Assembly (NCBI RefSeq): GCF_003086795.1
Contig: NZ_CP026003.1
Coordinates: 3,787,531-3,851,530 of the forward strand
Direction of reading: 5' to 3'
Origin: Stenotrophomonas sp. SAU14A_NAIMI4_5
GTDB lineage: Bacteria > Pseudomonadota > Gammaproteobacteria > Xanthomonadales > Xanthomonadaceae
DNA: 64,000 nt
Shown: piece after piece, positions 1 to 64,000 of the stretch
Position numbering within the stretch: position 1 is the first letter of the stretch
Layout of the letters: every line of letters begins with the position of its first letter
The notes under the pieces: model-generated
Database searches by the model: none
Seen by the model: the letters and a program-made list of their open reading frames with translations, nothing else
What the model was told of the DNA's origin: nothing
Made by a program: the position numbers and the translations under genes

Positions 1-691
1 GCAGGCGCTTGAGCGCCATCATCTCCAGCGACATCGGGATCGCACTGGACACCAGCGCCACCAGCAGGCCCGCCAGCAGGATCTTCGGCTCCAGCAGCGC
101 CATGCCGGCATGGGCCACGCCCACCGGCACCACCACCAGCGAGGCCGCCAGCAGCCCCAGTGAAACCGTGTGGCCGGCATGCAGGTGGCCGGCGCGCTTG
201 CCGAACACGATGTACAGGCCCCAGCACGCGGCCGCCCCCATCGCATAGAGCACGCCGGCCGGGTCCAGCGCCGGGCCGCCGCCCAGCGGCAGCAGCAGCA
301 ACAGGCCGACCAGCGCGCAGCCCACCCAGAGGAAGTCGATCGGCCGCCGCGAGGACAGCATCGCCACCGTAAGCGGGCCGGTGAACTCGATGGCCACGGC
401 GATGCCGAAGGGAATGGTGCGGATGGCCATGTAGAACAGCAGGTTCATCAGGCCCAGGGTCAGCCCGTAGCGGAGGATGGTCATCGCATCCACGCGGCTG
501 GTCTTCCAGCGCCACGGCCGCCAGAACAGCAGCAGCAACAGCGCCGAGAAGCCCACGCGCAGGGCGCTGGTGCCCTGCGCGCCGACCAGCGGAAACAGGT
601 GTTTTGCGTAGGAGGTGCCGATGGCCAGCGCGGTAACCGAGCCGAGCACCGCCAGCGCCGGCAACATCGGCGCGAATCGGGAAGTCTGCAT
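1..691 (-). CDS. EamA/RhtA-family inner-membrane exporter, 3' end beyond the window
   Basis: About 230 residues are visible, starting MQTSRFAPMLPALAVLGSV and running off the left edge without a stop. The protein is a chain of hydrophobic helices with a short basic loop after the third, and it has the internal repeat spacing of drug/metabolite transporters of the EamA type. The nearest described members are the RhtA threonine/homoserine exporters. It probably exports amino acids or related metabolites across the inner membrane. Its start lies 72 bp from the divergent Lrp/AsnC regulator gene, so that regulator may control it. The substrate is an inference. The EamA fold assignment is fairly secure. 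Confidence 0.8.
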   Translation of the reverse strand, partial: MQTSRFAPMLPALAVLGSVTALAIGTSYAKHLFPLVGAQGTSALRVGFSALLLLLFWRPWRWKTSRVDAMTILRYGLTLGLMNLLFYMAIRTIPFGIAVAIEFTGPLTVAMLSSRRPIDFLWVGCALVGLLLLLPLGGGPALDPAGVLYAMGAAACWGLYIVFGKRAGHLHAGHTVSLGLLAASLVVVPVGVAHAGMALLEPKILLAGLLVALVSSAIPMSLEMMALKRL

Positions 692-763
692 GCGCACAGT
701 CTATTGCGCTGGCGGCGAGCACTTGGCTCAATTGACGGCCCGTCCGCGCAATTTCTGCTCGCC

Positions 764-1237
764 ATGGCCACCGCCCCCGTGCTGGACAGCTTCGACCACG
801 CCATCCTCGACCTGCTGCAGCAGGACAACGCCCTGCCGCAGCGGCAGATCGCCGAGGCCGTGCACCTGTCCACCCCCGCCGTGCAGCGGCGCATCAAGCG
901 CCTGCAGGACAGCGGCGTGATCGCCGCCAACGTGGCCGTGCTCGACGCGGCCAAGGTCGGGCGACCGCTGACCATCATCGTCGAGGTGCGGGTGGTCAGC
1001 GAGCAGCGCGAAAAGGTCGCCCCGTTCCGCCGCCGCGTGCAGGACGATCCGGCCGTGCAGCAGTGCTACTCGATCACCGGCGACGGCGATTTCCTGCTGC
1101 TGCTTTCGGCGGCCTCGATGGAAGAGTACGAAGCGATCACCGAGCGCCTGTTCGGCGGCGATGACAACATCGAGCGCTTCCGCACCTCGGTGGCGCTGGG
1201 CACGTTGAAGCGCAGCTTCTCGGTGCCGCTGGCATGA
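764..1237 (+). CDS. Lrp/AsnC-family transcriptional regulator
   Basis: 157 residues. The N-terminal part (about 8-60) is an AsnC-type helix-turn-helix with the recognition stretch STPAVQRRIKRL. The C-terminal part is the RAM/effector-binding sandwich with the typical YSITGDGDFLL segment. The frame stays open far upstream, but the family begins a few residues before the helix-turn-helix, so the ATG at 764 (MATAPVLDSFD) is chosen. It is divergent from the EamA exporter and overlaps the next gene by ATGA. Lrp paralogues beside exporters often act as amino-acid-responsive local regulators; that role here is inferred. Confidence 0.88.
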   Translation: MATAPVLDSFDHAILDLLQQDNALPQRQIAEAVHLSTPAVQRRIKRLQDSGVIAANVAVLDAAKVGRPLTIIVEVRVVSEQREKVAPFRRRVQDDPAVQQCYSITGDGDFLLLLSAASMEEYEAITERLFGGDDNIERFRTSVALGTLKRSFSVPLA

Positions 1238-1785
1238 CCCCGCCGCCCTCCCCTGCCCGACGCCTGCGCCGCTGGCTGCTGTCCGGCGCCCTGCTGCTGG
1301 CCGCCGGCATCGCCGTGCTCTCGCTGTGGAACAGCCCGTGGGCGGCGGCACCGAAGATGCTGTGGGCGCTGGGACGCATGCCACCGGCCACCGAGCTGCC
1401 CGTGCCCGTGGACGGCGTGCGCCCGCGGCAGATCGCCGACACCTTCGGTGCACCCCGCGGCAGTAACCGCACGCATGCCGGCATCGACATCTTCGGCAAG
1501 CGCGGCACGCCCGTGCGCAGCGCTACCGCAGGCGTCGTCGCCGATGTGGGCGAACGCGGGCTCGGCGGGCGCCAGGTCTGGGTGATCGGGCCCGGCCGCG
1601 AGCGCTACTACTACGCGCACCTGGAAGACTGGGCCGAGGGCCTGGCGCGAGGCCAGGTGGTGCAGGCCGGGCAGCTGCTGGGCCATGTCGGCGACAGCGG
1701 CAACGCCAAGGGCACGCCGCCGCACCTGCACTGGGGCATCTACGGCAAGGACGGCGCCCGCGACCCGTTGCCGCTGCTGCGTTGA
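1234..1785 (+). CDS. M23 (LytM-type) metallopeptidase, membrane-anchored
   Basis: 183 residues. A short proline-rich cytoplasmic start is followed by one hydrophobic segment (about 12-32), which is a signal anchor. The periplasmic M23 domain fills the rest and keeps the zinc ligands: H and D in THAGIDIFG, and the HxH motif in PHLHWGIYG. M23 enzymes cut peptide cross-links in peptidoglycan, so this is a likely wall endopeptidase. It lacks the coiled coil of EnvC or NlpD, so it is not an obvious amidase activator. The ATG overlaps the stop of the Lrp gene (ATGA), which suggests co-transcription. Confidence 0.87.
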   Translation: MTPPPSPARRLRRWLLSGALLLAAGIAVLSLWNSPWAAAPKMLWALGRMPPATELPVPVDGVRPRQIADTFGAPRGSNRTHAGIDIFGKRGTPVRSATAGVVADVGERGLGGRQVWVIGPGRERYYYAHLEDWAEGLARGQVVQAGQLLGHVGDSGNAKGTPPHLHWGIYGKDGARDPLPLLR

Positions 1786-1860
1786 TCGCAGTGACGCTGC
1801 GGCTCGACACCACGACGGGCCCGCCGCATCATCAACCGCAGTGACAGGGAGAGCACGCCG

Positions 1861-2337
1861 ATGACCCAGCTTCGCGCCACCCCGCTGTTGATCGCTACCG
1901 TGATCCTGGCCACCGGCTGCAGCACCCTGCAGGCACAGCGCGACCCGTGGTGCAGGCAACTGGCGGCCTACGCCAACACCGCACAGGTCGATGCCCCGCG
2001 ATCGATTGAACTGGTGACCGACTGGAGCCGCTGGAGCAAGCGCTGCGAGGACGATGGCAGCGACGCGGGCAAGCAGTTCTGCCACTGGCTGATCCCCAAC
2101 ACCTCGACCGAATTCGCCTCGGCCAATATTCGCCACACGCTGGCCTGCCTGGATCCAACGGCCATCCATGCCGGGCGTCTGCGCAGCACCCCGGTGTACA
2201 TCACCGGCAAGGTGGAGGTGTACGGCGCGCCCATGATCAATGAAGACGTGATGGTCACCGTCGAGTACGCCGATGGCATCGAGGGCCAATTGCCGCACAT
2301 GAAGATCCAGGCCGAGCGCACCCCGCTGGACGACTGA
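1861..2337 (+). CDS. putative lipoprotein of unknown function
   Basis: 158 residues. The first 20 form a lipoprotein signal ending in the lipobox ATGC, with Cys at position 20 as the likely lipidated residue. The mature part has four more cysteines (in the stretches DPWCRQ, KRCED, QFCHW and LACLD), enough for two disulphides in the periplasm. I do not recognise a domain. A purine-rich segment (gacagggagagc) precedes the ATG. It follows the M23 gene after 75 bp and may share its promoter. Confidence 0.75.
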   Translation: MTQLRATPLLIATVILATGCSTLQAQRDPWCRQLAAYANTAQVDAPRSIELVTDWSRWSKRCEDDGSDAGKQFCHWLIPNTSTEFASANIRHTLACLDPTAIHAGRLRSTPVYITGKVEVYGAPMINEDVMVTVEYADGIEGQLPHMKIQAERTPLDD

Positions 2338-2375
2338 GGCGGCGAAGGGACCGGCACGCCCCGGCGCCATTTGTA

Positions 2376-2394
2376 AATAGAAACAATTCGCATT
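2376..2394 (+). promoter_or_regulatory. Fur-box-like operator
   Basis: The 19 bases AATAGAAACAATTCGCATT match a common gammaproteobacterial Fur half-site arrangement (AATGAGAATnATTCTCATT) at about 14 of 19 positions. It lies about 170 bp upstream of the siderophore-receptor start in the only AT-rich patch of that gap. Iron-dependent repression of the receptor by Fur is the expected role. Confidence 0.55.
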
Positions 2395-2563
2395 ACCATA
2401 TTTGCGTTTTCCGGGCAGCCAGGACGGTTCGCCCTCCTCGCATTGCCCAGCCACCGTCCTGCAGCGCAGGGCCCCGCCAGCGGCGTGAGACCCCCACCAG
2501 CCGCGGCGCCAGACCATCCGGGAAGCCGGTCGGACGCACGCACGTGCCCGTCCAGGAACCCAC

Positions 2564-4726
2564 ATGATCCGCTCGACCCCTGCTCTGCTGCCGCACCGCT
2601 TGTCCGCGGCGGTGCTCTCCGCCCTGTGCCTGGCCGCCGCGCCGGCCGCCTTCGCCGAAACCGCCGCCGACCCGACCACCCTCGACAAAGTCGTGGTGAA
2701 GGGTGAGCGCGCCGAAGGCTATTCGGTGCGCAAGACCTCCGCCGGTACCCGCTTCGACCTGGCCCCGCGCGAGATCCCGCAGTCGATCAGCATCATCAGC
2801 CACCAGCGCATCGAGGACCAGAACCTCGACGACATCATCGACGTGCTGGGCAACACCACCGGCGTGAGCAGCACCCAGTCCGACACCGAGCGCACCGAGT
2901 TCTACGCGCGCGGTTTCTACATCGACAGCTACCAGTTCGATGGCCTGCCGACGCAGATGGTGCAGAACTGGAGCTACGGTGACTCCGGCCTGGACCTGGC
3001 CCTGTACGACCGCGTGGAAGTGGTGCGCGGTGCCACAGGCCTGCTCAGCGGCGCCGGCAACCCGTCCGCTTCGGTGAACCTGATCCGCAAGCACGCCGAC
3101 AGCGCCGAACTGGCCGGCAGCGTCTCGGTCAACGTCGGCAGCTGGGGCCGCACCCGCACCACCGTGGACGTGGGCAGCGCGCTGAATGCCAGCGGCACCG
3201 TGCGTGGTCGCGTCATCGGCAGCTATCTGGACACCGATGCGCAGATGGACCGCTACAACCAGCACAAGACGCTGGGCTACATGGTCATCGATGCCGACCT
3301 GACCCCCGATACGCAGCTGAGCGTGGGCTACGACTACCAGCAGAAGCGCGCCAACGGCGCGACCTGGGGCGGCTTCCCGATGCTGTTCTCCGATGGCACC
3401 AGCACCGGCTACGACGAGTCGTTCAACGCCAGCCCGAACTGGACCTACTGGGACACCACCAGCAAGCGCGCCTTCGCCACCCTGGAGCACGGCTTCGCCA
3501 ACGGCTGGAAGTTCAAGATCGGCGCCACGCATGACGAGACCAAGGCCGACGACAAGCTGTTCTACCCGGCCTACAACGACTGGGTCACCGGCGCCTCGTA
3601 CTTCGACAAGAACACCGGTGCCGGCATCTCGCCGTCGGCCGGCTTCTACAACACCGAGCGCAAGGTCGACGCGATCGATGGCTTCGTCGACGGTCCGTTC
3701 CAGCTGTTCGGCCGCGAACACCAGTTCATGGCAGGCCTGAGCTACAACAAGCGCGACTACGCCAACTACGGCGACTACCAGGTCGGTGGTGCCGGCCTCG
3801 CGTGGGACCCCTTCTCCAGCTACCTGAACTGGAACGGCAACATCAGCGAACCGAACTGGAACCCGCTAAGCCTGGCCAGCGAAGGCACCATCACCCAGAA
3901 GGCCGGCTATGCAGCCACGCGCCTGTCGCTGGCTGATCCGCTGAAGCTGATCATCGGTGCGCGCTACACCGACTGGAAGAGTGAAGGCGAAGGCGCCGAT
4001 CGTTCGCACAAGGTGACCACGCCGTATGCCGGCCTGGTGTTCGACATCAATGACACCTACTCGACCTACGCCTCGTATACCGAGATCTTCCAGCCGCAGA
4101 TGCTGAAGGACCGCAACGGCAGCTACCTCGATCCGGTCGACGGCAAGAGCTACGAAGTGGGCGTCAAGGGCGCGTGGTTCGACAACCGCCTGAATGCCTC
4201 GGTGGCCGTGTTCCGCATCGAGCAGGACAACGTCGGCCAGTCGACCGGTGAACCGGTGATCGGCGGAACCGGCGGCGAAACCGCCTACATCGCCGCACGC
4301 GGCACGGTCAGCCGCGGCTTCGAGTTCGAGCTGAACGGCGAACTGGCACCGGGCTGGAATGCCACCTTCGGCGCCTCGCGCTACGTGGCCAAGGACATCA
4401 ACGATGCGGACATCAACACCAACCTGCCGCAGACCACGCTGAAGCTGTTCACCAGCTACACCCCGCAGTCGCTGCAGGACCTGACCGTTGGCGGTGGTGC
4501 CAACTGGCAGAACCGCATCTACTACGCGGTGCCGGCGTACGGCCGCATCGAACAGGATGGCTACGCGCTGGTCAGCGCCTTCGTGCGTTACCGCATCTCG
4601 CCGGAGTTCAGCGTGCAGGCCAACCTCAACAATCTGCTGGACAAGAAGTACTACTCGCAGATCAACGGCTACGGTGCGTTCGGCGACGGCCGCAATGGCT
4701 CGCTGACATTCACCTGGTCGTTCTGA
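2564..4726 (+). CDS. TonB-dependent siderophore receptor (FhuE/FpvA type)
   Basis: 720 residues. A signal peptide ends near AFAETAA (about residue 30). The TonB box region follows (TLDKVVVKGE), then the plug with the siderophore-receptor signature REIPQSISIISHQRIEDQ and FYARGFYIDSYQFDG. A 22-strand barrel ends in the terminal aromatic residue FTWSF. Plug and barrel resemble FhuE- and FpvA-like ferric hydroxamate or catecholate receptors; the exact siderophore cannot be read. AGGAA precedes the ATG at a good distance. A Fur-like box upstream fits iron control. No siderophore biosynthesis or inner-membrane ABC genes lie nearby. Confidence 0.92.
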   Translation: MIRSTPALLPHRLSAAVLSALCLAAAPAAFAETAADPTTLDKVVVKGERAEGYSVRKTSAGTRFDLAPREIPQSISIISHQRIEDQNLDDIIDVLGNTTGVSSTQSDTERTEFYARGFYIDSYQFDGLPTQMVQNWSYGDSGLDLALYDRVEVVRGATGLLSGAGNPSASVNLIRKHADSAELAGSVSVNVGSWGRTRTTVDVGSALNASGTVRGRVIGSYLDTDAQMDRYNQHKTLGYMVIDADLTPDTQLSVGYDYQQKRANGATWGGFPMLFSDGTSTGYDESFNASPNWTYWDTTSKRAFATLEHGFANGWKFKIGATHDETKADDKLFYPAYNDWVTGASYFDKNTGAGISPSAGFYNTERKVDAIDGFVDGPFQLFGREHQFMAGLSYNKRDYANYGDYQVGGAGLAWDPFSSYLNWNGNISEPNWNPLSLASEGTITQKAGYAATRLSLADPLKLIIGARYTDWKSEGEGADRSHKVTTPYAGLVFDINDTYSTYASYTEIFQPQMLKDRNGSYLDPVDGKSYEVGVKGAWFDNRLNASVAVFRIEQDNVGQSTGEPVIGGTGGETAYIAARGTVSRGFEFELNGELAPGWNATFGASRYVAKDINDADINTNLPQTTLKLFTSYTPQSLQDLTVGGGANWQNRIYYAVPAYGRIEQDGYALVSAFVRYRISPEFSVQANLNNLLDKKYYSQINGYGAFGDGRNGSLTFTWSF

Positions 4727-4766
4727 TGCAGACGGCGCCGGGCAGCCCCCGGCGCCGTGGGTCGTT

Positions 4767-4904
4767 GTAGAGTCGAGCCATGCTCGACTGGCTTTCGCAA
4801 AGAGCAGCCGAGCATGGGCTCGGCTCTACAAAGGCATGAAGCAGCCGAGCATGGCTTGGCTCTACATGACCGCGAAAAGCCGCCGGGCATGGCCCGGCGC
4901 TACC
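4767..4904. repeat. cluster of four GTAG palindromes (SMAG-type REP)
   Basis: Four stem-loops with GTAG (or CTAC) at one foot lie between two convergent receptor genes: GTAGAGTCGAGCCATGCTCGACT, its inverted partner to 4829, a third ending at 4865 and a fourth ending at 4904. Stem sequences differ, but the GTAG foot and pyrimidine-purine arms are kept. This is the pattern described for S. maltophilia SMAG repeats, which can affect transcript stability. Confidence 0.85.
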
Positions 4905-4912
4905 GGTGAAAA

Positions 4913-4937
4913 GCAGGTGCCGTTCCCTGGCACCTGC
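4913..4937 (-). terminator. rho-independent terminator of the 4946-7807 receptor gene
   Basis: GCAGGTGCC and GGCACCTGC form a 9-bp stem with a 7-base loop just past the stop codon at 4946. On the minus strand it is followed by TTTTCACC. Confidence 0.75.
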
Positions 4938-4945
4938 CGGTCAAC

Positions 4946-7807
4946 CTAGAACCGCAGGTCCGCGCGCATGTACCAGTAGCGGCCACGCGGGATGTCGTAG
5001 GTCGAGGCGTCGTAGCCGTTCAACGAGCACGACAGGCAGATCGGCGGATCCTTGTCGAACACGTTGTTCAGGCCCGCGGTCAGCTGCAGCCCCTTCATCC
5101 AGTCGATTTTGTAGCCCACCTGCAGGTCGTGGTAGGTGGTGGCGGCCAACTTGTTGGTGCCGGCGGCCTGGTTGCTGCACACCGGGAAGGCCACTGCATC
5201 ACCGCAGTCCTCGGTCAGCTCGGAAATGTGGCGCACCGTCCAGTTGGCGCTCCAGTTGTCCAGCGTCCAGCCGATGCTGGCGTTGCTCGTCCACTCCGGA
5301 ATCGAGCTGTCGGCCACCTCCACGCCCGGCTTCTGCGGCTGCCGCTGGCCGGCCGCACCGGTGGCCTCGTAGCGGCCGACGAAGGTGTTCTTCCAGCCCA
5401 GCTTGAACTGGCCGATGTCGCTCTGCGGCAGCGTCCAGAACATGTCCACGTCCCAGCCATCGGTCTTGATCGAACCCAGGTTGGTCAGGCGGTTGTTGAA
5501 GCTGTTGACCGCACCGGTGCTGGCGCGGGTGATGCCATCGCAGTAGATCGGGTCCAGCGTGTCCACGCACAGGTCCAGCTGGGTCTGCGCATTGATCGCC
5601 TGGATCGCACCGTCGATGTTATGGCGGTAGAAGGTCACCTCCACGTCGAAGCGTTCGGACCAGGTGGCGTTGTTGCCGAACCACGGGCTCCACACGAAGC
5701 CGGCGCTGAAGCTGCGCGAGCGCTCCGGCTCCAGTTCGCGGTTGCCGCCGGTGGTCACCGAGATCTGCGAGTTCGCCTGCTGGAAGCCGGTCGGCACGCC
5801 CAGCGCGGCGCAGTTGGCAGGATTGCCGCGCGGCGCGGTGCCGCCCAGGCCCACCGAGCACGGATCGAACAGCTGCAGGTCGGCACGTGCGGCCGAGCCG
5901 TACAGCTCGCCGATGGACGGTGCACGGAAACCCTCGGCATAGGTGGTGCGCAGCACGAAGTCATCGGTCACCTGCCAGCGCAGGCCGTACTTGGGGGTGA
6001 ACTCGCCACCGAAGGTCGAGTAATCCGAATAGCGCCCGGCCAGGCTCAGGTCCAGCTTCTTGCCCAGCGACGAGTCGGCGAAGATCGGAACGCTCAGCTC
6101 CAGGTAGGCCTCGTTGACGTCGTAGGAACCGGACGTCGGCTGCGAAGGCACGCCGTTGTAGTGGCCGATCACCGTCAGCGGATCGGGCTGGTACCAGCCT
6201 TCATAGCGGCGGTGTTCCAGGCCGGTGGCGAAGGAGACCGGGCCGGCCGGCAGGGTGAACAGATCGCTGGACAGGTTGGCGGTGACCAGGCTCAGCTCGT
6301 TCTGGCTGCGGTCGCGCACCACCGGCTGGATCCAGCGCAGCATGTCCGGGGTGATCGAGCCGACGCCACCGAAGATGTTCAGCGGCACGCAGCCCGGCGT
6401 GGCCGCGCACAACGCCGGATCGCCCAGCGCCAGGTTCACGTTGTAGATGTTGTAGCTGCCGTAGTTGGTCTGTTCGGCCTTGTTCTTGCTGTACATGCCG
6501 TTGACGTCCCAGTACCAGCTGCGGTTCGCCGCCTGGAAGCTGCCCACCAGGCCGGTGGCGAAGTACGTGGTGTTGACCTCCTGCTCGAACACGCGCGCGC
6601 CGCCTTCCACCGGGCGGCGACCGATCAGGCTCATGTTGTCGCCGGACACCAGGTCGAAGCCGAACGGGTTGTACGGGTTCAGCGCCGACACCACGATGTT
6701 GTCGGCCAGCGGATTGCCGGTGGCACCGTCAGGCCCGAAGAACAGCGGTTCCGGGCCGGCCTGGTTGGTCGATTCGCGGCGATTGCCCAGCGCCTTCACG
6801 TACCACTGCACGTCGTCGGTGATGTCGAAGCGGAACTGGCCGAACACGCCTTTGCGCTCGGACGGGGTCAGCACCATGTTGTATTCGGCGAAGTTGAATC
6901 GGTCGGCGCTGGTGAAGCAGTGGTAGTCGTCGCTGCGGTTGCAGCCGGCACTGCCGTCATAGCGCGGGTTGCTCACGCCGGTGTTGGGCACGATGTCCTG
7001 CTCGGCGCCGGTGTTGGGATCGACGAAGGCGAAGCGCCCCTGCGGGATGCCGCCGCTGCCGAAGGCCAGGCCGGTGCCGGGAATCGGGAAGCGCGACTGT
7101 TCGCGGTCGCGCGCATACACCGCGTCCTGCCTGGTCCAGCTCGCGCCAAGGAACAGGCTGTAGCGATCGCCGCTGGTGCCCCAGGCCAGGTCCACGCCCT
7201 TCTGCGTGCCGTCGCCCTTGCTGTATTCACCGTAGTTCAGGGTGACCTGCCCGCCATCGAAATCGCGGCGGGTGATGATGTTGACCACGCCGGCGATCGC
7301 ATCGGAGCCGTACAGCGACGAGGCACCGTCTTCCAGCACTTCGATGCGTTCGACAATCGCCAGCGGAATGGTATTGAGGTCGGTGGCCGCGCCCACGCCC
7401 GACGCCGAGGATTCATTGACCCAGCGGATGCCATCGACCAGCACCAGCACGCGCTTGGCACCCAGGTGGCGCAGGTCGACCTGTGCCGAACCGGCACCGA
7501 CACCACTGCCATCCGGCGGGAAGCCGAAATTGCCGGACGAATTGAACTTGGCATTCAGCGCCGAACCGGAACCGGTGAGCTGCTGCAGCACTTCGCCGAT
7601 CGAGCTCAGGCCGGTGCGTTCGATGTCGCCCCGGCTCAGCGTCTGGATCGGCACCTGGCCTTCCACTTCAGCACGCTTGATGCGCGTGCCGGTCACTTCG
7701 ACGGCATCCAGGGTGGTAGCCGTCTGGGCCATTGCCCCCAGCGGTGCCAGGGCCGTCACGCACAGCGCGACAGCGACCGCCAAGGGGCGGTAATGCAGGT
7801 GATTCAT
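4946..7807 (-). CDS. TonB-dependent outer-membrane receptor
   Basis: 953 residues. The start [18 protein letters not shown] is chosen because it opens a signal peptide (cut near GAMAQTA) and has GGAGAGAGAGCG just upstream; the frame is open another 72 codons but reads as non-coding. The TonB box region [14 protein letters not shown] precedes a plug containing [15 protein letters not shown] and a [19 protein letters not shown] segment (19 residues or fewer per block). The long barrel carries several cysteine pairs in its loops and ends YMRADLRF. It belongs to the large peptide/oligosaccharide-type receptor group common in Xanthomonadaceae, not the siderophore group. The substrate is unknown. 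Confidence 0.9.
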
Positions 7808-8081
7808 TCGCTCTCTCTCCAAAGGAATGTCGGGACATGGGCTGCCGCGCTCCCCCCTGCGTGGCGGCAGCGTCTCCTTTGTAAACAAGATGTAAAAACA
7901 TTGGCGTGACCTGCGACACCCTTTCACGCCGTTCTGATGAATGAAACATCTGCATCCATTACTGAAAATGCAGAGCGGAATCCCATGCTCTAGGAACAAT
8001 CCGAAATTGCCGGAAAACCACACATCGAGACTGAAATCAGGGGAAAACTGTCATTCCCGACCGGCCGATGAGGTGCTCGTG
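7808..8081. other. divergent intergenic region, locally AT-richer
   Basis: 274 bp between the receptor gene and a small secreted-protein gene. It has A/T runs such as GTAAACAAGATGTAAAAAC and is visibly less GC-rich than the coding sequence around it, so it probably holds both divergent promoters. I cannot name a specific operator. Confidence 0.4.
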
Positions 8082-8435
8082 ATGAGGGAAAATAATGTCG
8101 CATTCCACACAATGATCCTCGCGCCACTGGCACTGATCCTTGCGGGGCACGCCCATGCCGGTGGCGTGATTGAATGCAACAACTGCGCATCGCCCAGAGA
8201 CATGGCACTTCAGTCCGGGCCGGGCCTGACGGTCATTGTGGACTTCGAGAATGCGCAGCTGACGGCATTCAACGTTCAATACGATCACGCGCAGGGACGT
8301 TGGCGGGCAGACGCAACACCCGTTCCAGCCCAGATCGAGGCGGCATTTCTGCGGGTCGTGGAATCAACGCTGCCTGATACGCGCCCGCTCCATCAGCAGA
8401 TGTCCGGCGCCCATCCCGACGTGCCCCGTCCCTGA
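8082..8435 (+). CDS. small secreted protein with a CNNC motif, unknown function
   Basis: 117 residues from ATG 8082. A hydrophobic signal segment (MILAPLALILAGHAHAG) points to export; a second ATG at 8112 would give a more compact signal peptide and is an equally good start. The mature protein opens with GGVIECNNCASPRDMA, a CxxC pair that could bind metal or form a disulphide. A predicted beta/alpha segment follows (LTVIVDFENAQLTAFNVQYD). I know no function. It lies between a TonB-dependent receptor and an orphan exbD. Confidence 0.7.
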   Translation: MRENNVAFHTMILAPLALILAGHAHAGGVIECNNCASPRDMALQSGPGLTVIVDFENAQLTAFNVQYDHAQGRWRADATPVPAQIEAAFLRVVESTLPDTRPLHQQMSGAHPDVPRP

Positions 8436-8479
8436 CCGCCGTTGAGGGAGCACAGCCCCCTCAACGGCGCCACATCGCG

Positions 8480-8887
8480 TCATCGCACGAAGGCGATCCG
8501 CTCCATCCCCGTGGCCTCGGCAGCTGCCAGGATCTTCGCCATGCCTTCGTACTCGGCAGACGGATCGGTGGCGATGCGCAGCTCCGGCAGGTTGCCAGCA
8601 TGCTCGCTGGCCTGGGTGCGCAGGCGCGCCTGCAGATCATTGATGGCCATCGGCTGGCCGTTCCAGCTCAGCTGGCTGGACGCATCCAGGCGCAGCTCGA
8701 TCGGCGGCGGTGGATCGGGACGATCGACCACCCGGTCCGTTGCCTGTGGCAGCTGCACCGCGATGGGCCGCGACAGCATCGGCGCGGTCACGATGAAGAT
8801 GATCAACAACACCAGCATCACATCCACCAGCGGCGTGACATTGATCTCCGCCAAGGGGCCGCTTCTTCCTGCGCTACTGAACGCCAT
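8480..8887 (-). CDS. exbD: ExbD/TolR-family proton-channel subunit (orphan)
   Basis: 135 residues. ATG 8887 (MAFSSAGRSGP) is chosen over an upstream in-frame codon because AAGGAG lies six bases before it. A short cytoplasmic N-terminus is followed by INVTPLVDVMLVLLIIFIV, one membrane helix with the conserved aspartate that carries protons in ExbD/TolR. The rest is the periplasmic domain. ExbD normally works with ExbB and TonB to energise outer-membrane receptors. No exbB or tonB is in this window, so it must borrow an ExbB from elsewhere. It is convergent with the CNNC gene. Confidence 0.88.
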   Translation of the reverse strand: MAFSSAGRSGPLAEINVTPLVDVMLVLLIIFIVTAPMLSRPIAVQLPQATDRVVDRPDPPPPIELRLDASSQLSWNGQPMAINDLQARLRTQASEHAGNLPELRIATDPSAEYEGMAKILAAAEATGMERIAFVR

Positions 8888-9049
8888 GTGCCACTCCTTG
8901 CACCCGGGCCGTTCGCCCACGCCGACAGTACGTCGCCGGTGCAGGCTGGCGGCAGTGTCTGCGCGCGGAGCATTCAGCTGTCGTTGCCCGGCGCGATCCG
9001 TGCACGCGATGCGAAACTGAATTCAGCCAGCGCCCGCTATGCTGGGCCC

Positions 9050-11023
9050 ATGACCCGACGCTCTTCGACCGCCCTGTCCCTGCTCCCGCTGTCCGCATCG
9101 CTGCTGATCGGCTGCGCCAGCGCCCAGTCACTCGACGCCCAGAGCGGCCAGCTCAAGGCCGCCATCGATGCGGCCGAACGCGGCCAGCTCGATCCGCGCC
9201 AGGCCGCCGCACTCAGCCGCCACCCGGCCTATGGCTGGGTCGAGTTCGCCCAGCTTCGCCGCAACATCGATACCGTCGATACCGGCCAGGCCCAGGCCTT
9301 CCTCAAGCGCTATGACGGCCAGGCCGTGGCCAACAGTTTCCGCAGCGTCTGGCTGCCCTCGGTGGCCCGCCGCCAGGATTGGACCACCCTGCTGGCCAAC
9401 TGGGCACCCACCGACAACCTCGGCCTGCGCTGCGCCCAGCTGACGGCGCGCCAGGCCACCGGCAAGGTCGACCCGCAGTGGATCAGCGAGGCACAGGACC
9501 TGTGGCGCAAGAACGGCAAGTCGCTGCCCGATGCCTGTGACGCGGTGTTCGCCGTGCTGCAGGCGCAGGGTGGGATGAGTGATGCCCTGCGCTGGGAACG
9601 CGTCGACGCCGCCGCCGATGCACAGCAGCCGGCGGTGATGCGCAGCGCCGCGCGCGGCCTGCCCGCGGCCGACCTGGCGCTGGCCAACACCTATGCCGCC
9701 TTCGTCGACAAGCCCAATGCCAGCGCACTGAACTGGCCGCGCAACGAGCGCAGCCGCCGCATCGCCACCGACGGCCTGGAAAAGCTGGCCAAGGCCGACC
9801 CCGGTGCCACCGAACAGCAGCTGCCGCAGTACGCGCAGGCGCTGGGCCTGAGCGCCGACCAGCAGGCCCAGGTGCGCTACCAGATCGCGCTGTGGACGGT
9901 GGCCTCCTACCTGCCCGACTCCGCGCGCCGGCTCAATGCCGTACCCGAATCGGCCTACGACGAGCGCCTGCACGAATGGCGCGTGCGTGAGGCGATGTCG
10001 CGCGGTGACTGGGCAGCCGCGCTGACCGCCATCCGCAAGATGGGCAGCAAGCAGCGCAACGATTCGCGCTGGGCCTATTTCGAAGGCCGCATGCTGGAAA
10101 AGACCGGGCAGGCGCAGCAGGCCCAGCCGCTGTTCCGCAGCGCCGCGCGTGCGCCGACCTTCCACGGCTTCCTGGCCGCCGACAAACTGCAGCAGAACTA
10201 CACGCTGTGCCCGTGGAAGCCCAACGACAGTGCGCAGGCGCAGGCCGCCGTCGCCCGCGACCCGGCCATCCAGCGCGCGATGGCGCTGTACCAGATCGAT
10301 CGCAACGGCTGGGCCGTGGCCGAATGGAACAGCGCGCTGTCCCGTTTCGATGACACCCAGCGCCGCCTGGCGGTGCGCGTAGCGCAGGACAACGGCTGGT
10401 TCGACCGCGCCGTGTTCGCACTCGGCAAGCAGCCGCAGGAACAGCGCCTGTACGACCTGCGCTTCCCGCTGCACCACGACAGCACCATCCGCCGCGAATC
10501 CTCGCGCAACGCCATCGACCCGGCCTGGGTGGCCGCGGAAATCCGCGCCGAGAGCACCTTCACCCCGCGCGCGCGCTCACCTGCCAACGCCATGGGCCTG
10601 ATGCAGGTGCTGCCGGCGACCGGCGCGGGCGTGGCGAAGAACATCGGCCTGACGGCCTACGGCGGCGCCGACAGCCTGTACGACCCGGACACCAATATCG
10701 CCATCGGCACCGCCTACCTGCGCCAGCTGATGAACAAGTACGACGGCCTGCCCTACGTCACCATCGCCGCCTACAACGCCGGCCCGACCCCGACCGCACG
10801 CTGGCAGAGCCAGCGCCCGGGCTTCGACCCGGACCTGTGGATCGAGACGATCAGCTACAAGGAAACGCGCGAGTATGTCGCCCGCGTGCTGGCCTTCAGC
10901 GTGATCTACGACTGGCGCCTCAACGGCAATGCGCTGCCGCTGAGCGACCGCCTGATGGGCCGCCTGGTGGACAAGCGCAATGCGTTCACCTGTGCGGCGG
11001 ACGCCGACCAGGGCGGGGATTGA
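9050..11023 (+). CDS. slt: soluble lytic murein transglycosylase (Slt70-like)
   Basis: 657 residues from ATG 9050 (MTRRSSTALSLLP). The signal sequence ends in LLIGCASAQS, which could be a lipobox. A long alpha-helical superhelix (about 40-470) is followed by the C-terminal SLT domain with the catalytic glutamate in AEIRAESTFTPRA and the AMGLMQVLPATG motif, then AAYNAGPTPTARW. The length and layout match E. coli Slt70 (about 620-645). It cleaves glycan strands to 1,6-anhydromuropeptides in the periplasm. The frame is open to 8600, but that part overlaps exbD and is not coding. Confidence 0.93.
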   Translation: MTRRSSTALSLLPLSASLLIGCASAQSLDAQSGQLKAAIDAAERGQLDPRQAAALSRHPAYGWVEFAQLRRNIDTVDTGQAQAFLKRYDGQAVANSFRSVWLPSVARRQDWTTLLANWAPTDNLGLRCAQLTARQATGKVDPQWISEAQDLWRKNGKSLPDACDAVFAVLQAQGGMSDALRWERVDAAADAQQPAVMRSAARGLPAADLALANTYAAFVDKPNASALNWPRNERSRRIATDGLEKLAKADPGATEQQLPQYAQALGLSADQQAQVRYQIALWTVASYLPDSARRLNAVPESAYDERLHEWRVREAMSRGDWAAALTAIRKMGSKQRNDSRWAYFEGRMLEKTGQAQQAQPLFRSAARAPTFHGFLAADKLQQNYTLCPWKPNDSAQAQAAVARDPAIQRAMALYQIDRNGWAVAEWNSALSRFDDTQRRLAVRVAQDNGWFDRAVFALGKQPQEQRLYDLRFPLHHDSTIRRESSRNAIDPAWVAAEIRAESTFTPRARSPANAMGLMQVLPATGAGVAKNIGLTAYGGADSLYDPDTNIAIGTAYLRQLMNKYDGLPYVTIAAYNAGPTPTARWQSQRPGFDPDLWIETISYKETREYVARVLAFSVIYDWRLNGNALPLSDRLMGRLVDKRNAFTCAADADQGGD

Positions 11024-11037
11024 TCGACGCGGGAAGT

Positions 11038-11106
11038 GCCGCCGGGCCTGGCCCGGCGCTACCCCGCAATGCCGTCCGATCCGGTAGCGCCGGGCCATGC
11101 CCGGCG
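11038..11106. repeat. pair of inverted SMAG-type palindromes
   Basis: GCCGGGCCTGGCCCGGCGCTAC and GGTAGCGCCGGGCCATGCCC face each other with their GTAG feet inward, between slt and cca. Confidence 0.85.
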
Positions 11107-11149
11107 AGCACGCAGCGCGGCGACACACGCCCGTGCGATCATCCCCGCC

Positions 11150-12370
11150 ATGAAGATCTATCTTGTCGGCGGCGCCGTACGCGACCGCCTGCTGCAGCGC
11201 CCCGCCGGCGACCGTGACTGGGTGGTGGTCGGTGCCACCCCCGCGCAGATGGAAGCGCAGGGCTACACCGCCGTGGGCCGAGATTTCCCGGTGTTCCTGC
11301 ACCCGAAGACCGGCGAGGAATACGCGCTGGCGCGCACCGAGCGCAAATCCGGCCGCGGCTACCGCGGCTTCGTGGTCGATGCCGATCCGGGGGTCACCCT
11401 GGAAGAAGACCTGCAGCGCCGCGATTTCACCATCAATGCCATCGCCTGCGATGAGGCCGATGGCACCCTGGTCGATCCTTACGGCGGTGCGCGCGACATC
11501 CAGCAGCGCGTGCTGCGCCATGTCGGTCCCGCCTTCGTTGAAGACCCGCTGCGCGTGCTGCGTGCTGCGCGCTTCATGGCCCGCTTCGCACCGCTGGGCT
11601 TCACCGTCGCCGAGGAAACCATGGCGCTGATGCGCGAGGTCGCCGCCAGTGGCGAGCTGGACGCACTGGTGCCCGAACGCGTGTGGCAGGAACTGCGCAA
11701 GGCGCTGGTCTGCGAACGGCCATCGGCCTTCCTGCGCACCCTGCATGACGCGCATGCGCTCGGCCCGATCCTGCCGGAACTGGAAGCGTTGTATGGCGTG
11801 CCGCAGCGCGCCGAATTCCACCCGGAAGTGGATACCGGCATTCATCAGGAGATGGTCAGCGACATGGCCGCCCGGCTGGCACCGGGCGATGACCTGGTCG
11901 GCTTCGCCGCGCTCACCCACGACCTTGGCAAGGGCCTGACGCCGCCGGACGAATGGCCGCGCCACATCATGCACGAGCAGCGTGGCCTGAAGCCGCTCAA
12001 GGAGCTGTGTGCGCGCCTGAAGATTCCCACCGAGCACCAGCAGCTGGCCGAAGCGGTCTGCCGCGAGCACTTGAACGTGCACCGCATCGACGAGCTGCGT
12101 GATGCCACCGTGCTGGACCTGCTGGGCCGGTGCGATGCCCTGCGCCGCCCCGAGCGCGTGGCCCGCATTGCCCTGTGCTGCGAGGCCGACAAGCGCGGCC
12201 GGCTCGGCTTTGAAGAAGGCGACTATCCGCAGGGTGAAACGCTCAAGCGCCTGCACCAGGCGGCGCTGTCGGTACAGGCGCGGGATCTGGACCTGACCCA
12301 TCTGAAGGGCCCCGCCGTTGGCGAGGCGCTGGCCAGGGCACGGGTGAAGGCGATCGCGGCCGCGCGCTGA
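11150..12370 (+). CDS. cca: multifunctional CCA-adding tRNA nucleotidyltransferase
   Basis: 406 residues, close to the 412 of E. coli Cca. The N-terminal nucleotidyltransferase domain shows GGAVRD (residues 7-12) and the metal-binding DRDW (about 22-25), then the [10 protein letters not shown] segment that reads the base. A C-terminal HD phosphohydrolase domain is present (HQEMVSD, then THDLGKG), as in the multifunctional gammaproteobacterial enzymes with phosphatase and phosphodiesterase activity. It adds or repairs the 3' CCA of tRNAs. The start MKIYLVGG is the family's usual N-terminus. Confidence 0.96.
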
Positions 12371-12409
12371 TCCTCAAGCGTCGTACCGGCCACACGCGGA
12401 CTGTCGAAG

Positions 12410-12432
12410 GTAGTGCCGGCCGCTGGCCGGCA
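12410..12432 (+). repeat. SMAG-type palindrome
   Basis: GTAGTGCCGGCCGCTGGCCGGCA, a single stem-loop between the convergent cca and the SseB-like gene. Confidence 0.85.
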
Positions 12433-12450
12433 ATCCCAGAACCCCTGGAA

Positions 12451-12885
12451 TCAGTGCGCCATGCCGCGGGTGATCGCGGCGGCGCGATCCTTCAGCTGGG
12501 CCACGGCGTCGGGGATCATCTCCATGCCCACGTCCAGGCCCGGGTTCAGCACCAGGCCGACGCCCTCGCCGATGCCCGCCAGCAACGCGTGCACGGCAAT
12601 CGGCATGGCATGGGCGAACTGCGGCAGCTGCTCGTGCCAGAGACCGGCGCGCTCGGGCGCGGTGAACACCGCAAACATCGGCTCGCCGCCCTCGCTGGTC
12701 AGCACCAGCGGCGAAATGCTCTCGTCCCAGGCGCCATCCTCGCCGATGGCCTTGTCCAGCAGCACGAACACCGGCGCGGTCAGCAGGCCATCGAGGAACT
12801 GCGAGGCAGTCAGCGTACCGTCCTGTGCCTGCAGCAGGCGGACCTCCAGGTCGTTGAGGGGTTCGAACGGCGTGTCGTGATCCAT
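12451..12885 (-). CDS. SseB N-terminal-domain-like protein
   Basis: 144 residues from ATG 12885 (MDHDTPFEPLNDLE). It has no signal peptide. The pattern of an N-terminal VRLLQAQDGTLT segment, a central FVLLDKAIGEDGAW, and later EGGEPMFAVFTAPERA and GLVLNPGLDVGMEM resembles the SseB N-terminal domain found in many standalone bacterial proteins. Its biochemical role is not known. It may be translated with the zinc-ribbon and S41 genes upstream, which point the same way; the gap to the zinc-ribbon gene is 50 bp. Confidence 0.72.
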   Translation of the reverse strand: MDHDTPFEPLNDLEVRLLQAQDGTLTASQFLDGLLTAPVFVLLDKAIGEDGAWDESISPLVLTSEGGEPMFAVFTAPERAGLWHEQLPQFAHAMPIAVHALLAGIGEGVGLVLNPGLDVGMEMIPDAVAQLKDRAAAITRGMAH

Positions 12886-12935
12886 GGTCGGTTCCGGTAC
12901 GTGATTGCAGGGTGTCACTTTAGCAGGCTGCGGCC

Positions 12936-13274
12936 TCAGCCCAGATGCCCTTGCCGCCACATCCACCCCGCCACCGCCAGCCCGGCCACCACCACCAGCA
13001 TCAGCGGCAGGCCAAAGCGGTGCCGGAACGGGATCGGCACCCCGCCCAGCTGCTGGTCCATGGTGTCGGTGTCCAACACCCAGCCATGCTCGCAGCCGGT
13101 GCAGGCCAGCTCGTAACGGCGCTGGTAGACGAAGCCGAACAGCAGGTCGATGCGCGCCATGCGGTAGCGCAGCTGCGGGGCGAAGTCGGTTTCGGTCCCG
13201 CAGCGCAGGCAGTGATGGGCCTCGGCCGGGCCAACCACGATCACCCGCACCTGCTGGCCGATCATCATCATCAT
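12936..13274 (-). CDS. small zinc-ribbon membrane protein
   Basis: About 112 residues. Two CxxC pairs (CLRCG near 23 and CTGCE near 59) form a zinc ribbon or rubredoxin-like knuckle. One membrane helix near the C-terminus (LPLMLVVVAGLAVAGWMW) anchors it with a short tail. The start is a run GTG-ATG-ATG-ATG-ATG directly after the stop of the S41-like gene, so the exact first codon is uncertain; 13274 is the first ATG. The function is unknown. Confidence 0.7.
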   Translation of the reverse strand: MMMMIGQQVRVIVVGPAEAHHCLRCGTETDFAPQLRYRMARIDLLFGFVYQRRYELACTGCEHGWVLDTDTMDQQLGGVPIPFRHRFGLPLMLVVVAGLAVAGWMWRQGHLG

Positions 13275-13280
13275 CACCGG

Positions 13281-14324
13281 TCAGCCGCCCGTGCAGGCAG
13301 GCTGGGCCAGCAGCCAGGCCTGGGCGGTGGCCAGAGTGCCCGGCCCACTGGCGGTGGCCTCGTCCGGCTGCAACCTGGCACCGTCGCCCCGCCCGTTGCG
13401 GTCAGCCATGACGTTGTGGGTCAACAGCAGGGTGGTGCCATCCACCAGTGTCACGGGCCGATTACCGGTTGAGAAACCTGCGCTGGGTTGGCCGAAACTG
13501 CGGCTGCCCGCCTGCCCGCGGAATGCCAACGCGACGGCTTCACCCGAACTCGCGGTGCGCGCCCCCATCAGCACCGCGACCGGTGCCCTACCCGCACGCA
13601 GGTGATAGGCGGCCTGTCGTGAGCGCAGCCCCTGCGTGCCGTCCTGCCTCACCTCACCTTCCCCTTGTCGCCACCACTGCAGGCCATCGGCACTGCGAAA
13701 GGCGCCGATCAGTGACCCCTGTGCGTCTGGAGTCCCCTGCAGCAACGGCAACAGCCCGAGCAGCATGGGCCACATGTTGCCGCCGCCATTGCTGCTCACG
13801 TCGACCACCCAGGCGCAGCGCGTGCCGTCGTCCAGATCGACGATGCGCTGCTGCAGCGCCAACGCGTAGGCCTTGCGCGCGTTGTAGCGCTGCTGTTCGC
13901 TGCGTTGCAGATCCTCCACGAAGGGGCCGACCTTCAGCACGCCAATGCGGGCATCGACTTTCGGGGACTCCGCCAACGCAGCGCGCTGCCCGGCATTCAG
14001 ATGCTGGGCGCGACCGGAGCGTTCGCGCTGCTGGCTGGGCGATATCCACCGACCATGTCCACCGCTGCTGCGCGTGGCCGCATCATCCAGCACGCGGCGC
14101 TGCTGAGCACGATCATCGCCTGCGGCGGCCAGCCGCGCGCGCGCATCGCTCCAGTCGACGCGATCGCGATACAGCGACTGGGTTTCCAGCAGATGCAGCA
14201 TCTGTTCGAGCGCTTCGGCAGACGGCAGCTCCACGGCCGCAGCGGGAGCTGCCGATGCCGGGCTGCCACAGGCCACCAGCAATGCTGCGCCCAGGATCGC
14301 GCGCGCGGGAAGACGAGAGTTCAT
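13281..14324 (-). CDS. S41-type peptidase paralogue A, secreted
   Basis: 347 residues from ATG 14324 (MNSRLPARAILGAA). A signal peptide ends near SPASAAP, with a possible lipobox VACG. It carries RSSGGHGRW (about 85), a loop resembling the histidine-containing segment of S41 proteases, and later TASSGEAVALAF and FGQPSAGFSTGN, which place a serine where S41 enzymes have their nucleophile. The Lys of the CtpA Ser-Lys dyad is not obvious, so it is closer to the Tricorn-like S41 branch or has lost activity. It is a diverged duplicate of the next gene (14374-15405). Confidence 0.75.
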   Translation of the reverse strand: MNSRLPARAILGAALLVACGSPASAAPAAAVELPSAEALEQMLHLLETQSLYRDRVDWSDARARLAAAGDDRAQQRRVLDDAATRSSGGHGRWISPSQQRERSGRAQHLNAGQRAALAESPKVDARIGVLKVGPFVEDLQRSEQQRYNARKAYALALQQRIVDLDDGTRCAWVVDVSSNGGGNMWPMLLGLLPLLQGTPDAQGSLIGAFRSADGLQWWRQGEGEVRQDGTQGLRSRQAAYHLRAGRAPVAVLMGARTASSGEAVALAFRGQAGSRSFGQPSAGFSTGNRPVTLVDGTTLLLTHNVMADRNGRGDGARLQPDEATASGPGTLATAQAWLLAQPACTGG

Positions 14325-14373
14325 TGACGCATCCTTGTCAGTGTCCAGCACAGCAGCATAGCGACGAACGGCA

Positions 14374-15405
14374 TCAGCGCCCAGTGCACGCAGGCTGGGC
14401 CAGCAGCCAGGCCTGGGCGGCCGCTACAGTGGCCGTGTCGCTGTGAGTGCGCTGGTCCGGCGTGATCTTCAGCCCATCACCCTTGCCGGTGCGGTCCTGC
14501 ATCACGCTGGTGGTCAGCACGAGTGAACTGCCATCAACCAGCGGACGCACCACGTTGGCGGTGGACACGCCCGCCGTCGGCTCACCGAAACTGCGTGTCT
14601 GCGGCCGACCACGCAGGGCCAATACCGTCGCCTCGCCAGCGCTGGCGGTGCGCGGTCCGGTCAGCACCGCCACCGGTGCGCCCACGTGCTTCAGGCGGTA
14701 GCCGGGCGCGCCGAGATCGACCACCACGCGCGTGTCCAGGCGCACGCCGGAAGGGGTCGACTGCCAGGGCGATGGACCCTCGGCGGTAGCGAAGGAGCCG
14801 ACCGTTTCCTCGCCGTCCTTCGTGATCCGCAGCAGCGGCGCCATGCCGAGCAGCATGGGCCACATGTTGCCACCGGTGTTGCCGCGCAGGTCCACGATCC
14901 AACCGCAGCGCTTGCCAGTGTCCTGGTCGCGGATGATCGCCTGCCAGCGTGCTGCGCGCTCCTGCATCTGCTGTTTCGCAGCCGGGCCGGGAACGGAGGA
15001 GAAGCCGCCGATGTCCACCTGGCCGATGCGCGGGTCCAGCGCCGGTGCATCGGCAGCTGCAGCACCTTCGGATGCACCAGCCGCAACCCCAGCATTGGCG
15101 CGCCCCAGCCGCTTGCCCTCCGAGCGCATCCGCTCCACGCTGAGCCAGGCACCGTGCCCTCCCGAGCTGCGGCCGATGGCCTCCTTCAGCACGTCGCGGA
15201 TCTTTTCCGGGTTGCCCTGTGCGGCACTCAAGCGCGCACGCATCTCTGGCCAGTCCACCCGGTCGCGGTACAGCGCCTCACGTTCCAGCGTGTCCAGCAG
15301 CTCGATGCGTGCCTGTGCGGTGGGCAGTTCGATGGCCGCAGCGGGGGCCGCAACTGCCGTGGCGCAGAACAGTGCCGCCGCTGTGATGCGTAGATCGACG
15401 TGCAT
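14374..15405 (-). CDS. S41-type peptidase paralogue B, secreted
   Basis: 343 residues from ATG 15405 (MHVDLRITAAALFC), with GAAGGAACG upstream. A signal peptide ends near APAAAIE. It shares with paralogue A the sequences YRDRVDW, RSSGGHG, GNMWPMLLG and PRTASAGEATVLALRG, then FGEPTAGVSTAN. It is therefore the same S41-like family, with a serine in ASAGE and a histidine in SGGHG. Both copies are exported and lie just downstream of an autotransporter. The substrate is unknown. Confidence 0.75.
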   Translation of the reverse strand: MHVDLRITAAALFCATAVAAPAAAIELPTAQARIELLDTLEREALYRDRVDWPEMRARLSAAQGNPEKIRDVLKEAIGRSSGGHGAWLSVERMRSEGKRLGRANAGVAAGASEGAAAADAPALDPRIGQVDIGGFSSVPGPAAKQQMQERAARWQAIIRDQDTGKRCGWIVDLRGNTGGNMWPMLLGMAPLLRITKDGEETVGSFATAEGPSPWQSTPSGVRLDTRVVVDLGAPGYRLKHVGAPVAVLTGPRTASAGEATVLALRGRPQTRSFGEPTAGVSTANVVRPLVDGSSLVLTTSVMQDRTGKGDGLKITPDQRTHSDTATVAAAQAWLLAQPACTGR

Positions 15406-15508
15406 TCGACGTTCCTTCGTCGCGGGTAACAGATGCAGCATACGCGCCTGCGTCTGGCGCGGTGTATTGGCGTCGGCATGCGGAGGATCGTCACGTCGGT
15501 GGGCCACC

Positions 15509-15532
15509 TCGCCGGGCACGGCCCGGCGCTAC
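15509..15532 (-). repeat. SMAG-type palindrome that supplies the autotransporter stop codon
   Basis: GCCGGGCACGGCCCGGCGCTAC on the plus strand. On the minus strand its GTAG foot starts at 15532, and its TAG (15531-15529) is the stop codon of the autotransporter gene. Confidence 0.85.
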
Positions 15533-18500
15533 CAGTCCGCGCGCAGGCCGATGTTGCCTTCGATGGTGCGGCGCTTCTCGTTGCGGTCACCGCCCAGCTC
15601 ACGCGTGTAGTCGGCCACGGCGTACGCGCTGATGCTGCGGTTGAAGCGCGCGACCACGCCTACGCCCGCTTCCAGCGCGCGCGAGCGCTGCGCATTGAGG
15701 ATCGTGTCACTGTCGAACTGGATGCGGTCCTCGCCCGCGCGGCCGTGCCAGTAGTTCACCTTGAAATACGGCTGCCAGCCGTTGTCGGCCAGCTGGTAAT
15801 CACCGGCCAGGCGCAGGCCGACGCGGCCGGTCCAGGCGTTGTCACTGTCGAAGCGCACCGCAGACGCCACGTCGCGCCGGTCATCCAGCGAACTGCGCTG
15901 CCAGATCACCTGCACCTGCGGTTCCAGCCACCATGAGGACTGCCCGAACTGCAGCAGCGGCTTGCCCGCTTCCAGCGACAACGTGGTGCCATCGCCCTTC
16001 ACGTCGATGCCGAGCCCGCGCGAGGAACGCACACGGCCGTCGTAGCGGCTCTGCAGGGCCACCGCATCGAGGTAACCGCCCTCGCTGCCAGTCAGGGTCC
16101 AGTACAGGCCCACATGCTTGTCATCCAGCCGGCTCTGGCCGACCTGCACGTTCTCCCAGCCCAGCGCCAGACCGGTGGTCCTGCCCTGCGCGCGCGTGCG
16201 GCCGACAAACACGCCCACCTGGTTGCGATGGTCGTCAGCGGCGGCGGCCCACACATCCAGACCGGCCTGCACGCCCATCACATCGCCATCGAAGCCCGGC
16301 TGTGCGTCGCCCCTCCAGTGGATCTCGCTGCTCTGCCCCACCAGTCGCCCCCAGGCGGTGCGGAAGGCGCCGTTGCTGTAGAGCAGGCGCTGTTCGCCCT
16401 GACGCTCGTGGAAGGTACCGAGGCTGGCCAGCGAGGTCTCGCGCAGCAGGGGCGGCACCACCGCGTAGGCGGCGGTTTCCAGGCGATACAGGGGCACCAC
16501 GTCACCCTGCGCCGGTCGTGCACCCGGGCTGGGCGGGGTCGAGCCTGCACCGGGCAGGCTGCTGCCGGCCACCGGCACATCGGGTACGGCCGGGTCGCTG
16601 GGCGGGGCCACGGGTGCCGGCTCCGGCGGTGGCGGCGGCGGTGCGGTCTCGCCGGCGGTCAGGTCGGGATCAACCGGATCCTCCGGCGGCGGTGGCGGTG
16701 CCGGCGTGATCGGCGGCGGCGGTGCGACGTCCGGGGTGGGCGGCGGCGGCGTGGCGTTGACGCTGCCATTCGGTGCCGGCGTCGGGCCCGCGACCAGGGT
16801 CGAACGCAGGTACCAGTTCTCGCCGGTGCCGGCGCTGACGCCGCCCTTGAACAGGAAGTACTCATAGGCACCGGCCGATACCGGTGCGAACAGCGAAAAC
16901 GCATTCGCCGCGGTGGTACCGCCATTCAACGCCTGCACCACCAGGATGCCGTCGGCCAGCGTCGCCGCGCCACCACCGCCGGCGTTGAGGATGCCGATGC
17001 CGGTCGTGCCGCTGGCCGTGCCGCCATCAATGACCAGGCGATCGCTGCTGGAGCCATCACCCGCCAGCACTGTGCGCAGGTACAGCCCACCGCCGTCACC
17101 GCGGTAATTGCCGCGGATCGTGAACACATCACCGGCTCCCGTGCCGGTCAGGTCGATGCGGCCGGCGTTGAACACATCCACCCGTGCGCCCGCAGCGAAC
17201 GGTCGCACCGCATGCGCGCCGTTGCCGGCGTAGAGCGTGCTGGTGTCGTCCAGGGTGAGCGTGCCGGTGCCCGTACCGCTGTCGCCGAGCACGACGTCGC
17301 CGTCGAAGGTCAGCTCGGTGCTGCTGGCCAGGCTGATCGCCTCCCAGTTCTGGAAGCGGCCCACGCCGGTGGTTTTGACGTTGTTGAAGTTGAGCCGGTC
17401 ATTGCCGCTGCCACCGTCAAACAGCGGCACTGCACCCAGGTTGGCCTGGTTGAGGTTGCTGAGGTTGGCCACGTCATTGTCCGGCCCGCCATCAATGGCG
17501 CCGTAGACGATGCCACCGCCATTCCAGTTGAAGGTGTCGTTGCCGGTGCTCAGCAGCACCTGCCCGCGCACGGTGCCATCGGTGATGGTCACGCTGTCAT
17601 TGCCGCCGCTGACGCTGATGTTGCCGCCGATGTAGGCAGTGCCGGAGATGATGATGGTATCGGTGTCGAAGCCGGTGACCACGTTGCCGTCGACCGTGCC
17701 GCCGGACTGGTCCCACAGGTTCTTGTCCAGCTTCATGTTGACCCGGCCGATGCGGCCGCCGGTCATCCACGCCTGGTCGCCATCCTCGAAGGCACCGATG
17801 ATGCGGCCGCCGCTCATGCGGAAGGTGTCGATGTTGTCGCCCTGCTGCAGCGCGCCGATGGTGCCGCCGGTCATGACGAAATCATCGGGGCCGCTGCCCT
17901 GCGTCACCAGGCCGGTGATGGTGCCGCCGCTGACCGTCATCTGGTCATCGCCGTTGCCCTGGTCGACGCTGTCGAGCGTGCCGCCAGTGATCAGCAGCAC
18001 GTCGTTGCCATCGCCCTGCAGCACGCCGCCGCTGATGCTGCCGTCCAGCATCTCCAGGCGATCGTTGCCGGCATCGAACTGCACGCCGGTGCGCCCGCTG
18101 ATGGTGCCGCGGTTGACCAGCACGCTGTCGCCGGCACCAACGAACTGCAGCGCCGTGTTGTTGCCGGTGCTGATGCTGCCGAGGTTGTCGACGCGGCTGC
18201 CGCCACCCAGCTGCACGGCGATGCCGCCCACCGAGGTGATTGCGCCCTGGTTGCCGAGCTGGTGACCGCCTGCGCCGACCAGGCTGACGACGCTGCCGCC
18301 ACCGCTCTGCTGCAGCTGTGCGCCACTGGCAACGTTGAGGGTGATGCCGACCTCACCGTTGGCGCTGACGGGTACGGTCTGCGGGTTGGGGGCTGCCGCA
18401 CTGCAGGTGACGGTCTGCCCGGCAAGCGGCGCGACGTTGTCACAGCCCGCCCACGCGATGGGCACGGTGGCAGCCAGTGCGGCGGGAATGGCGAGCGCCT

Positions 18501-18558
18501 GCAGCAGGCAGCGGGTCAGGCGGTGATGGCGCGGTGCGCGCATGGCGGCAACGGACAT
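15529..18558 (-). CDS. type V autotransporter with beta-helix passenger
   Basis: 1009 residues. Start MSVAAMRAPRHHRL has AGGAG seven bases upstream. The N-terminal signal (to about 38) is followed by a Gly/Asp/Thr-rich passenger with repeated units such as QGNGDDQMTVSGGTI and GSGPDDFVMTGGTI, typical of a right-handed beta-helix. A proline-rich linker (about 600-670: PPPPTPD, PPPPEDPVD) leads to a C-terminal autotransporter barrel ending in GLRADW, the terminal aromatic residue needed for BAM. It is probably a surface adhesin or biofilm factor. No protease motif is seen in the passenger. Confidence 0.88.
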   Translation of the reverse strand: MSVAAMRAPRHHRLTRCLLQALAIPAALAATVPIAWAGCDNVAPLAGQTVTCSAAAPNPQTVPVSANGEVGITLNVASGAQLQQSGGGSVVSLVGAGGHQLGNQGAITSVGGIAVQLGGGSRVDNLGSISTGNNTALQFVGAGDSVLVNRGTISGRTGVQFDAGNDRLEMLDGSISGGVLQGDGNDVLLITGGTLDSVDQGNGDDQMTVSGGTITGLVTQGSGPDDFVMTGGTIGALQQGDNIDTFRMSGGRIIGAFEDGDQAWMTGGRIGRVNMKLDKNLWDQSGGTVDGNVVTGFDTDTIIISGTAYIGGNISVSGGNDSVTITDGTVRGQVLLSTGNDTFNWNGGGIVYGAIDGGPDNDVANLSNLNQANLGAVPLFDGGSGNDRLNFNNVKTTGVGRFQNWEAISLASSTELTFDGDVVLGDSGTGTGTLTLDDTSTLYAGNGAHAVRPFAAGARVDVFNAGRIDLTGTGAGDVFTIRGNYRGDGGGLYLRTVLAGDGSSSDRLVIDGGTASGTTGIGILNAGGGGAATLADGILVVQALNGGTTAANAFSLFAPVSAGAYEYFLFKGGVSAGTGENWYLRSTLVAGPTPAPNGSVNATPPPPTPDVAPPPPITPAPPPPPEDPVDPDLTAGETAPPPPPPEPAPVAPPSDPAVPDVPVAGSSLPGAGSTPPSPGARPAQGDVVPLYRLETAAYAVVPPLLRETSLASLGTFHERQGEQRLLYSNGAFRTAWGRLVGQSSEIHWRGDAQPGFDGDVMGVQAGLDVWAAAADDHRNQVGVFVGRTRAQGRTTGLALGWENVQVGQSRLDDKHVGLYWTLTGSEGGYLDAVALQSRYDGRVRSSRGLGIDVKGDGTTLSLEAGKPLLQFGQSSWWLEPQVQVIWQRSSLDDRRDVASAVRFDSDNAWTGRVGLRLAGDYQLADNGWQPYFKVNYWHGRAGEDRIQFDSDTILNAQRSRALEAGVGVVARFNRSISAYAVADYTRELGGDRNEKRRTIEGNIGLRADW

Positions 18559-18858
18559 ATGGCACTCCTGGGGTCGGGGGATTCAGGAATTGCGGATATG
18601 GACAGTGCTGGCGCCGCGGGGGCGCCGTGAGGCATTCGGGTCTGACGTTATGCCGGATGCATCACGCTTGGGGTGTGAAGTAATGCATGCATCACGTGGC
18701 GTGCATGTGCATGAAAGCGTTCATGTTTTTCACACGTCATGGCGAAGAGCATCCACGCATGGCGTGGCTCTACTGAAGCGTGGGCCCGTACATCCGCGCA
18801 TGAAGCGCGCGCCAGTAGATCCATGCCATGCGTGGATACCAGATCGTCCGGGTAGCAG
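18559..18858. other. 300-bp gap with autotransporter promoter region and REP-like palindromes
   Basis: The part near 18600-18700 holds two copies of ATGCATCACG separated by about 20 bp, a possible binding site ahead of the autotransporter gene. Between 18746-18773 and 18814-18840 are two GTAG/CTAC palindromes containing ATCCACGCATGGCGTGGC-type stems. No gene is visible. Confidence 0.5.
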
Positions 18859-19929
18859 TCAGATCTTCAGGTAGATGCGACGCTGGTCCAGCCACCACGC
18901 CACGCCCCACCACAGCGCAACAAAGGCGATCGCCTGCAGCATCGAGGCCAGTTCCAGTGCGCCCGGCATCGCCGTGGCCAGCTGCTGCCACACCCAACCC
19001 CAGACGCCGGTGGCCAGCAGCACCACCGACATCACCGAGGCGCCGAGGTAGGCGGTGATGGCATTGACGCCGAAGCGGCGGCCCAGCGCGGGCCAGCCCC
19101 TGCGGTCGATCAGCAGGTGTCCGAGCCACAGCGCCAGCGCCGCCAGCCCGCCGGTCCACAGCACGTAGCTCGGCGTCCACAGCTGTTTGTTGAGCGGCAG
19201 CACCGTGGCCAGCAGCAGACCCAGCACGGCGGTCGCCACGCCCAGACCGGCCAGTGCGGACGCGCGCCCGTGGCGCAGCAGGCCACCGGCCAGCAGGCCG
19301 AGCACGGTGCTGGCGAGCGCGCCGAGGCTGCTCAACAGGCCTTCCGGATCGTGGCCGAGGCCGGTGTCGGCCTGCCACTGGTAGATGAAGGGCGCGAACA
19401 GGCGGGTATCCAGGCGGCTGGCCGGATTGGTCCACGGCGCCAGATCGCCGATGCCCAGCAGCAGCACCGTGTAGCCCACCAGCAGCGCGACCAGCAGCGC
19501 GACCTGGGTGCGCGGCCGCACGTACACCGCCACCACGCCAACCACGGCCGCACACAGCGCGATGCGCTGCAGGACACCCCAGATGCGGAAGTGATGCGTG
19601 TGCAGCGCCCACCACACCAGCAGGTGCAGCAGCACACCGGCGAGGGCGATGCGCAGCGCGCGTTGCAGCACGCCACGGGCCAGTGCCGGGCGCGCGGCGG
19701 CGTCGTGCGCGCGCGGCGCCACGCTGAAGGCCATCGACACGCCGACCAGGAACAGGAAGAACGGGAACACCAGGTCAGTGGGCGTGCAGCCATGCCAGTC
19801 CGCATGGCGCAGCGGTGCGAACACCGCGCTCCAGTCACCGGGGTTGTTGACCAGCAGCATCGCCGCCACGGTGAGGCCGCGCAGGGCATCGATCGAGCCC
19901 AGCCGACGTGGCGGCGCTGCGTCCATCAT
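18859..19929 (-). CDS. nagX: NagX-like membrane acyltransferase
   Basis: 356 residues with about ten hydrophobic helices. The N-terminus RLGSIDALRGLTVAAMLLV and the motif TDLVFPFFLFLVGVSM are the marks of the COG4299 family, related to heparan-alpha-glucosaminide N-acetyltransferase. It is the last gene of the nag operon and overlaps the nagA stop (ATGATG). In Xanthomonas the matching gene is called nagX. A role in GlcNAc or chito-oligomer handling at the inner membrane is inferred; the reaction is not established by sequence. Confidence 0.85.
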   Translation of the reverse strand: MMDAAPPRRLGSIDALRGLTVAAMLLVNNPGDWSAVFAPLRHADWHGCTPTDLVFPFFLFLVGVSMAFSVAPRAHDAAARPALARGVLQRALRIALAGVLLHLLVWWALHTHHFRIWGVLQRIALCAAVVGVVAVYVRPRTQVALLVALLVGYTVLLLGIGDLAPWTNPASRLDTRLFAPFIYQWQADTGLGHDPEGLLSSLGALASTVLGLLAGGLLRHGRASALAGLGVATAVLGLLLATVLPLNKQLWTPSYVLWTGGLAALALWLGHLLIDRRGWPALGRRFGVNAITAYLGASVMSVVLLATGVWGWVWQQLATAMPGALELASMLQAIAFVALWWGVAWWLDQRRIYLKI

Positions 19930-21074
19930 GCCGCCTCGTACTGTCCGGCAATCCAGGTGCCACGCACCTGCAGGGCATCATCCAGCAGCACCAGGTCGGC
20001 CTGGTAGCCCTCGGCGATGTGGCCCAGGCGGTCATCCACGTTGAGGAATTCCGCTGGATAGGTGGACGCCATGCGCGCCGCCTCGGCCAGCGGCTGGCCG
20101 AGCAGCTGCACGGTGTTGCGCACGGCCGTGGCCATGTCCAGCGCCGAACCGGCCAACGCACCGGCCGCATTGCGCACCACGCCATCGACGGCGGTGATGG
20201 TCTCGCCGTACAGCACGTAGCTGGGATCATCGGCACCGACCGGTGGCATCGCGTCGGTCACCAGCAGCAGGCGGCCGCGTGGCTTGGCGGCCAGCGCCAC
20301 GCGCAGGCTGGCCGGGTGCACGTGCACGCCATCGACGATGATGCCGATCCAGCTGTCGCGGTCTTCCAGCGCTGCACCCACGGCACCAGGCTCACGCCCC
20401 TGCAGCGGTGACATCGCGTTGTACAGATGGGTGAAGCCGCGCACGCCGGCATCCAGGCCGTCGCGGATTTCTTCGTAGGTGCCGGCGGTATGCCCGGCCG
20501 CCACGATCACGCCGCGCTCGACCAGCGCGCGGATCGTCTCCAGCGGCACGCGCTCAGGCGCCAGGGTCAGCAGGGTCACGCCGTTGTCCAGCGACGCGGC
20601 CAGCGCGATTTCCTCGGCATCGGGCACGCGGAACTTGCTGGCATCGTGGGTGCCCTTGCGCGCCGGCGCGATGTACGGGCCTTCCAGGTGGATGCCGATG
20701 ATGCCCGGCACCTGCTGCGCGATCGCCTCGCGCATCGCACCGATCGCCTCGCGCATCACGTCCACGTCGTCGCTGATCAGGGTCGGCAACATCGCAGTGG
20801 TGCCGAAGCGCCGGTGGGCCTGCGCGATGGTGCGCAGCGAGGCGACATCCGGCGTGTTGTTGAACAGCGCACCACCACCGCCGTTGACCTGCACGTCGAT
20901 GAAGCCTGGCAGCAGCCAGCCACCGCCCAGGTCCACCTGTTCGTCGGCCTGGCCCAGCTGCGGCGCGGCGTCGGGCAGCAGCGCGATGATGCGGCCGTCT
21001 TCGATCACCACCGCCAGGTCGTCGCGGAAATCATCGCCGGTGAGGATGCGGGCGTTGCGCAGGACCGTGGCCAT
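19926..21074 (-). CDS. nagA: N-acetylglucosamine-6-phosphate deacetylase
   Basis: 382 residues, the usual NagA size. Start MATVLRNARILTGDD is the standard N-terminus; the frame open upstream runs inside nagB-II. Amidohydrolase metal and substrate motifs are present: GFIDVQVNGGGG, HLEGPYIAPARKGTHD, AAGHTAGTYEE, HLYNAMSPLQGREP and the catalytic aspartate in TDAMPPVG. It converts GlcNAc-6-P to GlcN-6-P and acetate in the cytoplasm. The start overlaps the nagB-II stop (TGATG), so the two are translationally coupled. Confidence 0.95.
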   Translation of the reverse strand: MATVLRNARILTGDDFRDDLAVVIEDGRIIALLPDAAPQLGQADEQVDLGGGWLLPGFIDVQVNGGGGALFNNTPDVASLRTIAQAHRRFGTTAMLPTLISDDVDVMREAIGAMREAIAQQVPGIIGIHLEGPYIAPARKGTHDASKFRVPDAEEIALAASLDNGVTLLTLAPERVPLETIRALVERGVIVAAGHTAGTYEEIRDGLDAGVRGFTHLYNAMSPLQGREPGAVGAALEDRDSWIGIIVDGVHVHPASLRVALAAKPRGRLLLVTDAMPPVGADDPSYVLYGETITAVDGVVRNAAGALAGSALDMATAVRNTVQLLGQPLAEAARMASTYPAEFLNVDDRLGHIAEGYQADLVLLDDALQVRGTWIAGQYEAA

Positions 21075-22102
21075 CAGACCGTCTCCGTGACCTTGTTCAG
21101 GTGCGGCGGCAGGTCGGGATTGAAGCCACGGCGGATCGCCAGTGCGTTGATCGCGCGGTAGAAGCTCTGCACGGTCAGCAGCGGTGCGCACAGCGGGTGC
21201 GGCGCGACCGCCACCGGCAGGTTGCCACCGGCGCCGGCCATCCACACCTGGGCGCCGCGCGCACTGAATTCCTCGACCACCGCACGGGTGCCGGCACCGG
21301 TTTCATCGGGCTGGGCAAAGGCCAGCACCGGGAAGCCGCGGCCGACCAGCGCCATCGGGCCGTGCTTGACCTCGGCCGAGCTGTAGGCCTCGGCGTGCAG
21401 GCTGCAGGTTTCCTTGAACTTCAGCGCGGCCTCCTGCGCGGCGCCGAGACCGAGGCCACGGCCGAGCACGAACAGGTTGCTGGCATCGACCAGGCCGTCG
21501 GAGACTGCACTCCAGTCGCACTGCCACGCCGCACGCAGCGCATCGGGCAGCAGGTCCAGCACATTGCGCAGGCTGCTGTCCTGCTTCCAGTAGGCGGCCA
21601 GCTGCAGCAGCGCGGCCAGCGAGGCCAGGTAGCTCTTGGTCGCGGCCACGCTCTTTTCAGCACCGGCATGCAGCGGGATGACCGTGTCGGCCAGCTGCGC
21701 CAGCGGCGAATCCTCGACGTTGACCAGGGCGACCACGCGCGCACCGGCGGCCTTGGCGGCCTCGGCATTGCGCAGCAGGTCCGGGCTCTTGCCCGACTGC
21801 GAGATGACGATGAACAACGCACCACGCAGCTGCAGCGGGGCGGCATACACCGAACCCACCGACGGCGAGGCCGAGGCGACCACCAGGCCCAGCTGGGTTT
21901 CCAGCAGGTACTTGCCGTAGGTGGCGGCATGGTCGGAGCTGCCGCGTGCGCAGGTCACCACGAACGGCGGCGGTGCCGCACGCAGGCTGGCGGCCAGCGC
22001 TTCCATGGTGGCGTGGTTGCGGGCGAACTGGCGGGCAACCACGTCGGCCGCTTCAGCAGCCTCGGCGAACATCAGGGTGGCGGTGGGGTCAGACGGCGAC
22101 AT
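21074..22102 (-). CDS. nagB-II: SIS-domain glucosamine-6-phosphate deaminase (NagB-II)
   Basis: 342 residues from ATG 22102 (MSPSDPTATLMF). Two SIS sugar-isomerase domains are visible: CARGSSDHAATYGKYLLE and ISQSGKSPDLL in the first, LGRGLGLGAAQEAALKFKE and SAEVKHGPMALV in the second. It lacks the glutaminase domain of GlmS, which is the mark of NagB-II, the non-homologous deaminase used by Shewanella and Xanthomonas. It turns GlcN-6-P into fructose-6-P and ammonia. It lies 7 bp after nagQ and overlaps nagA. Confidence 0.93.
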   Translation of the reverse strand: MSPSDPTATLMFAEAAEAADVVARQFARNHATMEALAASLRAAPPPFVVTCARGSSDHAATYGKYLLETQLGLVVASASPSVGSVYAAPLQLRGALFIVISQSGKSPDLLRNAEAAKAAGARVVALVNVEDSPLAQLADTVIPLHAGAEKSVAATKSYLASLAALLQLAAYWKQDSSLRNVLDLLPDALRAAWQCDWSAVSDGLVDASNLFVLGRGLGLGAAQEAALKFKETCSLHAEAYSSAEVKHGPMALVGRGFPVLAFAQPDETGAGTRAVVEEFSARGAQVWMAGAGGNLPVAVAPHPLCAPLLTVQSFYRAINALAIRRGFNPDLPPHLNKVTETV

Positions 22103-22109
22103 GGCGGAC

Positions 22110-23177
22110 TCAGGCGGGTTCGGAAGGAAGAGGGCGCACGCCGGCCGGGCGCATCGGTGCGGTGGAGCCGCGCACCACCAGCTGCGGCACGAAGCCCTGG
22201 TTCTGCAGGGCGGCCGGTGCATCGTCGTAGGCATCGCTGCGCAGCTGCGCGATCAGCAGGCGCGCGGCGTGGCGGGCGATGTCCTCGGTGGCCTGCTTGG
22301 CGGTGGTCAGCGGCGGCCACGACTGGCGCGAGAACGGGCTGTCCTCGAAGCCGGCGATGGAGAGGTCGTATGGCACGTTCATGCCGGCCGACTTCGCGGC
22401 CGCCAGCACGCCGGCGGCGATTTCGTCGTTGGAGCCGAAGATGGCGGTGGGCGGTTCGCGCAGTGCCAGCAGGCGACGCGCGCCGCGGAAGCCATCGTCG
22501 AAGGTGTAGTCGCCCTGCACCACCAGATGCTTGTCCACGGTCATGCCGTAGTCCTTCAGCGCGGCCTCGTAACCGGCGTAGCGTTCGCCCGAGGAACGGT
22601 GCGAGGAACCACCCCAGAGGAAACCGATGCGCTGGTGGCCGAGCTGGATCAGGTGCTCGGTGACTTCGTAGGCGGCCTCGCGGTCATCGACGAACACGCA
22701 GGCACCGTCGGCCGGATCCTCGGTGGCAGCAATGATGCGCACCAGCTTGATGCCGCGCGCGGTCAGCGTCTGGATCAGGTCGCGGCGTTCGGACATCGGC
22801 GCGGTCAGCACCAGCCCGGCCAGACGCGAACGCTGCACCCAGTCGGCCAGCTCATCGGCCAGCATCGGCGAGCTCGAATCGCAGGGATGGATCTGCAGAC
22901 CGAAGCCGGTTTCGCGGCAGGCGGCGAGCACGCCGTTCTGCACGCCGATGATGTGGTACGGGTTGGGGTTGTCGTACACCAGCCCGATCACGAACGTGGT
23001 GCCGCTGCGCAGGTTGCGCGCCGACGGATCGGGTTCGTAGTCGAGCTCGGCGATGGCACGCAGCACCCGCGCACGGGTGGCCTGCATCACCGACGGCTCG
23101 TTGTTGATGACCCGCGACACCGTCTTCAGCGAGACCTTGGCCTTTTCGGCAACGTCCTTGATGGTCGCTCTGCGCAT
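22110..23177 (-). CDS. nagQ: LacI-family regulator of the GlcNAc genes
   Basis: 355 residues from ATG 23177 (MRRATIKDVAEKAKVS), which has AGGAAAAGCC just before it; an ATG 11 codons upstream lacks such a site. The helix-turn-helix (VSLKTVSRVINNE) and hinge (NLRSGTTFVIGL) are typical LacI/GalR. The sugar-binding periplasmic-binding fold follows. It is inside the nag operon, so it probably represses this operon and the divergent kinase gene, and is released by GlcNAc or GlcNAc-6-P. Palindromes in the 24507-24881 gap are candidate sites. Confidence 0.9.
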   Translation of the reverse strand: MRRATIKDVAEKAKVSLKTVSRVINNEPSVMQATRARVLRAIAELDYEPDPSARNLRSGTTFVIGLVYDNPNPYHIIGVQNGVLAACRETGFGLQIHPCDSSSPMLADELADWVQRSRLAGLVLTAPMSERRDLIQTLTARGIKLVRIIAATEDPADGACVFVDDREAAYEVTEHLIQLGHQRIGFLWGGSSHRSSGERYAGYEAALKDYGMTVDKHLVVQGDYTFDDGFRGARRLLALREPPTAIFGSNDEIAAGVLAAAKSAGMNVPYDLSIAGFEDSPFSRQSWPPLTTAKQATEDIARHAARLLIAQLRSDAYDDAPAALQNQGFVPQLVVRGSTAPMRPAGVRPLPSEPA

Positions 23178-23216
23178 CGGCTTTTCCTGGGGTTGGCTGC
23201 CGTCCATCATCGCCGA

Positions 23217-24506
23217 TCAGGCCTTGTCCTGCGGCAGGCCGGCGCGATGGCCGATCACCGAGTAGAACAGGATGTAGAGGTAGCACGGCACCATCAGCAG
23301 GACGAACACCAGCTGGAAGTCGATGTGCTGCTTGAGCACGGCGAACAGCTGCGGAATGATCGCGCCGCCGGCGATGCCCATCACCAGCAGGGCCGAGCCG
23401 GTTTCGGTGAAACGACCCAGGCCGCGGATGGCCAGCGGGAAGATGGCGGGCCACATCATGGCGTTGGCGAAGCCCAGCAGCGCCACGAAGGCCACCGACA
23501 CATAGCCGTGGGTGGCCCACGCGCCCAGGCAGAACAGCACGCCCAGCACCGCCGAAACGGTGAGGTAGCGCGACTGCGAGACCACCTTCGGAATCAGCGC
23601 CAGGCCGACCACGTAGCCGATGAGCATGGCGAACAGGGTCAGCGAGGTGAACATCTTGGTCTGGTCCAGCGGCAGGTCGAAGCCGTGGCCGTAGGTACCG
23701 ATGGCATCGCCGGCCATCACTTCCACGCCGACGTAGACGAACAGGCACAGCACGCCCAGCCACAGGTGCGGGAACTGGAAGATGCTGCGGCGCTCGGCGG
23801 CACCCGCTGCAGTCGGCGTGGCGTTGGCTTCGGACGGTTTGATTTCCGGCAGCGGCGAGAACAGCACCGCCACCGCCAGCACCACCAGCACACCGGCCAT
23901 GGCCAGGTACGGCGCGTGGATCTTGGCGGCGAATTCGTTGAGCAGCTGCGCCTTGGTTGCTTCATCGGCAGCAGCCACGCTGGCCGACAGGTCGCCGATG
24001 CCGTGCAGCACCAGCGTGCCGATCAGCACCGGTGCCAGCATGCCGGCGATCTTGTTGCAGATGCCCATCAGCGCGATGCGGCGCGCGGCCGTTTCGATCG
24101 GGCCGAGGATGGAGATGTAGGGGTTGATCGCGGTCTGCAGCAGGGCCAGGCCGCTGCCGATCACGAACAGGCCGCCGAGCGCACCCGGATACCAGCGCTG
24201 CGTAGCGAACTCGCCGAACAGTGCCGCGCCCCCGGCCATCACCAGCAGGCTCAGGCTGAGGCCCTTCTTCATGCCGGTGCGGCGCAGGATCCACGACGAC
24301 GGCAGGGCGAGGAAGAAGTAGGACAGGTAGAACACCATCAGCACCAGGAAGGCGCCGACTTCGCTGAGCTCGAACGCCAGCTTGACGAAGGTGATCAACG
24401 GCCCGTTGAGCCAGGTGAAGAAGCCGATCAGGAAGAACAGCACGCCGACGATGGCGATGGAGGCGGCAACGTTTGGACGCGCGCTTGCAGCAGTGACGGC
24501 GGACAT
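23217..24506 (-). CDS. nagP: GlcNAc permease, MFS
   Basis: 429 residues from ATG 24506 (MSAVTAASARPNVA), preceded by GCAGGAGCC. Twelve hydrophobic helices and FFTWLNGPLITFVK plus FYLSYFFLALPSSWILRRTG place it in the FucP/GluP/NagP sugar:proton symporter group. As the first gene of a nagPQ-(B-II)-A-X operon it very likely imports GlcNAc across the inner membrane without phosphorylation, which explains the separate kinase gene next door. Confidence 0.92.
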   Translation of the reverse strand: MSAVTAASARPNVAASIAIVGVLFFLIGFFTWLNGPLITFVKLAFELSEVGAFLVLMVFYLSYFFLALPSSWILRRTGMKKGLSLSLLVMAGGAALFGEFATQRWYPGALGGLFVIGSGLALLQTAINPYISILGPIETAARRIALMGICNKIAGMLAPVLIGTLVLHGIGDLSASVAAADEATKAQLLNEFAAKIHAPYLAMAGVLVVLAVAVLFSPLPEIKPSEANATPTAAGAAERRSIFQFPHLWLGVLCLFVYVGVEVMAGDAIGTYGHGFDLPLDQTKMFTSLTLFAMLIGYVVGLALIPKVVSQSRYLTVSAVLGVLFCLGAWATHGYVSVAFVALLGFANAMMWPAIFPLAIRGLGRFTETGSALLVMGIAGGAIIPQLFAVLKQHIDFQLVFVLLMVPCYLYILFYSVIGHRAGLPQDKA

Positions 24507-24881
24507 CAGGTGGGCTCCTGCGGCGACGACCGCAGAAGGCGGTGTCGGAGAGTGGCTGGGAACAACGTTGTCACATTCTTTCGGTGGAGCACCGCCGTTT
24601 GTCAACTTGATTGCACAGGCCCGAAGCGGCCGTGCTGCACTGCGCAACAGCACCACCGCGCTCCGCGCTGAATGCGCTCTGCCCCTAGAAGCCCATGGCG
24701 CAAAGGCTTGCGGGTCAATGCCTGGTCAAGACGATGTAAACGTTTACGGTGTCTCTCATTCGTTGCGGCGCAGCAACGAAAGTGTCACGAACTCGTTGAC
24801 ATCGTTGTCAACGCAGTTACAGACTCCGCCCCATCGACGGGCCTTTCGTGGGTCCGCTTCCCACCTGCAGCAGGAGCCCGC
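24507..24881. promoter_or_regulatory. divergent nag control region with candidate NagQ operators
   Basis: 375 bp between nagP and the kinase gene. Three palindromes stand out: ACAACGTTGT at 24562-24571, GTAAACGTTTAC at 24736-24747 and GTTGACATCGTTGTCAAC at 24795-24812. The first and third share the core GACAnCGTTGTy, and all have the central-CG symmetry typical of LacI-family operators. They sit where they could block transcription in both directions. Which one is bound by NagQ is an inference. Confidence 0.65.
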
Positions 24882-25898
24882 GTGACCGCCAGCCATCCCG
24901 CCCCGGCCCATGTCCTGTCCCGCGTCGCGCCCTCGTTCCTGGCCGCCGACGTCGGCGGTACCCATGTGCGCGTGGCAAGGGCACAGGCCAGCGGCGACGA
25001 GGCCCATCCGGTGCAGCTGCTGGAATACCGCAAGTACCGCAATGCGGACTATGCCGGCCTGAGTGCGATCCTCACCGACTTCCTCGGTGACAGCGCGCGG
25101 CCCAGCCAGTGCGTGGTCGCCACCGCCGGCTTCGCCCGCGAGGACGGCACGGTGATCACCGCCAACCTGCCGTGGCCGCTGTCGGCCCGCCAGGTGGAAG
25201 CCGAGGTCGGCCTGCAGCACGTGCACATCGTCAACGACTTCGAAGCGGTGGCCTATGCCGCGGCGCAGGTTGACGCAAGCGGCGTGCTGCACCTGTGCGG
25301 CCCCGAGACCGCGCCGCGCGGCCCGACCCTGGTGGTCGGCCCCGGTACCGGCCTGGGCGCCGCGCTGTGGATCCCCACTCCGCACGGCCCGGTGGTCCTG
25401 CCCACCGAAGCCGGCCAGCCGACGCTGGCCGCAAGCACCGAACTGGAAATGGCCATCGTCCGCCACATGCAGCGCGACCGCGCGCACGTGTCGATCGAAC
25501 ATGCGCTGTCCGGCCCCGGCCTGATGAACCTGTACCACGCCATCTGCGCCCTGCAGGGGCAGACCCCGGTGCTGGCCAGCCCGGATGCGGTGACCGCCGC
25601 AGCCATGGCCGGTACCGATGCCCTCGCCCGCCAGGCGCTGGATGTGTTCTGCGGCCTGCTCGGCAGCACCATCGGCGACATGGCGCTTTTCTACGGCGCG
25701 CAGGGTGGTGTCTACCTGGCCGGCGGCATCCTGCCGCAGATCCGCGAATACCTGCATGCCAGCACCTTCGTCGAACGCTACCTGCAGAAGGGGCCGATGG
25801 GCGAAGCGCTGGCACGCATCCCGGTGAAGGTGGTCGAGCACGGGCAGCTGGGCGTCATCGGCGCCGCCAGCTGGTTCCTGCTCCACGCCAACGCCTGA
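24882..25898 (+). CDS. nagK: glucokinase-family N-acetylglucosamine kinase
   Basis: 338 residues starting at GTG 24882 (VTASHPAPAHVLSR), chosen because CAGGAGCCC ends just before it. The glucokinase fold is shown by the phosphate-binding FLAADVGGTHVRVARA, the catalytic region HIVNDFEAVAYAA, VVGPGTGLGAA and PTEAGQPTLA. The family is hexokinase group A (Glk). Between the nag operon and a chito-oligomer receptor, GlcNAc is the likely substrate; plain glucokinase activity cannot be excluded. Confidence 0.85.
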   Translation: MTASHPAPAHVLSRVAPSFLAADVGGTHVRVARAQASGDEAHPVQLLEYRKYRNADYAGLSAILTDFLGDSARPSQCVVATAGFAREDGTVITANLPWPLSARQVEAEVGLQHVHIVNDFEAVAYAAAQVDASGVLHLCGPETAPRGPTLVVGPGTGLGAALWIPTPHGPVVLPTEAGQPTLAASTELEMAIVRHMQRDRAHVSIEHALSGPGLMNLYHAICALQGQTPVLASPDAVTAAAMAGTDALARQALDVFCGLLGSTIGDMALFYGAQGGVYLAGGILPQIREYLHASTFVERYLQKGPMGEALARIPVKVVEHGQLGVIGAASWFLLHANA

Positions 25899-25900
25899 AC

Positions 25901-25942
25901 CGCAGTACGCAGCAAGCAGTACGCAGCACCGCAGTACGCACG
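25901..25942 (+). repeat. short direct repeats, three copies of GCAGTACGCA
   Basis: GCAGTACGCA occurs at about 25902, 25917 and 25931 in the gap after the kinase gene. The origin is unclear. It is upstream of a receptor gene. Confidence 0.6.
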
Positions 25943-26048
25943 ACGCACTGGAATCGCACCATCGCGCCCGGCAGCCCCTGCTGGCGCCAGGCATGACCTG
26001 CCATTCGTTCGCCGCCGACAACGCACATCAGTGATGAGGAGAGACATC

Positions 26049-28673
26049 ATGAACACCCGCAAGACTCTGCTTTCGGCAGCCATCGTCGGCTGCCTCGCCT
26101 TCTCGGCGCACGCCCAGCAGGCTACCCCGCAGGACCTGGACACCGTGCAGGTGGTGGGCATCCGCGCCAGCCTGGAAAAATCGCTGGACACCAAGCGCAA
26201 CAACGTCGGTGTGTCCGAAGCGATCACCGCCGAGGACATCGGCAAGTTCCCCAGCACCAACGTTGCTGAAGCGCTGTCGCAGATCCCGGGCGTGACCCTG
26301 GACCGCCGCTTCGGCCAGGGCGAGCGCGTCAGCATCGACGGCACCGACCCCAGCCTCAACCTGTCCTTCCTGGACAACCACCCGGTGGCGCAGGCCATCT
26401 GGCTGTACGGCGAACAGCCCAACCGCGGCTTCGACTACACGCTGCTGGCCCCGCAGATCCTGGGCCGCGCGGAGATCATCAAGTCGTCCGAAGCGCGACT
26501 GACCGAAGGCAGCCTCGGCGGCACCGTGCTGATGCACACCCGCCAGCCGCTGGACCTGAAGCAGAACGAAGTGGCCGCCTCGGTGGGCTACAGCTACAGC
26601 CAGCAGGCCAGCGAAGGCAAGCCGAACGCGGCCGTGCTGTACAGCTGGAAGAACAACGACGAGACCTTCGGCGTGGCCGTCTCGGCCCAGCACTACGAAG
26701 AAGCCGTCGACCGCCAGGGCAAGGAAGTGTTCGGCTACACCAAGGCCAGCACCTTCCCCAATGCCACCGGCGTGGCTGCCGACGTGGACGTGCCGAACTC
26801 GTTCAACGCCGCCTGGTTCCAGCAGGAACGCAAGCGCGACAGCGCCGTGGTCAACCTGCAGTTCAAGCCGACCGATGAGCTCGAGTTCAACCTGAGCGGC
26901 ATGTACATCAAGGAAAAGTTCGACAACTACAACCAGTCGCTCTATTCCTTCCTGACCTGGAACCCGGGCACCGTCAACGCCGTCAACCAGCTCGGCGACG
27001 TGCGCAACGGCGTGGCCACCAGCGGCCACTCCAATGCCAGCGCCATCGCCAACAGCGGCACGCTGATCTATGACAACAACGTGCGTCTGTCCGAAGTGGT
27101 CACCAAGGGCGTGGACCTGCGCGGCGCCTGGAAGGGCGAAAGCTGGGGCGTGACCGGCCAGGCCGGCCAGAGCAAGTCCGACAACAAGAACCTGGCCCAG
27201 TACTTCATCGAGCCGTTCTACAACGGCGGCTTCAGCTGGAACATGGACAAGGGCATCACCTTCGATGACCCGGCAGGCGCCCGCGACCCGGCCAACTGGG
27301 GTTCGGCCGGCGGCTGGTTCGGCAACAACGGCGTGTTCTCCACCGAGAGCAAGGACACCTACGCCCAGCTCGACTTCAACGTCCAGTTCGACAGCATCTT
27401 CAACCAGCTGCAGTTCGGCGTGCGCCACGGCAAGCACGATGAAGCCTTCACCCTCAACGTGTACGGCGGCGTCACCCCGGGCACCCTGGCCGACGTCGGC
27501 ACCATCGGCCTGACCGACATCCAGGGCTTCACCAACGACCAGGGCCGCCACGTGCAGGCCGGCCGCAACAACGTGCTGAACTGGGTGCGCAACAGCCCGA
27601 TCGACTACAGCAACCCCGATCCGGCCAGCTACCTCAACAACAGCTGGGCGCTGACCCAGACCAACAACGCGGCCTACGCGCAGTTGAACTTCTCCAACGG
27701 CCCGCTGCGCGGCAACCTGGGCGTGCGCTACGTCGGTTCCAAGACCGAAGGCAGCGGCTTCGTCTACGGCGGCACGCCGACCCTGACCGACCTGGACAGC
27801 AAGTGGCAGACCCGCACCAAGAAGGAAGACTTCGTGCTGCCGTCGTTGAACGTCGCGTGGGACACCGACAACGACTGGGTGTTCCGCTTCGCCGCAGCCA
27901 AGGTGATCGCCTGGGCGCCGTACAACCAGATGGTCAACAACACCTTCCTCAACGACACCACCCTGACCGGTTCGGGCGGCAACGCCGATCTGTCGCCGTA
28001 TGAGTCGTGGAACTTCAACGCCTCGGCCGAGTACTACTACGCGCCGCAGGCCGTGGTGGCCTGGTCGGTGTTCTACAAGAAGATCGACAACTACATCGAT
28101 ACCTCGGCCACCATCGAGCGCCAGTACAACTCGATCCGCGATACCTCGCCGGCCACCTGGGCGAACCTCGTCGGTACCAACGGCTGCACCGCCGACGGCT
28201 ACTGCGATTACAGCATCCAGCGGCCGCGCAACGCCGGCAGCGGCCACGTCAAGGGCTTCAACATCAGCTTCCAGCAGCCCTTCGGCGAAAGCGGCTTCGG
28301 CCTGACCGCCAACTACACCTACGCCAACGGTGAGAACAACACCGGTGATCCGCTGCCGTACCAGTCGCGCAATGCCATCGCCTTCAGCCCGTACTACGAG
28401 AAGGGCCCGATCAATGCGCGCCTGACCTACAACTGGCGTGACAGCTACCTGGCCGGCGGCTACGTGGCCGGTGCCGCCCCGTCCAGCGTGGACGACTACG
28501 CGGAACTGGGTGCCAGCTTCGGCTACACCTTCAACGACAACTGGTCGCTGACGGTGGACGCGCAGAACCTGCTGGACGAGACCTACTTCCAGTACCTGGG
28601 CGACAAGGAACACCTGGCTGGCAAGTACAAGAGCGGCCGCCGCTACATGGCCACCCTGCATTTCAAGTTCTAA
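26049..28673 (+). CDS. TonB-dependent receptor of the GlcNAc/chito-oligomer locus
   Basis: 874 residues from ATG 26049 (MNTRKTLLSAAIVGC), which has GAGGAGAGACATC before it. A signal peptide ends at SAHAQQ. The TonB region (LDTVQVVGIRASLEKSL) and plug (EDIGKFPSTNVAEALSQIPG, then GERVSIDGTDP) are typical of the Xanthomonas-Caulobacter TonB-receptor group. The barrel ends in ATLHFKF. Its place between a GlcNAc kinase and a GH20 hexosaminidase suggests that it carries chito-oligosaccharides or GlcNAc over the outer membrane, like the nix receptors of X. campestris. Confidence 0.9.
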   Translation: MNTRKTLLSAAIVGCLAFSAHAQQATPQDLDTVQVVGIRASLEKSLDTKRNNVGVSEAITAEDIGKFPSTNVAEALSQIPGVTLDRRFGQGERVSIDGTDPSLNLSFLDNHPVAQAIWLYGEQPNRGFDYTLLAPQILGRAEIIKSSEARLTEGSLGGTVLMHTRQPLDLKQNEVAASVGYSYSQQASEGKPNAAVLYSWKNNDETFGVAVSAQHYEEAVDRQGKEVFGYTKASTFPNATGVAADVDVPNSFNAAWFQQERKRDSAVVNLQFKPTDELEFNLSGMYIKEKFDNYNQSLYSFLTWNPGTVNAVNQLGDVRNGVATSGHSNASAIANSGTLIYDNNVRLSEVVTKGVDLRGAWKGESWGVTGQAGQSKSDNKNLAQYFIEPFYNGGFSWNMDKGITFDDPAGARDPANWGSAGGWFGNNGVFSTESKDTYAQLDFNVQFDSIFNQLQFGVRHGKHDEAFTLNVYGGVTPGTLADVGTIGLTDIQGFTNDQGRHVQAGRNNVLNWVRNSPIDYSNPDPASYLNNSWALTQTNNAAYAQLNFSNGPLRGNLGVRYVGSKTEGSGFVYGGTPTLTDLDSKWQTRTKKEDFVLPSLNVAWDTDNDWVFRFAAAKVIAWAPYNQMVNNTFLNDTTLTGSGGNADLSPYESWNFNASAEYYYAPQAVVAWSVFYKKIDNYIDTSATIERQYNSIRDTSPATWANLVGTNGCTADGYCDYSIQRPRNAGSGHVKGFNISFQQPFGESGFGLTANYTYANGENNTGDPLPYQSRNAIAFSPYYEKGPINARLTYNWRDSYLAGGYVAGAAPSSVDDYAELGASFGYTFNDNWSLTVDAQNLLDETYFQYLGDKEHLAGKYKSGRRYMATLHFKF

Positions 28674-28695
28674 GACTGCACCCAGCTGCACATCG

Positions 28696-28723
28696 CGACG
28701 GGCCCGGATTTCCGGGCCCGTCG
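28696..28723 (+). terminator. strong GC-rich hairpin after the receptor gene
   Basis: CGACGGGCCCGGA and TCCGGGCCCGTCG form a perfect 13-bp stem with a 2-base loop 23 bp past the stop. There is no T-run, so it may act as an attenuator or RNA-stability element rather than a full terminator before the hexosaminidase gene. Confidence 0.6.
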
Positions 28724-28798
28724 TACGATGGGAGACCGGAATCGCCGCCTGCGCGGCGGCCACGCGCGGCACAGCGAGCCGCCCACCACAGGAGTGAG

Positions 28799-31138
28799 AT
28801 GATGCGACCCTTCCCCCTTGCCAGCATGCTGTTGGGCCTGGCGATGCTTCCCGCCGCCGCCCGCGCCGCCGATGCCCCGGCACTGGATACCGGCCCCGGC
28901 CCGCAGCTGCGCGCCGGCAGCCTGATGCTGATCCCCGCACCGGCCAAGGTGCAGCGCGGCAATGGCAGCGGCATCACCGTGGCCGCAGGCACAGCCCTGC
29001 GCGCCGACAGCGAAGCCGAGCAGCGCGTGGCGGGCCAGTTCGCCGATCTGCTCGCCCGCAGTGGCGGCCCGCGCCTGGCGCTGGCTACCGGCAAGGCCGC
29101 GGCCAAGGCCGGCGGCATCCGCTTCCAGATCATTCCCACCTTCCGCGATACCGGCGAGGGCTACACGCTGGAGAGCACCGCGCAGGGCGTGCTGGTACAG
29201 GCCGGCAACGAGACCGGCCTGTTCTACGGCGCCACCACGCTGGCCCAGCTGGCCACCGGCGGCAGCCAGGGCACGCTGCCGGCTGTGCAGATCCAGGATG
29301 CGCCGCGTTTCAGCTGGCGCGGCTTCATGCTCGACTCGGCGCGCCACTTCCAGAGCCTGGACGAGATCAAGCGGGTGCTCGATGCGATGTCCGCGCACAA
29401 GCTCAACACCTTCCATTGGCACCTGACCGATGACCAGGGCTGGCGCATGGAGATCAAGCGCTACCCGAAGCTGACCGAGGTCGGCAGCTGCCGCCTGCCG
29501 GCCGGCGATGGCGGCCTCGATCCGGTGACGAAGCAGGAATACCCGTACTGCGGTTTCTATACGCAGGACCAGATCCGCGAAGTGATCGCCTATGCGGCCA
29601 AGCTGCACATCCAGGTGATTCCGGAAATCGACGTGCCCGGCCACGCCACGGCCGCGATCGCCGCCTACCCGGAACTGGGCTCGATCAGCACGCCGCTGAA
29701 GCCGATCAGCGAATGGGGCGTGTTCCCCAACCTGTTCAACGTCGAGGACGGCACGGTCACCTTCCTGGAGAACGTGCTGGAGGAAGTGATCCAGCTGTTC
29801 CCGGCGAAGTACGTGCACGTGGGTGGCGACGAAGCGGTCAAGGACCAGTGGATCGCCTCGAAGCAGGTGCAGAAGCGCATGCGCGAGCTGGGCATCAAGG
29901 ATGAGATGGCCATGCAGAGCCACATCATCAAGCGCCTGGAAACCTTCCTGGAAGAGCACGACCGCCGCCTGATCGGCTGGGACGAGATCCTCGAAGGCGG
30001 CCTGCCGCCGCAGGCCACGGTGATGTCCTGGCGCGGCACCGAAGGCGGCCTGGCCGCGGCCAGCAGTGGCCATGACGTGGTGATGTCGCCGGTCAGCCAC
30101 CTGTACCTGGACTACCTGCAGACCGGTTCGCCGAACGAGCCGCCGGGCCGCCCGGCCCAGGTCAACCTGGCCAAGCTGTACAACTTCGAGCCGGTGCCGG
30201 CCGAGCTGGCCGCCGACAAGCGCGGGCACATCCTCGGCCTGCAGGCGAACATGTTCACCGAGCACACCCGCACCTACGCACGCCTGCAGCACAACCTGTT
30301 CCCGCGCCTGGCCGCGGTGGCCGAAACCGGCTGGAGCGCGCCGGAGCATCGCGATTTCCGCGATTTCGTCGCCCGCCTGCCGGCGCAGCTGCAGCGCTAC
30401 CGCGCCTGGGGCCTGGCCTATGCGCAGACCCCGTTCGAAGTGGGCGTGGGCCATACCGACGACCGCGCCGCGAACACGGTGACGGTGTCGCTGGCCAATC
30501 CGCTGGGCTATGAAGTGCGCTACAGCACCGATGGCACGCCGGTGACCGCCAGCTCGCCGCTGTACCAGCAGCCGCTGACCCAGCCGCTGCCGGCCACCGT
30601 GCAGGCCGCTGCGTTCTTCCAGGGCCAGCCGCTGGCGGCCGCACCGACCGTGGCGTCCTACACCGCACAGTCGCTGCTCAGCCGCCACAGCGAGGAACTG
30701 CGCAGCTGCGTGGGCGAGAAGGGCCTGGTGCTGCGCCTGGAAGACGATGGCCCGCGCGAAGGTGCGCGCAAGGTGTTCACCGTGGACATCTTCCAGCCGT
30801 GCTGGCGCTGGCCGGCCGCGCAGCTCGATGGCATCGGCAGTGTGGAAGTACGTGCCGGGCGCATTCCGTACTACTTCCAGCTGGCCCACGACGAGCCGGC
30901 GCGCAAGTTCGAGAAGGCCAAGAGCCGCAACGGCGAAATGCTGATCCGCCGTGGCGATTGCACCGGCAAGGTCGTGGCCCAGGTGCCGCTGCCGGCCAGC
31001 ACCGATGCCGATGGCTTCGTCACCCTGCGCGCGGCGCTGCCGAAGGGCGTATCGGGTACGGACGATCTGTGCATCAACTTCACCGGCGATACGCGCCCGG
31101 CGATGTGGGTGCTGGATGAGGTGACGCTGCAGAAGTGA
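28799..31138 (+). CDS. GH20 beta-N-acetylhexosaminidase
   Basis: 779 residues. Two adjacent ATG codons (28799, 28802) follow AGGAGTGAG; either may be used. A signal peptide ends at AARAAD. An N-terminal GH20b domain (about 40-160) leads to the catalytic TIM barrel with RGFMLDSARHF, FHWHLTDDQGWRMEIK, and the catalytic Asp-Glu pair in HVGGDEA. A C-terminal domain of about 200 residues begins with the CHB_HEX_C-like pattern YEVRYSTDGTPV. The enzyme removes terminal GlcNAc or GalNAc from chito-oligomers in the periplasm or outside, feeding the nag pathway. Confidence 0.93.
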   Translation: MMRPFPLASMLLGLAMLPAAARAADAPALDTGPGPQLRAGSLMLIPAPAKVQRGNGSGITVAAGTALRADSEAEQRVAGQFADLLARSGGPRLALATGKAAAKAGGIRFQIIPTFRDTGEGYTLESTAQGVLVQAGNETGLFYGATTLAQLATGGSQGTLPAVQIQDAPRFSWRGFMLDSARHFQSLDEIKRVLDAMSAHKLNTFHWHLTDDQGWRMEIKRYPKLTEVGSCRLPAGDGGLDPVTKQEYPYCGFYTQDQIREVIAYAAKLHIQVIPEIDVPGHATAAIAAYPELGSISTPLKPISEWGVFPNLFNVEDGTVTFLENVLEEVIQLFPAKYVHVGGDEAVKDQWIASKQVQKRMRELGIKDEMAMQSHIIKRLETFLEEHDRRLIGWDEILEGGLPPQATVMSWRGTEGGLAAASSGHDVVMSPVSHLYLDYLQTGSPNEPPGRPAQVNLAKLYNFEPVPAELAADKRGHILGLQANMFTEHTRTYARLQHNLFPRLAAVAETGWSAPEHRDFRDFVARLPAQLQRYRAWGLAYAQTPFEVGVGHTDDRAANTVTVSLANPLGYEVRYSTDGTPVTASSPLYQQPLTQPLPATVQAAAFFQGQPLAAAPTVASYTAQSLLSRHSEELRSCVGEKGLVLRLEDDGPREGARKVFTVDIFQPCWRWPAAQLDGIGSVEVRAGRIPYYFQLAHDEPARKFEKAKSRNGEMLIRRGDCTGKVVAQVPLPASTDADGFVTLRAALPKGVSGTDDLCINFTGDTRPAMWVLDEVTLQK

Positions 31139-31153
31139 TGCGGGGCATGGCCC

Positions 31154-31192
31154 GGGGTCGGATCCCTTTCCGCAGGAAAGGGCTCTGACCCC
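31154..31192. repeat. GGGGTC-type palindrome, copy 1
   Basis: Imperfect palindrome opening GGGGTCGGATCCCTTTCC and closing GGAAAGGGCTCTGACCCC. It lies between the convergent hexosaminidase and vanZ genes and may work as a bidirectional terminator. It is one of four copies in the window. Confidence 0.8.
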
Positions 31193-31205
31193 GAGCGCGG
31201 TTACC

Positions 31206-31598
31206 TCAACCGCGCCAGCGCAGCAGGATGTCGCGCAGCGGGGTCAGCGCGGTCGCCAGGCCCGACAGCACCCCCACCGTGTTGGCCAGCGCATCCATCG
31301 GATCGGCACTGCGGTTGCTGGTCAGCGCGCCCTGCGCGAACTCGATGCCCACGCCCATCAGCACCAGGCCCACGCCCGCCCACAGCAGCGGCGTGCCTCG
31401 CCGGAACAACTGCACCGCGCTGCCGGACAGGATGAAATAGGCCAGGAAGTGCTCGACCTTGTCGCCGTTCTCCGGCAGGTCGATCGGCGGCGGCGGGATC
31501 AGGCAGACCACGATCACCACCAGTACCGCCAGCAGCCACAGCGCGGTCCACAGCCGCGGCCGACGCAGCGGCTTGATCACCGGCAACCCTGCGCTCAC
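31206..31598 (-). CDS. VanZ-like small membrane protein
   Basis: 130 residues starting at GTG 31598, overlapping the upstream methyltransferase stop as GTGA. Four hydrophobic helices and the motif GDKVEHFLAYFILSG, followed by EFAQGAL, are characteristic of the VanZ/COG5652 family. The function is not established; most members are unrelated to vancomycin resistance. Confidence 0.82.
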   Translation of the reverse strand: MSAGLPVIKPLRRPRLWTALWLLAVLVVIVVCLIPPPPIDLPENGDKVEHFLAYFILSGSAVQLFRRGTPLLWAGVGLVLMGVGIEFAQGALTSNRSADPMDALANTVGVLSGLATALTPLRDILLRWRG

Positions 31599-32779
31599 AG
31601 GCGCCAGCTCAGGTCACCCAGCTCGAAGGCCGGTTCGAAATCCACCTCGCGCTGCAGGCCGATCACCTGGAAGCGTTCGCCCATCTCGGTCGGCAGGGTC
31701 AGCTTCTTCACCTGGTCGCGCAGCTGGATGCGGCCCACTTCATCGGTGCGCTCTTCGGCCAGCACCAGCACCTGGTCCAGGCCATTGCCGAGCAGGAAAC
31801 TGGACTGGCTGCAGTAACCGGCCAGTTCGAAGCCACCGTGCAGGCCGGCCTCGGCCATGGCGGTGAAATCCACCGACGCGGTGATGTCCTGCAGGCCCGG
31901 CCAGCGGTACACCTCGTTGTGCACGTGGTGGCGGTAGAACGCGCGCACGGTGCCGTCGTCGCGGTCGTGCTGGTAGAACTCGCCACGGTTGTAGCCGTAA
32001 TCGACGAACAGCATCGCGCCACGCTGCAGGCCACCGGCCACCGCCTGCAGCCAGTACGGCAGCTGCGGCAGCACTTCGGAGCGGTAGCCATCGGCGAAGG
32101 GTTTTTCCAGGTAGCGCTCGAGGTGGCGCACCGCGCCGTTGAGCAGCACGTCGGCCGGCTGCGCGCCGCGCATGAAGTTGCCCTCGCCATCCAGCTCGAC
32201 GGTTTCCTCGTAGACCTCGCCGTCCTTGATCAGGAAGCGCGGGGTCGGCAGCGCGTCGATCACCTCGTTGGCGAACACCACGCCGTCCCAGTCATCATCG
32301 AACGGGCGGTCGACCCATTCCACGCGGTTGGCCAGCTCGGCCGGCAGGTTCTGCTGCAGGCGCTGCTGCTGGCGCTGGCGCAGGTCCGCGCTGGGCTCGA
32401 GGATGGCGTAGCGTGCCGGCAGCGCGTTCAGTTCGGCCAGGCGCAGCAGCACGGCCTCGGCAAAGGCGCCGGTGCCGCCGCCCAGCTCCAGCATGCGCGC
32501 GTGCGCGTCCAGCTGGGCGAACACCGGGGCCAGCGCGTTGGCCACGCTGCCGGCGAACAGGCTGCCGAGCTCGGGCGCGGTGGTGAAATCACCACTGCCG
32601 CCGAACTTGCTGGCGCCAGCGCTGTAATAGCCCCAGCCGGGGGCGTACAGGCACAGCTCCATGAAACGCGAGAACGGGATCGCCCCGCCCTGCGCAAGGA
32701 TTTCGGCACGCAGGGCGGCCGCCAGCTGGTCGCTGTGGGCCAGGGCGTCGGCTTCAGGCAGGAGGAAGGTGGGCTGCAT
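31595..32779 (-). CDS. SAM-dependent methyltransferase, MidA/NDUFAF7 family
   Basis: 394 residues from ATG 32779 (MQPTFLLPEADALAH). The family pattern is clear: GAIPFSRFMELCLYAPGWGY, GDFTTAPELGSLF and the SAM-binding loop LELGGGTGAF, then FANEVIDALP. The mitochondrial relative NDUFAF7 methylates an arginine of complex I subunit NDUFS2; the bacterial target is unknown. It is divergent from the pteridine reductase gene with 58 bp between the starts and overlaps vanZ. Confidence 0.87.
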   Translation of the reverse strand: MQPTFLLPEADALAHSDQLAAALRAEILAQGGAIPFSRFMELCLYAPGWGYYSAGASKFGGSGDFTTAPELGSLFAGSVANALAPVFAQLDAHARMLELGGGTGAFAEAVLLRLAELNALPARYAILEPSADLRQRQQQRLQQNLPAELANRVEWVDRPFDDDWDGVVFANEVIDALPTPRFLIKDGEVYEETVELDGEGNFMRGAQPADVLLNGAVRHLERYLEKPFADGYRSEVLPQLPYWLQAVAGGLQRGAMLFVDYGYNRGEFYQHDRDDGTVRAFYRHHVHNEVYRWPGLQDITASVDFTAMAEAGLHGGFELAGYCSQSSFLLGNGLDQVLVLAEERTDEVGRIQLRDQVKKLTLPTEMGERFQVIGLQREVDFEPAFELGDLSWRL

Positions 32780-32837
32780 GGTGTCTTCGAATGCGGTGAC
32801 AATGGTGCACAGGATAGCCGAGCCTTGGAGGACCCTC

Positions 32838-33575
32838 ATGAGCGACACCGCCCCCGTGGCCCTGATCACCGGCAGCGCCCGCCGGATCGGTGCGGCCATC
32901 GCCCGCCAGTTCCACGCCTGTGGCTGGTCGGTGGTGCTGCACGCCCATACATCCAGCGCCGAGCTGCAGCAGGCCGCGTTCGATCTGGAGAACATCCGCC
33001 CGGGCAGCGTGCTGGCTCTGCAGGCCGACCTGCGCGACGCCGATGCCCTGCCCGACCTGGTCGAACAGGCCGTGGCCCACTTCGGCCGTCTGGATGCGCT
33101 GGTCAATAACGCCTCCAATTTCTTCCCCACCCCGTTCGGCCAGGTCACCGCCGAGGCCATGGACGAGCTCTACGCGGTCAACGCCCGGGCTCCGCTGCTG
33201 CTGTCACAGGCGGCCGCGCCCTACCTGCGCCGCCAGCAGGGCTGCATCGTCAACCTGACCGACCTGCATGGCACCGACCCGATGCGGGACCACGTCGCCT
33301 ACGCCATGGCCAAGGCCGCACTGGAGATGGCCACCCGTTCGCTGGCGCTGGAGCTGGCGCCGAAGGTGCGGGTGAATGCCGTGGCGCCGGGCGCGATCCT
33401 GTGGCCGGAACAGGGCAAGGATGATTTCGCCCGCGAGGCGCTGCTGGCGCGCACGCCGCTGGCCCGCATCGGCACCGTCGAGGAGATTGCCGAGGCGGTG
33501 TACTGGCTGGTGGCCGAGGCCAGCTTCGTCACCGGCCACACCCTGCGCGTGGATGGCGGGCGTACGGTCAGCTGA
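32838..33575 (+). CDS. folM: FolM/PTR1-like pteridine reductase (short-chain dehydrogenase)
   Basis: 245 residues; GGAGGACCC lies before ATG 32838. The Rossmann motif is TGSARRIG, where the usual GxxxGxG is replaced by an Arg-Arg pair as in pteridine reductases. NNAS and the catalytic YAMAK (Tyr-Met-Ala-Lys) follow, and the C-terminus has the PGAILWPE and GHTLRVDGGR segments. It likely reduces dihydrofolate/dihydrobiopterin with NADPH. The convergent neighbour is folK, which fits a pterin or folate role. Confidence 0.87.
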   Translation: MSDTAPVALITGSARRIGAAIARQFHACGWSVVLHAHTSSAELQQAAFDLENIRPGSVLALQADLRDADALPDLVEQAVAHFGRLDALVNNASNFFPTPFGQVTAEAMDELYAVNARAPLLLSQAAAPYLRRQQGCIVNLTDLHGTDPMRDHVAYAMAKAALEMATRSLALELAPKVRVNAVAPGAILWPEQGKDDFAREALLARTPLARIGTVEEIAEAVYWLVAEASFVTGHTLRVDGGRTVS

Positions 33576-33579
33576 AATG

Positions 33580-33629
33580 TTGCCGGCCAGCGGCCGGCAC
33601 TACCGGTAGTGCCGGCCGCTGGCCGGCAA
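33580..33629. repeat. inverted SMAG-type dimer
   Basis: TGCCGGCCAGCGGCCGGCACTAC meets its inverse GTAGTGCCGGCCGCTGGCCG at the GTAG feet. It fills the gap between the convergent folM-like and folK genes. Confidence 0.88.
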
Positions 33630-33633
33630 CCCT

Positions 33634-34119
33634 TCATTCCAGGTCCACGACCTCGAACGCTTCGCCATGCTGCTTGTGCGCACGCCACAGCGTGGCCAGA
33701 TCCTGGCCGCTCACCGGATCGATGAAGTCCGGGGCGATGTCCGCCAGCGGCTTCAGTACGAAGGCATGCTTCAGCTCCGGTCGCGGGATGCGCAGGTGGC
33801 CGGGGCCCTCCACCACCAGGTCGCCGTAGAACACCACGTCGATATCCAGCGTACGGTCGGAGAAGCGCGGCCCGCTGCGGTCGCGGCCGTGCGCGTCTTC
33901 CAGCGCGTGCAGCCAGTCGTCCAGTTCCTGCAGCGGCAGATCGGTCTCGATCGCCACGCCGTTGTTGAGGAAGGCCGGGCCATCGAAGCCGACCGCGGCC
34001 GTGCGGTAGGCCGGTGATACCCGCAGCGCGCCGAAACGCTCGCGCAGGGCCGTCACCGCGGCGTGGAGGTAGCGGCGCGGCTGGACGTTGCTGCCCAGGC
34101 TCAGGAGCACGGTGGTCAT
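33634..34119 (-). CDS. folK: 2-amino-4-hydroxy-6-hydroxymethyldihydropteridine pyrophosphokinase
   Basis: 161 residues from ATG 34119 (MTTVLLSLGSNVQPR), the standard HPPK N-terminus. The signature PRFSDRTLDIDVVFYGD, with the metal-binding Asp pair, is present, as are the LGSN loop and the HAFVLKPL segment. It transfers pyrophosphate from ATP to hydroxymethyldihydropterin in folate synthesis. No folB or folP is next to it in the window. Confidence 0.94.
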   Translation of the reverse strand: MTTVLLSLGSNVQPRRYLHAAVTALRERFGALRVSPAYRTAAVGFDGPAFLNNGVAIETDLPLQELDDWLHALEDAHGRDRSGPRFSDRTLDIDVVFYGDLVVEGPGHLRIPRPELKHAFVLKPLADIAPDFIDPVSGQDLATLWRAHKQHGEAFEVVDLE

Positions 34120-34213
34120 GCGGTTCCGGTGACGGCGTTCAGGGGGTGGGGTGGGCATGCCATCGTCACGGCGGCCTGCCTACAATCCGGGACGCACATG
34201 ATAGGACACCCAC

Positions 34214-34963
34214 ATGACCTATTGCGTTGGAATCGAGGTGGACGAAGGCCTGGTCTTCGCCGCCGACACCCGGACCAATGCCGCCCTGGACGATGTCCGC
34301 GTGCACCGCAAGCTGCACGTGTTCGAGTACCCCGGCGAGGCGACCTTCGTATTGATGGCCGCCGGCAACCTGGCCACCACCCAGCTGCTGGTCTCGCGCC
34401 TGCAGCGTGATGCCGCCGAAGCGCGCACGCCCAACCTGCAGCAGATGACCCACCTGTTCGAAGCCGCCGCCTACGTGGGTGGGCTGCTGGTGGACAGCCA
34501 GGTGAAGTGCCAGCACACCGAACACGGCCACGACGGCGTCAACACGCAGGCCACGCTGATCTTCGGCGGGCAGATCGCCGGCGAGCAGCCGGGCCTGTAC
34601 ATGGTCTACCCGCTGGGGAATGCCATTGCCGCCTCACCGGAGACGCCGTACCTGCAGATCGGTGAATCCAAGTACGGCAAGCCTATCCTCGACCGCATCC
34701 TCGGCCCGGCCACGCGGCTGGAAGATGCCGCGCGCACGGCGCTGCTGTCGCTGGACTCGACCATCCGTTCCAACCTGTCGGTGGGCCTGCCGATCGACAT
34801 GGTGATGCTGCGCAAGGGCGAACTGCAGGTGGGCCAGCAGCTGCGCTTCACCGCCGATTCGCCGCTGTATGCCGACATCCACAACAACTGGTCACGGCGG
34901 CTGGAGCAGGCAGTGGCAAGCCTGCCGCGGTTCCCGTGGGAAGCGCCCGGCACCGACCAGTAA
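34214..34963 (+). CDS. Anbu-type proteasome homologue
   Basis: 249 residues. The protein starts MTYCVGIEVDEGLVFAADTR: after removal of Met the Thr would be the N-terminal nucleophile, with Asp17 and a Lys near 32 in the usual beta-subunit positions. The Ntn-hydrolase fold is plain, and the size and sequence (COG3484) match Anbu, the ancestral-like bacterial proteasome subunit. In many genomes Anbu is linked to transglutaminase, alpha-E and ATP-grasp genes; none of these is beside it here. The physiological target is unknown. Confidence 0.87.
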   Translation: MTYCVGIEVDEGLVFAADTRTNAALDDVRVHRKLHVFEYPGEATFVLMAAGNLATTQLLVSRLQRDAAEARTPNLQQMTHLFEAAAYVGGLLVDSQVKCQHTEHGHDGVNTQATLIFGGQIAGEQPGLYMVYPLGNAIAASPETPYLQIGESKYGKPILDRILGPATRLEDAARTALLSLDSTIRSNLSVGLPIDMVMLRKGELQVGQQLRFTADSPLYADIHNNWSRRLEQAVASLPRFPWEAPGTDQ

Positions 34964-34967
34964 AAGC

Positions 34968-35029
34968 CGCCGGGCATGGCCCGGCGCTACCGGGTCACGG
35001 TGACGGTAGTGCCGGCCGCTGGCCGGCAG
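34968..35029. repeat. two SMAG-type palindromes facing each other
   Basis: GCCGCCGGGCATGGCCCGG with its CTAC foot at 34987-34990, and GTAGTGCCGGCCGCTGGCCG from 35006, lie between the Anbu gene and the convergent sensor operon. Confidence 0.85.
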
Positions 35030-35034
35030 CCCCT

Positions 35035-36546
35035 TCAACCCAGTGCTTCAGCCACCGCGCGGAATACCTGCTGCATCTGCAGCGGCTTGCGCAGCACATG
35101 CACGTCGATGCCCGCCGGGAAGGCGCTGGTGTCCAGCTGCACCGCGGCCTCTTCCAGTACCAGCGCCGGGCCGGCGTAGCCCAGCGTGGCCATCTCGCCC
35201 AGCAGCTGGCTGGCCGGCAGCAGCCGCGAGCCGGCATCGGCAATGACCAGCGCCGGCATGGCTTCCTGCTGCATCCAGCGCAGCGCGGCCGGGCCGTCGG
35301 AAGCCAGCTGCAGCTGGTAGCCCTGGCTCGACAGCGCATTGCCCAGCAGCGACAGGCGCGTGGCTTCGCCATCGACCACCAGGATCGACTGGCCACTGCC
35401 CAGCGCCACCAGCTGTTCGACCGGTTCACCGCCCTCGGCCAGCTCATGCATCGGCAGCCGCAGTTCGAACCGCGTGCCCTGCCCCAGCTGGCTGCTGACA
35501 TGGATGCTGCCACCGGCACCTTCGACGATGCGCTTGCAGGAAATCAGGCCCAGCCCGGTGCCGTCGGCCTTGGTGGTGAAGAACGGATTGAACAGGTGCG
35601 ACAGCGTGTCGGCGTCCATGCCGATGCCTTCGTCGTCGACCACGATGCGCAGCCAGTCCACGCCTTCGCGTTCGCCGGCATGTTCGGCGGTCAGGCTCAG
35701 GCGCCCGCCCTGCGGCATCGCCTGGATCGCATTGAGCGCCAGGTTCAGCAGCACCTGCTGCAGTTCGGTGTAATTGGCGTCGACCGCCAGCCCTTCGTCC
35801 TGCACCTCCAGTTCGAGGTTCACCGCCTCGGGCACGTTGCTGCGCAACAGCAGCGCCACGGCCTGGAACAGATCATCGATGAAAATGCGCTCGCTGGGAT
35901 TGCGCGAGCCACGCACGAAGGACAGCATCGATTCGGCCATCTCGTGGCCACGGCGGCCGCACTCGGCGATGACATCGGCCAGGTGGTGCAGCTGCGGGTC
36001 TTCGGTACGCGCCTTCAGCAGGTCCGGCATGATCAGCAGCGGCTGCAGGATGTTGCGCAGGTCGTGGCTGAGGCCGGCGGCAAGCAGCGAGAGGCTCTCC
36101 AGCCGCTGCGCGCGCATCAGCTCGGTTTCCACGCGCGTGCGCTCCACCGCGCTGCGCGCATCACGCACCGCGCGCGCCACCGCCGACGGCAGGCGCGCCG
36201 GGTGGTGCTTGATGATGTAGTCGTTGGCGCCCTTCTGCAGGGCCTCCACCGCGTTCTCCTCACCCATCGTGCCGGAGACGAAGATGAAGGGAACATCCGG
36301 TGCGGCCTCGCGCACGATGCGCAGCGCTTCGTCACCGGAGAAACCCGGCATGCTCAGGTCCGAGAGCACGATGTCCGGCGCGAAACTGGCCAGCGCCTGG
36401 CGCAGCTCGGGGCCGCTCTCCACGCGCTCGAAACGGGCGTCCAGGCCCGCGTCGAGCATCTGTTCGGACATCAGCTCGGCATCTTCCGCTGAATCTTCCA
36501 CCAGCAGGATGCGCAGCGCCCCGAGGGCCGGACCGGTCAAGGGCAT
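35035..36546 (-). CDS. hybrid histidine kinase, REC-HK-REC
   Basis: 503 residues without membrane segments. An N-terminal receiver (about 10-125; ILLVEDS, VLSDLSMPG with the acceptor Asp, FVSGT) precedes a histidine kinase core with the H-box LSHDLRNILQPLL (about 158). The ATPase domain carries NLALNAIQAM, DDEGIGM and GTGLGLI. A second, more divergent receiver (about 385-500) ends the protein. It is the third gene of a set with a CHASE3-type sensor kinase and a single-domain receiver, 4 bp apart from the latter. A phosphorelay function is inferred. Confidence 0.88.
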   Translation of the reverse strand: MPLTGPALGALRILLVEDSAEDAELMSEQMLDAGLDARFERVESGPELRQALASFAPDIVLSDLSMPGFSGDEALRIVREAAPDVPFIFVSGTMGEENAVEALQKGANDYIIKHHPARLPSAVARAVRDARSAVERTRVETELMRAQRLESLSLLAAGLSHDLRNILQPLLIMPDLLKARTEDPQLHHLADVIAECGRRGHEMAESMLSFVRGSRNPSERIFIDDLFQAVALLLRSNVPEAVNLELEVQDEGLAVDANYTELQQVLLNLALNAIQAMPQGGRLSLTAEHAGEREGVDWLRIVVDDEGIGMDADTLSHLFNPFFTTKADGTGLGLISCKRIVEGAGGSIHVSSQLGQGTRFELRLPMHELAEGGEPVEQLVALGSGQSILVVDGEATRLSLLGNALSSQGYQLQLASDGPAALRWMQQEAMPALVIADAGSRLLPASQLLGEMATLGYAGPALVLEEAAVQLDTSAFPAGIDVHVLRKPLQMQQVFRAVAEALG

Positions 36547-36550
36547 GGCC

Positions 36551-36991
36551 TTACTCGACGTCCGGTGCCTGGTTGATCAGCGCCCAGAACTTGCCCAGGG
36601 TCTGCACCGCGCCGAAGAACTGGTCCACGTCCACCGGCTTCACCACGTAGGCGTTCACGCCCATGTCCCAGCTGCGCGCCAGGTCGCTTTCCTCGCGCGA
36701 GGACGACAGGATGACCACCGGCAGCCGCTTCAGTTCGTCATGCTCGCGGATCTGCCGGAGCACTTCCAGGCCATCCATGCGCGGCATCTTGATGTCCAGC
36801 AGCAGCACCGCCGGCAGGCCCTCTTCGCGGCCGGCCCAGGCGCCGCGGCGCAGCAGGTAGTCCATCACTTCCACGCCGTCCTCGACGTGCACGATGGGGT
36901 TGGCCAGGCGGGCTTCCTGCAGCGCATCGATGGCCATTTCAGCGTCGGCCGGGCTGTCTTCGGCCAGGAGGATGGTGCGCAGCGTCGTCAT
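36551..36991 (-). CDS. single-domain response regulator (Rcp1/CheY type)
   Basis: 146 residues, one receiver domain. The acidic pair (LLAEDSPADA), acceptor Asp in LLLDIKMPRMDG (about 66), the Ser switch residue (ILSSSREESD) and the Lys in YVVKPVD are all present. Insertion loops around DYLLRRGAWAGREEG are typical of Rcp1-like receivers that serve phytochrome-type kinases. It overlaps the sensor kinase stop (ATGA), so the two are translationally coupled. Confidence 0.92.
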   Translation of the reverse strand: MTTLRTILLAEDSPADAEMAIDALQEARLANPIVHVEDGVEVMDYLLRRGAWAGREEGLPAVLLLDIKMPRMDGLEVLRQIREHDELKRLPVVILSSSREESDLARSWDMGVNAYVVKPVDVDQFFGAVQTLGKFWALINQAPDVE

Positions 36992-38802
36992 GCGGAAGAC
37001 CCTTGGTTGACTGCATCCAGTGCCGGAGGCAGATAAAAATGGAAGGTGGCGCCGGCGTCGGGCGCGGCTTCGGCCCAGATGCGGCCGCCATGGCGGGTCA
37101 GCACGCGGCGGACGCTGGCCAGACCGATGCCGGTGCCGGGGTAGTCACTGGCCTTGTGCAGGCGCTGGAACACGCCGAACAGCTTGCCGGCGTAGGCCAT
37201 GTCAAAGCCTGCACCATTGTCGCTGACCGTGAACTGATGGCCGCCATCGGCCTGCTGCTGGTAGTCCACGCGGATCTGCGCCGGGTCACGGTTGCCCGAG
37301 TACTTCACCGCGTTGCCGAGCAGGTTCAGCCACACCTGGCGCATCATGTTCTCGTCGGCCACCACGATCGGCAGCGGCGCGATGTTCCACTCCACGTGGT
37401 GGGCCACACCGCTGCTTTCGGCATCGGTCTTCAGGTTGGCATCGAGCATGGCCCGCGTGTCGGCCACCAGCGTCTGCATGTCCACCGCCTGCTGGCGCAT
37501 CGCCGCACGCCCCAGCCGCGAGTAGACCAGCAGGTCGTCGATCAGTGCCGCCATGCGCCGCGCCGAACCGGAGATCACGTCCAGGTAGTGATGGCTCTTC
37601 TCGTCGGCGCCCTCGCCCAGGTGCCGCGACAGCTTGTCGGAGAAACCGGCGACGTGGCGCAGCGGCGCGCGCAGGTCGTGCGATACCGAATAGCTGAAGG
37701 CCTCCAGCTCGCGGTTGACCTCCGAGACCTGGGCCACCTTGCCTTCCAGCTGGCGGTTCAGTTCTTCCACGCGCCACTGCACGGCGCGCTGCACGGTCAC
37801 GTCGCTCACCGTCATCAACACCACTTCATCATCGGTGTCGGGCAGCGGCATGCGCCGCGCGTTGATGAGCATGTAGCGCACCGTGCCGTCGGTGCGCTGT
37901 TCGTGTTCGAAGTCCCACAGTTCGCGCCCACGCAGCAGCACGTCGGACAGGCGCTGGCGCACCACCGGATCCTGCCACGCGCCTTCGCCGACATCGGCCA
38001 GCAGCGTGCCGTCGGCACGTTCGTCCTGCAGCCCGTACAGTTCGGCGAACGCCGGGTTGTGCAGCTGCACGCGCAGGTCGCGGTCGAGCAGCACGATGGG
38101 CTCGCGCACGGTCTGCAGCACCGAGGCGGCACGCGCGGCCGCGCGCAGCGACTGCCGCTCGGCCTGCAGGCGGCGGCCGATCTGCCGCTGCAGCAGCCAC
38201 AACACCAGGCCCAGCAGGCACAGCTGCACCACCAGCGAGCTCCACGAAACCAGTTCGGTCTGCCTGTGCTGGCGCGCCGCCGTCTCGGCCCGCGCCGCCA
38301 GCAGCTTCTGTTCGCTGGCCTGCAGTTCTTCCACCAGGCCACGGATCGGGTAGCGCGTGCTCAGGTCCTGCACCAGCTCGCGCTGGTCGGTGTTGGGTTC
38401 CGAGCGCGCCAGCTGGCGGGCCAGCGCCATGCGCCCTTCCAGCATCGACTCGATGCGGCCGATGCGGATCAGCTGGTCGGGGTTGTCGCGGGTCATCCGG
38501 GCCAGCTCGGTCAGCCGCCCGGGGATGTCATTGGCCTTGGCCATGCGCTCGCGCAGGCCGGGGGCATCCACGCCCTTGGACAGGGTCAGCGCCGCCGACT
38601 CGACGTCGCGCACGTCGGCCTGCAGCTGCTGCAGCGCCACGCCGACCGCCTGCGTGTGGCTGACCCAGGCCATCGCCTGTTCGTTGTCCTGCTGCAGCTG
38701 ACGCAGGGTCAGCCAGGGGACGATGATGATCGCAGCAGCAGCGAGTGCCAGGGCAGGCAGCCGCCAACGGTCCCAGATGTCATCACTGAACACCAGCGCC
38801 AT
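36988..38802 (-). CDS. sensor histidine kinase with CHASE3-like and PAS domains
   Basis: 604 residues. Two membrane helices (about 15-33 and 188-206) flank a helical periplasmic domain resembling CHASE3. A PAS domain (about 225-340, with LLDRDLRVQLHNPAF) follows. The kinase core has the H-box YSVSHDLRAPLRHV, the N-box NLLGNAVKYSG, DNGAGFDM and GTGIGLASV. The HisKA style matches kinases that pair with Rcp1-like receivers. It heads an operon with the receiver and the hybrid kinase. The signal is unknown. Confidence 0.9.
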   Translation of the reverse strand: MALVFSDDIWDRWRLPALALAAAAIIIVPWLTLRQLQQDNEQAMAWVSHTQAVGVALQQLQADVRDVESAALTLSKGVDAPGLRERMAKANDIPGRLTELARMTRDNPDQLIRIGRIESMLEGRMALARQLARSEPNTDQRELVQDLSTRYPIRGLVEELQASEQKLLAARAETAARQHRQTELVSWSSLVVQLCLLGLVLWLLQRQIGRRLQAERQSLRAAARAASVLQTVREPIVLLDRDLRVQLHNPAFAELYGLQDERADGTLLADVGEGAWQDPVVRQRLSDVLLRGRELWDFEHEQRTDGTVRYMLINARRMPLPDTDDEVVLMTVSDVTVQRAVQWRVEELNRQLEGKVAQVSEVNRELEAFSYSVSHDLRAPLRHVAGFSDKLSRHLGEGADEKSHHYLDVISGSARRMAALIDDLLVYSRLGRAAMRQQAVDMQTLVADTRAMLDANLKTDAESSGVAHHVEWNIAPLPIVVADENMMRQVWLNLLGNAVKYSGNRDPAQIRVDYQQQADGGHQFTVSDNGAGFDMAYAGKLFGVFQRLHKASDYPGTGIGLASVRRVLTRHGGRIWAEAAPDAGATFHFYLPPALDAVNQGSSA

Positions 38803-38882
38803 GATCCATCGTCAACGAAGCGATGCCGCCAATATAGCGCAGCCGTTCACTCCGGGAGAATCGGGCAGAGGCAGCACGACAA

Positions 38883-38904
38883 GGGCGCCCCTCGCGGGAC
38901 GCCC
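38883..38904 (-). terminator. hairpin downstream of the BON gene
   Basis: GGGCGCCCC TCGC GGGACGCCC forms a 9-bp stem with one mismatch, 26 bp past the BON stop. The T-run is weak. Confidence 0.5.
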
Positions 38905-38930
38905 CTGTCCACTTCAAGCGAGCGCCGGGA

Positions 38931-39302
38931 TCAGCGCTTGGCGGCGGCGTTGACCTTCAGCGCGGCCGAATCGACGCGGGTCACGCCCTTGATGCCCTTG
39001 GCGGTGGTGACGGCCTTGTCCTTCTCGGCCTGGGTGGCAACGGTGCCGCTGAGGCTGACCACACCGTTGACCGTTTCCACCTTCACTTCGGTGCCCGGGA
39101 CATTGCTGCTGGCCAGCAGGTCGGCCTTCACCTTGGTGGTGATCCAGCTGTCGGTCACCGGCTCGTTGGAGTCGTGGCGATCGGCGTGGGTCATCGCAGC
39201 ATGGTCGGCCTTCGGCGGGTCCTTGGCCATGACGGCCGAAGAAGACAGGGCCAGGCCCAGGGTGAGGGACGAAGCAATCAGGGTACGGGTCAGGTTGCTC
39301 AT
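38931..39302 (-). CDS. periplasmic BON-domain protein
   Basis: 123 residues. The signal peptide ends at AVMAKDP. One BON domain spans about 50-115 (SWITTKVKADLLASS, then VVSLSGTVATQAEKDKAV and GVTRVDSAALKV). E. coli OsmY has two such domains; here there is one. BON proteins bind phospholipid and help under envelope stress. It stands alone between the sensor operon and a divergent oxidoreductase gene. Confidence 0.9.
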   Translation of the reverse strand: MSNLTRTLIASSLTLGLALSSSAVMAKDPPKADHAAMTHADRHDSNEPVTDSWITTKVKADLLASSNVPGTEVKVETVNGVVSLSGTVATQAEKDKAVTTAKGIKGVTRVDSAALKVNAAAKR

Positions 39303-39473
39303 CGTGCGGTGCTCCTTCTGGATGTGCTGCCAGTCTGGACAGGTGCCTGTGTTGCACGCGTCGGGCCGGGGTCACGCTGCCGTGAATCCGCGAAAGGCAA
39401 CGGTAACCGTTCAGTTTTGCCTCGCCCGTAACCACGTTCTACGCTTTGTCTCCCCCACCCTGCGGAGCCGTCC

Positions 39474-40517
39474 ATGCGCCCCGACCTGCAACTGGCCCTG
39501 ATCGGCTACGGCCTGGCCGGCCGTGTCTTCCACGCCCCGCTCATCCAGCACACGCCCGGGCTGGCCCTGCACAGCATCGTCAGTTCGCAGCGCGACACGC
39601 TGCTGCGCAGCTTCAGCGATGTGCACGTGCGCGCCACCGCGCAGGAGGTGTTTGATGACCCCGCCGTGGACGCGGTGGTGATCGCCACGCCGAACGAGCA
39701 GCACGCGCCGCTGGCGATTGCCGCATTGGCCGCCGGCAAGCACGTGCTGGTCGACAAGCCGTTCGCGCTGGACGTGGCCGAAGCGGAAACGGTGCTGGCC
39801 GCCGCGCGCGATGCCGGGCGCATCGCCACGGTGTTCCAGAACCGGCGCTTCGATGCGGATTTCCTCACCCTGCAGGCGCTGCTGGCCGAGGGCACGCTGG
39901 GCGAGGTGGCCGAATGCCATGCGCATTTCGACCGCTACCGGCCGCAGGTGCGCGATCGCTGGCGCGAACAGGAAGGACCCGGCAGCGGCCTGTGGTACGA
40001 CCTCGGCCCGCACCTGCTGGACCAGATGCTGATGCTGTTCGGATGGCCGCAGGCGATCGACGCCGATCTGGCGGTGCAGCGCGAAGGCGGCAGCGGCGTC
40101 GACTATTTCCATGCGGTGCTGCATTACCCACGGCATCGCGCGATCGTGCATGCCGGTTCGATGGTGGCGGCGCCGACGCCGCATTTCGCGGTGCATGGCC
40201 GCGACGGCAGCTGGGTCAAGCACGGCCTGGACGTGCAGGAAGCGCAGCTGCGCCGTGGCGTGGCACCGGGCGCGCCCGGCTGGGGCATCGACCCGCGGCA
40301 TGGCGAGCTGCTGAGCTGTGATGCGGAGGACAACGTGCAGCGCACGACGGTGGACAACCAGCCGGGCGACTACCGTCGGCTGTATGCGCAGTTCGCGGCG
40401 GCGATGCGTGGCGAGGGCGAGCCGACGGTGAGTGCGGAGCAGGCGCTGCAGCTGATGCGGTTGCTGGAGGCGGGGAGGGTGAGTGCGCGCGAGGGACGGC
40501 GGGTGGTGTTGGGGTGA
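39474..40517 (+). CDS. Gfo/Idh/MocA-family oxidoreductase
   Basis: 347 residues. The N-terminal NAD(P)-binding fold reads LALIGYGLAGRVFHAPLI; VVIATPNEQHAPLA and the conserved VDKPFALD, where the lysine is catalytic, follow. The length and the GYGLAG.FHAPL pattern match E. coli YdgJ/YhhX. Its substrate, probably a sugar or cyclitol, is not known. Confidence 0.9.
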   Translation: MRPDLQLALIGYGLAGRVFHAPLIQHTPGLALHSIVSSQRDTLLRSFSDVHVRATAQEVFDDPAVDAVVIATPNEQHAPLAIAALAAGKHVLVDKPFALDVAEAETVLAAARDAGRIATVFQNRRFDADFLTLQALLAEGTLGEVAECHAHFDRYRPQVRDRWREQEGPGSGLWYDLGPHLLDQMLMLFGWPQAIDADLAVQREGGSGVDYFHAVLHYPRHRAIVHAGSMVAAPTPHFAVHGRDGSWVKHGLDVQEAQLRRGVAPGAPGWGIDPRHGELLSCDAEDNVQRTTVDNQPGDYRRLYAQFAAAMRGEGEPTVSAEQALQLMRLLEAGRVSAREGRRVVLG

Positions 40518-40544
40518 TCGGCAGGGCTGCGCCCTGCACCTGCG

Positions 40545-40567
40545 GTAGTGCCGGCCGCTGGCCGGCA
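40545..40567 (+). repeat. SMAG-type palindrome
   Basis: GTAGTGCCGGCCGCTGGCCG and following bases, 28 bp past the oxidoreductase stop. Confidence 0.85.
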
Positions 40568-40600
40568 ACCTCAACGTCAAAAGCTGGCTATCCGTGGGAT

Positions 40601-40702
40601 GGCGGGGTGGGTCCGGTTGAGGGGGACGCCGTAAACCCGTCCATGGGGGCTTGGTCGCGGCATCCATGCCGCTCACACCCCCTCAACCGGACCCACCCCG
40701 CC
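40601..40702. repeat. inverted repeat with perfect 25-bp arms
   Basis: The left arm (40601-40625, starting GGCGGGGTGGGTCCGG) and right arm (40678-40702, ending CCGGACCCACCCCGCC) are exact inverse complements. The 52-base centre holds a second hairpin, GCGGCAT CC ATGCCGC. The whole could form a branched stem. No open frame of coding quality crosses it. Confidence 0.85.
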
Positions 40703-40736
40703 TTCGACAGTTTCCCGCGGGCTGTTGGAACCTGCT

Positions 40737-40905
40737 GCTGATGTTGGGTGCTGATGTTGGGTGCTGATGTTGGGTGCTGATGGTAGGTGCTGTTGGTGGG
40801 TGCTGTTGGTGGGTGCTGTTGGTGGGTGCTGTTGGTGGGTGCTGTTGGTGGGTGCTGTTGGTGGGTGCTGTTGGTGGGTGCTGTTGGTGGGTGCTGTTGG
40901 TGGGT
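40737..40905. repeat. 13-bp tandem repeat, thirteen units
   Basis: Three units of GCTGATGTTGGGT, one of GCTGATGGTAGGT and nine of GCTGTTGGTGGGT follow without a break (169 bp). The period is not a multiple of three. It is a minisatellite-type tract that should vary in copy number between strains. Confidence 0.95.
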
Positions 40906-40924
40906 GCCGACCGTTGGTCGGCAC

Positions 40925-40965
40925 GGGGTCGGATCCCTTCGGCAACGCCGAAGGGCTCTGACCCC
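40925..40965. repeat. GGGGTC-type palindrome, copy 2
   Basis: GGGGTCGGATCCCTTCGGC and GCCGAAGGGCTCTGACCCC form the ends. It lies just beyond the 13-bp repeat tract. Confidence 0.8.
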
Positions 40966-41038
40966 GTCGTGCACCGGCTGGATCCACGCCATGCGTGGAT
41001 GTCCTGAAAACGATCGGAACGGGCTTCTGCGGCTTCCT

Positions 41039-41077
41039 GGGGTCAGAGCCCTTTCCTGCGGAAAGGGATCCGACCCC
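41039..41077. repeat. GGGGTC-type palindrome, copy 3
   Basis: GGGGTCAGAGCCCTTTCC and GGAAAGGGATCCGACCCC form the ends, inverted relative to copy 2, 11 bp from the gnd stop codon. Confidence 0.8.
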
Positions 41078-41087
41078 GTTTTGAGGC

Positions 41088-41993
41088 TTACGACTTCTTG
41101 ATGGCGTGGCCGCCGAATTCGTTGCGCATCGCCGAGAGCAGGCGGTCGGTGAACGAATTGGATTCGCGCGAGCGCAGGCGTTCCAGCAGCGACAAGGTGA
41201 TCACCGGCGCGGGCACGTCCAGGGCAATCGCTTCGGCGACGGTCCAGCGGCCTTCGCCGGAATCCTCGACGTACGGGGCGATGCCATCCAGCGACGGATT
41301 GCGCTTGAGTGCTTCGGTGCTCAGGTCCAGCAGCCAAGAACGCACCACGCTGCCGTGGCGCCAGACTTCGGCCACCTGGGCCAGGTCCAGTTCCATTTCC
41401 TGCTTGCGCTCCATCAGCGCGAAGCCTTCGGCATAGGCCTGCATCATTCCGTACTCGATGCCGTTGTGGACCATCTTCGTGAAGTGGCCGGCGCCGGACG
41501 GGCCGACACGGCCCCAGCCGCGGTCTTCGGCCGGGGCCAGGGTGCGCAGCAGCGGCGCAACCTGTTCGACCACCGACGCGTCGCCACCGACCATCAGGCT
41601 GTAGCCTTCCTGCAGGCCCCAGACGCCACCGCTGGTGCCGCAGTCGACGTAGCCCAGGTCATCCTCGGCCAGCGCCTTGGCGCGGCGGATCGAGTCCTGG
41701 TAGTTGGAGTTGCCGCCGTCGATGACGATGTCGCCCTCGGCCAGGTGCGGGGTCAGCTGGCCCAGGGTCTGGTCGACAGTCTCGCCGGCCGGCACCATCA
41801 GCCACACTACGCGCGGCACCGGCAGCGCGGCAACCGCCGCGGCCAGCGAATCGACAACCTCCAGGCCGGCTTCGGCGGCGCGCTGGCGGGCGCTTTCGCC
41901 CGGGTCGTAGCCGACCACGCGGTGGCCGCCGCGATGCAGGCGTTGGGCCATGTTGGCGCCCATGCGGCCGAGGCCGATCATTGCAATGTCCAT
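41088..41993 (-). CDS. gnd: 6-phosphogluconate dehydrogenase, short decarboxylating type
   Basis: 301 residues, the short YqeC/GntZ-like type rather than the 470-residue form. The Rossmann motif is GLGRMGANMA; the family motifs IDGGNSNYQDS and CGTSGGVWGLQEGY and the catalytic Lys in GAGHFTKMVHNGIEYG follow. It oxidises 6-phosphogluconate to ribulose-5-P and CO2, probably with NAD. It is a single gene behind a repeat-rich gap. Confidence 0.93.
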   Translation of the reverse strand: MDIAMIGLGRMGANMAQRLHRGGHRVVGYDPGESARQRAAEAGLEVVDSLAAAVAALPVPRVVWLMVPAGETVDQTLGQLTPHLAEGDIVIDGGNSNYQDSIRRAKALAEDDLGYVDCGTSGGVWGLQEGYSLMVGGDASVVEQVAPLLRTLAPAEDRGWGRVGPSGAGHFTKMVHNGIEYGMMQAYAEGFALMERKQEMELDLAQVAEVWRHGSVVRSWLLDLSTEALKRNPSLDGIAPYVEDSGEGRWTVAEAIALDVPAPVITLSLLERLRSRESNSFTDRLLSAMRNEFGGHAIKKS

Positions 41994-42003
41994 TGTTTCA
42001 CCT

Positions 42004-43257
42004 TCAGTTGGGGTCTAGGGTCAGGCTGCCTGGCCGGCCGGTCGCCGCGCAGTGGCGCAGCTGCGCCTCGCGCCAACGCCGAAAGAGCGTGGTATGCAGA
42101 TTGTGCAACGCTAGGTCGATGGAAAACGACGTGCGTGGGTTGCGGTCGAGCAGGCGGATGATGTGGTAACCGATGGGACGTATACCGCGTGGGTGCACAT
42201 AGATCACGAACTGCTGGTAGAACGGATCGTCCAGCAGCTGGTCCATGCGCGCCAGCGTGGCCTGGAAACGCGGTTGCAGCTGCGCGCGCAGGCCGGGGTC
42301 GCGTTCGTACAACAGGCGTTCGAAGTAACGGCGGCCGAGCCGCGGAATGCCCTGCGCAAGCTTCCAGATCTCGGCGTTGCGCTGGTCGTACCAGGCCAGC
42401 CCGCCGTGCGCGGCCAATGCCTGTGCGGCATCTGCACCCACGTCGACGACAATGAAATTCTCGGCCTGGTTGCTCAGGTCGTCCAGCGTGGCGACGTCGC
42501 CCACGTGTTCGATGAAACCCGGCACGCCGAGGAAGGCCGTGCGGCCCATCGCCGCGGTGCGCACCGCCTTGCCATCAGCGAAGAACTCACCGGCTTGCGC
42601 GCCGAGCAGGATGCTGTCGGTGTCGTGCAGCCCCAGCAAAGTGCCGATCGACAGCTCGGCGGGCGCGAATTCGGCATCGAAGGCGGCATCGCCGTACAGC
42701 TCACGCTGGGTGGCCAGCTGCGCGACCTGGCGGCCCACGCCACATTCGGCGCGCACGTTGCCGGTGTAGAACGCGTCCAGCGCGCGGCTGTTGCCGGCCA
42801 GCGGCGTGTAGCCACGTCCGAAGCTGCGGGTGTTCTGCCAGCCCTGCGCAGGTGCGCCGCGTGCGCCGAATCCTATCCAGCCCAGCTGCAGGCCGCTGAA
42901 GCGGAATCCGGGGTTGTCCTGCAGCGCCTGCGCCGCGCGTTGCGCCGCTGCGCCCAGCTCGAAGGTGTAGGCGCAGACCGTGGCCGGGTCGTCGAGCAGA
43001 CGCTGCAACAGGGCCTGCCGCGCGTCGTCGGTCATCGATGCCGGCCAGCGCACCTGCAGGTCGCCGGCCCGCTGCGCAGCCTGCAGCGACGCGCGCGTGC
43101 AGACCGGCCCGCCGTGGATGCTCGGCGCTTCAATCGTGGCAGTTTCGAAGCGCCAGCCCAGCCGCTGCAGCAGGCCCTGCGCGCAAGCGCCGGTGGCGGC
43201 GCTGCCAACGACGGGCCAGCCCAGCAGCAGGGCCAACCCCAGCGCCCTGCCCCTCAT
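42004..43257 (-). CDS. exported protein, possibly related to Tgl-type transglutaminases
   Basis: 417 residues with a signal peptide cut near VGSAATGA. I do not recognise it firmly. The block GNVRAECGVGRQVAQLATQR is reminiscent of the catalytic-cysteine region of Bacillus Tgl (a Glu-Cys in a helix after a small-residue stretch), and AENFIVVDVG later recalls the Tgl segment with the partner glutamate. The match is from memory of patterns only. It follows the DUF2242 lipoprotein gene by 2 bp, so the two are probably made together at the cell envelope. Confidence 0.65.
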   Translation of the reverse strand: MRGRALGLALLLGWPVVGSAATGACAQGLLQRLGWRFETATIEAPSIHGGPVCTRASLQAAQRAGDLQVRWPASMTDDARQALLQRLLDDPATVCAYTFELGAAAQRAAQALQDNPGFRFSGLQLGWIGFGARGAPAQGWQNTRSFGRGYTPLAGNSRALDAFYTGNVRAECGVGRQVAQLATQRELYGDAAFDAEFAPAELSIGTLLGLHDTDSILLGAQAGEFFADGKAVRTAAMGRTAFLGVPGFIEHVGDVATLDDLSNQAENFIVVDVGADAAQALAAHGGLAWYDQRNAEIWKLAQGIPRLGRRYFERLLYERDPGLRAQLQPRFQATLARMDQLLDDPFYQQFVIYVHPRGIRPIGYHIIRLLDRNPRTSFSIDLALHNLHTTLFRRWREAQLRHCAATGRPGSLTLDPN

Positions 43258-43259
43258 CG

Positions 43260-43928
43260 TCAGCCCTGTTCGGCTGCAGGTTGCGGGACGGGCTCGTCGG
43301 GCTTGGGGGTGGCCGGTGCCGCGGGCGCAGGTACAGCTGCTGGGGCCGGCTCCTGCACCGCCGCCGGTTGCGGGGCGGGCGAAGGCGTGGGCTTCGCCGC
43401 TGCGGCCGCCGGCAGGTACTGGTGCAGGCGGTCGAAGAAGCGGCGGTAGAAATCGGAATCGGTGATCGTGCTGCTGGCAACCTTCACCAGTGAATCGTCG
43501 TTGCTGCCGAACGGCAGCGACACCGAGCCCAGCGCACCGACGCCGACGCTGGCCGAGGTCGGGCTCTTCTTCAGCGCATAGCGGTCCTGCACGGCGCTGA
43601 CGAACACCAGCGCCTGCTCGCTGCCACGGGGTGCGCAGGAAATGCGCAGCACCAGCTGCTCATGGTCATCCTCGCGTACCTGGAAGTTCTTGTTGCCTTC
43701 CACCTGCCCATCGTCGGCACGCGCGATCGCGTAGCCCTGGCTGAGCAGTGTGCGGCGTGCCGCTTCACAGGCCTCGGCCGGGCGGCCATCGACGGTGCGC
43801 GAGAAGGTGTCGCCCGAATCGAAGGATTCGCGCAGCAGGCTGTTGTCGGCGGCACGGCCACCACAAGCGGCCAGGACCAAGGTACTGGCCACGGCCAGCA
43901 GGGACAGCGGAAGACGGGAGGCCCGCAT
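43260..43928 (-). CDS. DUF2242-like lipoprotein
   Basis: 222 residues from ATG 43928 (MRASRLPLSLLAVAS). The lipobox is LAAC (Cys 22). The segment SRTVDGRPAEACEAARRTLLSQGY matches the start of the DUF2242 domain, a family of proteobacterial envelope lipoproteins without a known role. The last 50 residues are Ala/Pro-rich with repeated PAPA and PKPDEP, which could span periplasm or peptidoglycan. It is upstream of the Tgl-like gene in the same operon. Confidence 0.8.
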   Translation of the reverse strand: MRASRLPLSLLAVASTLVLAACGGRAADNSLLRESFDSGDTFSRTVDGRPAEACEAARRTLLSQGYAIARADDGQVEGNKNFQVREDDHEQLVLRISCAPRGSEQALVFVSAVQDRYALKKSPTSASVGVGALGSVSLPFGSNDDSLVKVASSTITDSDFYRRFFDRLHQYLPAAAAAKPTPSPAPQPAAVQEPAPAAVPAPAAPATPKPDEPVPQPAAEQG

Positions 43929-44023
43929 GGGTACTCCTGCGAGAACGGAAGCCCCAAGGGTAGACCCGGGGCCGTGTGCGCCAGGTCGAAGCCCCCGCCC
44001 CCGTTGCTCCCGGTTCATCGACG

Positions 44024-44048
44024 CCCACCGGGCATGGCCCGGCGCTAC
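44024..44048 (-). repeat. SMAG-type palindrome
   Basis: CCACCGGGCATGGCCCGGCG with a CTAC foot, near the prc terminator. Confidence 0.8.
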
Positions 44049-44060
44049 CGGAAAAACAAA

Positions 44061-44083
44061 CGGGGCCGGCAGTGCCGGCCCCG
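44061..44083 (-). terminator. rho-independent terminator of prc
   Basis: CGGGGCCGGC and GCCGGCCCCG make a 10-bp stem with a 3-base loop; on the minus strand it is followed by TTTGTTTTTCC. It starts 26 bp past the prc stop codon. Confidence 0.85.
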
Positions 44084-44108
44084 TGGGGTAATTCACGTCA
44101 GCGGCGGG

Positions 44109-46286
44109 TCAGTCGGCCCAGCGGCCGGCGCCGGTGGACTGCGGCAGCACCTGGGCCGACAGCGGGCGGTCGGTCTCCAGCAGGTTCACCGCATCGGACA
44201 GGATCGAGGCCGATTCACGCAGCAGCGGGTCCGGACGCTTCTCGGCGGCCTTTTCGCGGGCGGCATCCTTGACGATGTCGCGCTCGTTGCCGGTCAGGCC
44301 GTCATCGCTGCTGTCATCGGCCAGCGGGTCCAGGGCCAGGCCCAGTTCCTTGCGGATGACCTGGCGGTCCTTGCGCTGCTTGTCCTGGCGCTCACGCTCG
44401 GCCAGACGGGTGGCTTCGTTGAGCGAGACGTACTTCTTGGCCGCCTCGGTGCGGAACTGCTGCACGTCCTCGTTCCACCACTGGAATTCCTTGTCGGTGG
44501 CGATACGGGCTTCGTGGCGCGTTTCCAGCTTCGGCAGCAGCGGCGCGAAGTTGCCGTACTGGGTGTGCGGCACGGCGGCGATGCGGGTCCACGGCAGCGC
44601 GTTGTCGTAGGTGCTTTCGCCGAATTCGGTCGCGTCGACGCTGGCCGGGAAGGCCAGGTCCGGCACCACGCCCTTGTGCTGGGTGCTGCTGCCGCTGATG
44701 CGGAAGAACTGGGCGATGGTCAGCTTCACCTGGCCGAAGCGCTGGGTCTCGCCACTCGGCCACCGGTCCAGGTCGACGATGTTCTGCACGGTGCCCTTGC
44801 CGAAGCTGGTTTCACCGATGACCAGGCCACGGCCGTAATCCTGGATGGCACCGGCGAAGATCTCCGACGCCGAGGCCGAGCCACGGTTGATCAGCACGGC
44901 CAGCGGGCCGTCCCAGGCAACACCCTGGTTGCGGTCGCTGTTGACGGTGACGCGGCCACCGGATTCGCGCACCTGCACCACCGGGCCCTGCTCGATGAAC
45001 AGGCCGGTCAGTTCGATGGCTTCATCCAGCGAACCACCGCCGTTGTTGCGCAGGTCCAGCACCACGCCGTCCAGCTTGTCGGTCTTGAAGCCGGCCAGCA
45101 GCTTGGCGACGTCGCGGGTGGCCGAGGCGTAATCGGCGGCGTTGCGGCGACGGCCTTCGAAATCCTGGTAGAAGGTCGGCAGCTTGATCACGCCCACCTT
45201 GCGCTCGGGCTGGCCATCCTTGCCCGGGATGGTCATGGTCTCGCCCTTGGCGGCCTGTTCGGCCAGGCGCACCTTCTGACGGGTCAGCAGCAGGGTGTGG
45301 TGCTTGCCGTCCACGCCGTCCTCGGCGGAGATGAACTCCAGGCGGACCTGGGTGTCCTTGGCGCCACGGATCTTGGCCACCACGTCATCGATGCGCCAGC
45401 CGATCACATCGTCCACCGGCCCGGACTTGCCCTGGCCGACGCCGACGATGCGGTCACCCGGCTTCAGGGTGCCGTCCACGGCGGCCGGACCACCGGCGAT
45501 GATCTCGCGGATCACCACCATGTCGTCCTGGCGCTGCAGCTGCGCGCCGATGCCTTCCAGCGACAGCGACATCGCCTGGTTGAAGTTCTCGGCGGTACGC
45601 GGGGTGAAGTAGTCGGTGTGCGGGTCGACGGCGCTGGTGTAGGCGTTCATGAAGAACTGGAAGACGTCCTCGCCCTTCAGCTCGTTGACGGTCTTTTCCA
45701 GCGTCGCGTAACGCTTGTCCAGGGTCTTGCGGATGTCGTCGGACTTCTTGCCGGCCAGCTTCAGGCGCAGCCAGTCGTTCTTCACCGACTTGCGCCACAG
45801 CTCATCGAGCTCGGCGTTGCTGGCCGCCCATGGCACGTCCTTGCGGTCGTACTCGAAGCGCTCGTCGGTGGTGAAGTCCGGTTCCTGCTTCAGCAGCTTG
45901 CGCGCGTAACCGACGCGCTCGCCGACACGCTGCTTGTAGACGGCGAACACTTCAAAGGCAGGCTCCAGCTCGCCGCCGCGGATGGCGTTGGCGATGCCGG
46001 CCTGGAACGGCGCGAAACGGGTCACGTCGGCCTGGGTGAAGTACTGCTTGCCGCCGTCGAGGGTTTCCAGGTAACGCTTGAACACGTCCTTGGAGGTGGC
46101 CTCGTCCAGCGCGCGCGGCCGGTAGGCGTAGCGGCTGTCGGACAGCAGGCCGTAGACCAGCTTGGAGGTGGTGACCTGGTCGGCGGTCGCGGCCGCCGGC
46201 AGCGCCGGCGAGTCGGCCTTGGCCGCCAGCGCCAACGGCGCGACCAGCGCCAGGGCCATCAGGAATGCGGGGGCTTTGAATTTCAT
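44109..46286 (-). CDS. prc: tail-specific C-terminal processing protease (Prc)
   Basis: 725 residues with a signal peptide (MKFKAPAFLMALALVAP). The order is N-terminal helical domain, PDZ (about 240-330; GIGAQLQRQDDMVVI, then LKPGDRIVGV), and S41 catalytic domain with the nucleophile Ser in GSASASEIFAG and the catalytic Lys in TSFGKGTVQ. A DUF3340-like C-terminal domain follows. Length and layout match E. coli Prc (682). It trims and degrades periplasmic proteins such as the endopeptidase MepS and PBP3. It has its own terminator. Confidence 0.95.
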   Translation of the reverse strand: MKFKAPAFLMALALVAPLALAAKADSPALPAAATADQVTTSKLVYGLLSDSRYAYRPRALDEATSKDVFKRYLETLDGGKQYFTQADVTRFAPFQAGIANAIRGGELEPAFEVFAVYKQRVGERVGYARKLLKQEPDFTTDERFEYDRKDVPWAASNAELDELWRKSVKNDWLRLKLAGKKSDDIRKTLDKRYATLEKTVNELKGEDVFQFFMNAYTSAVDPHTDYFTPRTAENFNQAMSLSLEGIGAQLQRQDDMVVIREIIAGGPAAVDGTLKPGDRIVGVGQGKSGPVDDVIGWRIDDVVAKIRGAKDTQVRLEFISAEDGVDGKHHTLLLTRQKVRLAEQAAKGETMTIPGKDGQPERKVGVIKLPTFYQDFEGRRRNAADYASATRDVAKLLAGFKTDKLDGVVLDLRNNGGGSLDEAIELTGLFIEQGPVVQVRESGGRVTVNSDRNQGVAWDGPLAVLINRGSASASEIFAGAIQDYGRGLVIGETSFGKGTVQNIVDLDRWPSGETQRFGQVKLTIAQFFRISGSSTQHKGVVPDLAFPASVDATEFGESTYDNALPWTRIAAVPHTQYGNFAPLLPKLETRHEARIATDKEFQWWNEDVQQFRTEAAKKYVSLNEATRLAERERQDKQRKDRQVIRKELGLALDPLADDSSDDGLTGNERDIVKDAAREKAAEKRPDPLLRESASILSDAVNLLETDRPLSAQVLPQSTGAGRWAD

Positions 46287-46585
46287 GAACGTGCTCGAAG
46301 GCGCCTTGCCAAGGGGGAGACTGCAGGGTGTTCAGACACCACGACAGTGCCGAAAGTTGCCGTGTTTGTCACCCGGCCGCGTTCGGTGGAAATCCAGCCT
46401 AGCGGGGCCGGTGTAGCAAATTGTGAATGCAGGGCAAGGCGTGCGGACCAACGGTCCGCACCCACCGGGGAAGAGGTCCGCACCCAGCGGTGAGGAGGTC
46501 CGCATCCATTGGTAGCGCCGGGCCATGCCCGGCGGAAGCGTGCGGACCAACGGTCCGCACCCACCATGGGAGAGGGCGCTACCGG
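46287..46585. other. 299-bp gap with GTGCGGACC-type and SMAG repeats
   Basis: GTGCGGACCAACGGTCCGCAC occurs at about 46441 and 46540, each followed by CCACC. Two truncated relatives (GAGGTCCGCACCCA, GAGGTCCGCATCCA) and one classic SMAG (GTAGCGCCGGGCCATGCCC from 46512) lie between. The prc promoter must lie near 46290-46440; nothing more precise can be read. Confidence 0.7.
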
Positions 46586-47596
46586 TCAGGAGACGCCGGC
46601 GCCCTTGGCCTGGACGTCGGCGTGATACGACGAGCGCACCATCGGGCCGGAGGCCACGTGGCTGAAGCCCAGCTCGTAGCCGTAGTCTTCCAGCGCCTTG
46701 TAGTCCTCGGGGGTCCAGTACTTCAGCACCGGGTGGTGATGCGCGGTCGGCTGCAGGTACTGGCCGATGGTGATCATGTCCACGTCGTGCGCACGCAGGT
46801 CGCGCATGGTGGCCTTGATCTGCTCGAACTCCTCGCCCAGGCCCAGCATGATGCCGCTCTTGGTCGGCACCGACGGGTGCTGCGCCTTGAAGTTCTTCAG
46901 CAGGGTCAGCGACCACTGGTAATCCGCACCCGGGCGCACGTTGCGGTACAGGTCCGGTACGGTTTCGATGTTGTGGTTGAACACGTCCGGCGGGTTCTGC
47001 GCCAGGATCTCCAGCGCGCGCTCCATGCGGCCCTTGCCACGGAAGTCCGGGGTCAGCACTTCGATGCGGGTGCCCGGCGACTTCTCGCGGATGGCGGTGA
47101 TGCAGTCGACGAAGTGCTGGGCACCGCCGTCGCGCAGGTCATCGCGGTCGACGCTGGTCACCACCACGTACTTCAGGCCCATGTCGGCCACGGTCTGGCC
47201 GAGGGTGGCCGGCTCGTTGGCATCCGGCGGCTTCGGGCGGCCGTGGGCCACGTCGCAGAACGAGCAACGACGGGTGCAGACCTCGCCCAGGATCATGAAG
47301 GTGGCGGTGCCGTGGCTGAAACATTCGTGGATGTTCGGGCAGCTGGCTTCCTCGCACACGGTCACCAGGCGGTTCTCGCGCAGCTTGGCCTTCAGGTTCT
47401 GCACGGCATTGCCCGAAGGAATGCGCACGCGGATCCAGGACGGCTTGCGCAGCACCGGTGCGTCGGCGAACTGCACCGGCGAACGGTTGATCTTGTCCCC
47501 GCCCATCTGCTTGACGCCCACCTGCAGCGGCGCGGCGGACGGAAGCTCGGCCTGCACGATCTGCAGGGGAATGGTGCGGGCGGTGGTCTCAGTCAT
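46586..47596 (-). CDS. lipA: lipoyl synthase
   Basis: 336 residues. Both iron-sulphur cluster motifs are present: [12 protein letters not shown] (auxiliary cluster, CxxxxCxxxxxC) and [10 protein letters not shown] (radical-SAM CxxxCxxC). The conserved [10 protein letters not shown] end is there. LipA inserts two sulphurs into octanoyl groups on lipoyl domains. It follows lipB by 18 bp in the ybeD-lipB-lipA operon. Confidence 0.97.
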
Positions 47597-47614
47597 GGCA
47601 GTTCCGGGGGGCGG

Positions 47615-48325
47615 TCAGGCGGCCGCAGAAAGATCGGGCAGTTCGGGCGTGGGCTGCAGCAGAAGGCCAAACTGGCGGGCCAGATGGTCCAGCAGCACCG
47701 GCTTGACGGCGTCCATCCCGGACGGGCCTCCCAAGTCTACCACCGAGGTCACCTGCAGCCCCTGGTAGCCACAGGGGTTGATGCGGTGGAAGGGTTCCAG
47801 GTCCATCGACACATTGAAGGCCAGACCGTGGAAGGTGCAGCCGCGGCGGACGCGGATGCCGAGGGCGGCGATCTTCGCATCGCCCACGTAGACGCCCGGC
47901 GCACCGTCACGGCGCTCGGCACCGATGTTCCATTCGCCGAGGGTGTCGATCAGAGCCTGTTCGATGCGGCAGACATAGTCGCGCACACCGATGCCCAGCC
48001 GCGGCAGGCGCAGCAGCGGGTAGACCACGATCTGGCCCGGGCCGTGATAGGTCACCTGGCCGCCGCGGTCGACGTGCAGCACCGGGATATCGCCCGGCGC
48101 CAGCACGTGTTCGTCCTTGCCGGCCTGGCCGAGGGTGAACACCGGATCGTGTTCGACCACCCACAGTTCGTCGGCGTCGTCGTCGGTACGCTGATCGGTG
48201 AAGCGCTGCATGGCGCGCCAGACCGGTTCATAGGCCTGGCGACCGAGGTCGCGCACCACCGCAGGGCGGGCCGGACGCTGCCCGGGGGCAGGCTCGGCCG
48301 CGCAGCTGGTGGCTACACCGTCCAC
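47615..48325 (-). CDS. lipB: octanoyl-[ACP]:protein N-octanoyltransferase
   Basis: 236 residues. LipB motifs: [54 protein letters not shown] with the catalytic Lys, and [12 protein letters not shown] with the catalytic Cys. It moves octanoate from ACP to lipoyl domains, for LipA to finish. Its start overlaps the ybeD stop by 13 bases. Confidence 0.96.
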
Positions 48326-48591
48326 TTCACTTCCGGGTGGTCACGCAGGGCCTGGTGGGCCACGTCGTACTGCTCGCGGTTCTCGGCCCGGAATACCAGG
48401 CGCACCGAGACGTACTTGCCGTTGGACGAATGCTTCCAGCTGATGCGCTCGTTCACCACGTCGACGCCAGCGGCGATCAGCAGGCGGGGGAGTTCTTGTT
48501 CCAGACCGCGGTTGGCCGGGCCCATCGCGCTGAGCTCGAACTGACCGGGGAACTGGAAGCCGTGTTCGGGGTTGTCGGACTTGATTTCCAT
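48313..48591 (-). CDS. ybeD: YbeD/DUF493-family protein
   Basis: 92 residues from ATG 48591 ([16 protein letters not shown]). The beta-alpha-beta core ([41 protein letters not shown]) matches DUF493, an ACT-like fold. It is linked to lipB in many proteobacteria; its function is unproven. The chosen start is the usual one for the family. Confidence 0.93.
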
Positions 48592-48835
48592 GGACCCATT
48601 ATCGGGCCGCAGGGCAACAAACCCAAGAGTATTCATCAACGTCAAACGGCGCACGGGCAGGCTGCTGCGTTGCAGGCTGCGGACCGGTTCAGCCTGCGCC
48701 GGAGCGGCGACCGGTTTTGCTGGGAGGACAAGTGCGTTTTACGGAACAGACAAGTGAAGGCGGACGGCTCGTTCCGTCACGGGGACGGGAGTAGTCTGTT
48801 GTTGCATAAACCGACCTTCACACGCCAACGACCCG
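48592..48835. other. divergent gap between ybeD and the lpxR-like gene
   Basis: 244 bp with no palindromic repeat or open frame. It should contain both promoters, but no clear -35/-10 pair can be named. Confidence 0.4.
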
Positions 48836-49912
48836 ATGATCATTCCATCCATGCGTACAGCCGTCACCCTCGGCCTGACCGGCCTGCTGGCGGCCGCCGC
48901 CCTGCCCCTCACTGCCCATGCCGCCCAGCAGTGCGGCCCGGATGCGATGCGCGAACACCCGCCGCAGGTCAATTTCCGTGTCGACAACGACCTGTTCGGC
49001 GCCAAGGACCAGGACCAGGGCTATACCAACGGCGCCCAGCTGACCCTGGTCTCGCCCAACCTGGTGGACTACACCGATGATCCCTGCCTGCCGCGGCTGG
49101 CCCGCTGGGTGAACCGCCACCTCGAGCGCCTGCACCCGGGTGAGTTCGAGCAGCAGAACATGATCTTCAGCCTCGGCCAGGGCATCTATACGCCCACCGA
49201 CTTCACCCGCAAGGACCTGATCGAGGATGACCGGCCGTATGCCGGCGTGCTGGTGGCCAGCTTTGGCTACAACGCCCGCCGTGGCGACCGCCTGCAGACC
49301 ACCCTGCTGACCTTGGGCGTGGTCGGCCCATGGGCGCAGGGCAAGCAGGTGCAGAACGCGGTGCACGACCTGCTGGGCGACGAAAAATTCCAGGGCTGGG
49401 ACAACCAGCTGCACAACGAGCCGGTGGTGATGTACACCCACGAGCGCATGCGCCGCTGGCCGGGCGATGCCAGCGTCAACGCCGGTGGCTGGGGCTGGGA
49501 TGCGATCAGCCACTACGGCGGCTCGATCGGCAACCTGGAAACCAAGGCCAACTTCGGTGGTGAAGTGCGCTTCGGCTGGAAGCTGCCCGACGACTTCGGC
49601 AGCACCCCGCTGCGCCCGGCCGGTGAAAACACCGCGCCGACCCGCGGCGGCAAGCCCAGCGGCTGGTCGTGGCACCTGTTCGCCACCACCGATGCGGCGT
49701 GGGTGATCCGCGATATCACCCTGGACGGCAACACCTTCCGCGACAGCCACAGCGTCGACAAGCGCCACGTGGTGGCCTACGGCGGCTACGGCATCGCGGT
49801 GATGCGCGGCCGCTGGAAGTTCGCGATGGCGCGCTACCACAGCACCCGCGAGTTCAACGGCCAGCGCGAAGCACCGGTGTTCGGCAGCTTCACCATCAGC
49901 CGCTCGATGTAG
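48836..49912 (+). CDS. lpxR: LpxR-like lipid A deacylase, outer membrane
   Basis: 358 residues with a signal peptide ending near AHAAQQ; a second ATG at 48851 could also be the start. The DUF2219/LpxR pattern is clear: FRVDNDLFGAKDQDQGYTNG (the Asn-Asp and Tyr-Thr-Asn-Gly active-site residues), then FSLGQGIYTP and DDRPYAGVL. LpxR removes the 3'-acyloxyacyl chain of lipid A. The gene runs opposite to its neighbours, between dacC and ybeD. Its TAG stop falls in the GTAG of a repeat. Confidence 0.88.
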   Translation: MIIPSMRTAVTLGLTGLLAAAALPLTAHAAQQCGPDAMREHPPQVNFRVDNDLFGAKDQDQGYTNGAQLTLVSPNLVDYTDDPCLPRLARWVNRHLERLHPGEFEQQNMIFSLGQGIYTPTDFTRKDLIEDDRPYAGVLVASFGYNARRGDRLQTTLLTLGVVGPWAQGKQVQNAVHDLLGDEKFQGWDNQLHNEPVVMYTHERMRRWPGDASVNAGGWGWDAISHYGGSIGNLETKANFGGEVRFGWKLPDDFGSTPLRPAGENTAPTRGGKPSGWSWHLFATTDAAWVIRDITLDGNTFRDSHSVDKRHVVAYGGYGIAVMRGRWKFAMARYHSTREFNGQREAPVFGSFTISRSM

Positions 49913-49980
49913 GTAGGTGCCGACCGTTGGTCGGCACACCGGTTGAACCGCAACGACAGTCGAGCATGGCTCGACTCTAC
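49909..49980. repeat. two SMAG-type palindromes after lpxR
   Basis: GTAGGTGCCGACCGTTGGTC (to 49937) and a second, AGTCGAGCATGGCTCGACTC ending in CTAC at 49980. The first GTAG overlaps the lpxR stop codon. Confidence 0.85.
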
Positions 49981-49992
49981 AAAAAGCAAAAA

Positions 49993-50014
49993 GGCCGGCT
50001 TTCGCCGGCCTTTT
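49993..50014. terminator. bidirectional terminator, lpxR and dacC
   Basis: GGCCGGC TTTC GCCGGCC with AAAAA before it and TTTT after it; it would stop transcription from both sides. Confidence 0.92.
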
Positions 50015-50037
50015 CATTCACCACGCCGGGACGTGGA

Positions 50038-51255
50038 TCATTCCGATTCCCACCACATCCAGAAGCTGTCCCACAGGCGCTTGAAGAAGCCGGCCTGTTC
50101 GACGGCGGCCACGGCCACCAGCGGGGCTTCGGCCACGACCTTGCCATCCAGGGTCACCTTGACGGTGCCGATCTGCTGGCCGGCGGTGAACGGTGCTTCC
50201 AGGGTCTTGGGCACGTCGATGCTCGGCTTCAGGTCGTTGTAGCGACCGCGCGGCACACTCACCAGCATCGGCTGGGCCACGCCCAGCTGCACCTTGTCGG
50301 TGGCACCCTTCCACACCTTGTGCTCGGCCACGGCCTTGCCCGGCTCGTACAGGCGGTGGGTTTCGAAGAAGCGGAAGCCCCAGTTGAGCAGGGCCAGGCT
50401 GTCATCGGCGCGCTGCTTTTCCGACGAACCACCCAGCACCACGGCGATCAGGCGCTGGTCGCCACGCTGGGCCGAGCTCATCAGGCAGTAGCCGGCTTCG
50501 GAGGTGTGGCCGGTCTTGATGCCGTCCACGCTGCCATCGCGCCACAGCAGCAGGTTGCGGTTCTGCTGCTTGATGTTGCCGACCTGGAAATCCTTCACCT
50601 TGTTGTAGGCGTAGGTTTCCGGGTAGTCACGCACCATCGCGCGGCCCAGCAGCGCCAGGTCGTAGGCGGTGCTGTGGTGGCCTTCGGCGCTCAGGCCGTG
50701 GGCGTTGACGAAGTGCGAATCCTTCATGCCCAGCTTGGCGGCGTAGCTGTTCATCAGCGAGGCGAAGGCCTCTTCGCTGCCGGCCACGTGCTCGGCCAGC
50801 GCAATGGCCGCGTCGTTGCCCGACTGGATGGCCATGCCCTTTTCCATGTCTTCCAGGCGCGCGGTCTGGTTGACCGGGAAGCCGCTGTAGCTGCCGTCGG
50901 TGCCGGCGCCGCCTTCGCGCCAGGCGCGCTCGCTCATCATCACCTGGTCGTCGGCGCGGACCTTGCCGTTCTTGACCTCGGCGGCGACCACATAGGAGGT
51001 CATCACCTTGGTGATGCTGGCCGGGGCCAGCTGTTCATGGACGTTCTCGCCCGCCAGCATCTGGCCGGTGGCGTAATCCATCAGGATCCAGGCCTTGGAC
51101 GTGCTGGGCACCGGGGCCGGCGGCGTGGCGACGACCGCCGGGGCGGCGGCAGCAGCGGGCGCCGGGGTGGCCGGGGTCGGCAGCGGCGTCTGGGCGGAAG
51201 CCAGGCCAACCACCAGGGTGGCGGCCAGGGCGGTGGCGGCGGAACGGAAATTCAT
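50038..51255 (-). CDS. dacC: D-alanyl-D-alanine carboxypeptidase (PBP5/6 type)
   Basis: 405 residues from ATG 51255 (MNFRSAATALAATLV). A signal peptide and an Ala/Pro-rich linker precede the S11 domain. The three active-site motifs are ASITK, SGN and KTGHT. A PBP5-type C-terminal domain follows, ending with an amphipathic helix (FKRLWDSFWMWWESE) that docks on the membrane. It trims terminal D-Ala from pentapeptides. It is read with rlpA upstream, 98 bp away. Confidence 0.95.
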   Translation of the reverse strand: MNFRSAATALAATLVVGLASAQTPLPTPATPAPAAAAAPAVVATPPAPVPSTSKAWILMDYATGQMLAGENVHEQLAPASITKVMTSYVVAAEVKNGKVRADDQVMMSERAWREGGAGTDGSYSGFPVNQTARLEDMEKGMAIQSGNDAAIALAEHVAGSEEAFASLMNSYAAKLGMKDSHFVNAHGLSAEGHHSTAYDLALLGRAMVRDYPETYAYNKVKDFQVGNIKQQNRNLLLWRDGSVDGIKTGHTSEAGYCLMSSAQRGDQRLIAVVLGGSSEKQRADDSLALLNWGFRFFETHRLYEPGKAVAEHKVWKGATDKVQLGVAQPMLVSVPRGRYNDLKPSIDVPKTLEAPFTAGQQIGTVKVTLDGKVVAEAPLVAVAAVEQAGFFKRLWDSFWMWWESE

Positions 51256-51353
51256 TGGACTGCAGGCTCCAGGAGACGGCCAGAATGGAGGGTGGTTCGA
51301 ACGACCATTGTACGGCCGGTGTGACAGGGGCCGGCAGCACCGGCCCGGGCGGA

Positions 51354-52628
51354 TCAATCCTTCACGATCTGCGGCGAACCCAGGCCGAGACCTGCGATGC
51401 GGCCGACAAGTTCCGCGGCGCTGGCATGGTCGCTGGCCGGTACGCGCAGGCGGAACAGGGTACGGCCACCGGCGGCGATGTCGCTGATGGTCGCGCCGAC
51501 GATGCCGGCGGCGTTGAGCTGGCCCATCGCGCGGGTGGCGTTGTCGCGGCTGGAGAAGCTGGCCACCTGCACCATGACCGCGCCCACCACCTGCTGCGAC
51601 AGCGTCGGCGACGGGGTGGCGGCCGGCGTGCTGCGGACCGTCGGCGTGCCGGCACGCGGGGCGGCGGCGGCCACGGCCACCGGAGCGGTGGCGGCGCTGC
51701 GCACCGGCGCGGCACTCGGCGGCAGGCTGCTGACCGCCACTTCGGGCAGGGCGCTGCTGGCGGCCTGGGTGGTGGCGGGCTGGCCGCGGGCCGGCGTGCC
51801 ATCGGCGGGCAGGCGCTGGACCAGACGGTCGATATCGCTGGGCGCGGCGGCACGCGTAGCCGCGGCCGGGCGTGCGGCCGCAACGGTCGTGGCAGCTGCG
51901 GCGGCTTCGGCCGCACGGCGCTCGCGGCGCGACGGCTTCTGCGCCAGCAGGTTGCCCTCGCCCGGCTGCAGCGCGCGCACTTCAACGTTGCCGGTGCCGC
52001 GCTGGGTGATGCCCAGGCGCACGGCGGCGGCGTAGCTGAGGTCTACCACGCGGCCATCGTGGAACGGGCCACGATCGTTGACGCGCACGATCACCGACTC
52101 GCCGTTGTCCAGGTTGGTCACGCGGGCGAAGCTGGGCAGCGGCAGCGTCTTGTGCGCGGCGGTGAACTGGTACATGTCGTAGACCTCGCGGTTGGAGGTC
52201 AGGCGGCCGTGGAACTTGGCGCCGTAGTACGAGGCGGTGCCGCGCTCGACATAGTCATGGGTGTCGTCGAGCACGTTGTACGACTTGCCCAGCACCACGT
52301 AGGGCGATTTGTTGCCGATGACCGAGCGCTCGACCGCAGTCACTTCCGGCTCGGGAATGCAGGCCACGTTCGGCACGTAGCTGGGCGTGGTGTCCTTCAC
52401 CCCCGGCTTGTACAGGCCGCCGGCGGTGTAGTTGCCGCGGGTGGCGAGGTCCTCGGTCGCGGCCGCATACGGCGAACCGTCCGGGCAGTGCGCCGGGCGC
52501 CCGCCCTTGCCCTGCACCACCATGCTGGGCGCCTTGCCGCCATGGCCGGCACTGGGTTTGTCCGGTGCGCTGCTGCAGGCTGCCAGCGCCAGCACGACGA
52601 TTCCGGGGACCAGCCATCTGATGTTCAT
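51354..52628 (-). CDS. rlpA: RlpA-like septal lytic transglycosylase with SPOR domain
   Basis: 424 residues. A lipobox (LALAACSS, Cys 18) is followed by the double-psi barrel (VERGTASYYGAKFHGRLTS, then VRVNDRGPFHDGRVVDLSYA) that includes the catalytic Asp and His of RlpA. A long Ala/Pro/Thr-rich linker (about 215-345) leads to the C-terminal SPOR domain (VMVQVASFSSRDNATRAM), which binds denuded glycan at septa. It overlaps mltB by ATGA. Confidence 0.94.
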   Translation of the reverse strand: MNIRWLVPGIVVLALAACSSAPDKPSAGHGGKAPSMVVQGKGGRPAHCPDGSPYAAATEDLATRGNYTAGGLYKPGVKDTTPSYVPNVACIPEPEVTAVERSVIGNKSPYVVLGKSYNVLDDTHDYVERGTASYYGAKFHGRLTSNREVYDMYQFTAAHKTLPLPSFARVTNLDNGESVIVRVNDRGPFHDGRVVDLSYAAAVRLGITQRGTGNVEVRALQPGEGNLLAQKPSRRERRAAEAAAAATTVAAARPAAATRAAAPSDIDRLVQRLPADGTPARGQPATTQAASSALPEVAVSSLPPSAAPVRSAATAPVAVAAAAPRAGTPTVRSTPAATPSPTLSQQVVGAVMVQVASFSSRDNATRAMGQLNAAGIVGATISDIAAGGRTLFRLRVPASDHASAAELVGRIAGLGLGSPQIVKD

Positions 52629-53773
52629 GCCGGGGGCAGCTCCTGTCCGGCAATGGCCTGCGACAACTGGAACACGGCCATCGCGTACATCTTCGAGAGG
52701 TTGTAGCGGGTGATCGCGTAGTAGTTCTGGAAGCCCAGCCAGTACTGCTTGCCGGTACTGCCTTCAAGCGTGATCGGCGTGGCGGTGGCACCCGGCTGCA
52801 CCGGCGCGCTGGGCTGGTAGCCGCGCTGGGCCAGATCGGCCAGCGACCAGGTGGGCATCCACTCGGTCGGATTGAATTCCTCGCGTCCCGGCGCCAGCGT
52901 GGCCGGCACTGCCACCTGGCCGCCGCGCACCCAGCCGCCCTTCTTCACGAAGTAGTTGGCGATGGACGAGAACACGTCGTCGTAGCTGGTGAACAGATCG
53001 CGGCGGCCATCGCCGTTGCCGTCGACGGCGTAATCCAGATAGCTGGAGGGCATGAACTGGCCCATGCCCATCGCGCCGGCATAGCTGCCCTTGAGGGTGG
53101 TGATGTCCAGTTTCTCTTCGCGGCCCAGCTCGAACAGCTTGGCCAGTTCATCGCGGAAGAACAGCTCGCGGCGCACTTCGCGTTCCAGCTTGGCCGGATC
53201 GCCGCTGCGCGGGTAATAGAAGGCCAGCGTGTACAGCGCATCCAGCACGCGGTGGCTGCCGGCGTTCTTTCCGTAGCTGGTTTCCACGCCGATGATCGCC
53301 ACGATCACTTCGGCCGGCACACCGGTGCGCTGCTGCACGCGGTCCAGTTCGGCGCGGTGCTCGGCCAGGAAGGCGCGGCCACCATCGATGCGCGCCTTGC
53401 TGATGAACATCGGCCGGTATTCGTTCCACGGCTTGACCCGCTCGGCCGGCCGCGACATGGCCGCGATGATCGGCTGGCGCACCTGCGCCTGGTCGAGCAC
53501 GCGGGCGATCTCGGCCGGCGCCAGGCCATAACGCTTGGCGGTATCGGCGATGAAGTTGGCGCGGGCGGTCTCGAACGGCACCGGGGTCAGGTCAACCGGC
53601 GGCGCCGTGGCCGCGGTCGCTTCCGGGGCGGCTTCGGCCGGGCCCTGCTGGGGCTTGCCGGCCGGATGGCGCGGCGTGCTGCTGGCCTGGGGTGAAGTCG
53701 GCGGGGACGTCGGCTGGGTCGCGCAGGCGACCAGACCGAGGGTGAGCAAGCAGGCCAGGGAGCGTCGAATCAT
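52625..53773 (-). CDS. mltB: membrane-bound lytic murein transglycosylase B
   Basis: 382 residues. A lipobox is seen at LGLVACATQ (Cys 17), followed by a Pro/Ala-rich linker. The catalytic domain has the Glu in IIGVETSYGKNAG and the MltB block AGAMGMGQFMPSSY plus AVDGNGDGRRDLF. It cleaves glycan to anhydro ends and probably serves wall elongation with the rodA and mrdA products. It is separated from rodA by 534 bp of repeat-bearing gap. Confidence 0.95.
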   Translation of the reverse strand: MIRRSLACLLTLGLVACATQPTSPPTSPQASSTPRHPAGKPQQGPAEAAPEATAATAPPVDLTPVPFETARANFIADTAKRYGLAPAEIARVLDQAQVRQPIIAAMSRPAERVKPWNEYRPMFISKARIDGGRAFLAEHRAELDRVQQRTGVPAEVIVAIIGVETSYGKNAGSHRVLDALYTLAFYYPRSGDPAKLEREVRRELFFRDELAKLFELGREEKLDITTLKGSYAGAMGMGQFMPSSYLDYAVDGNGDGRRDLFTSYDDVFSSIANYFVKKGGWVRGGQVAVPATLAPGREEFNPTEWMPTWSLADLAQRGYQPSAPVQPGATATPITLEGSTGKQYWLGFQNYYAITRYNLSKMYAMAVFQLSQAIAGQELPPA

Positions 53774-54307
53774 CGTCGCAGGTTAGCAGGTCATGGATGA
53801 ATTAAAACCCCTAACACCATGAATCACAACGGTTTGCCCGCGTTCAGCGGGAAATGTGAAGGCGTCGTGATCACCCTGCCCCATTCAGGCAGAGGTTGCC
53901 GGTTGCGCCCCCATCCCCGCAGGCGCAACCGGCGACCGGATCCTGTCGATACCTGCGCGGCTGTCGCTCCCCAGTGACAGTGCCCCGCGCTCCCTGTATC
54001 CGTTGGATCAGTACAGCTTTCCCGCCCGACGCCCCCTCGCGCTGCATCTTCAGACGGCGCGCCGTGCCGAACGGGCCGCCATTGTGCAGGCCGATTGCGA
54101 CAAGTCCATTGATCCGGATCAACGCTGCGTCAAAGTGTGAATTGTTACGCACTTTTTATGGAACTTCGTCGGCGGGGAGGTTCGGTTGGTGGTGTGTGGC
54201 GTGCGCGTCTGCGCTTTGCTGTAGCGCCGAGCCCATGCTCGGCTGCTTTTCACACAATGGGGTCAGAGCCCTCCTCTGCGAGGAGGGATCCGACCCCGAT
54301 TCCGTGG
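53774..54307. other. 534-bp gap with promoter region and two repeats
   Basis: No convincing gene is present. The stretch 53790-53880 upstream of mltB is AT-richer and likely holds its promoter. A SMAG palindrome (GTAGCGCCGAGCCCATGCTC) starts at 54221 and a GGGGTC palindrome occupies 54259-54297. Confidence 0.6.
54259..54297. repeat. GGGGTC-type palindrome, copy 4
   Basis: GGGGTCAGAGCCCTCCTC and GAGGAGGGATCCGACCCC form the ends, 10 bp from the rodA paralogue stop. The inner stem differs from the other copies but remains paired. Confidence 0.8.
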
Positions 54308-55408
54308 TCAGCCGTAGCCAGCGTGTATCGGGTTGTGCACGCGCACTGCCATCACCAGGCCGATCCCCGCCAGCAGCGAAACCGCCGAAGTGCCGCCGTA
54401 GCTGACCAGCGGCATCGGGATGCCCACCACCGGCAGCAGGCCGGAAATCATTCCGCCATTCACCAGAACATAGACAAAGAACGCCAGGCCCAGGCTGCCG
54501 GCCAGCAAGCGCGCATGCGTGTCGCGCGCGTGCACGGCAATCCACAGGCAGCGCCCGACCACGAACAGGTACAGCGCGAACATCGTCGCCACGCCGATCC
54601 AGCCGAACTCTTCGCTCAGCACTGAGAACGCGAAGTCGGTGGTGTACTCGGGCAGGAAATCCAGGGTGGCCTGCGTGCCGTTGCCCCAGCCGCGGCCTTC
54701 CCATCCGCCCGAACCAATGGCGATGCGTGACTGCAGGATGTTCCAGCCGGTGCCGAGCGGATCGGCGGCGGGGTCGAGGAAGGTCAGTACGCGATCCTTC
54801 TGGTACTGCCGCAGCAGGCCGAACCAGGCCAGCGGCGCGGCCATCGCCACACTGGCCAGGCCGGTCGCCACCCAGCCCCAGTGCAGGCCGGCCAGCAGCA
54901 GCGCGAACACGCCGCTGGCTGTCACCAGGGTGGCCGTGCCCAGGTTGGGCTGCAGCAGGATGAGCACCGCGGGGACGCCGATCAGCGCCGCGGCCGTGAG
55001 CACCGAGCGTGGCGACGGCGGCAGCGGCTGCCGATGCAGGTACCAGGCCATCATCAGCGGCAGGCTGAGTTTGAGCAGCTCGGACGGTTGCAGGTAGAAC
55101 ACGCCCAGGTTGAGCCAGCGTTGGCCGTACTTGCCGGTCCCGATCACGTACACCGCCATCAATGGCAGCATCGACAGCGCGTACAGGGCCGGGGTCCACG
55201 CGCGCAGGCGCAGCAGTGACACCCGCGACAGCAGCCACATCGCCACCAGCCCACCGGCAAAGCGCGCGGCCTGCCCGGTGACCGGGCCCGACACGCTGTG
55301 CAGCACGGCCAAGCCGGCTGCCATCAACAGCAGCAACGCAACCAGCAGCGGCAGATCGATCGTACGCACCGCCTCGCGGCAGATGCCGAATACACGTTTC
55401 CATTCCAC
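54308..55408 (-). CDS. rodA2: RodA-like SEDS glycosyltransferase, second copy
   Basis: About 366 residues when the GTG at 55408 (VEWKRVFGICREAV) is used; no ATG lies in a fitting place, so the start is the least certain part. Ten membrane helices are seen. It aligns along its whole length with the adjacent rodA: GTGKYGQRWLNLGVFYLQPSE, YQKDRVLTFLDP, and TTDFAFSVLSEEFGW with the catalytic Asp of SEDS polymerases, then SYGGTSAVSLLAG. All key residues are kept, so it should be active. Confidence 0.85.
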   Translation of the reverse strand: MEWKRVFGICREAVRTIDLPLLVALLLLMAAGLAVLHSVSGPVTGQAARFAGGLVAMWLLSRVSLLRLRAWTPALYALSMLPLMAVYVIGTGKYGQRWLNLGVFYLQPSELLKLSLPLMMAWYLHRQPLPPSPRSVLTAAALIGVPAVLILLQPNLGTATLVTASGVFALLLAGLHWGWVATGLASVAMAAPLAWFGLLRQYQKDRVLTFLDPAADPLGTGWNILQSRIAIGSGGWEGRGWGNGTQATLDFLPEYTTDFAFSVLSEEFGWIGVATMFALYLFVVGRCLWIAVHARDTHARLLAGSLGLAFFVYVLVNGGMISGLLPVVGIPMPLVSYGGTSAVSLLAGIGLVMAVRVHNPIHAGYG

Positions 55409-55477
55409 CCAGGCAGGGTAGCGGGCGGCGCTTGCGCGAAGCTTTCCGATGCCGCCGGATGCACGCTTTGGCTGTCC

Positions 55478-55537
55478 GTAGAGTCGAGCTTGCTCGACTG
55501 CTTTTCGCGCAGAGCAGTCGAGCAAGCTCGACTCTAC
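55478..55537. repeat. SMAG-type dimer with perfect 25-bp arms
   Basis: GTAGAGTCGAGCTTGCTCGA and following bases (55478-55502) are the exact inverse of 55513-55537. It lies between the two rodA copies. Confidence 0.92.
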
Positions 55538-55556
55538 GAAGGCGGCGGAGCCGTGG

Positions 55557-56669
55557 TCAGCCGTAGCCGCCGTGCACCGGGTTGTGGCTGCGGACGGCCA
55601 TCACCAGGCCGAAGCCGGCCAGCAGCGAAACCGCCGAGGTGCCGCCGTAGCTGATCAGCGGCATCGGCACGCCCACCACCGGCAGCAGGCCGGAAATCAT
55701 CCCGCCGTTCACCAGCACGTAGACGAAGAAGGCCAGGCCGGTGGCGCCGGCCAGCAGGCGCGAGTACGAATCGCGCGACTGGCTGGCGATCCACAGGCAG
55801 CGCCCGATCACCACCAGGTACAGGGTCAGCACCAGGGCCACGCCCATCCAGCCGAATTCCTCGCTCAGCACCGAGAACGCGAAGTCGGTGGTCTGTTCGG
55901 GAATGAAGTTCAGGTGCGACTGCGAGCCCTCGCCCCAGCCCTTGCCATCGAAGCCGCCCGAACCGATCGCGATCTTCGACTGGATGATGTTCCAGCCCGC
56001 GCCCAGCGCGTCCATCTCCGGGTCGAGGAACATCATGATGCGGTCCTTCTGGTACGGCCGTAGCAGCCAGAACCAGGCCAGCGGCGCGACCGCGGCCACG
56101 CCGCCCACGCCCAGGCCCACCCACCACCACGGCAGGCCGGCCAGCAGCAGCACGAACACGCCACTGGCGGCGATCAGCACGCCGGTACCGAAGTCCGGCT
56201 GCAGCATCACCAGGCCGGTCGGCACGCCGATGATGACCATCGCCACCAGCACGGTATTGAAACGCGGCGGCAGCGGCATGCGGTGCAGGTACCAGGCCAC
56301 CATCATCGGCAGGCTGACCTTCAGCAGCTCGGCCGGCTGCAGGTAGAAGAACTTCAGGTCCAGCCACTGCCGGCCGTATTTGCCCGTGCCCAGCACGAAC
56401 ACCGCCAGCAGCGGGATCATCGAGATCGCGTAGATGAGCGGGGTCGCCGAGCGGATGCGCAGGATCGGCACGCGCGAAATGCCCCACAGGGCGGCCATGC
56501 CGACCACGAAACGCGCGCCCTGCGCCATCACCAGGCTGTCGCCGCCGGCGCTCTTCAGCGTGGCCAGGCCGATCAGCATCAGCGCGCCGAGGGCCAGGCA
56601 CAGCACCCAGTCCAGGGTGCTGAAGAAGCGGCGCAGCATGTCGCCGGCCCAGCGCAGGAAGTCACTCAT
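55557..56669 (-). CDS. rodA: rod-shape SEDS peptidoglycan polymerase RodA
   Basis: 370 residues, the same size as E. coli RodA. Ten membrane helices; GTGKYGRQWLDLKFFYLQPAE, YQKDRIMMFLDPE, TTDFAFSVLSEEFGW and SYGGTSAVSLLAGFG are the SEDS landmarks. It polymerises lipid II together with PBP2 (mrdA), with which it overlaps as ATGA. It is the first of two rodA copies in the operon order. Confidence 0.96.
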   Translation of the reverse strand: MSDFLRWAGDMLRRFFSTLDWVLCLALGALMLIGLATLKSAGGDSLVMAQGARFVVGMAALWGISRVPILRIRSATPLIYAISMIPLLAVFVLGTGKYGRQWLDLKFFYLQPAELLKVSLPMMVAWYLHRMPLPPRFNTVLVAMVIIGVPTGLVMLQPDFGTGVLIAASGVFVLLLAGLPWWWVGLGVGGVAAVAPLAWFWLLRPYQKDRIMMFLDPEMDALGAGWNIIQSKIAIGSGGFDGKGWGEGSQSHLNFIPEQTTDFAFSVLSEEFGWMGVALVLTLYLVVIGRCLWIASQSRDSYSRLLAGATGLAFFVYVLVNGGMISGLLPVVGVPMPLISYGGTSAVSLLAGFGLVMAVRSHNPVHGGYG

Positions 56670-58747
56670 CGTGCAGGCTCCGCGGGGGTCGAACGGGGGC
56701 TGGCGGGCAACGCGGCGGCGGGTGCGGCAGGTGCCCCCGGGCCCGGGGCGGGCGCCGGTTCCGGCGCGGGCATGCCGACCAGCACCGGGTGTTCGCCCAG
56801 CTGCGCGGCGGCGGTGTCGCCGGCCGGACGCGCGTTGGCATCTTCATTGTCGAACGCGGTCACGCCGATGACGGTGGTGCCGCGCTCGGCGTCCAGCGGC
56901 TGCATGCCCTCGGGCATCTTGCCCAGCAGGTACGCGTCGAACACCTTGCGCGCGATCGGCGCGGCGGCCGAACCACCGTAGCCACCGCCTTCGACGGCGA
57001 TGGCCAGGGCGATGACCGGCTGCTCGACCGGCGCGAAGCCGACGAACAGCGCGCGGTGGCGCAGGTGCATCGGCAGGCTCTTCGGGTTCACTGCGGCCGT
57101 GCCCTTGCGGCTGACCACCTGCGCGGTACCGGTCTTGCCGGCCATGACGTACGGCGCGCCCACGGCCATGCGCGCGGCGCTGCCGCCGGGCTGCATCGTG
57201 GCCATCATGCCTTCGCGCACGGCCTGCACATTGTTCGGGTTGGGGCTGACCGGCTTGCTCGGGCCCTGCTCGGTGGCGACCCAGTCGTGGTCGAAACCGG
57301 CGCGCTGCTGGATGACCAGGTGCGGGGTGCGCAGCTGGCCATTGGCCAGCGCACTGACGCCGCGCGCCAGCTGCAGCGGGGTGACCTTCCAGTCGCCCTG
57401 GCCGATGCTGATGTTGACGGTGTCGCCCGGGTACCAGGCTTCCTTGCGGCTTTTGCGCTTGTAGGCCGGCGACGGCAGGATGCCGCCGATCTCGCCGGTC
57501 AGGTCGATACCGGTCGGCTGGCCGAAGCCGTAGTACTCCATGTAATGGTCGAAGCGCTCGATGCCCAGGTCCAGCGCCAGCTTGTAGTAATAGGTGTTGA
57601 CCGACTGTGCGATGGATTTGCGCAGGTCCGTCCAGCCATGGCCGCCGCGGTGCGAATCGCCCCAGCCGCGCGACGTGCCCGGCAGGTAGAACATGCCGGT
57701 GGACAGCACCTTGTCTTCCGGCCGGCGCACACCGGAATCGAGGCCAGCCAGGCCGATCAGCGGCTTCAGGGTGGAACCGGGGGCGACGCCACCCAGCACC
57801 AGGCGGTTGAACTGCGGCCGCGACGGGTTGTCGTTCAGCGCCTTGAAATCGGCATGCGAGATGCCGTTGACGAACAGGTTGGGGTCGTACGACGGCAGGC
57901 TGACCATCGCCAGCACTTCACCGGTGCGCGGGTCCATCGCCACGGCCGAACCTTCCTGGTCGCCGAAGGCAGCTACCAGCGCACGTTGCAGGTCGGCATC
58001 GATGGACAGGCGCAGGTCGGCGCCGGACTGCGCGGCCACCCGGCCGATGGTGCGGATGGCGCGGCCCTGCACGTTGGTCTCGACCTGCTCGTAGCCGACC
58101 TTGCCGCGCAGCTGCTGCTCGTAATAGCGCTCCAGGCCCGATTTGCCGATGTGGGTGAGCGCCGCGTTGCCCTCGCCGAGGATCTCCAGATCCTTGTCAT
58201 CGACCCGGCCGACGTAGCCGATGATGTGCGCGAACAGGTCGCCATAGGGATAGCGACGGGTCAGGTAGGGTTCCAGCTCCACGCCCGGGAAACGCCAACG
58301 GTCCACGGCGAAGCGCGCCATTTCCTCATCGGTCATGCGCAGCTTGAGGGTGACCGGCAGGAACTTGCGGCGCGCCTTGCGCGACTTGTTGAACGCTTCC
58401 AGCTCTTCAGGGCTGATGCTGATGATCTTCGCCAGCCCGTCCAGGGTGGCGTCCATGTCCTTGACCTTGTCCGGGGTCACGTCCAGGCGGAAGGCCGGCA
58501 CGTTCTCGGCCAGCAGGCGGCCGTTGCGGTCGTAGATCATGCCGCGCCCGGGCACGACCGGCCGCGGCTTGATGCGGTTGGCCTCCGAGCGCGTGGCGTA
58601 GATATCGTGATCCAGCACCTGCAGCTTGAAGTACCAGCCGCCCAGGCCCAGCAGGCAGACCAGCACGCCGAGGAAGCCCAGCGCCGCGCGGCGGCGGAAC
58701 TGTTCGGCTTCGGCGTGCGGGTTCTTGACCTGGCGACGCGGGATCAT
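56666..58747 (-). CDS. mrdA: penicillin-binding protein 2
   Basis: 693 residues. A single N-terminal membrane helix (LGFLGVLVCLLGLGGWYF) is followed by the dimerisation domain (VVPGRGMIYDRNGRLLAEN) and transpeptidase with STLK (in GVAPGSTLKPLIG), SVN and KTGTAQ. The last 60 residues are an Ala/Pro-rich extension (APEPAPAPGPGAPAAP) absent from E. coli PBP2. It cross-links peptidoglycan in cell elongation with RodA. It lies 3 bp after mreD. Confidence 0.96.
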   Translation of the reverse strand: MIPRRQVKNPHAEAEQFRRRAALGFLGVLVCLLGLGGWYFKLQVLDHDIYATRSEANRIKPRPVVPGRGMIYDRNGRLLAENVPAFRLDVTPDKVKDMDATLDGLAKIISISPEELEAFNKSRKARRKFLPVTLKLRMTDEEMARFAVDRWRFPGVELEPYLTRRYPYGDLFAHIIGYVGRVDDKDLEILGEGNAALTHIGKSGLERYYEQQLRGKVGYEQVETNVQGRAIRTIGRVAAQSGADLRLSIDADLQRALVAAFGDQEGSAVAMDPRTGEVLAMVSLPSYDPNLFVNGISHADFKALNDNPSRPQFNRLVLGGVAPGSTLKPLIGLAGLDSGVRRPEDKVLSTGMFYLPGTSRGWGDSHRGGHGWTDLRKSIAQSVNTYYYKLALDLGIERFDHYMEYYGFGQPTGIDLTGEIGGILPSPAYKRKSRKEAWYPGDTVNISIGQGDWKVTPLQLARGVSALANGQLRTPHLVIQQRAGFDHDWVATEQGPSKPVSPNPNNVQAVREGMMATMQPGGSAARMAVGAPYVMAGKTGTAQVVSRKGTAAVNPKSLPMHLRHRALFVGFAPVEQPVIALAIAVEGGGYGGSAAAPIARKVFDAYLLGKMPEGMQPLDAERGTTVIGVTAFDNEDANARPAGDTAAAQLGEHPVLVGMPAPEPAPAPGPGAPAAPAAALPASPRSTPAEPAR

Positions 58748-58750
58748 GGC

Positions 58751-59236
58751 TCAGCGCCCGCGCTTGCCGAAACGCACGGCGTCGAGCAGCACGAACACCA
58801 GCGGCCACAGGCCCATGCCCAGCAGCGGTGCCCACCAGTACGACCACGGCAGGGTCGGTTCACCCACCAGGATGTGCACCAGCGCGCTGACGATGCGGTC
58901 ATTGAACAGCAGGCCGCCGATGGCCAGCATCTGCTGCGACATCGGGAAGAAACGGATGCGGGCGCGGAAGCGCTGCAGGATGAAGGCCAGCATCACCAGG
59001 CGCATGGCCTGTTCGCCGAGCACGCCGCCATACAGCAGGTCGGCGATGACGCCGCTGGTGAAGGCGATGCCCAGGCCCACGCGCTCGGGGGCCTCGATGA
59101 CCCAGTACGCCAGCACCAGCGCCAGCCAGTACGGGCGCAGCGGCTGCAGCAGCGCGGGCAGCGGCAGCAGGCCCAGCAGCAGGGCCACGACCAGGCTGGC
59201 CGGCAGCACCCAGGGGTTATCGCGCACGCGGCTCAT
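58751..59236 (-). CDS. mreD: rod-shape determining protein MreD
   Basis: 161 residues, five hydrophobic helices, with the MreD patterns ALVLAYWVIEAPERVGLG and FTSGVIADLLYGGVLGEQ. It anchors the elongasome in the membrane. It overlaps the end of mreC (ATGA). Confidence 0.93.
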   Translation of the reverse strand: MSRVRDNPWVLPASLVVALLLGLLPLPALLQPLRPYWLALVLAYWVIEAPERVGLGIAFTSGVIADLLYGGVLGEQAMRLVMLAFILQRFRARIRFFPMSQQMLAIGGLLFNDRIVSALVHILVGEPTLPWSYWWAPLLGMGLWPLVFVLLDAVRFGKRGR

Positions 59237-60282
59237 CGTGCGGGCTCCTGCGGGGTGGGTTGCGGTTGTTGTTGCGGTTGCCGGCCAGCGGCCGGCACTA
59301 CCGGGGAGCTGGCTGGGGCAGAGCCCCCCTCTTGTTGAGGGGGGCGCGCCGACGGCGCGGGGGTAAGGTGGGATGCCCCCCCGGCAGCCTGGTTTGCCAA
59401 AGGCAAACTTGGCTGAGGCAATTCGCCTGCCGCAGGCAAGCGAATTGCCGCACCCGGGCGCAGCAGCAGTACGTCGCGGCCGCGGTCGAGCTGGGCGGCA
59501 GGCTTCATTTCGCCCACCAGGAAGGCGTGGGTGTCGTCGGGGCGCAGCGCGGTGATGGTGCCGACCGGGAAGCCCGGCGGGAACCGCCCGCCCAGGCCGG
59601 AGGTGACGATCTCATCGCCCACTTCCACGCCCGCGCTCAACGGAATGTCGCGCAGCTGCAGGGTGTCGCCGCGGCCGTAGACGATCAGGCGCACGCCGTT
59701 GCGGGCCACGGTCACCGGCACCGCATGGTCCGGGTCGGTCAGCAGCAGCACGGTGGAGGTGCCACCGGTGGTGCTGATCACCTGCCCCATCAGGCCACCG
59801 GCATCGATCACCGCCTGGCCCACGTGCACGCCGTCGCGGCTGCCGGCATCGAGCACCAGGCGCTGCTTGACCGGGTCCAGGTCGATATCGAGGATCGGCG
59901 CCAGCTGCACGTCCAGGCCACTGCGCTCGGCCACGTTCAGCAGTTCGCGCAGCTGGGCGTTGTCCAGCGCGGCGGTCTGCAGGCGGGTCAGGCGCGCATT
60001 GGCCAGCAGCAGCTGGTTGCGCAGTTCGCGGGTCTCGGCCACCAGCTGGCCATGGCTGGCCGCGTTGTCGCGCACCTGGTTGCTGAGCTTGCCCGGCAGG
60101 CCGGCCAGCGCCCACACCGGCTGCACCAGCGTGTCGGCCTGGGCGCGCACGCGCGCCAGCCAACCGGCCTGGTCGTCCAGCACGATCAGGATGATGGCCA
60201 TGGCCAGGTAGGCGAGCAGTCGCAGCGGACTGGCGGCGTCACCGGATCGGGAGGCTACGGGAGGACCGGCGTAAGGCGGCAC
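59233..60282 (-). CDS. mreC: rod-shape determining protein MreC, with repeat-encoded tail
   Basis: 349 residues. A membrane helix (about 20-38: RLLAYLAMAIILIVLDD) and coiled coil precede the two-lobed beta domain (DPVKQRLVLDAGSRDGVHVG, then EVGDEIVTSGLGGRFPPGFP). The conserved part ends near residue 272. The remaining 70-odd residues are a low-complexity tail rich in Pro, Ala, Gln and Ser. Its codons (59233-59455) are largely made of palindromic repeats. MreC scaffolds PBP2 and RodA in the periplasm. Confidence 0.95.
   Translation of the reverse strand: MPPYAGPPVASRSGDAASPLRLLAYLAMAIILIVLDDQAGWLARVRAQADTLVQPVWALAGLPGKLSNQVRDNAASHGQLVAETRELRNQLLLANARLTRLQTAALDNAQLRELLNVAERSGLDVQLAPILDIDLDPVKQRLVLDAGSRDGVHVGQAVIDAGGLMGQVISTTGGTSTVLLLTDPDHAVPVTVARNGVRLIVYGRGDTLQLRDIPLSAGVEVGDEIVTSGLGGRFPPGFPVGTITALRPDDTHAFLVGEMKPAAQLDRGRDVLLLRPGAAIRLPAAGELPQPSLPLANQAAGGASHLTPAPSARPPQQEGGSAPASSPVVPAAGRQPQQQPQPTPQEPAR
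59279..59301. repeat. SMAG-type palindrome inside mreC
   Basis: TGCCGGCCAGCGGCCGGCAC plus CTAC, read in frame as part of the MreC tail (VVPAAGRQ). Confidence 0.88.
59321..59370. repeat. 50-bp two-hairpin repeat inside mreC
   Basis: GAGCCCCCCTCTTGTTGAGG opens the element; GCGCGCCGACGGCGCG is its second stem; GGGGTAAGGTG ends it. A second copy of equal length lies at 62689-62738 in inverse orientation. Confidence 0.88.
59392..59449. repeat. two further palindromes inside mreC
   Basis: GTTTGCC AAA GGCAAAC (59392-59408) and GGCAATTCGC with its inverse GCGAATTGCC (59417-59449) encode the first part of the MreC tail. Confidence 0.85.
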
Positions 60283-60340
60283 GGCAACAGTTCAACCAGC
60301 AAAGGGCGAAGGGGAAACACGGCGGCGCCCCACCGGTGCT

Positions 60341-60358
60341 GGCCCGCAGCAGCGGGCC
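60341..60358 (-). other. hairpin between mreB and mreC
   Basis: GGCCCGC AGCA GCGGGCC, a 7-bp stem without a T-run, 43 bp past the mreB stop. It may adjust the ratio of mreB to downstream transcript; this is inferred. Confidence 0.55.
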
Positions 60359-60400
60359 ACACCCCGGAAGGGCGCTGCAGGAACGACCAGGCGGCAGGCC

Positions 60401-61730
<1,330 letters not shown>

Positions 61731-62669
61731 ATGTCCGCTCTGATCTGTGGTTCTCTTGCCTTCGACACCATCATGGTGTTCCCGGACCAGTTCAAGAATC
61801 ACATCCTCCCGGACAAGGTGCACATCCTGAACGTGTCCTTCCTGGTCCCGCGCATGCGTCGCGAACTGGGCGGCTGCGCCGGCAACATCGCCTACAACCT
61901 GAAGCTGCTGGGCGGCAGCCCGATCCCAATGGGCACCGTCGGCCAGGATTTCGCTCCGTACCGTGAGCACTTCGAGCGCATGGACATCGACCTGAGCCAG
62001 GTCCGCGTGCTGGAAGACATGTTCACCCCGCAGTGCTTCATCACCACCGACCACGACAACAACCAGATCACCGCGTTCCATCCGGGCGCGATGATGCGTT
62101 CGCACGAGAACCACGTGAAGGACGTGCCGGGCGTCACTTTCGGCATCGTTGCGCCGGACGGCCGTGACGGCATGATCCAGAACGCGGCCGAGTTCCTGGA
62201 ATGCGGCATCCCCTTCATCTTCGACCCGGGCCAGGCGCTGCCGCTGTTCAACGGCCCGGAGCTGCGCGATTTCATCGAGCAGGCCGACTACGTGGTGGTC
62301 AACGACTACGAGTCGAACCTGCTGCAGGAACGCACCGGCTGGGACGAGAAGCAGATCGTGAGCCGGGTGAAGGCCTACATCACCACCCGTGGCCCGAAGG
62401 GCGCGGTCATCCACACCCCGGAAAAGAGCTACGACATCCCGCCGGCGCACGAGCGCCGCGTGGTCGACCCGACCGGTTGTGGCGACGCCTTCCGCGCCGG
62501 CCTGATCTACGGCATCGAGAAGGGCTACGACTGGCTGACCATCGGCCGCATGGCCAACCTGATGGGCGCGCTGAAGGTCGAGCACCCGGGCACGCAGAAC
62601 CAGCGCTTCACGTTTGAAGAGTTCCACGACCAGTTCAAGCAGCAATTTGGCTACGCACTCGGCGCGTAA
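61731..62669 (+). CDS. PfkB-family carbohydrate/adenosine kinase
   Basis: 312 residues from ATG 61731 (MSALICGSLAFDTIM). The PfkB signatures are clear: ELGGCAGNIAYNLKLLGG near the N-terminus and DPTGCGDAFRAG, the anion hole with the catalytic Asp, near residue 255. The sequence resembles the adenosine kinase/sugar kinase branch more than fructokinase. Adenosine or a ribonucleoside is the most likely substrate; this cannot be settled from sequence alone. Confidence 0.9.
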   Translation: MSALICGSLAFDTIMVFPDQFKNHILPDKVHILNVSFLVPRMRRELGGCAGNIAYNLKLLGGSPIPMGTVGQDFAPYREHFERMDIDLSQVRVLEDMFTPQCFITTDHDNNQITAFHPGAMMRSHENHVKDVPGVTFGIVAPDGRDGMIQNAAEFLECGIPFIFDPGQALPLFNGPELRDFIEQADYVVVNDYESNLLQERTGWDEKQIVSRVKAYITTRGPKGAVIHTPEKSYDIPPAHERRVVDPTGCGDAFRAGLIYGIEKGYDWLTIGRMANLMGALKVEHPGTQNQRFTFEEFHDQFKQQFGYALGA

Positions 62670-62688
62670 CCAAATTGCCCGCGCATTT

Positions 62689-62738
62689 CACCTTATCCCC
62701 GCGCCTTCGGCGCGCCCCCTTGAACAACAAGGGGGCTC
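62689..62738. repeat. 50-bp two-hairpin repeat, second copy
   Basis: CACCTTATCCCCGCGCC opens it; the stems are CGCGCC TTC GGCGCG and CCCCCTTG AACAA CAAGGGGG. It is homologous to 59321-59370 in inverse orientation, with a paired change in the second stem. Confidence 0.88.
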
Positions 62739-62769
62739 TCCACCCGACGCGTTATCTCGACCTGCCCTG

Positions 62770-62840
62770 GTAGGTGTCGACCTTGGTCGACACTGCCGGC
62801 CAGCGGCCGGCACTACCCGCCGGGCATGGCCCGGCGCTAC
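62770..62840. repeat. three SMAG-type palindromes
   Basis: GTAGGTGTCGACCTTGGTCG (62770-62793), TGCCGGCCAGCGGCCGGCAC with CTAC (to 62816) and GGGCATGGCCCGGCGCTAC (to 62840). The last one supplies the TAG stop (62839-62837) of the HAD gene. Confidence 0.88.
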
Positions 62841-63460
62841 CCGTTCTGTTGCCAGGCGGCCAACAACGCGCGGCAATCGGCGAAATGCCAATCCGCGCGG
62901 CCCGGCCACGGGTTGTCGGGCAGGTTGACCAGCACGGTGCGCGCTCCGGCGGCGCGGCCGCAGTCCAGGTCGTAGGCGTGGTCGCCCACCATCACCGCCG
63001 CGTCGGCACCGATGCCCCAACGCCGCAGATGCTGCTGCACGCCGTCGGGTGACGGCTTCGGCACCGCTTCATCGCGGCCGATGATGCAGCGATCGTCAAA
63101 CAGATCCCCTACCCCGATCGCATCCAGCGTCAGCTTGGCCAGCGCATGGTCGTTGCGGGTCAGGATGCCCAGCTGGCAACCGGCTGCGGCCAGCGCGCGC
63201 AGCAGCTCGACCGCGCCGGGCGCCGGCAGCGCGCCTTCGGCCAGGTCATGCTCGTGGGCCAGCAGCCAGGCGTGCTTGCGCGCCGCCTCCGCACCCGGCA
63301 GGCCCGCCAGGTGCACGAGGATGTCCGCGCTGGGCGGGATGCCCAGCTCGCGCTTGATGCGCTCGAAATCATGCATGGCCACGGTCAGCGTGCCATCCAT
63401 GTCGAACACCCAGTGGCGCACGGCCGACAATGCCGGCGCGTCCACGGCGGTGGCCGTCAC
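62837..63460 (-). CDS. HAD-superfamily hydrolase, phosphoglycolate-phosphatase-like
   Basis: 207 residues with GTG start at 63460, which overlaps the stop of the upstream gene as GTGA; a GTG two codons earlier is also possible. HAD motifs: VFDMDGTLT (I), LTRND (II), KPSPDG (III) and GDHAYDLDCG (IV). The small helical cap is typical of Gph-like phosphatases. Substrate unknown. Its stop codon lies inside a repeat. Confidence 0.88.
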   Translation of the reverse strand: MTATAVDAPALSAVRHWVFDMDGTLTVAMHDFERIKRELGIPPSADILVHLAGLPGAEAARKHAWLLAHEHDLAEGALPAPGAVELLRALAAAGCQLGILTRNDHALAKLTLDAIGVGDLFDDRCIIGRDEAVPKPSPDGVQQHLRRWGIGADAAVMVGDHAYDLDCGRAAGARTVLVNLPDNPWPGRADWHFADCRALLAAWQQNG

Positions 63461-64000
63461 TTCCACCACTGCGGCATGCGGCTGGTGTCCACGCCACCGG
63501 TCTCGAACACGGCCGTGCGGGTGCCACCGGCCTTCACCGGGAATTCGATGCTGATCGACTTGCCCTTCTGCGCCAGCTTCCACAGCGCCTTCTGGTCGGT
63601 GATGAACATGGCGATGGCCTCATCGGTCTTCGGCCGCCAGGCCGCCATCGAGATCGGTTTGCCATCGTCCACGGTCACCTTCACCGTGCACTGCGGGCAG
63701 CGGAAATCACCGGCCTGCAGCACCAGATAGGCATGCCGCTTCCATTCGGGATGGTCGCGGAACACCAGCTGCACCGGCTTGGCGCCGCTGCCGTCCACGT
63801 CCACCCGTTCCTTGCTGTAGATGGTGGCCGAGACCTGCTTGCCCTTGCTGCCGACCGGAATCTCGTTGTACTGCCACAGCGCCTGCATGCGGCGCAGGTC
63901 GCGCGCGGCATCGCCCTTGGCCTTCACTTCATCGAAGCCGGCGGCGATGCGCTCGGCCGCGGCGGTGTCCTTGTACTGGTCCAGCAGCGAACCACCGTGG
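63457..64000 (-). CDS. conserved protein of unknown function, 5' end beyond the window
   Basis: The frame is open from the right edge to 63457, about 180 residues. The visible part begins GGSLLDQYKDTAAAERIAAG and continues with YNEIPVGSKGKQVSATIYSK and FRCPQCTVKVTVDDGKPISM. The single CxxC and beta-rich character suggest a periplasmic or lipid-anchored protein whose signal lies outside the window. I do not recognise the family. It is translationally coupled to the HAD gene. Confidence 0.75.
   Translation of the reverse strand, partial: HGGSLLDQYKDTAAAERIAAGFDEVKAKGDAARDLRRMQALWQYNEIPVGSKGKQVSATIYSKERVDVDGSGAKPVQLVFRDHPEWKRHAYLVLQAGDFRCPQCTVKVTVDDGKPISMAAWRPKTDEAIAMFITDQKALWKLAQKGKSISIEFPVKAGGTRTAVFETGGVDTSRMPQWWK

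Follow-up and report, generated by a model that had tools for sequence, protein, structure and literature searches.

How do repeats of an intergenic type come to encode the end of MreC? The question is raised by the mreC gene in a stretch of 64,000 nt from Stenotrophomonas sp. SAU14A_NAIMI4_5, below called the window. There are several possible answers. The mreC stop codon could have been lost, so that translation ran into intergenic repeats, as proposed in an earlier reading of the sequence alone (the sequence-only reading); the tail could be an annotation artefact and remain untranslated; the repeats could be kept for the hairpin or for the peptide they encode; or they could have entered an already existing tail and be tolerated there.

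The mreC gene and its junction with mreD

MreB-like and MreD-like frames flank mreC in the window, and relatives of mreD were found beside mreC by tblastn. The main features are as follows.

59233..60282, minus strand: mreC, with the GTG start as listed
residues 133-274 of MreC: PF04085 barrel (139.6 bits, cut-off 28)
59233..59457, minus strand: MreC tail, residues 276-349 and the stop; disorder judged by composition
58751..59236, minus strand: mreD, its ATG overlapping the TGA of mreC (ATGA)
59245..59249, minus strand: AGGAG inside the mreC end, the likely Shine-Dalgarno sequence of mreD, read from sequence

The ATG at 60201 (codon 28) is the mreC start according to our own gene caller and to some database entries (322 aa). 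The end of the barrel, placed near residue 272 by the sequence-only reading, agrees well with the PF04085 match, which stops at residue 274. For five of six solved MreC sequences the match ends at query residue 248-276, and for the sixth, 7eft, it extends to query residue 349. The tail is rich in Pro and Ala and, judging by composition, probably disordered: in the genus loci the share of bulky hydrophobic residues is 0.11 in tails vs 0.34 in cores, the disorder-promoting share is 0.88, and the composition is of the same kind in tails with and without REPs.

Repeats encoding the tail

The last 74 codons of MreC, beyond residue 275, run through four elements (P33, P17, E50 and a SMAG), all of them in frame. 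Two further copies lie nearby.

59417..59449, minus strand: P33, coding 33-bp palindrome GGCAATTCGCTTGCCTGCGGCAGGCGAATTGCC; single copy in the sampled 28% of the genome
59392..59408, minus strand: P17, coding 17-bp hairpin GTTTGCCTTTGGCAAAC; single copy in the sampled genome
within 59315..59376, minus strand: E50, coding two-hairpin element of about 60 bp; five other places in the genome
59279..59301, minus strand: SMAG (GTAG-REP), coding, peptide VVPAAGRQ; 23/23 to the published consensus
62683..62744, plus strand: intergenic E50 twin, located downstream of a gene that ends at 62669
62794..62816, minus strand: perfect SMAG, intergenic

The SMAG consensus, as given in PMC2613905, is GTAGTGCCGGCCGCTGGCCGGCA (23 bases). 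E50 at 59315-59376 is 84% complementary to 62683-62744 across 62 nt, and the window contains six other perfect SMAG copies. The sequence-only reading had given the same elements in the same order at the same coordinates, and this description holds. Its statement that they are intergenic elsewhere is true of the SMAG and of E50; for P33 and P17 it had to be dropped, as no second copy of either was found within the 1.264 Mb sampled (28% of the genome).

E50 is dispersed at low copy number and has two hairpins; at the threshold used it occupies six places in the genome. Two of the five places outside mreC fall in the sampled part of the genome and are intergenic by crude gene calls; one further place follows a tRNA, and the places L259 and L260 lie outside the gene calls. 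In the window, Rfam gave no matches at the gathering score between 58000 and 63500, hence none for E50, and in the fetched neighbourhoods of L259 and L261 only two tRNAs reached this score. A fixed unit of E50 and SMAG was ruled out, as the spacing differs at the other E50 places. The mreC E50 copies of L006 and L020 end in GTAG on the other strand, and hence E50 may be a REP-like family of its own.

Tagged REPs were observed in 51 of 90 genus tails and in none of the 90 cores, with a mean of 0.9 per 90 (maximum 4) in codon-shuffled tails. The coding repeats in the tail are not a chance occurrence.

SMAGs in the rest of the genome

At up to three mismatches the genome contains 279 SMAGs (reversed-pattern control, 0). 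The sample of 1.264 Mb, in which 1063 genes were called crudely by a simple hexamer model, includes 79 SMAGs: 74 intergenic, 3 at gene edges and 2 inside genes by these calls. One of the two is in mreC. The other (G000:C1:1284714) is perfect and antisense, 7 codons before the stop of a called gene of 260 residues, and the next gene on the same strand starts 3 nt after this stop. Thus, with an overlap at mreC and a 3-nt gap at the other gene, both in-gene SMAGs occupy gene 3' ends with no intergenic room. Same-strand neighbours overlapping by 1-20 nt number 148 in the sample. A loose hairpin search placed 33 of 525 hits inside genes; three of these look like clear REPs by eye, namely the mreC one and two located 7 and 3 codons before a stop.

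A replication-strand bias of SMAGs was considered and dropped, as the strands are approximately equal in the sampled blocks (S1: 10/11, 14/13, 9/11). Six Y1_Tnp loci score above the cut-off in the genome (RAYT-like candidates); one of them, G000:C1:3856997-3857290, is situated about 5.5 kb past the window end.

The mreC stop codon in relatives with and without repeats

MreC was located in all 91 genus genomes, and 90 loci were analysed (G055, with an incomplete gene, was dropped). The mreC TGA and the mreD ATG overlap in an ATGA junction at 88 of the 89 genus loci where mreD was mapped; the sole exception, L085, is frameshifted in the tail, and L063 stops at a contig edge. In L085 (genome G002) the tail is out of frame with mreD and continues for 378 codons, due to either a real frameshift or a sequencing error. 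The 108 further loci, many of them named records of the same genomes, also include Xanthomonas and others. Among these, mreD was mapped in 105 and is in frame in all 105 (offset -3 in 100, -9 in 4, -6 in 1).

The same stop is shared by REP-free relatives and by Xanthomonas, and therefore the proposal that the mreC stop was lost and translation ran into intergenic repeats has to be abandoned. REPs do occur near stops elsewhere, one sampled SMAG being 7 codons from a stop, and still we consider stop loss highly improbable. REP-free tails (30 of the 88 genus loci compared) are of the same kind in composition; as tails exist both with and without a REP and are alike in composition, the repeats entered a pre-existing tail. 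MreC of this family already had a low-complexity tail before the repeats came. The sequence-only reading had regarded a similar tail sequence in genera without these repeats as evidence against itself; the tails found there are alike in kind and different in sequence.

That the tail is an artefact of annotation and untranslated is hardly credible either, since 88 of 89 loci retain an open frame in phase even where segments have been inserted or duplicated, and long forms of MreC are annotated in database entries. The variation in annotated MreC length is suggested to be real, rather than an error of gene calling.

Tail turnover within Stenotrophomonas

The tree was built from DNA of the mreC core and mreD by a quick method, with 28 of 87 inner branches supported below 80. 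One clade (71 loci, support 100) carries a SMAG-class REP in 58 loci, and none of the 19 loci outside it has one. DNA of intergenic repeat type, as the sequence-only reading proposed, indeed encodes the MreC tail, and it is absent from relatives outside this clade. In 56 of the 58 loci the REP is intact or nearly so (at most one mismatch in variable pairs), and in two it is decayed; the 13 clade loci without a REP include L063, which is cut off by the contig end. The tree requires at least 11 changes in REP presence and 14 in subtype. These are explained most simply by a single entry of a REP into the tail, followed by losses, duplications and subtype swaps. The type of the tail head changes 17 times and E50 changes 19 times (rough counts, with L026 and L036 scored as "other" and L064 doubtful).

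Tail length in the genus ranges from 32 to 183 residues (88 loci, L085 and L063 left out). The best 120 of 3958 database hits contain 52 distinct cores, and 33 of the same 120 share an identical core of 275 residues, their tails being 67-140 residues long. In S. cyclobalanopsidis (L009/L091), which stands nearest on the tree (fork support 81), the core is 99-100% identical and the tail has neither a palindrome head nor E50. Of the six REPs in the L013 tail, five form a 33-nt tandem, and a coding tandem array in the L049 tail mixes subtypes in the order S1, S2, S2, S2, S1.

With a wider detector, 79 copies were forward and in frame 0, and 5 were reverse: three SMAG-like copies in L069 and L071, and two that are E50 itself. 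Given these five, the statement that all REPs are forward and in frame 0 (80/80 by a narrower detector) is too strong. Orientation is not independent evidence, as the forward copies probably stem from one entry and duplications. The reverse SMAG-like REPs of L069 and L071 are read as ADGQRPSLP and lie beside a forward REP. In the tails of L004, L015, L020 and L043, 35-bp palindromes (GGCAAC...GTTGCC) begin inside the SMAG 3' end, and hence two hairpins compete for the same bases; the stems of these palindromes vary between species and stay paired.

A different repeat in Xanthomonas

In Xanthomonas, mreC tails commonly start and end with inverted arms of the GGGAATC heptamer and its variants. 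This heptamer is described in PMC4692102 as a G-quadruplex repeat of Xanthomonas, 89-93% intergenic in two genomes. The arms beat all shuffles in 18 of 27 Xanthomonas loci and are absent from three (L139, L154, L156). The heptamer pattern with one mismatch has 42-218 hits per genome in four genomes of the g18 group (overlapping tandem hits counted) and none in the genome of the window or in G133. We take g18 as Xanthomonas because the L186 tail equals that of the named Xanthomonas L146.

In 13 of 27 Xanthomonas loci, exactly 28 nt separate the 3' end of the repeat from the end of the mreC stop; the terminal REP lies at this same distance in 29 of 56 Stenotrophomonas loci, and in the window the distance is 46 nt. 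The 28-nt boundary lies 24 nt upstream of the mreD ATG, and 24 nt is approximately the reach of an initiating ribosome. The boundary may thus be the edge of the mreD start region. As related species share it by descent, it counts as approximately two events.

Selected hairpin or tolerated passenger

Folding z-scores were obtained with 40 shuffles in three of five groups and with 20 in the other two, Xanthomonas being represented by 12 of 27 loci. We observed z < -2 in 36 of 58 tails with a REP; the REP-free values are 1/12 inside the clade, 3/18 outside it and 1/10 in other members of the family. The REP-free tails show no replacement hairpin, and hence a required hairpin is unlikely, although the hairpin may be selected without being required. 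In Xanthomonas the median whole-tail z is -4.2, with z < -2 in 11/12 loci; since the last 120 nt show no excess (z < -2 in 1/12), there is no local hairpin in Xanthomonas and the structure is long-range.

Most REPs in mreC are well preserved. All seven inner stem positions are paired in 76 of 88 copies, with one mismatch in 11 and two in 1 (this count leaves out 8 chance-like hits; codon-shuffled tails yield a mean of 3.0 hits, maximum 9), and 52 of 56 terminal REPs are perfect. At four-fold sites, 20 loci that share both the common subtype and its position diverge by 0.028 in the REP vs 0.189 in the core, a difference to be read with the grouping by subtype and the search pattern in mind, both of which bias the REP value downwards. 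Only 1 of 268 core windows is as conserved as the REP in these 20 loci; for the other subtype (7 loci) the count is 65 of 268. In G026 the mreC copy is the only genome match to its subtype pattern, and four others, at 2-3 mismatches, largely keep the stems or the tag. Outside the clade, L080, L081, L083 and L087 come from genomes with 434-561 copies of one subtype and have none in mreC; as such REP-rich genomes carry none there, the mreC spot is not a general sink for REPs. Intactness alone does not prove a local role, because REPs elsewhere keep their stems too.

Under selection for the hairpin, a REP located directly upstream of the mreD start would act on the mRNA in the way of intercistronic REPs elsewhere, protecting the mreBC mRNA or damping mreD translation, and Xanthomonas would have converged on this with its inverted heptamers. 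Stem pairing does survive subtype changes, of which there are at least 14 on the tree: over 34 distinct REP forms, 91.9% of cells pair, five pairs change on both sides (reached by 1/500 shuffles), and covariation is 0.257 vs 0.100 in shuffled data (0/500), given that the forms are related, that the finder requires at least 5/7 pairs and that the pair-type count is not above the shuffles (346/500). The mostly intact copies, the G026 copy, the -28 boundary common to two genera and the whole-tail structure in Xanthomonas are consistent with selection as well. Against it, 13 of 71 clade members (L063, cut off, among them) lack the REP, and the genomes of REP-free L017, L039 and L044 contain 368, 186 and 128 copies of the main subtype. 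Excess structure in only one of the 12 REP-free clade tails, and its near absence from the last 120 nt in Xanthomonas, argue in the same direction. Subtype swaps can also arise by recombination with other REPs, as described for SMAG loci in PMC2613905, REP stems are kept elsewhere too, and the -28 boundary may be the edge of the mreD start region, each genus amounting to about one event. We therefore regard a selected hairpin as doubtful, though second in rank after tolerance.

Still less probable is selection on the peptide, which might for example serve the elongasome or cell wall as spacer or contact. Nearly every family member seen retains a tail, and the median open frame, measured from stop to stop and hence not a gene length, is 376.5 in the 90 genus loci and 367 in 135 other family members vs 301 in 101 class members outside the family. 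However, no conserved motif was seen outside the repeats and the mreD start region, tail length varies twofold with identical cores, subtype swaps alter the peptide (VVPAAGRQ, VVPGSARQ, VVPSHARQ), and the matches to solved MreC sequences mostly end before the tail or at its first residue, 7eft excepted.

The tail as a probable translated spacer

The preferred reading, with a probability of about two in three, is that the MreC tail is a translated spacer, that is, intergenic space inside a gene. The ATGA overlap of mreC and mreD leaves the operon no non-coding gap at this point, and the only unconstrained DNA would be the stretch that follows the MreC barrel and precedes the mreD start region. 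Because the mreC stop lies inside the mreD start, this spacer must be read in frame; being Pro/Ala-rich and probably disordered, the tail would tolerate almost any open sequence. SMAG-class REPs and E50 in Stenotrophomonas, and GGGAATC heptamers in Xanthomonas, would have entered the spacer and persisted, with repeats duplicating by whole codons, swapping subtype and getting lost, while selection would hold the frame, the barrel and the mreD start region. Tolerance rather than benefit would then account for the repeats, and recombination between them would presumably drive the turnover of the tail.

The repeats are in frame, the stop/start overlap is kept in 88 of 89 genus loci, and a variable tail stands beside a conserved core, with another repeat in the sister genus. 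The translated spacer is also favoured by the restriction of REPs to one clade, the like composition of tails with and without them, the avoidance of genes by SMAGs, with both exceptions at 3' ends without room, the dispersed heptamer in Xanthomonas tails, the -28 repeat end found in both genera and the little excess structure in REP-free tails. The intactness and low four-fold divergence of most mreC REPs speak against it, as a neutral passenger that old should have decayed more, and so do the G026 copy, which is alone in fitting its subtype pattern, and the REP-rich genomes outside the clade with none in mreC. We also put forward, tentatively and as rather unlikely, a coding intergenic region in genes that overlap their neighbour. 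The disordered tail would hold a repeat structure closely upstream of the next start, and in mreC the GTAG-REPs of Stenotrophomonas and the inverted heptamers of Xanthomonas would alike adjust the balance of MreBC with MreD and the downstream wall enzymes, the peptide being a by-product.

Discussion of disordered tails in bacterial proteins usually centres on peptide function. Here, in an essential cell-shape protein of Stenotrophomonas, a floppy end often encoded by repeats of intergenic type varies strongly among close relatives and the remainder hardly at all, which suggests that a tail can be shaped by DNA-level events, as the only free space in a packed operon. The 33 proteins with identical cores form a natural series for questions about REP hairpins and tail tolerance.

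Comparison with known systems

In-frame intragenic REPs have been described in several species including S. maltophilia, with clusters encoding 43-82 residues (Di Nocera et al. 2013, PMC3733652). The mreC case is similar to these GTAG/CGTC REPs in that they lie in frame inside genes. The cases presented there are specific to a species and fall in varied genes, whereas here a single gene is involved throughout a clade, at a stop/start overlap, where tail length turns over even among close relatives; the sister genus adds a second repeat family. The main text of PMC3733652 does not name mreC (its supplementary gene list may do so), nor do those of PMC3686654 and PMC4692102, and our literature search for mreC together with REPs found no paper.

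Rickettsia palindromic elements, as summarized in PMC3733652, are in frame in genes likely encoding functional proteins, and some are expressed; they occur in many genes and have a CGTC tag, unlike the GTAG REPs of mreC, which occupy one low-complexity tail beside an overlapping gene. According to PMC2613905, the SMAG repeat number differs between strains, and related families can replace SMAGs; arrays at 12 loci are used there for strain typing. The array in mreC consists of coding sequence, and its changes come in whole codons. The heptamer is the same as in the GGGAATC repeats of PMC4692102, but in mreC it is coding and forms long inverted arms.

REPs that are intercistronic or proximal to a stop act on translation or mRNA stability (PMC12306157, citing Newbury 1987 and Liang 2015). 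Those considered in PMC12306157 lie downstream of a stop, while the predicted mreC hairpin precedes the next start and is itself part of the upstream coding sequence; common to both is a hairpin near a gene boundary. As far as our searches go, what is new at mreC is the conjunction: a gene of an essential pathway, a clade-wide coding REP at a stop/start overlap, its turnover, and a parallel in the sister genus.
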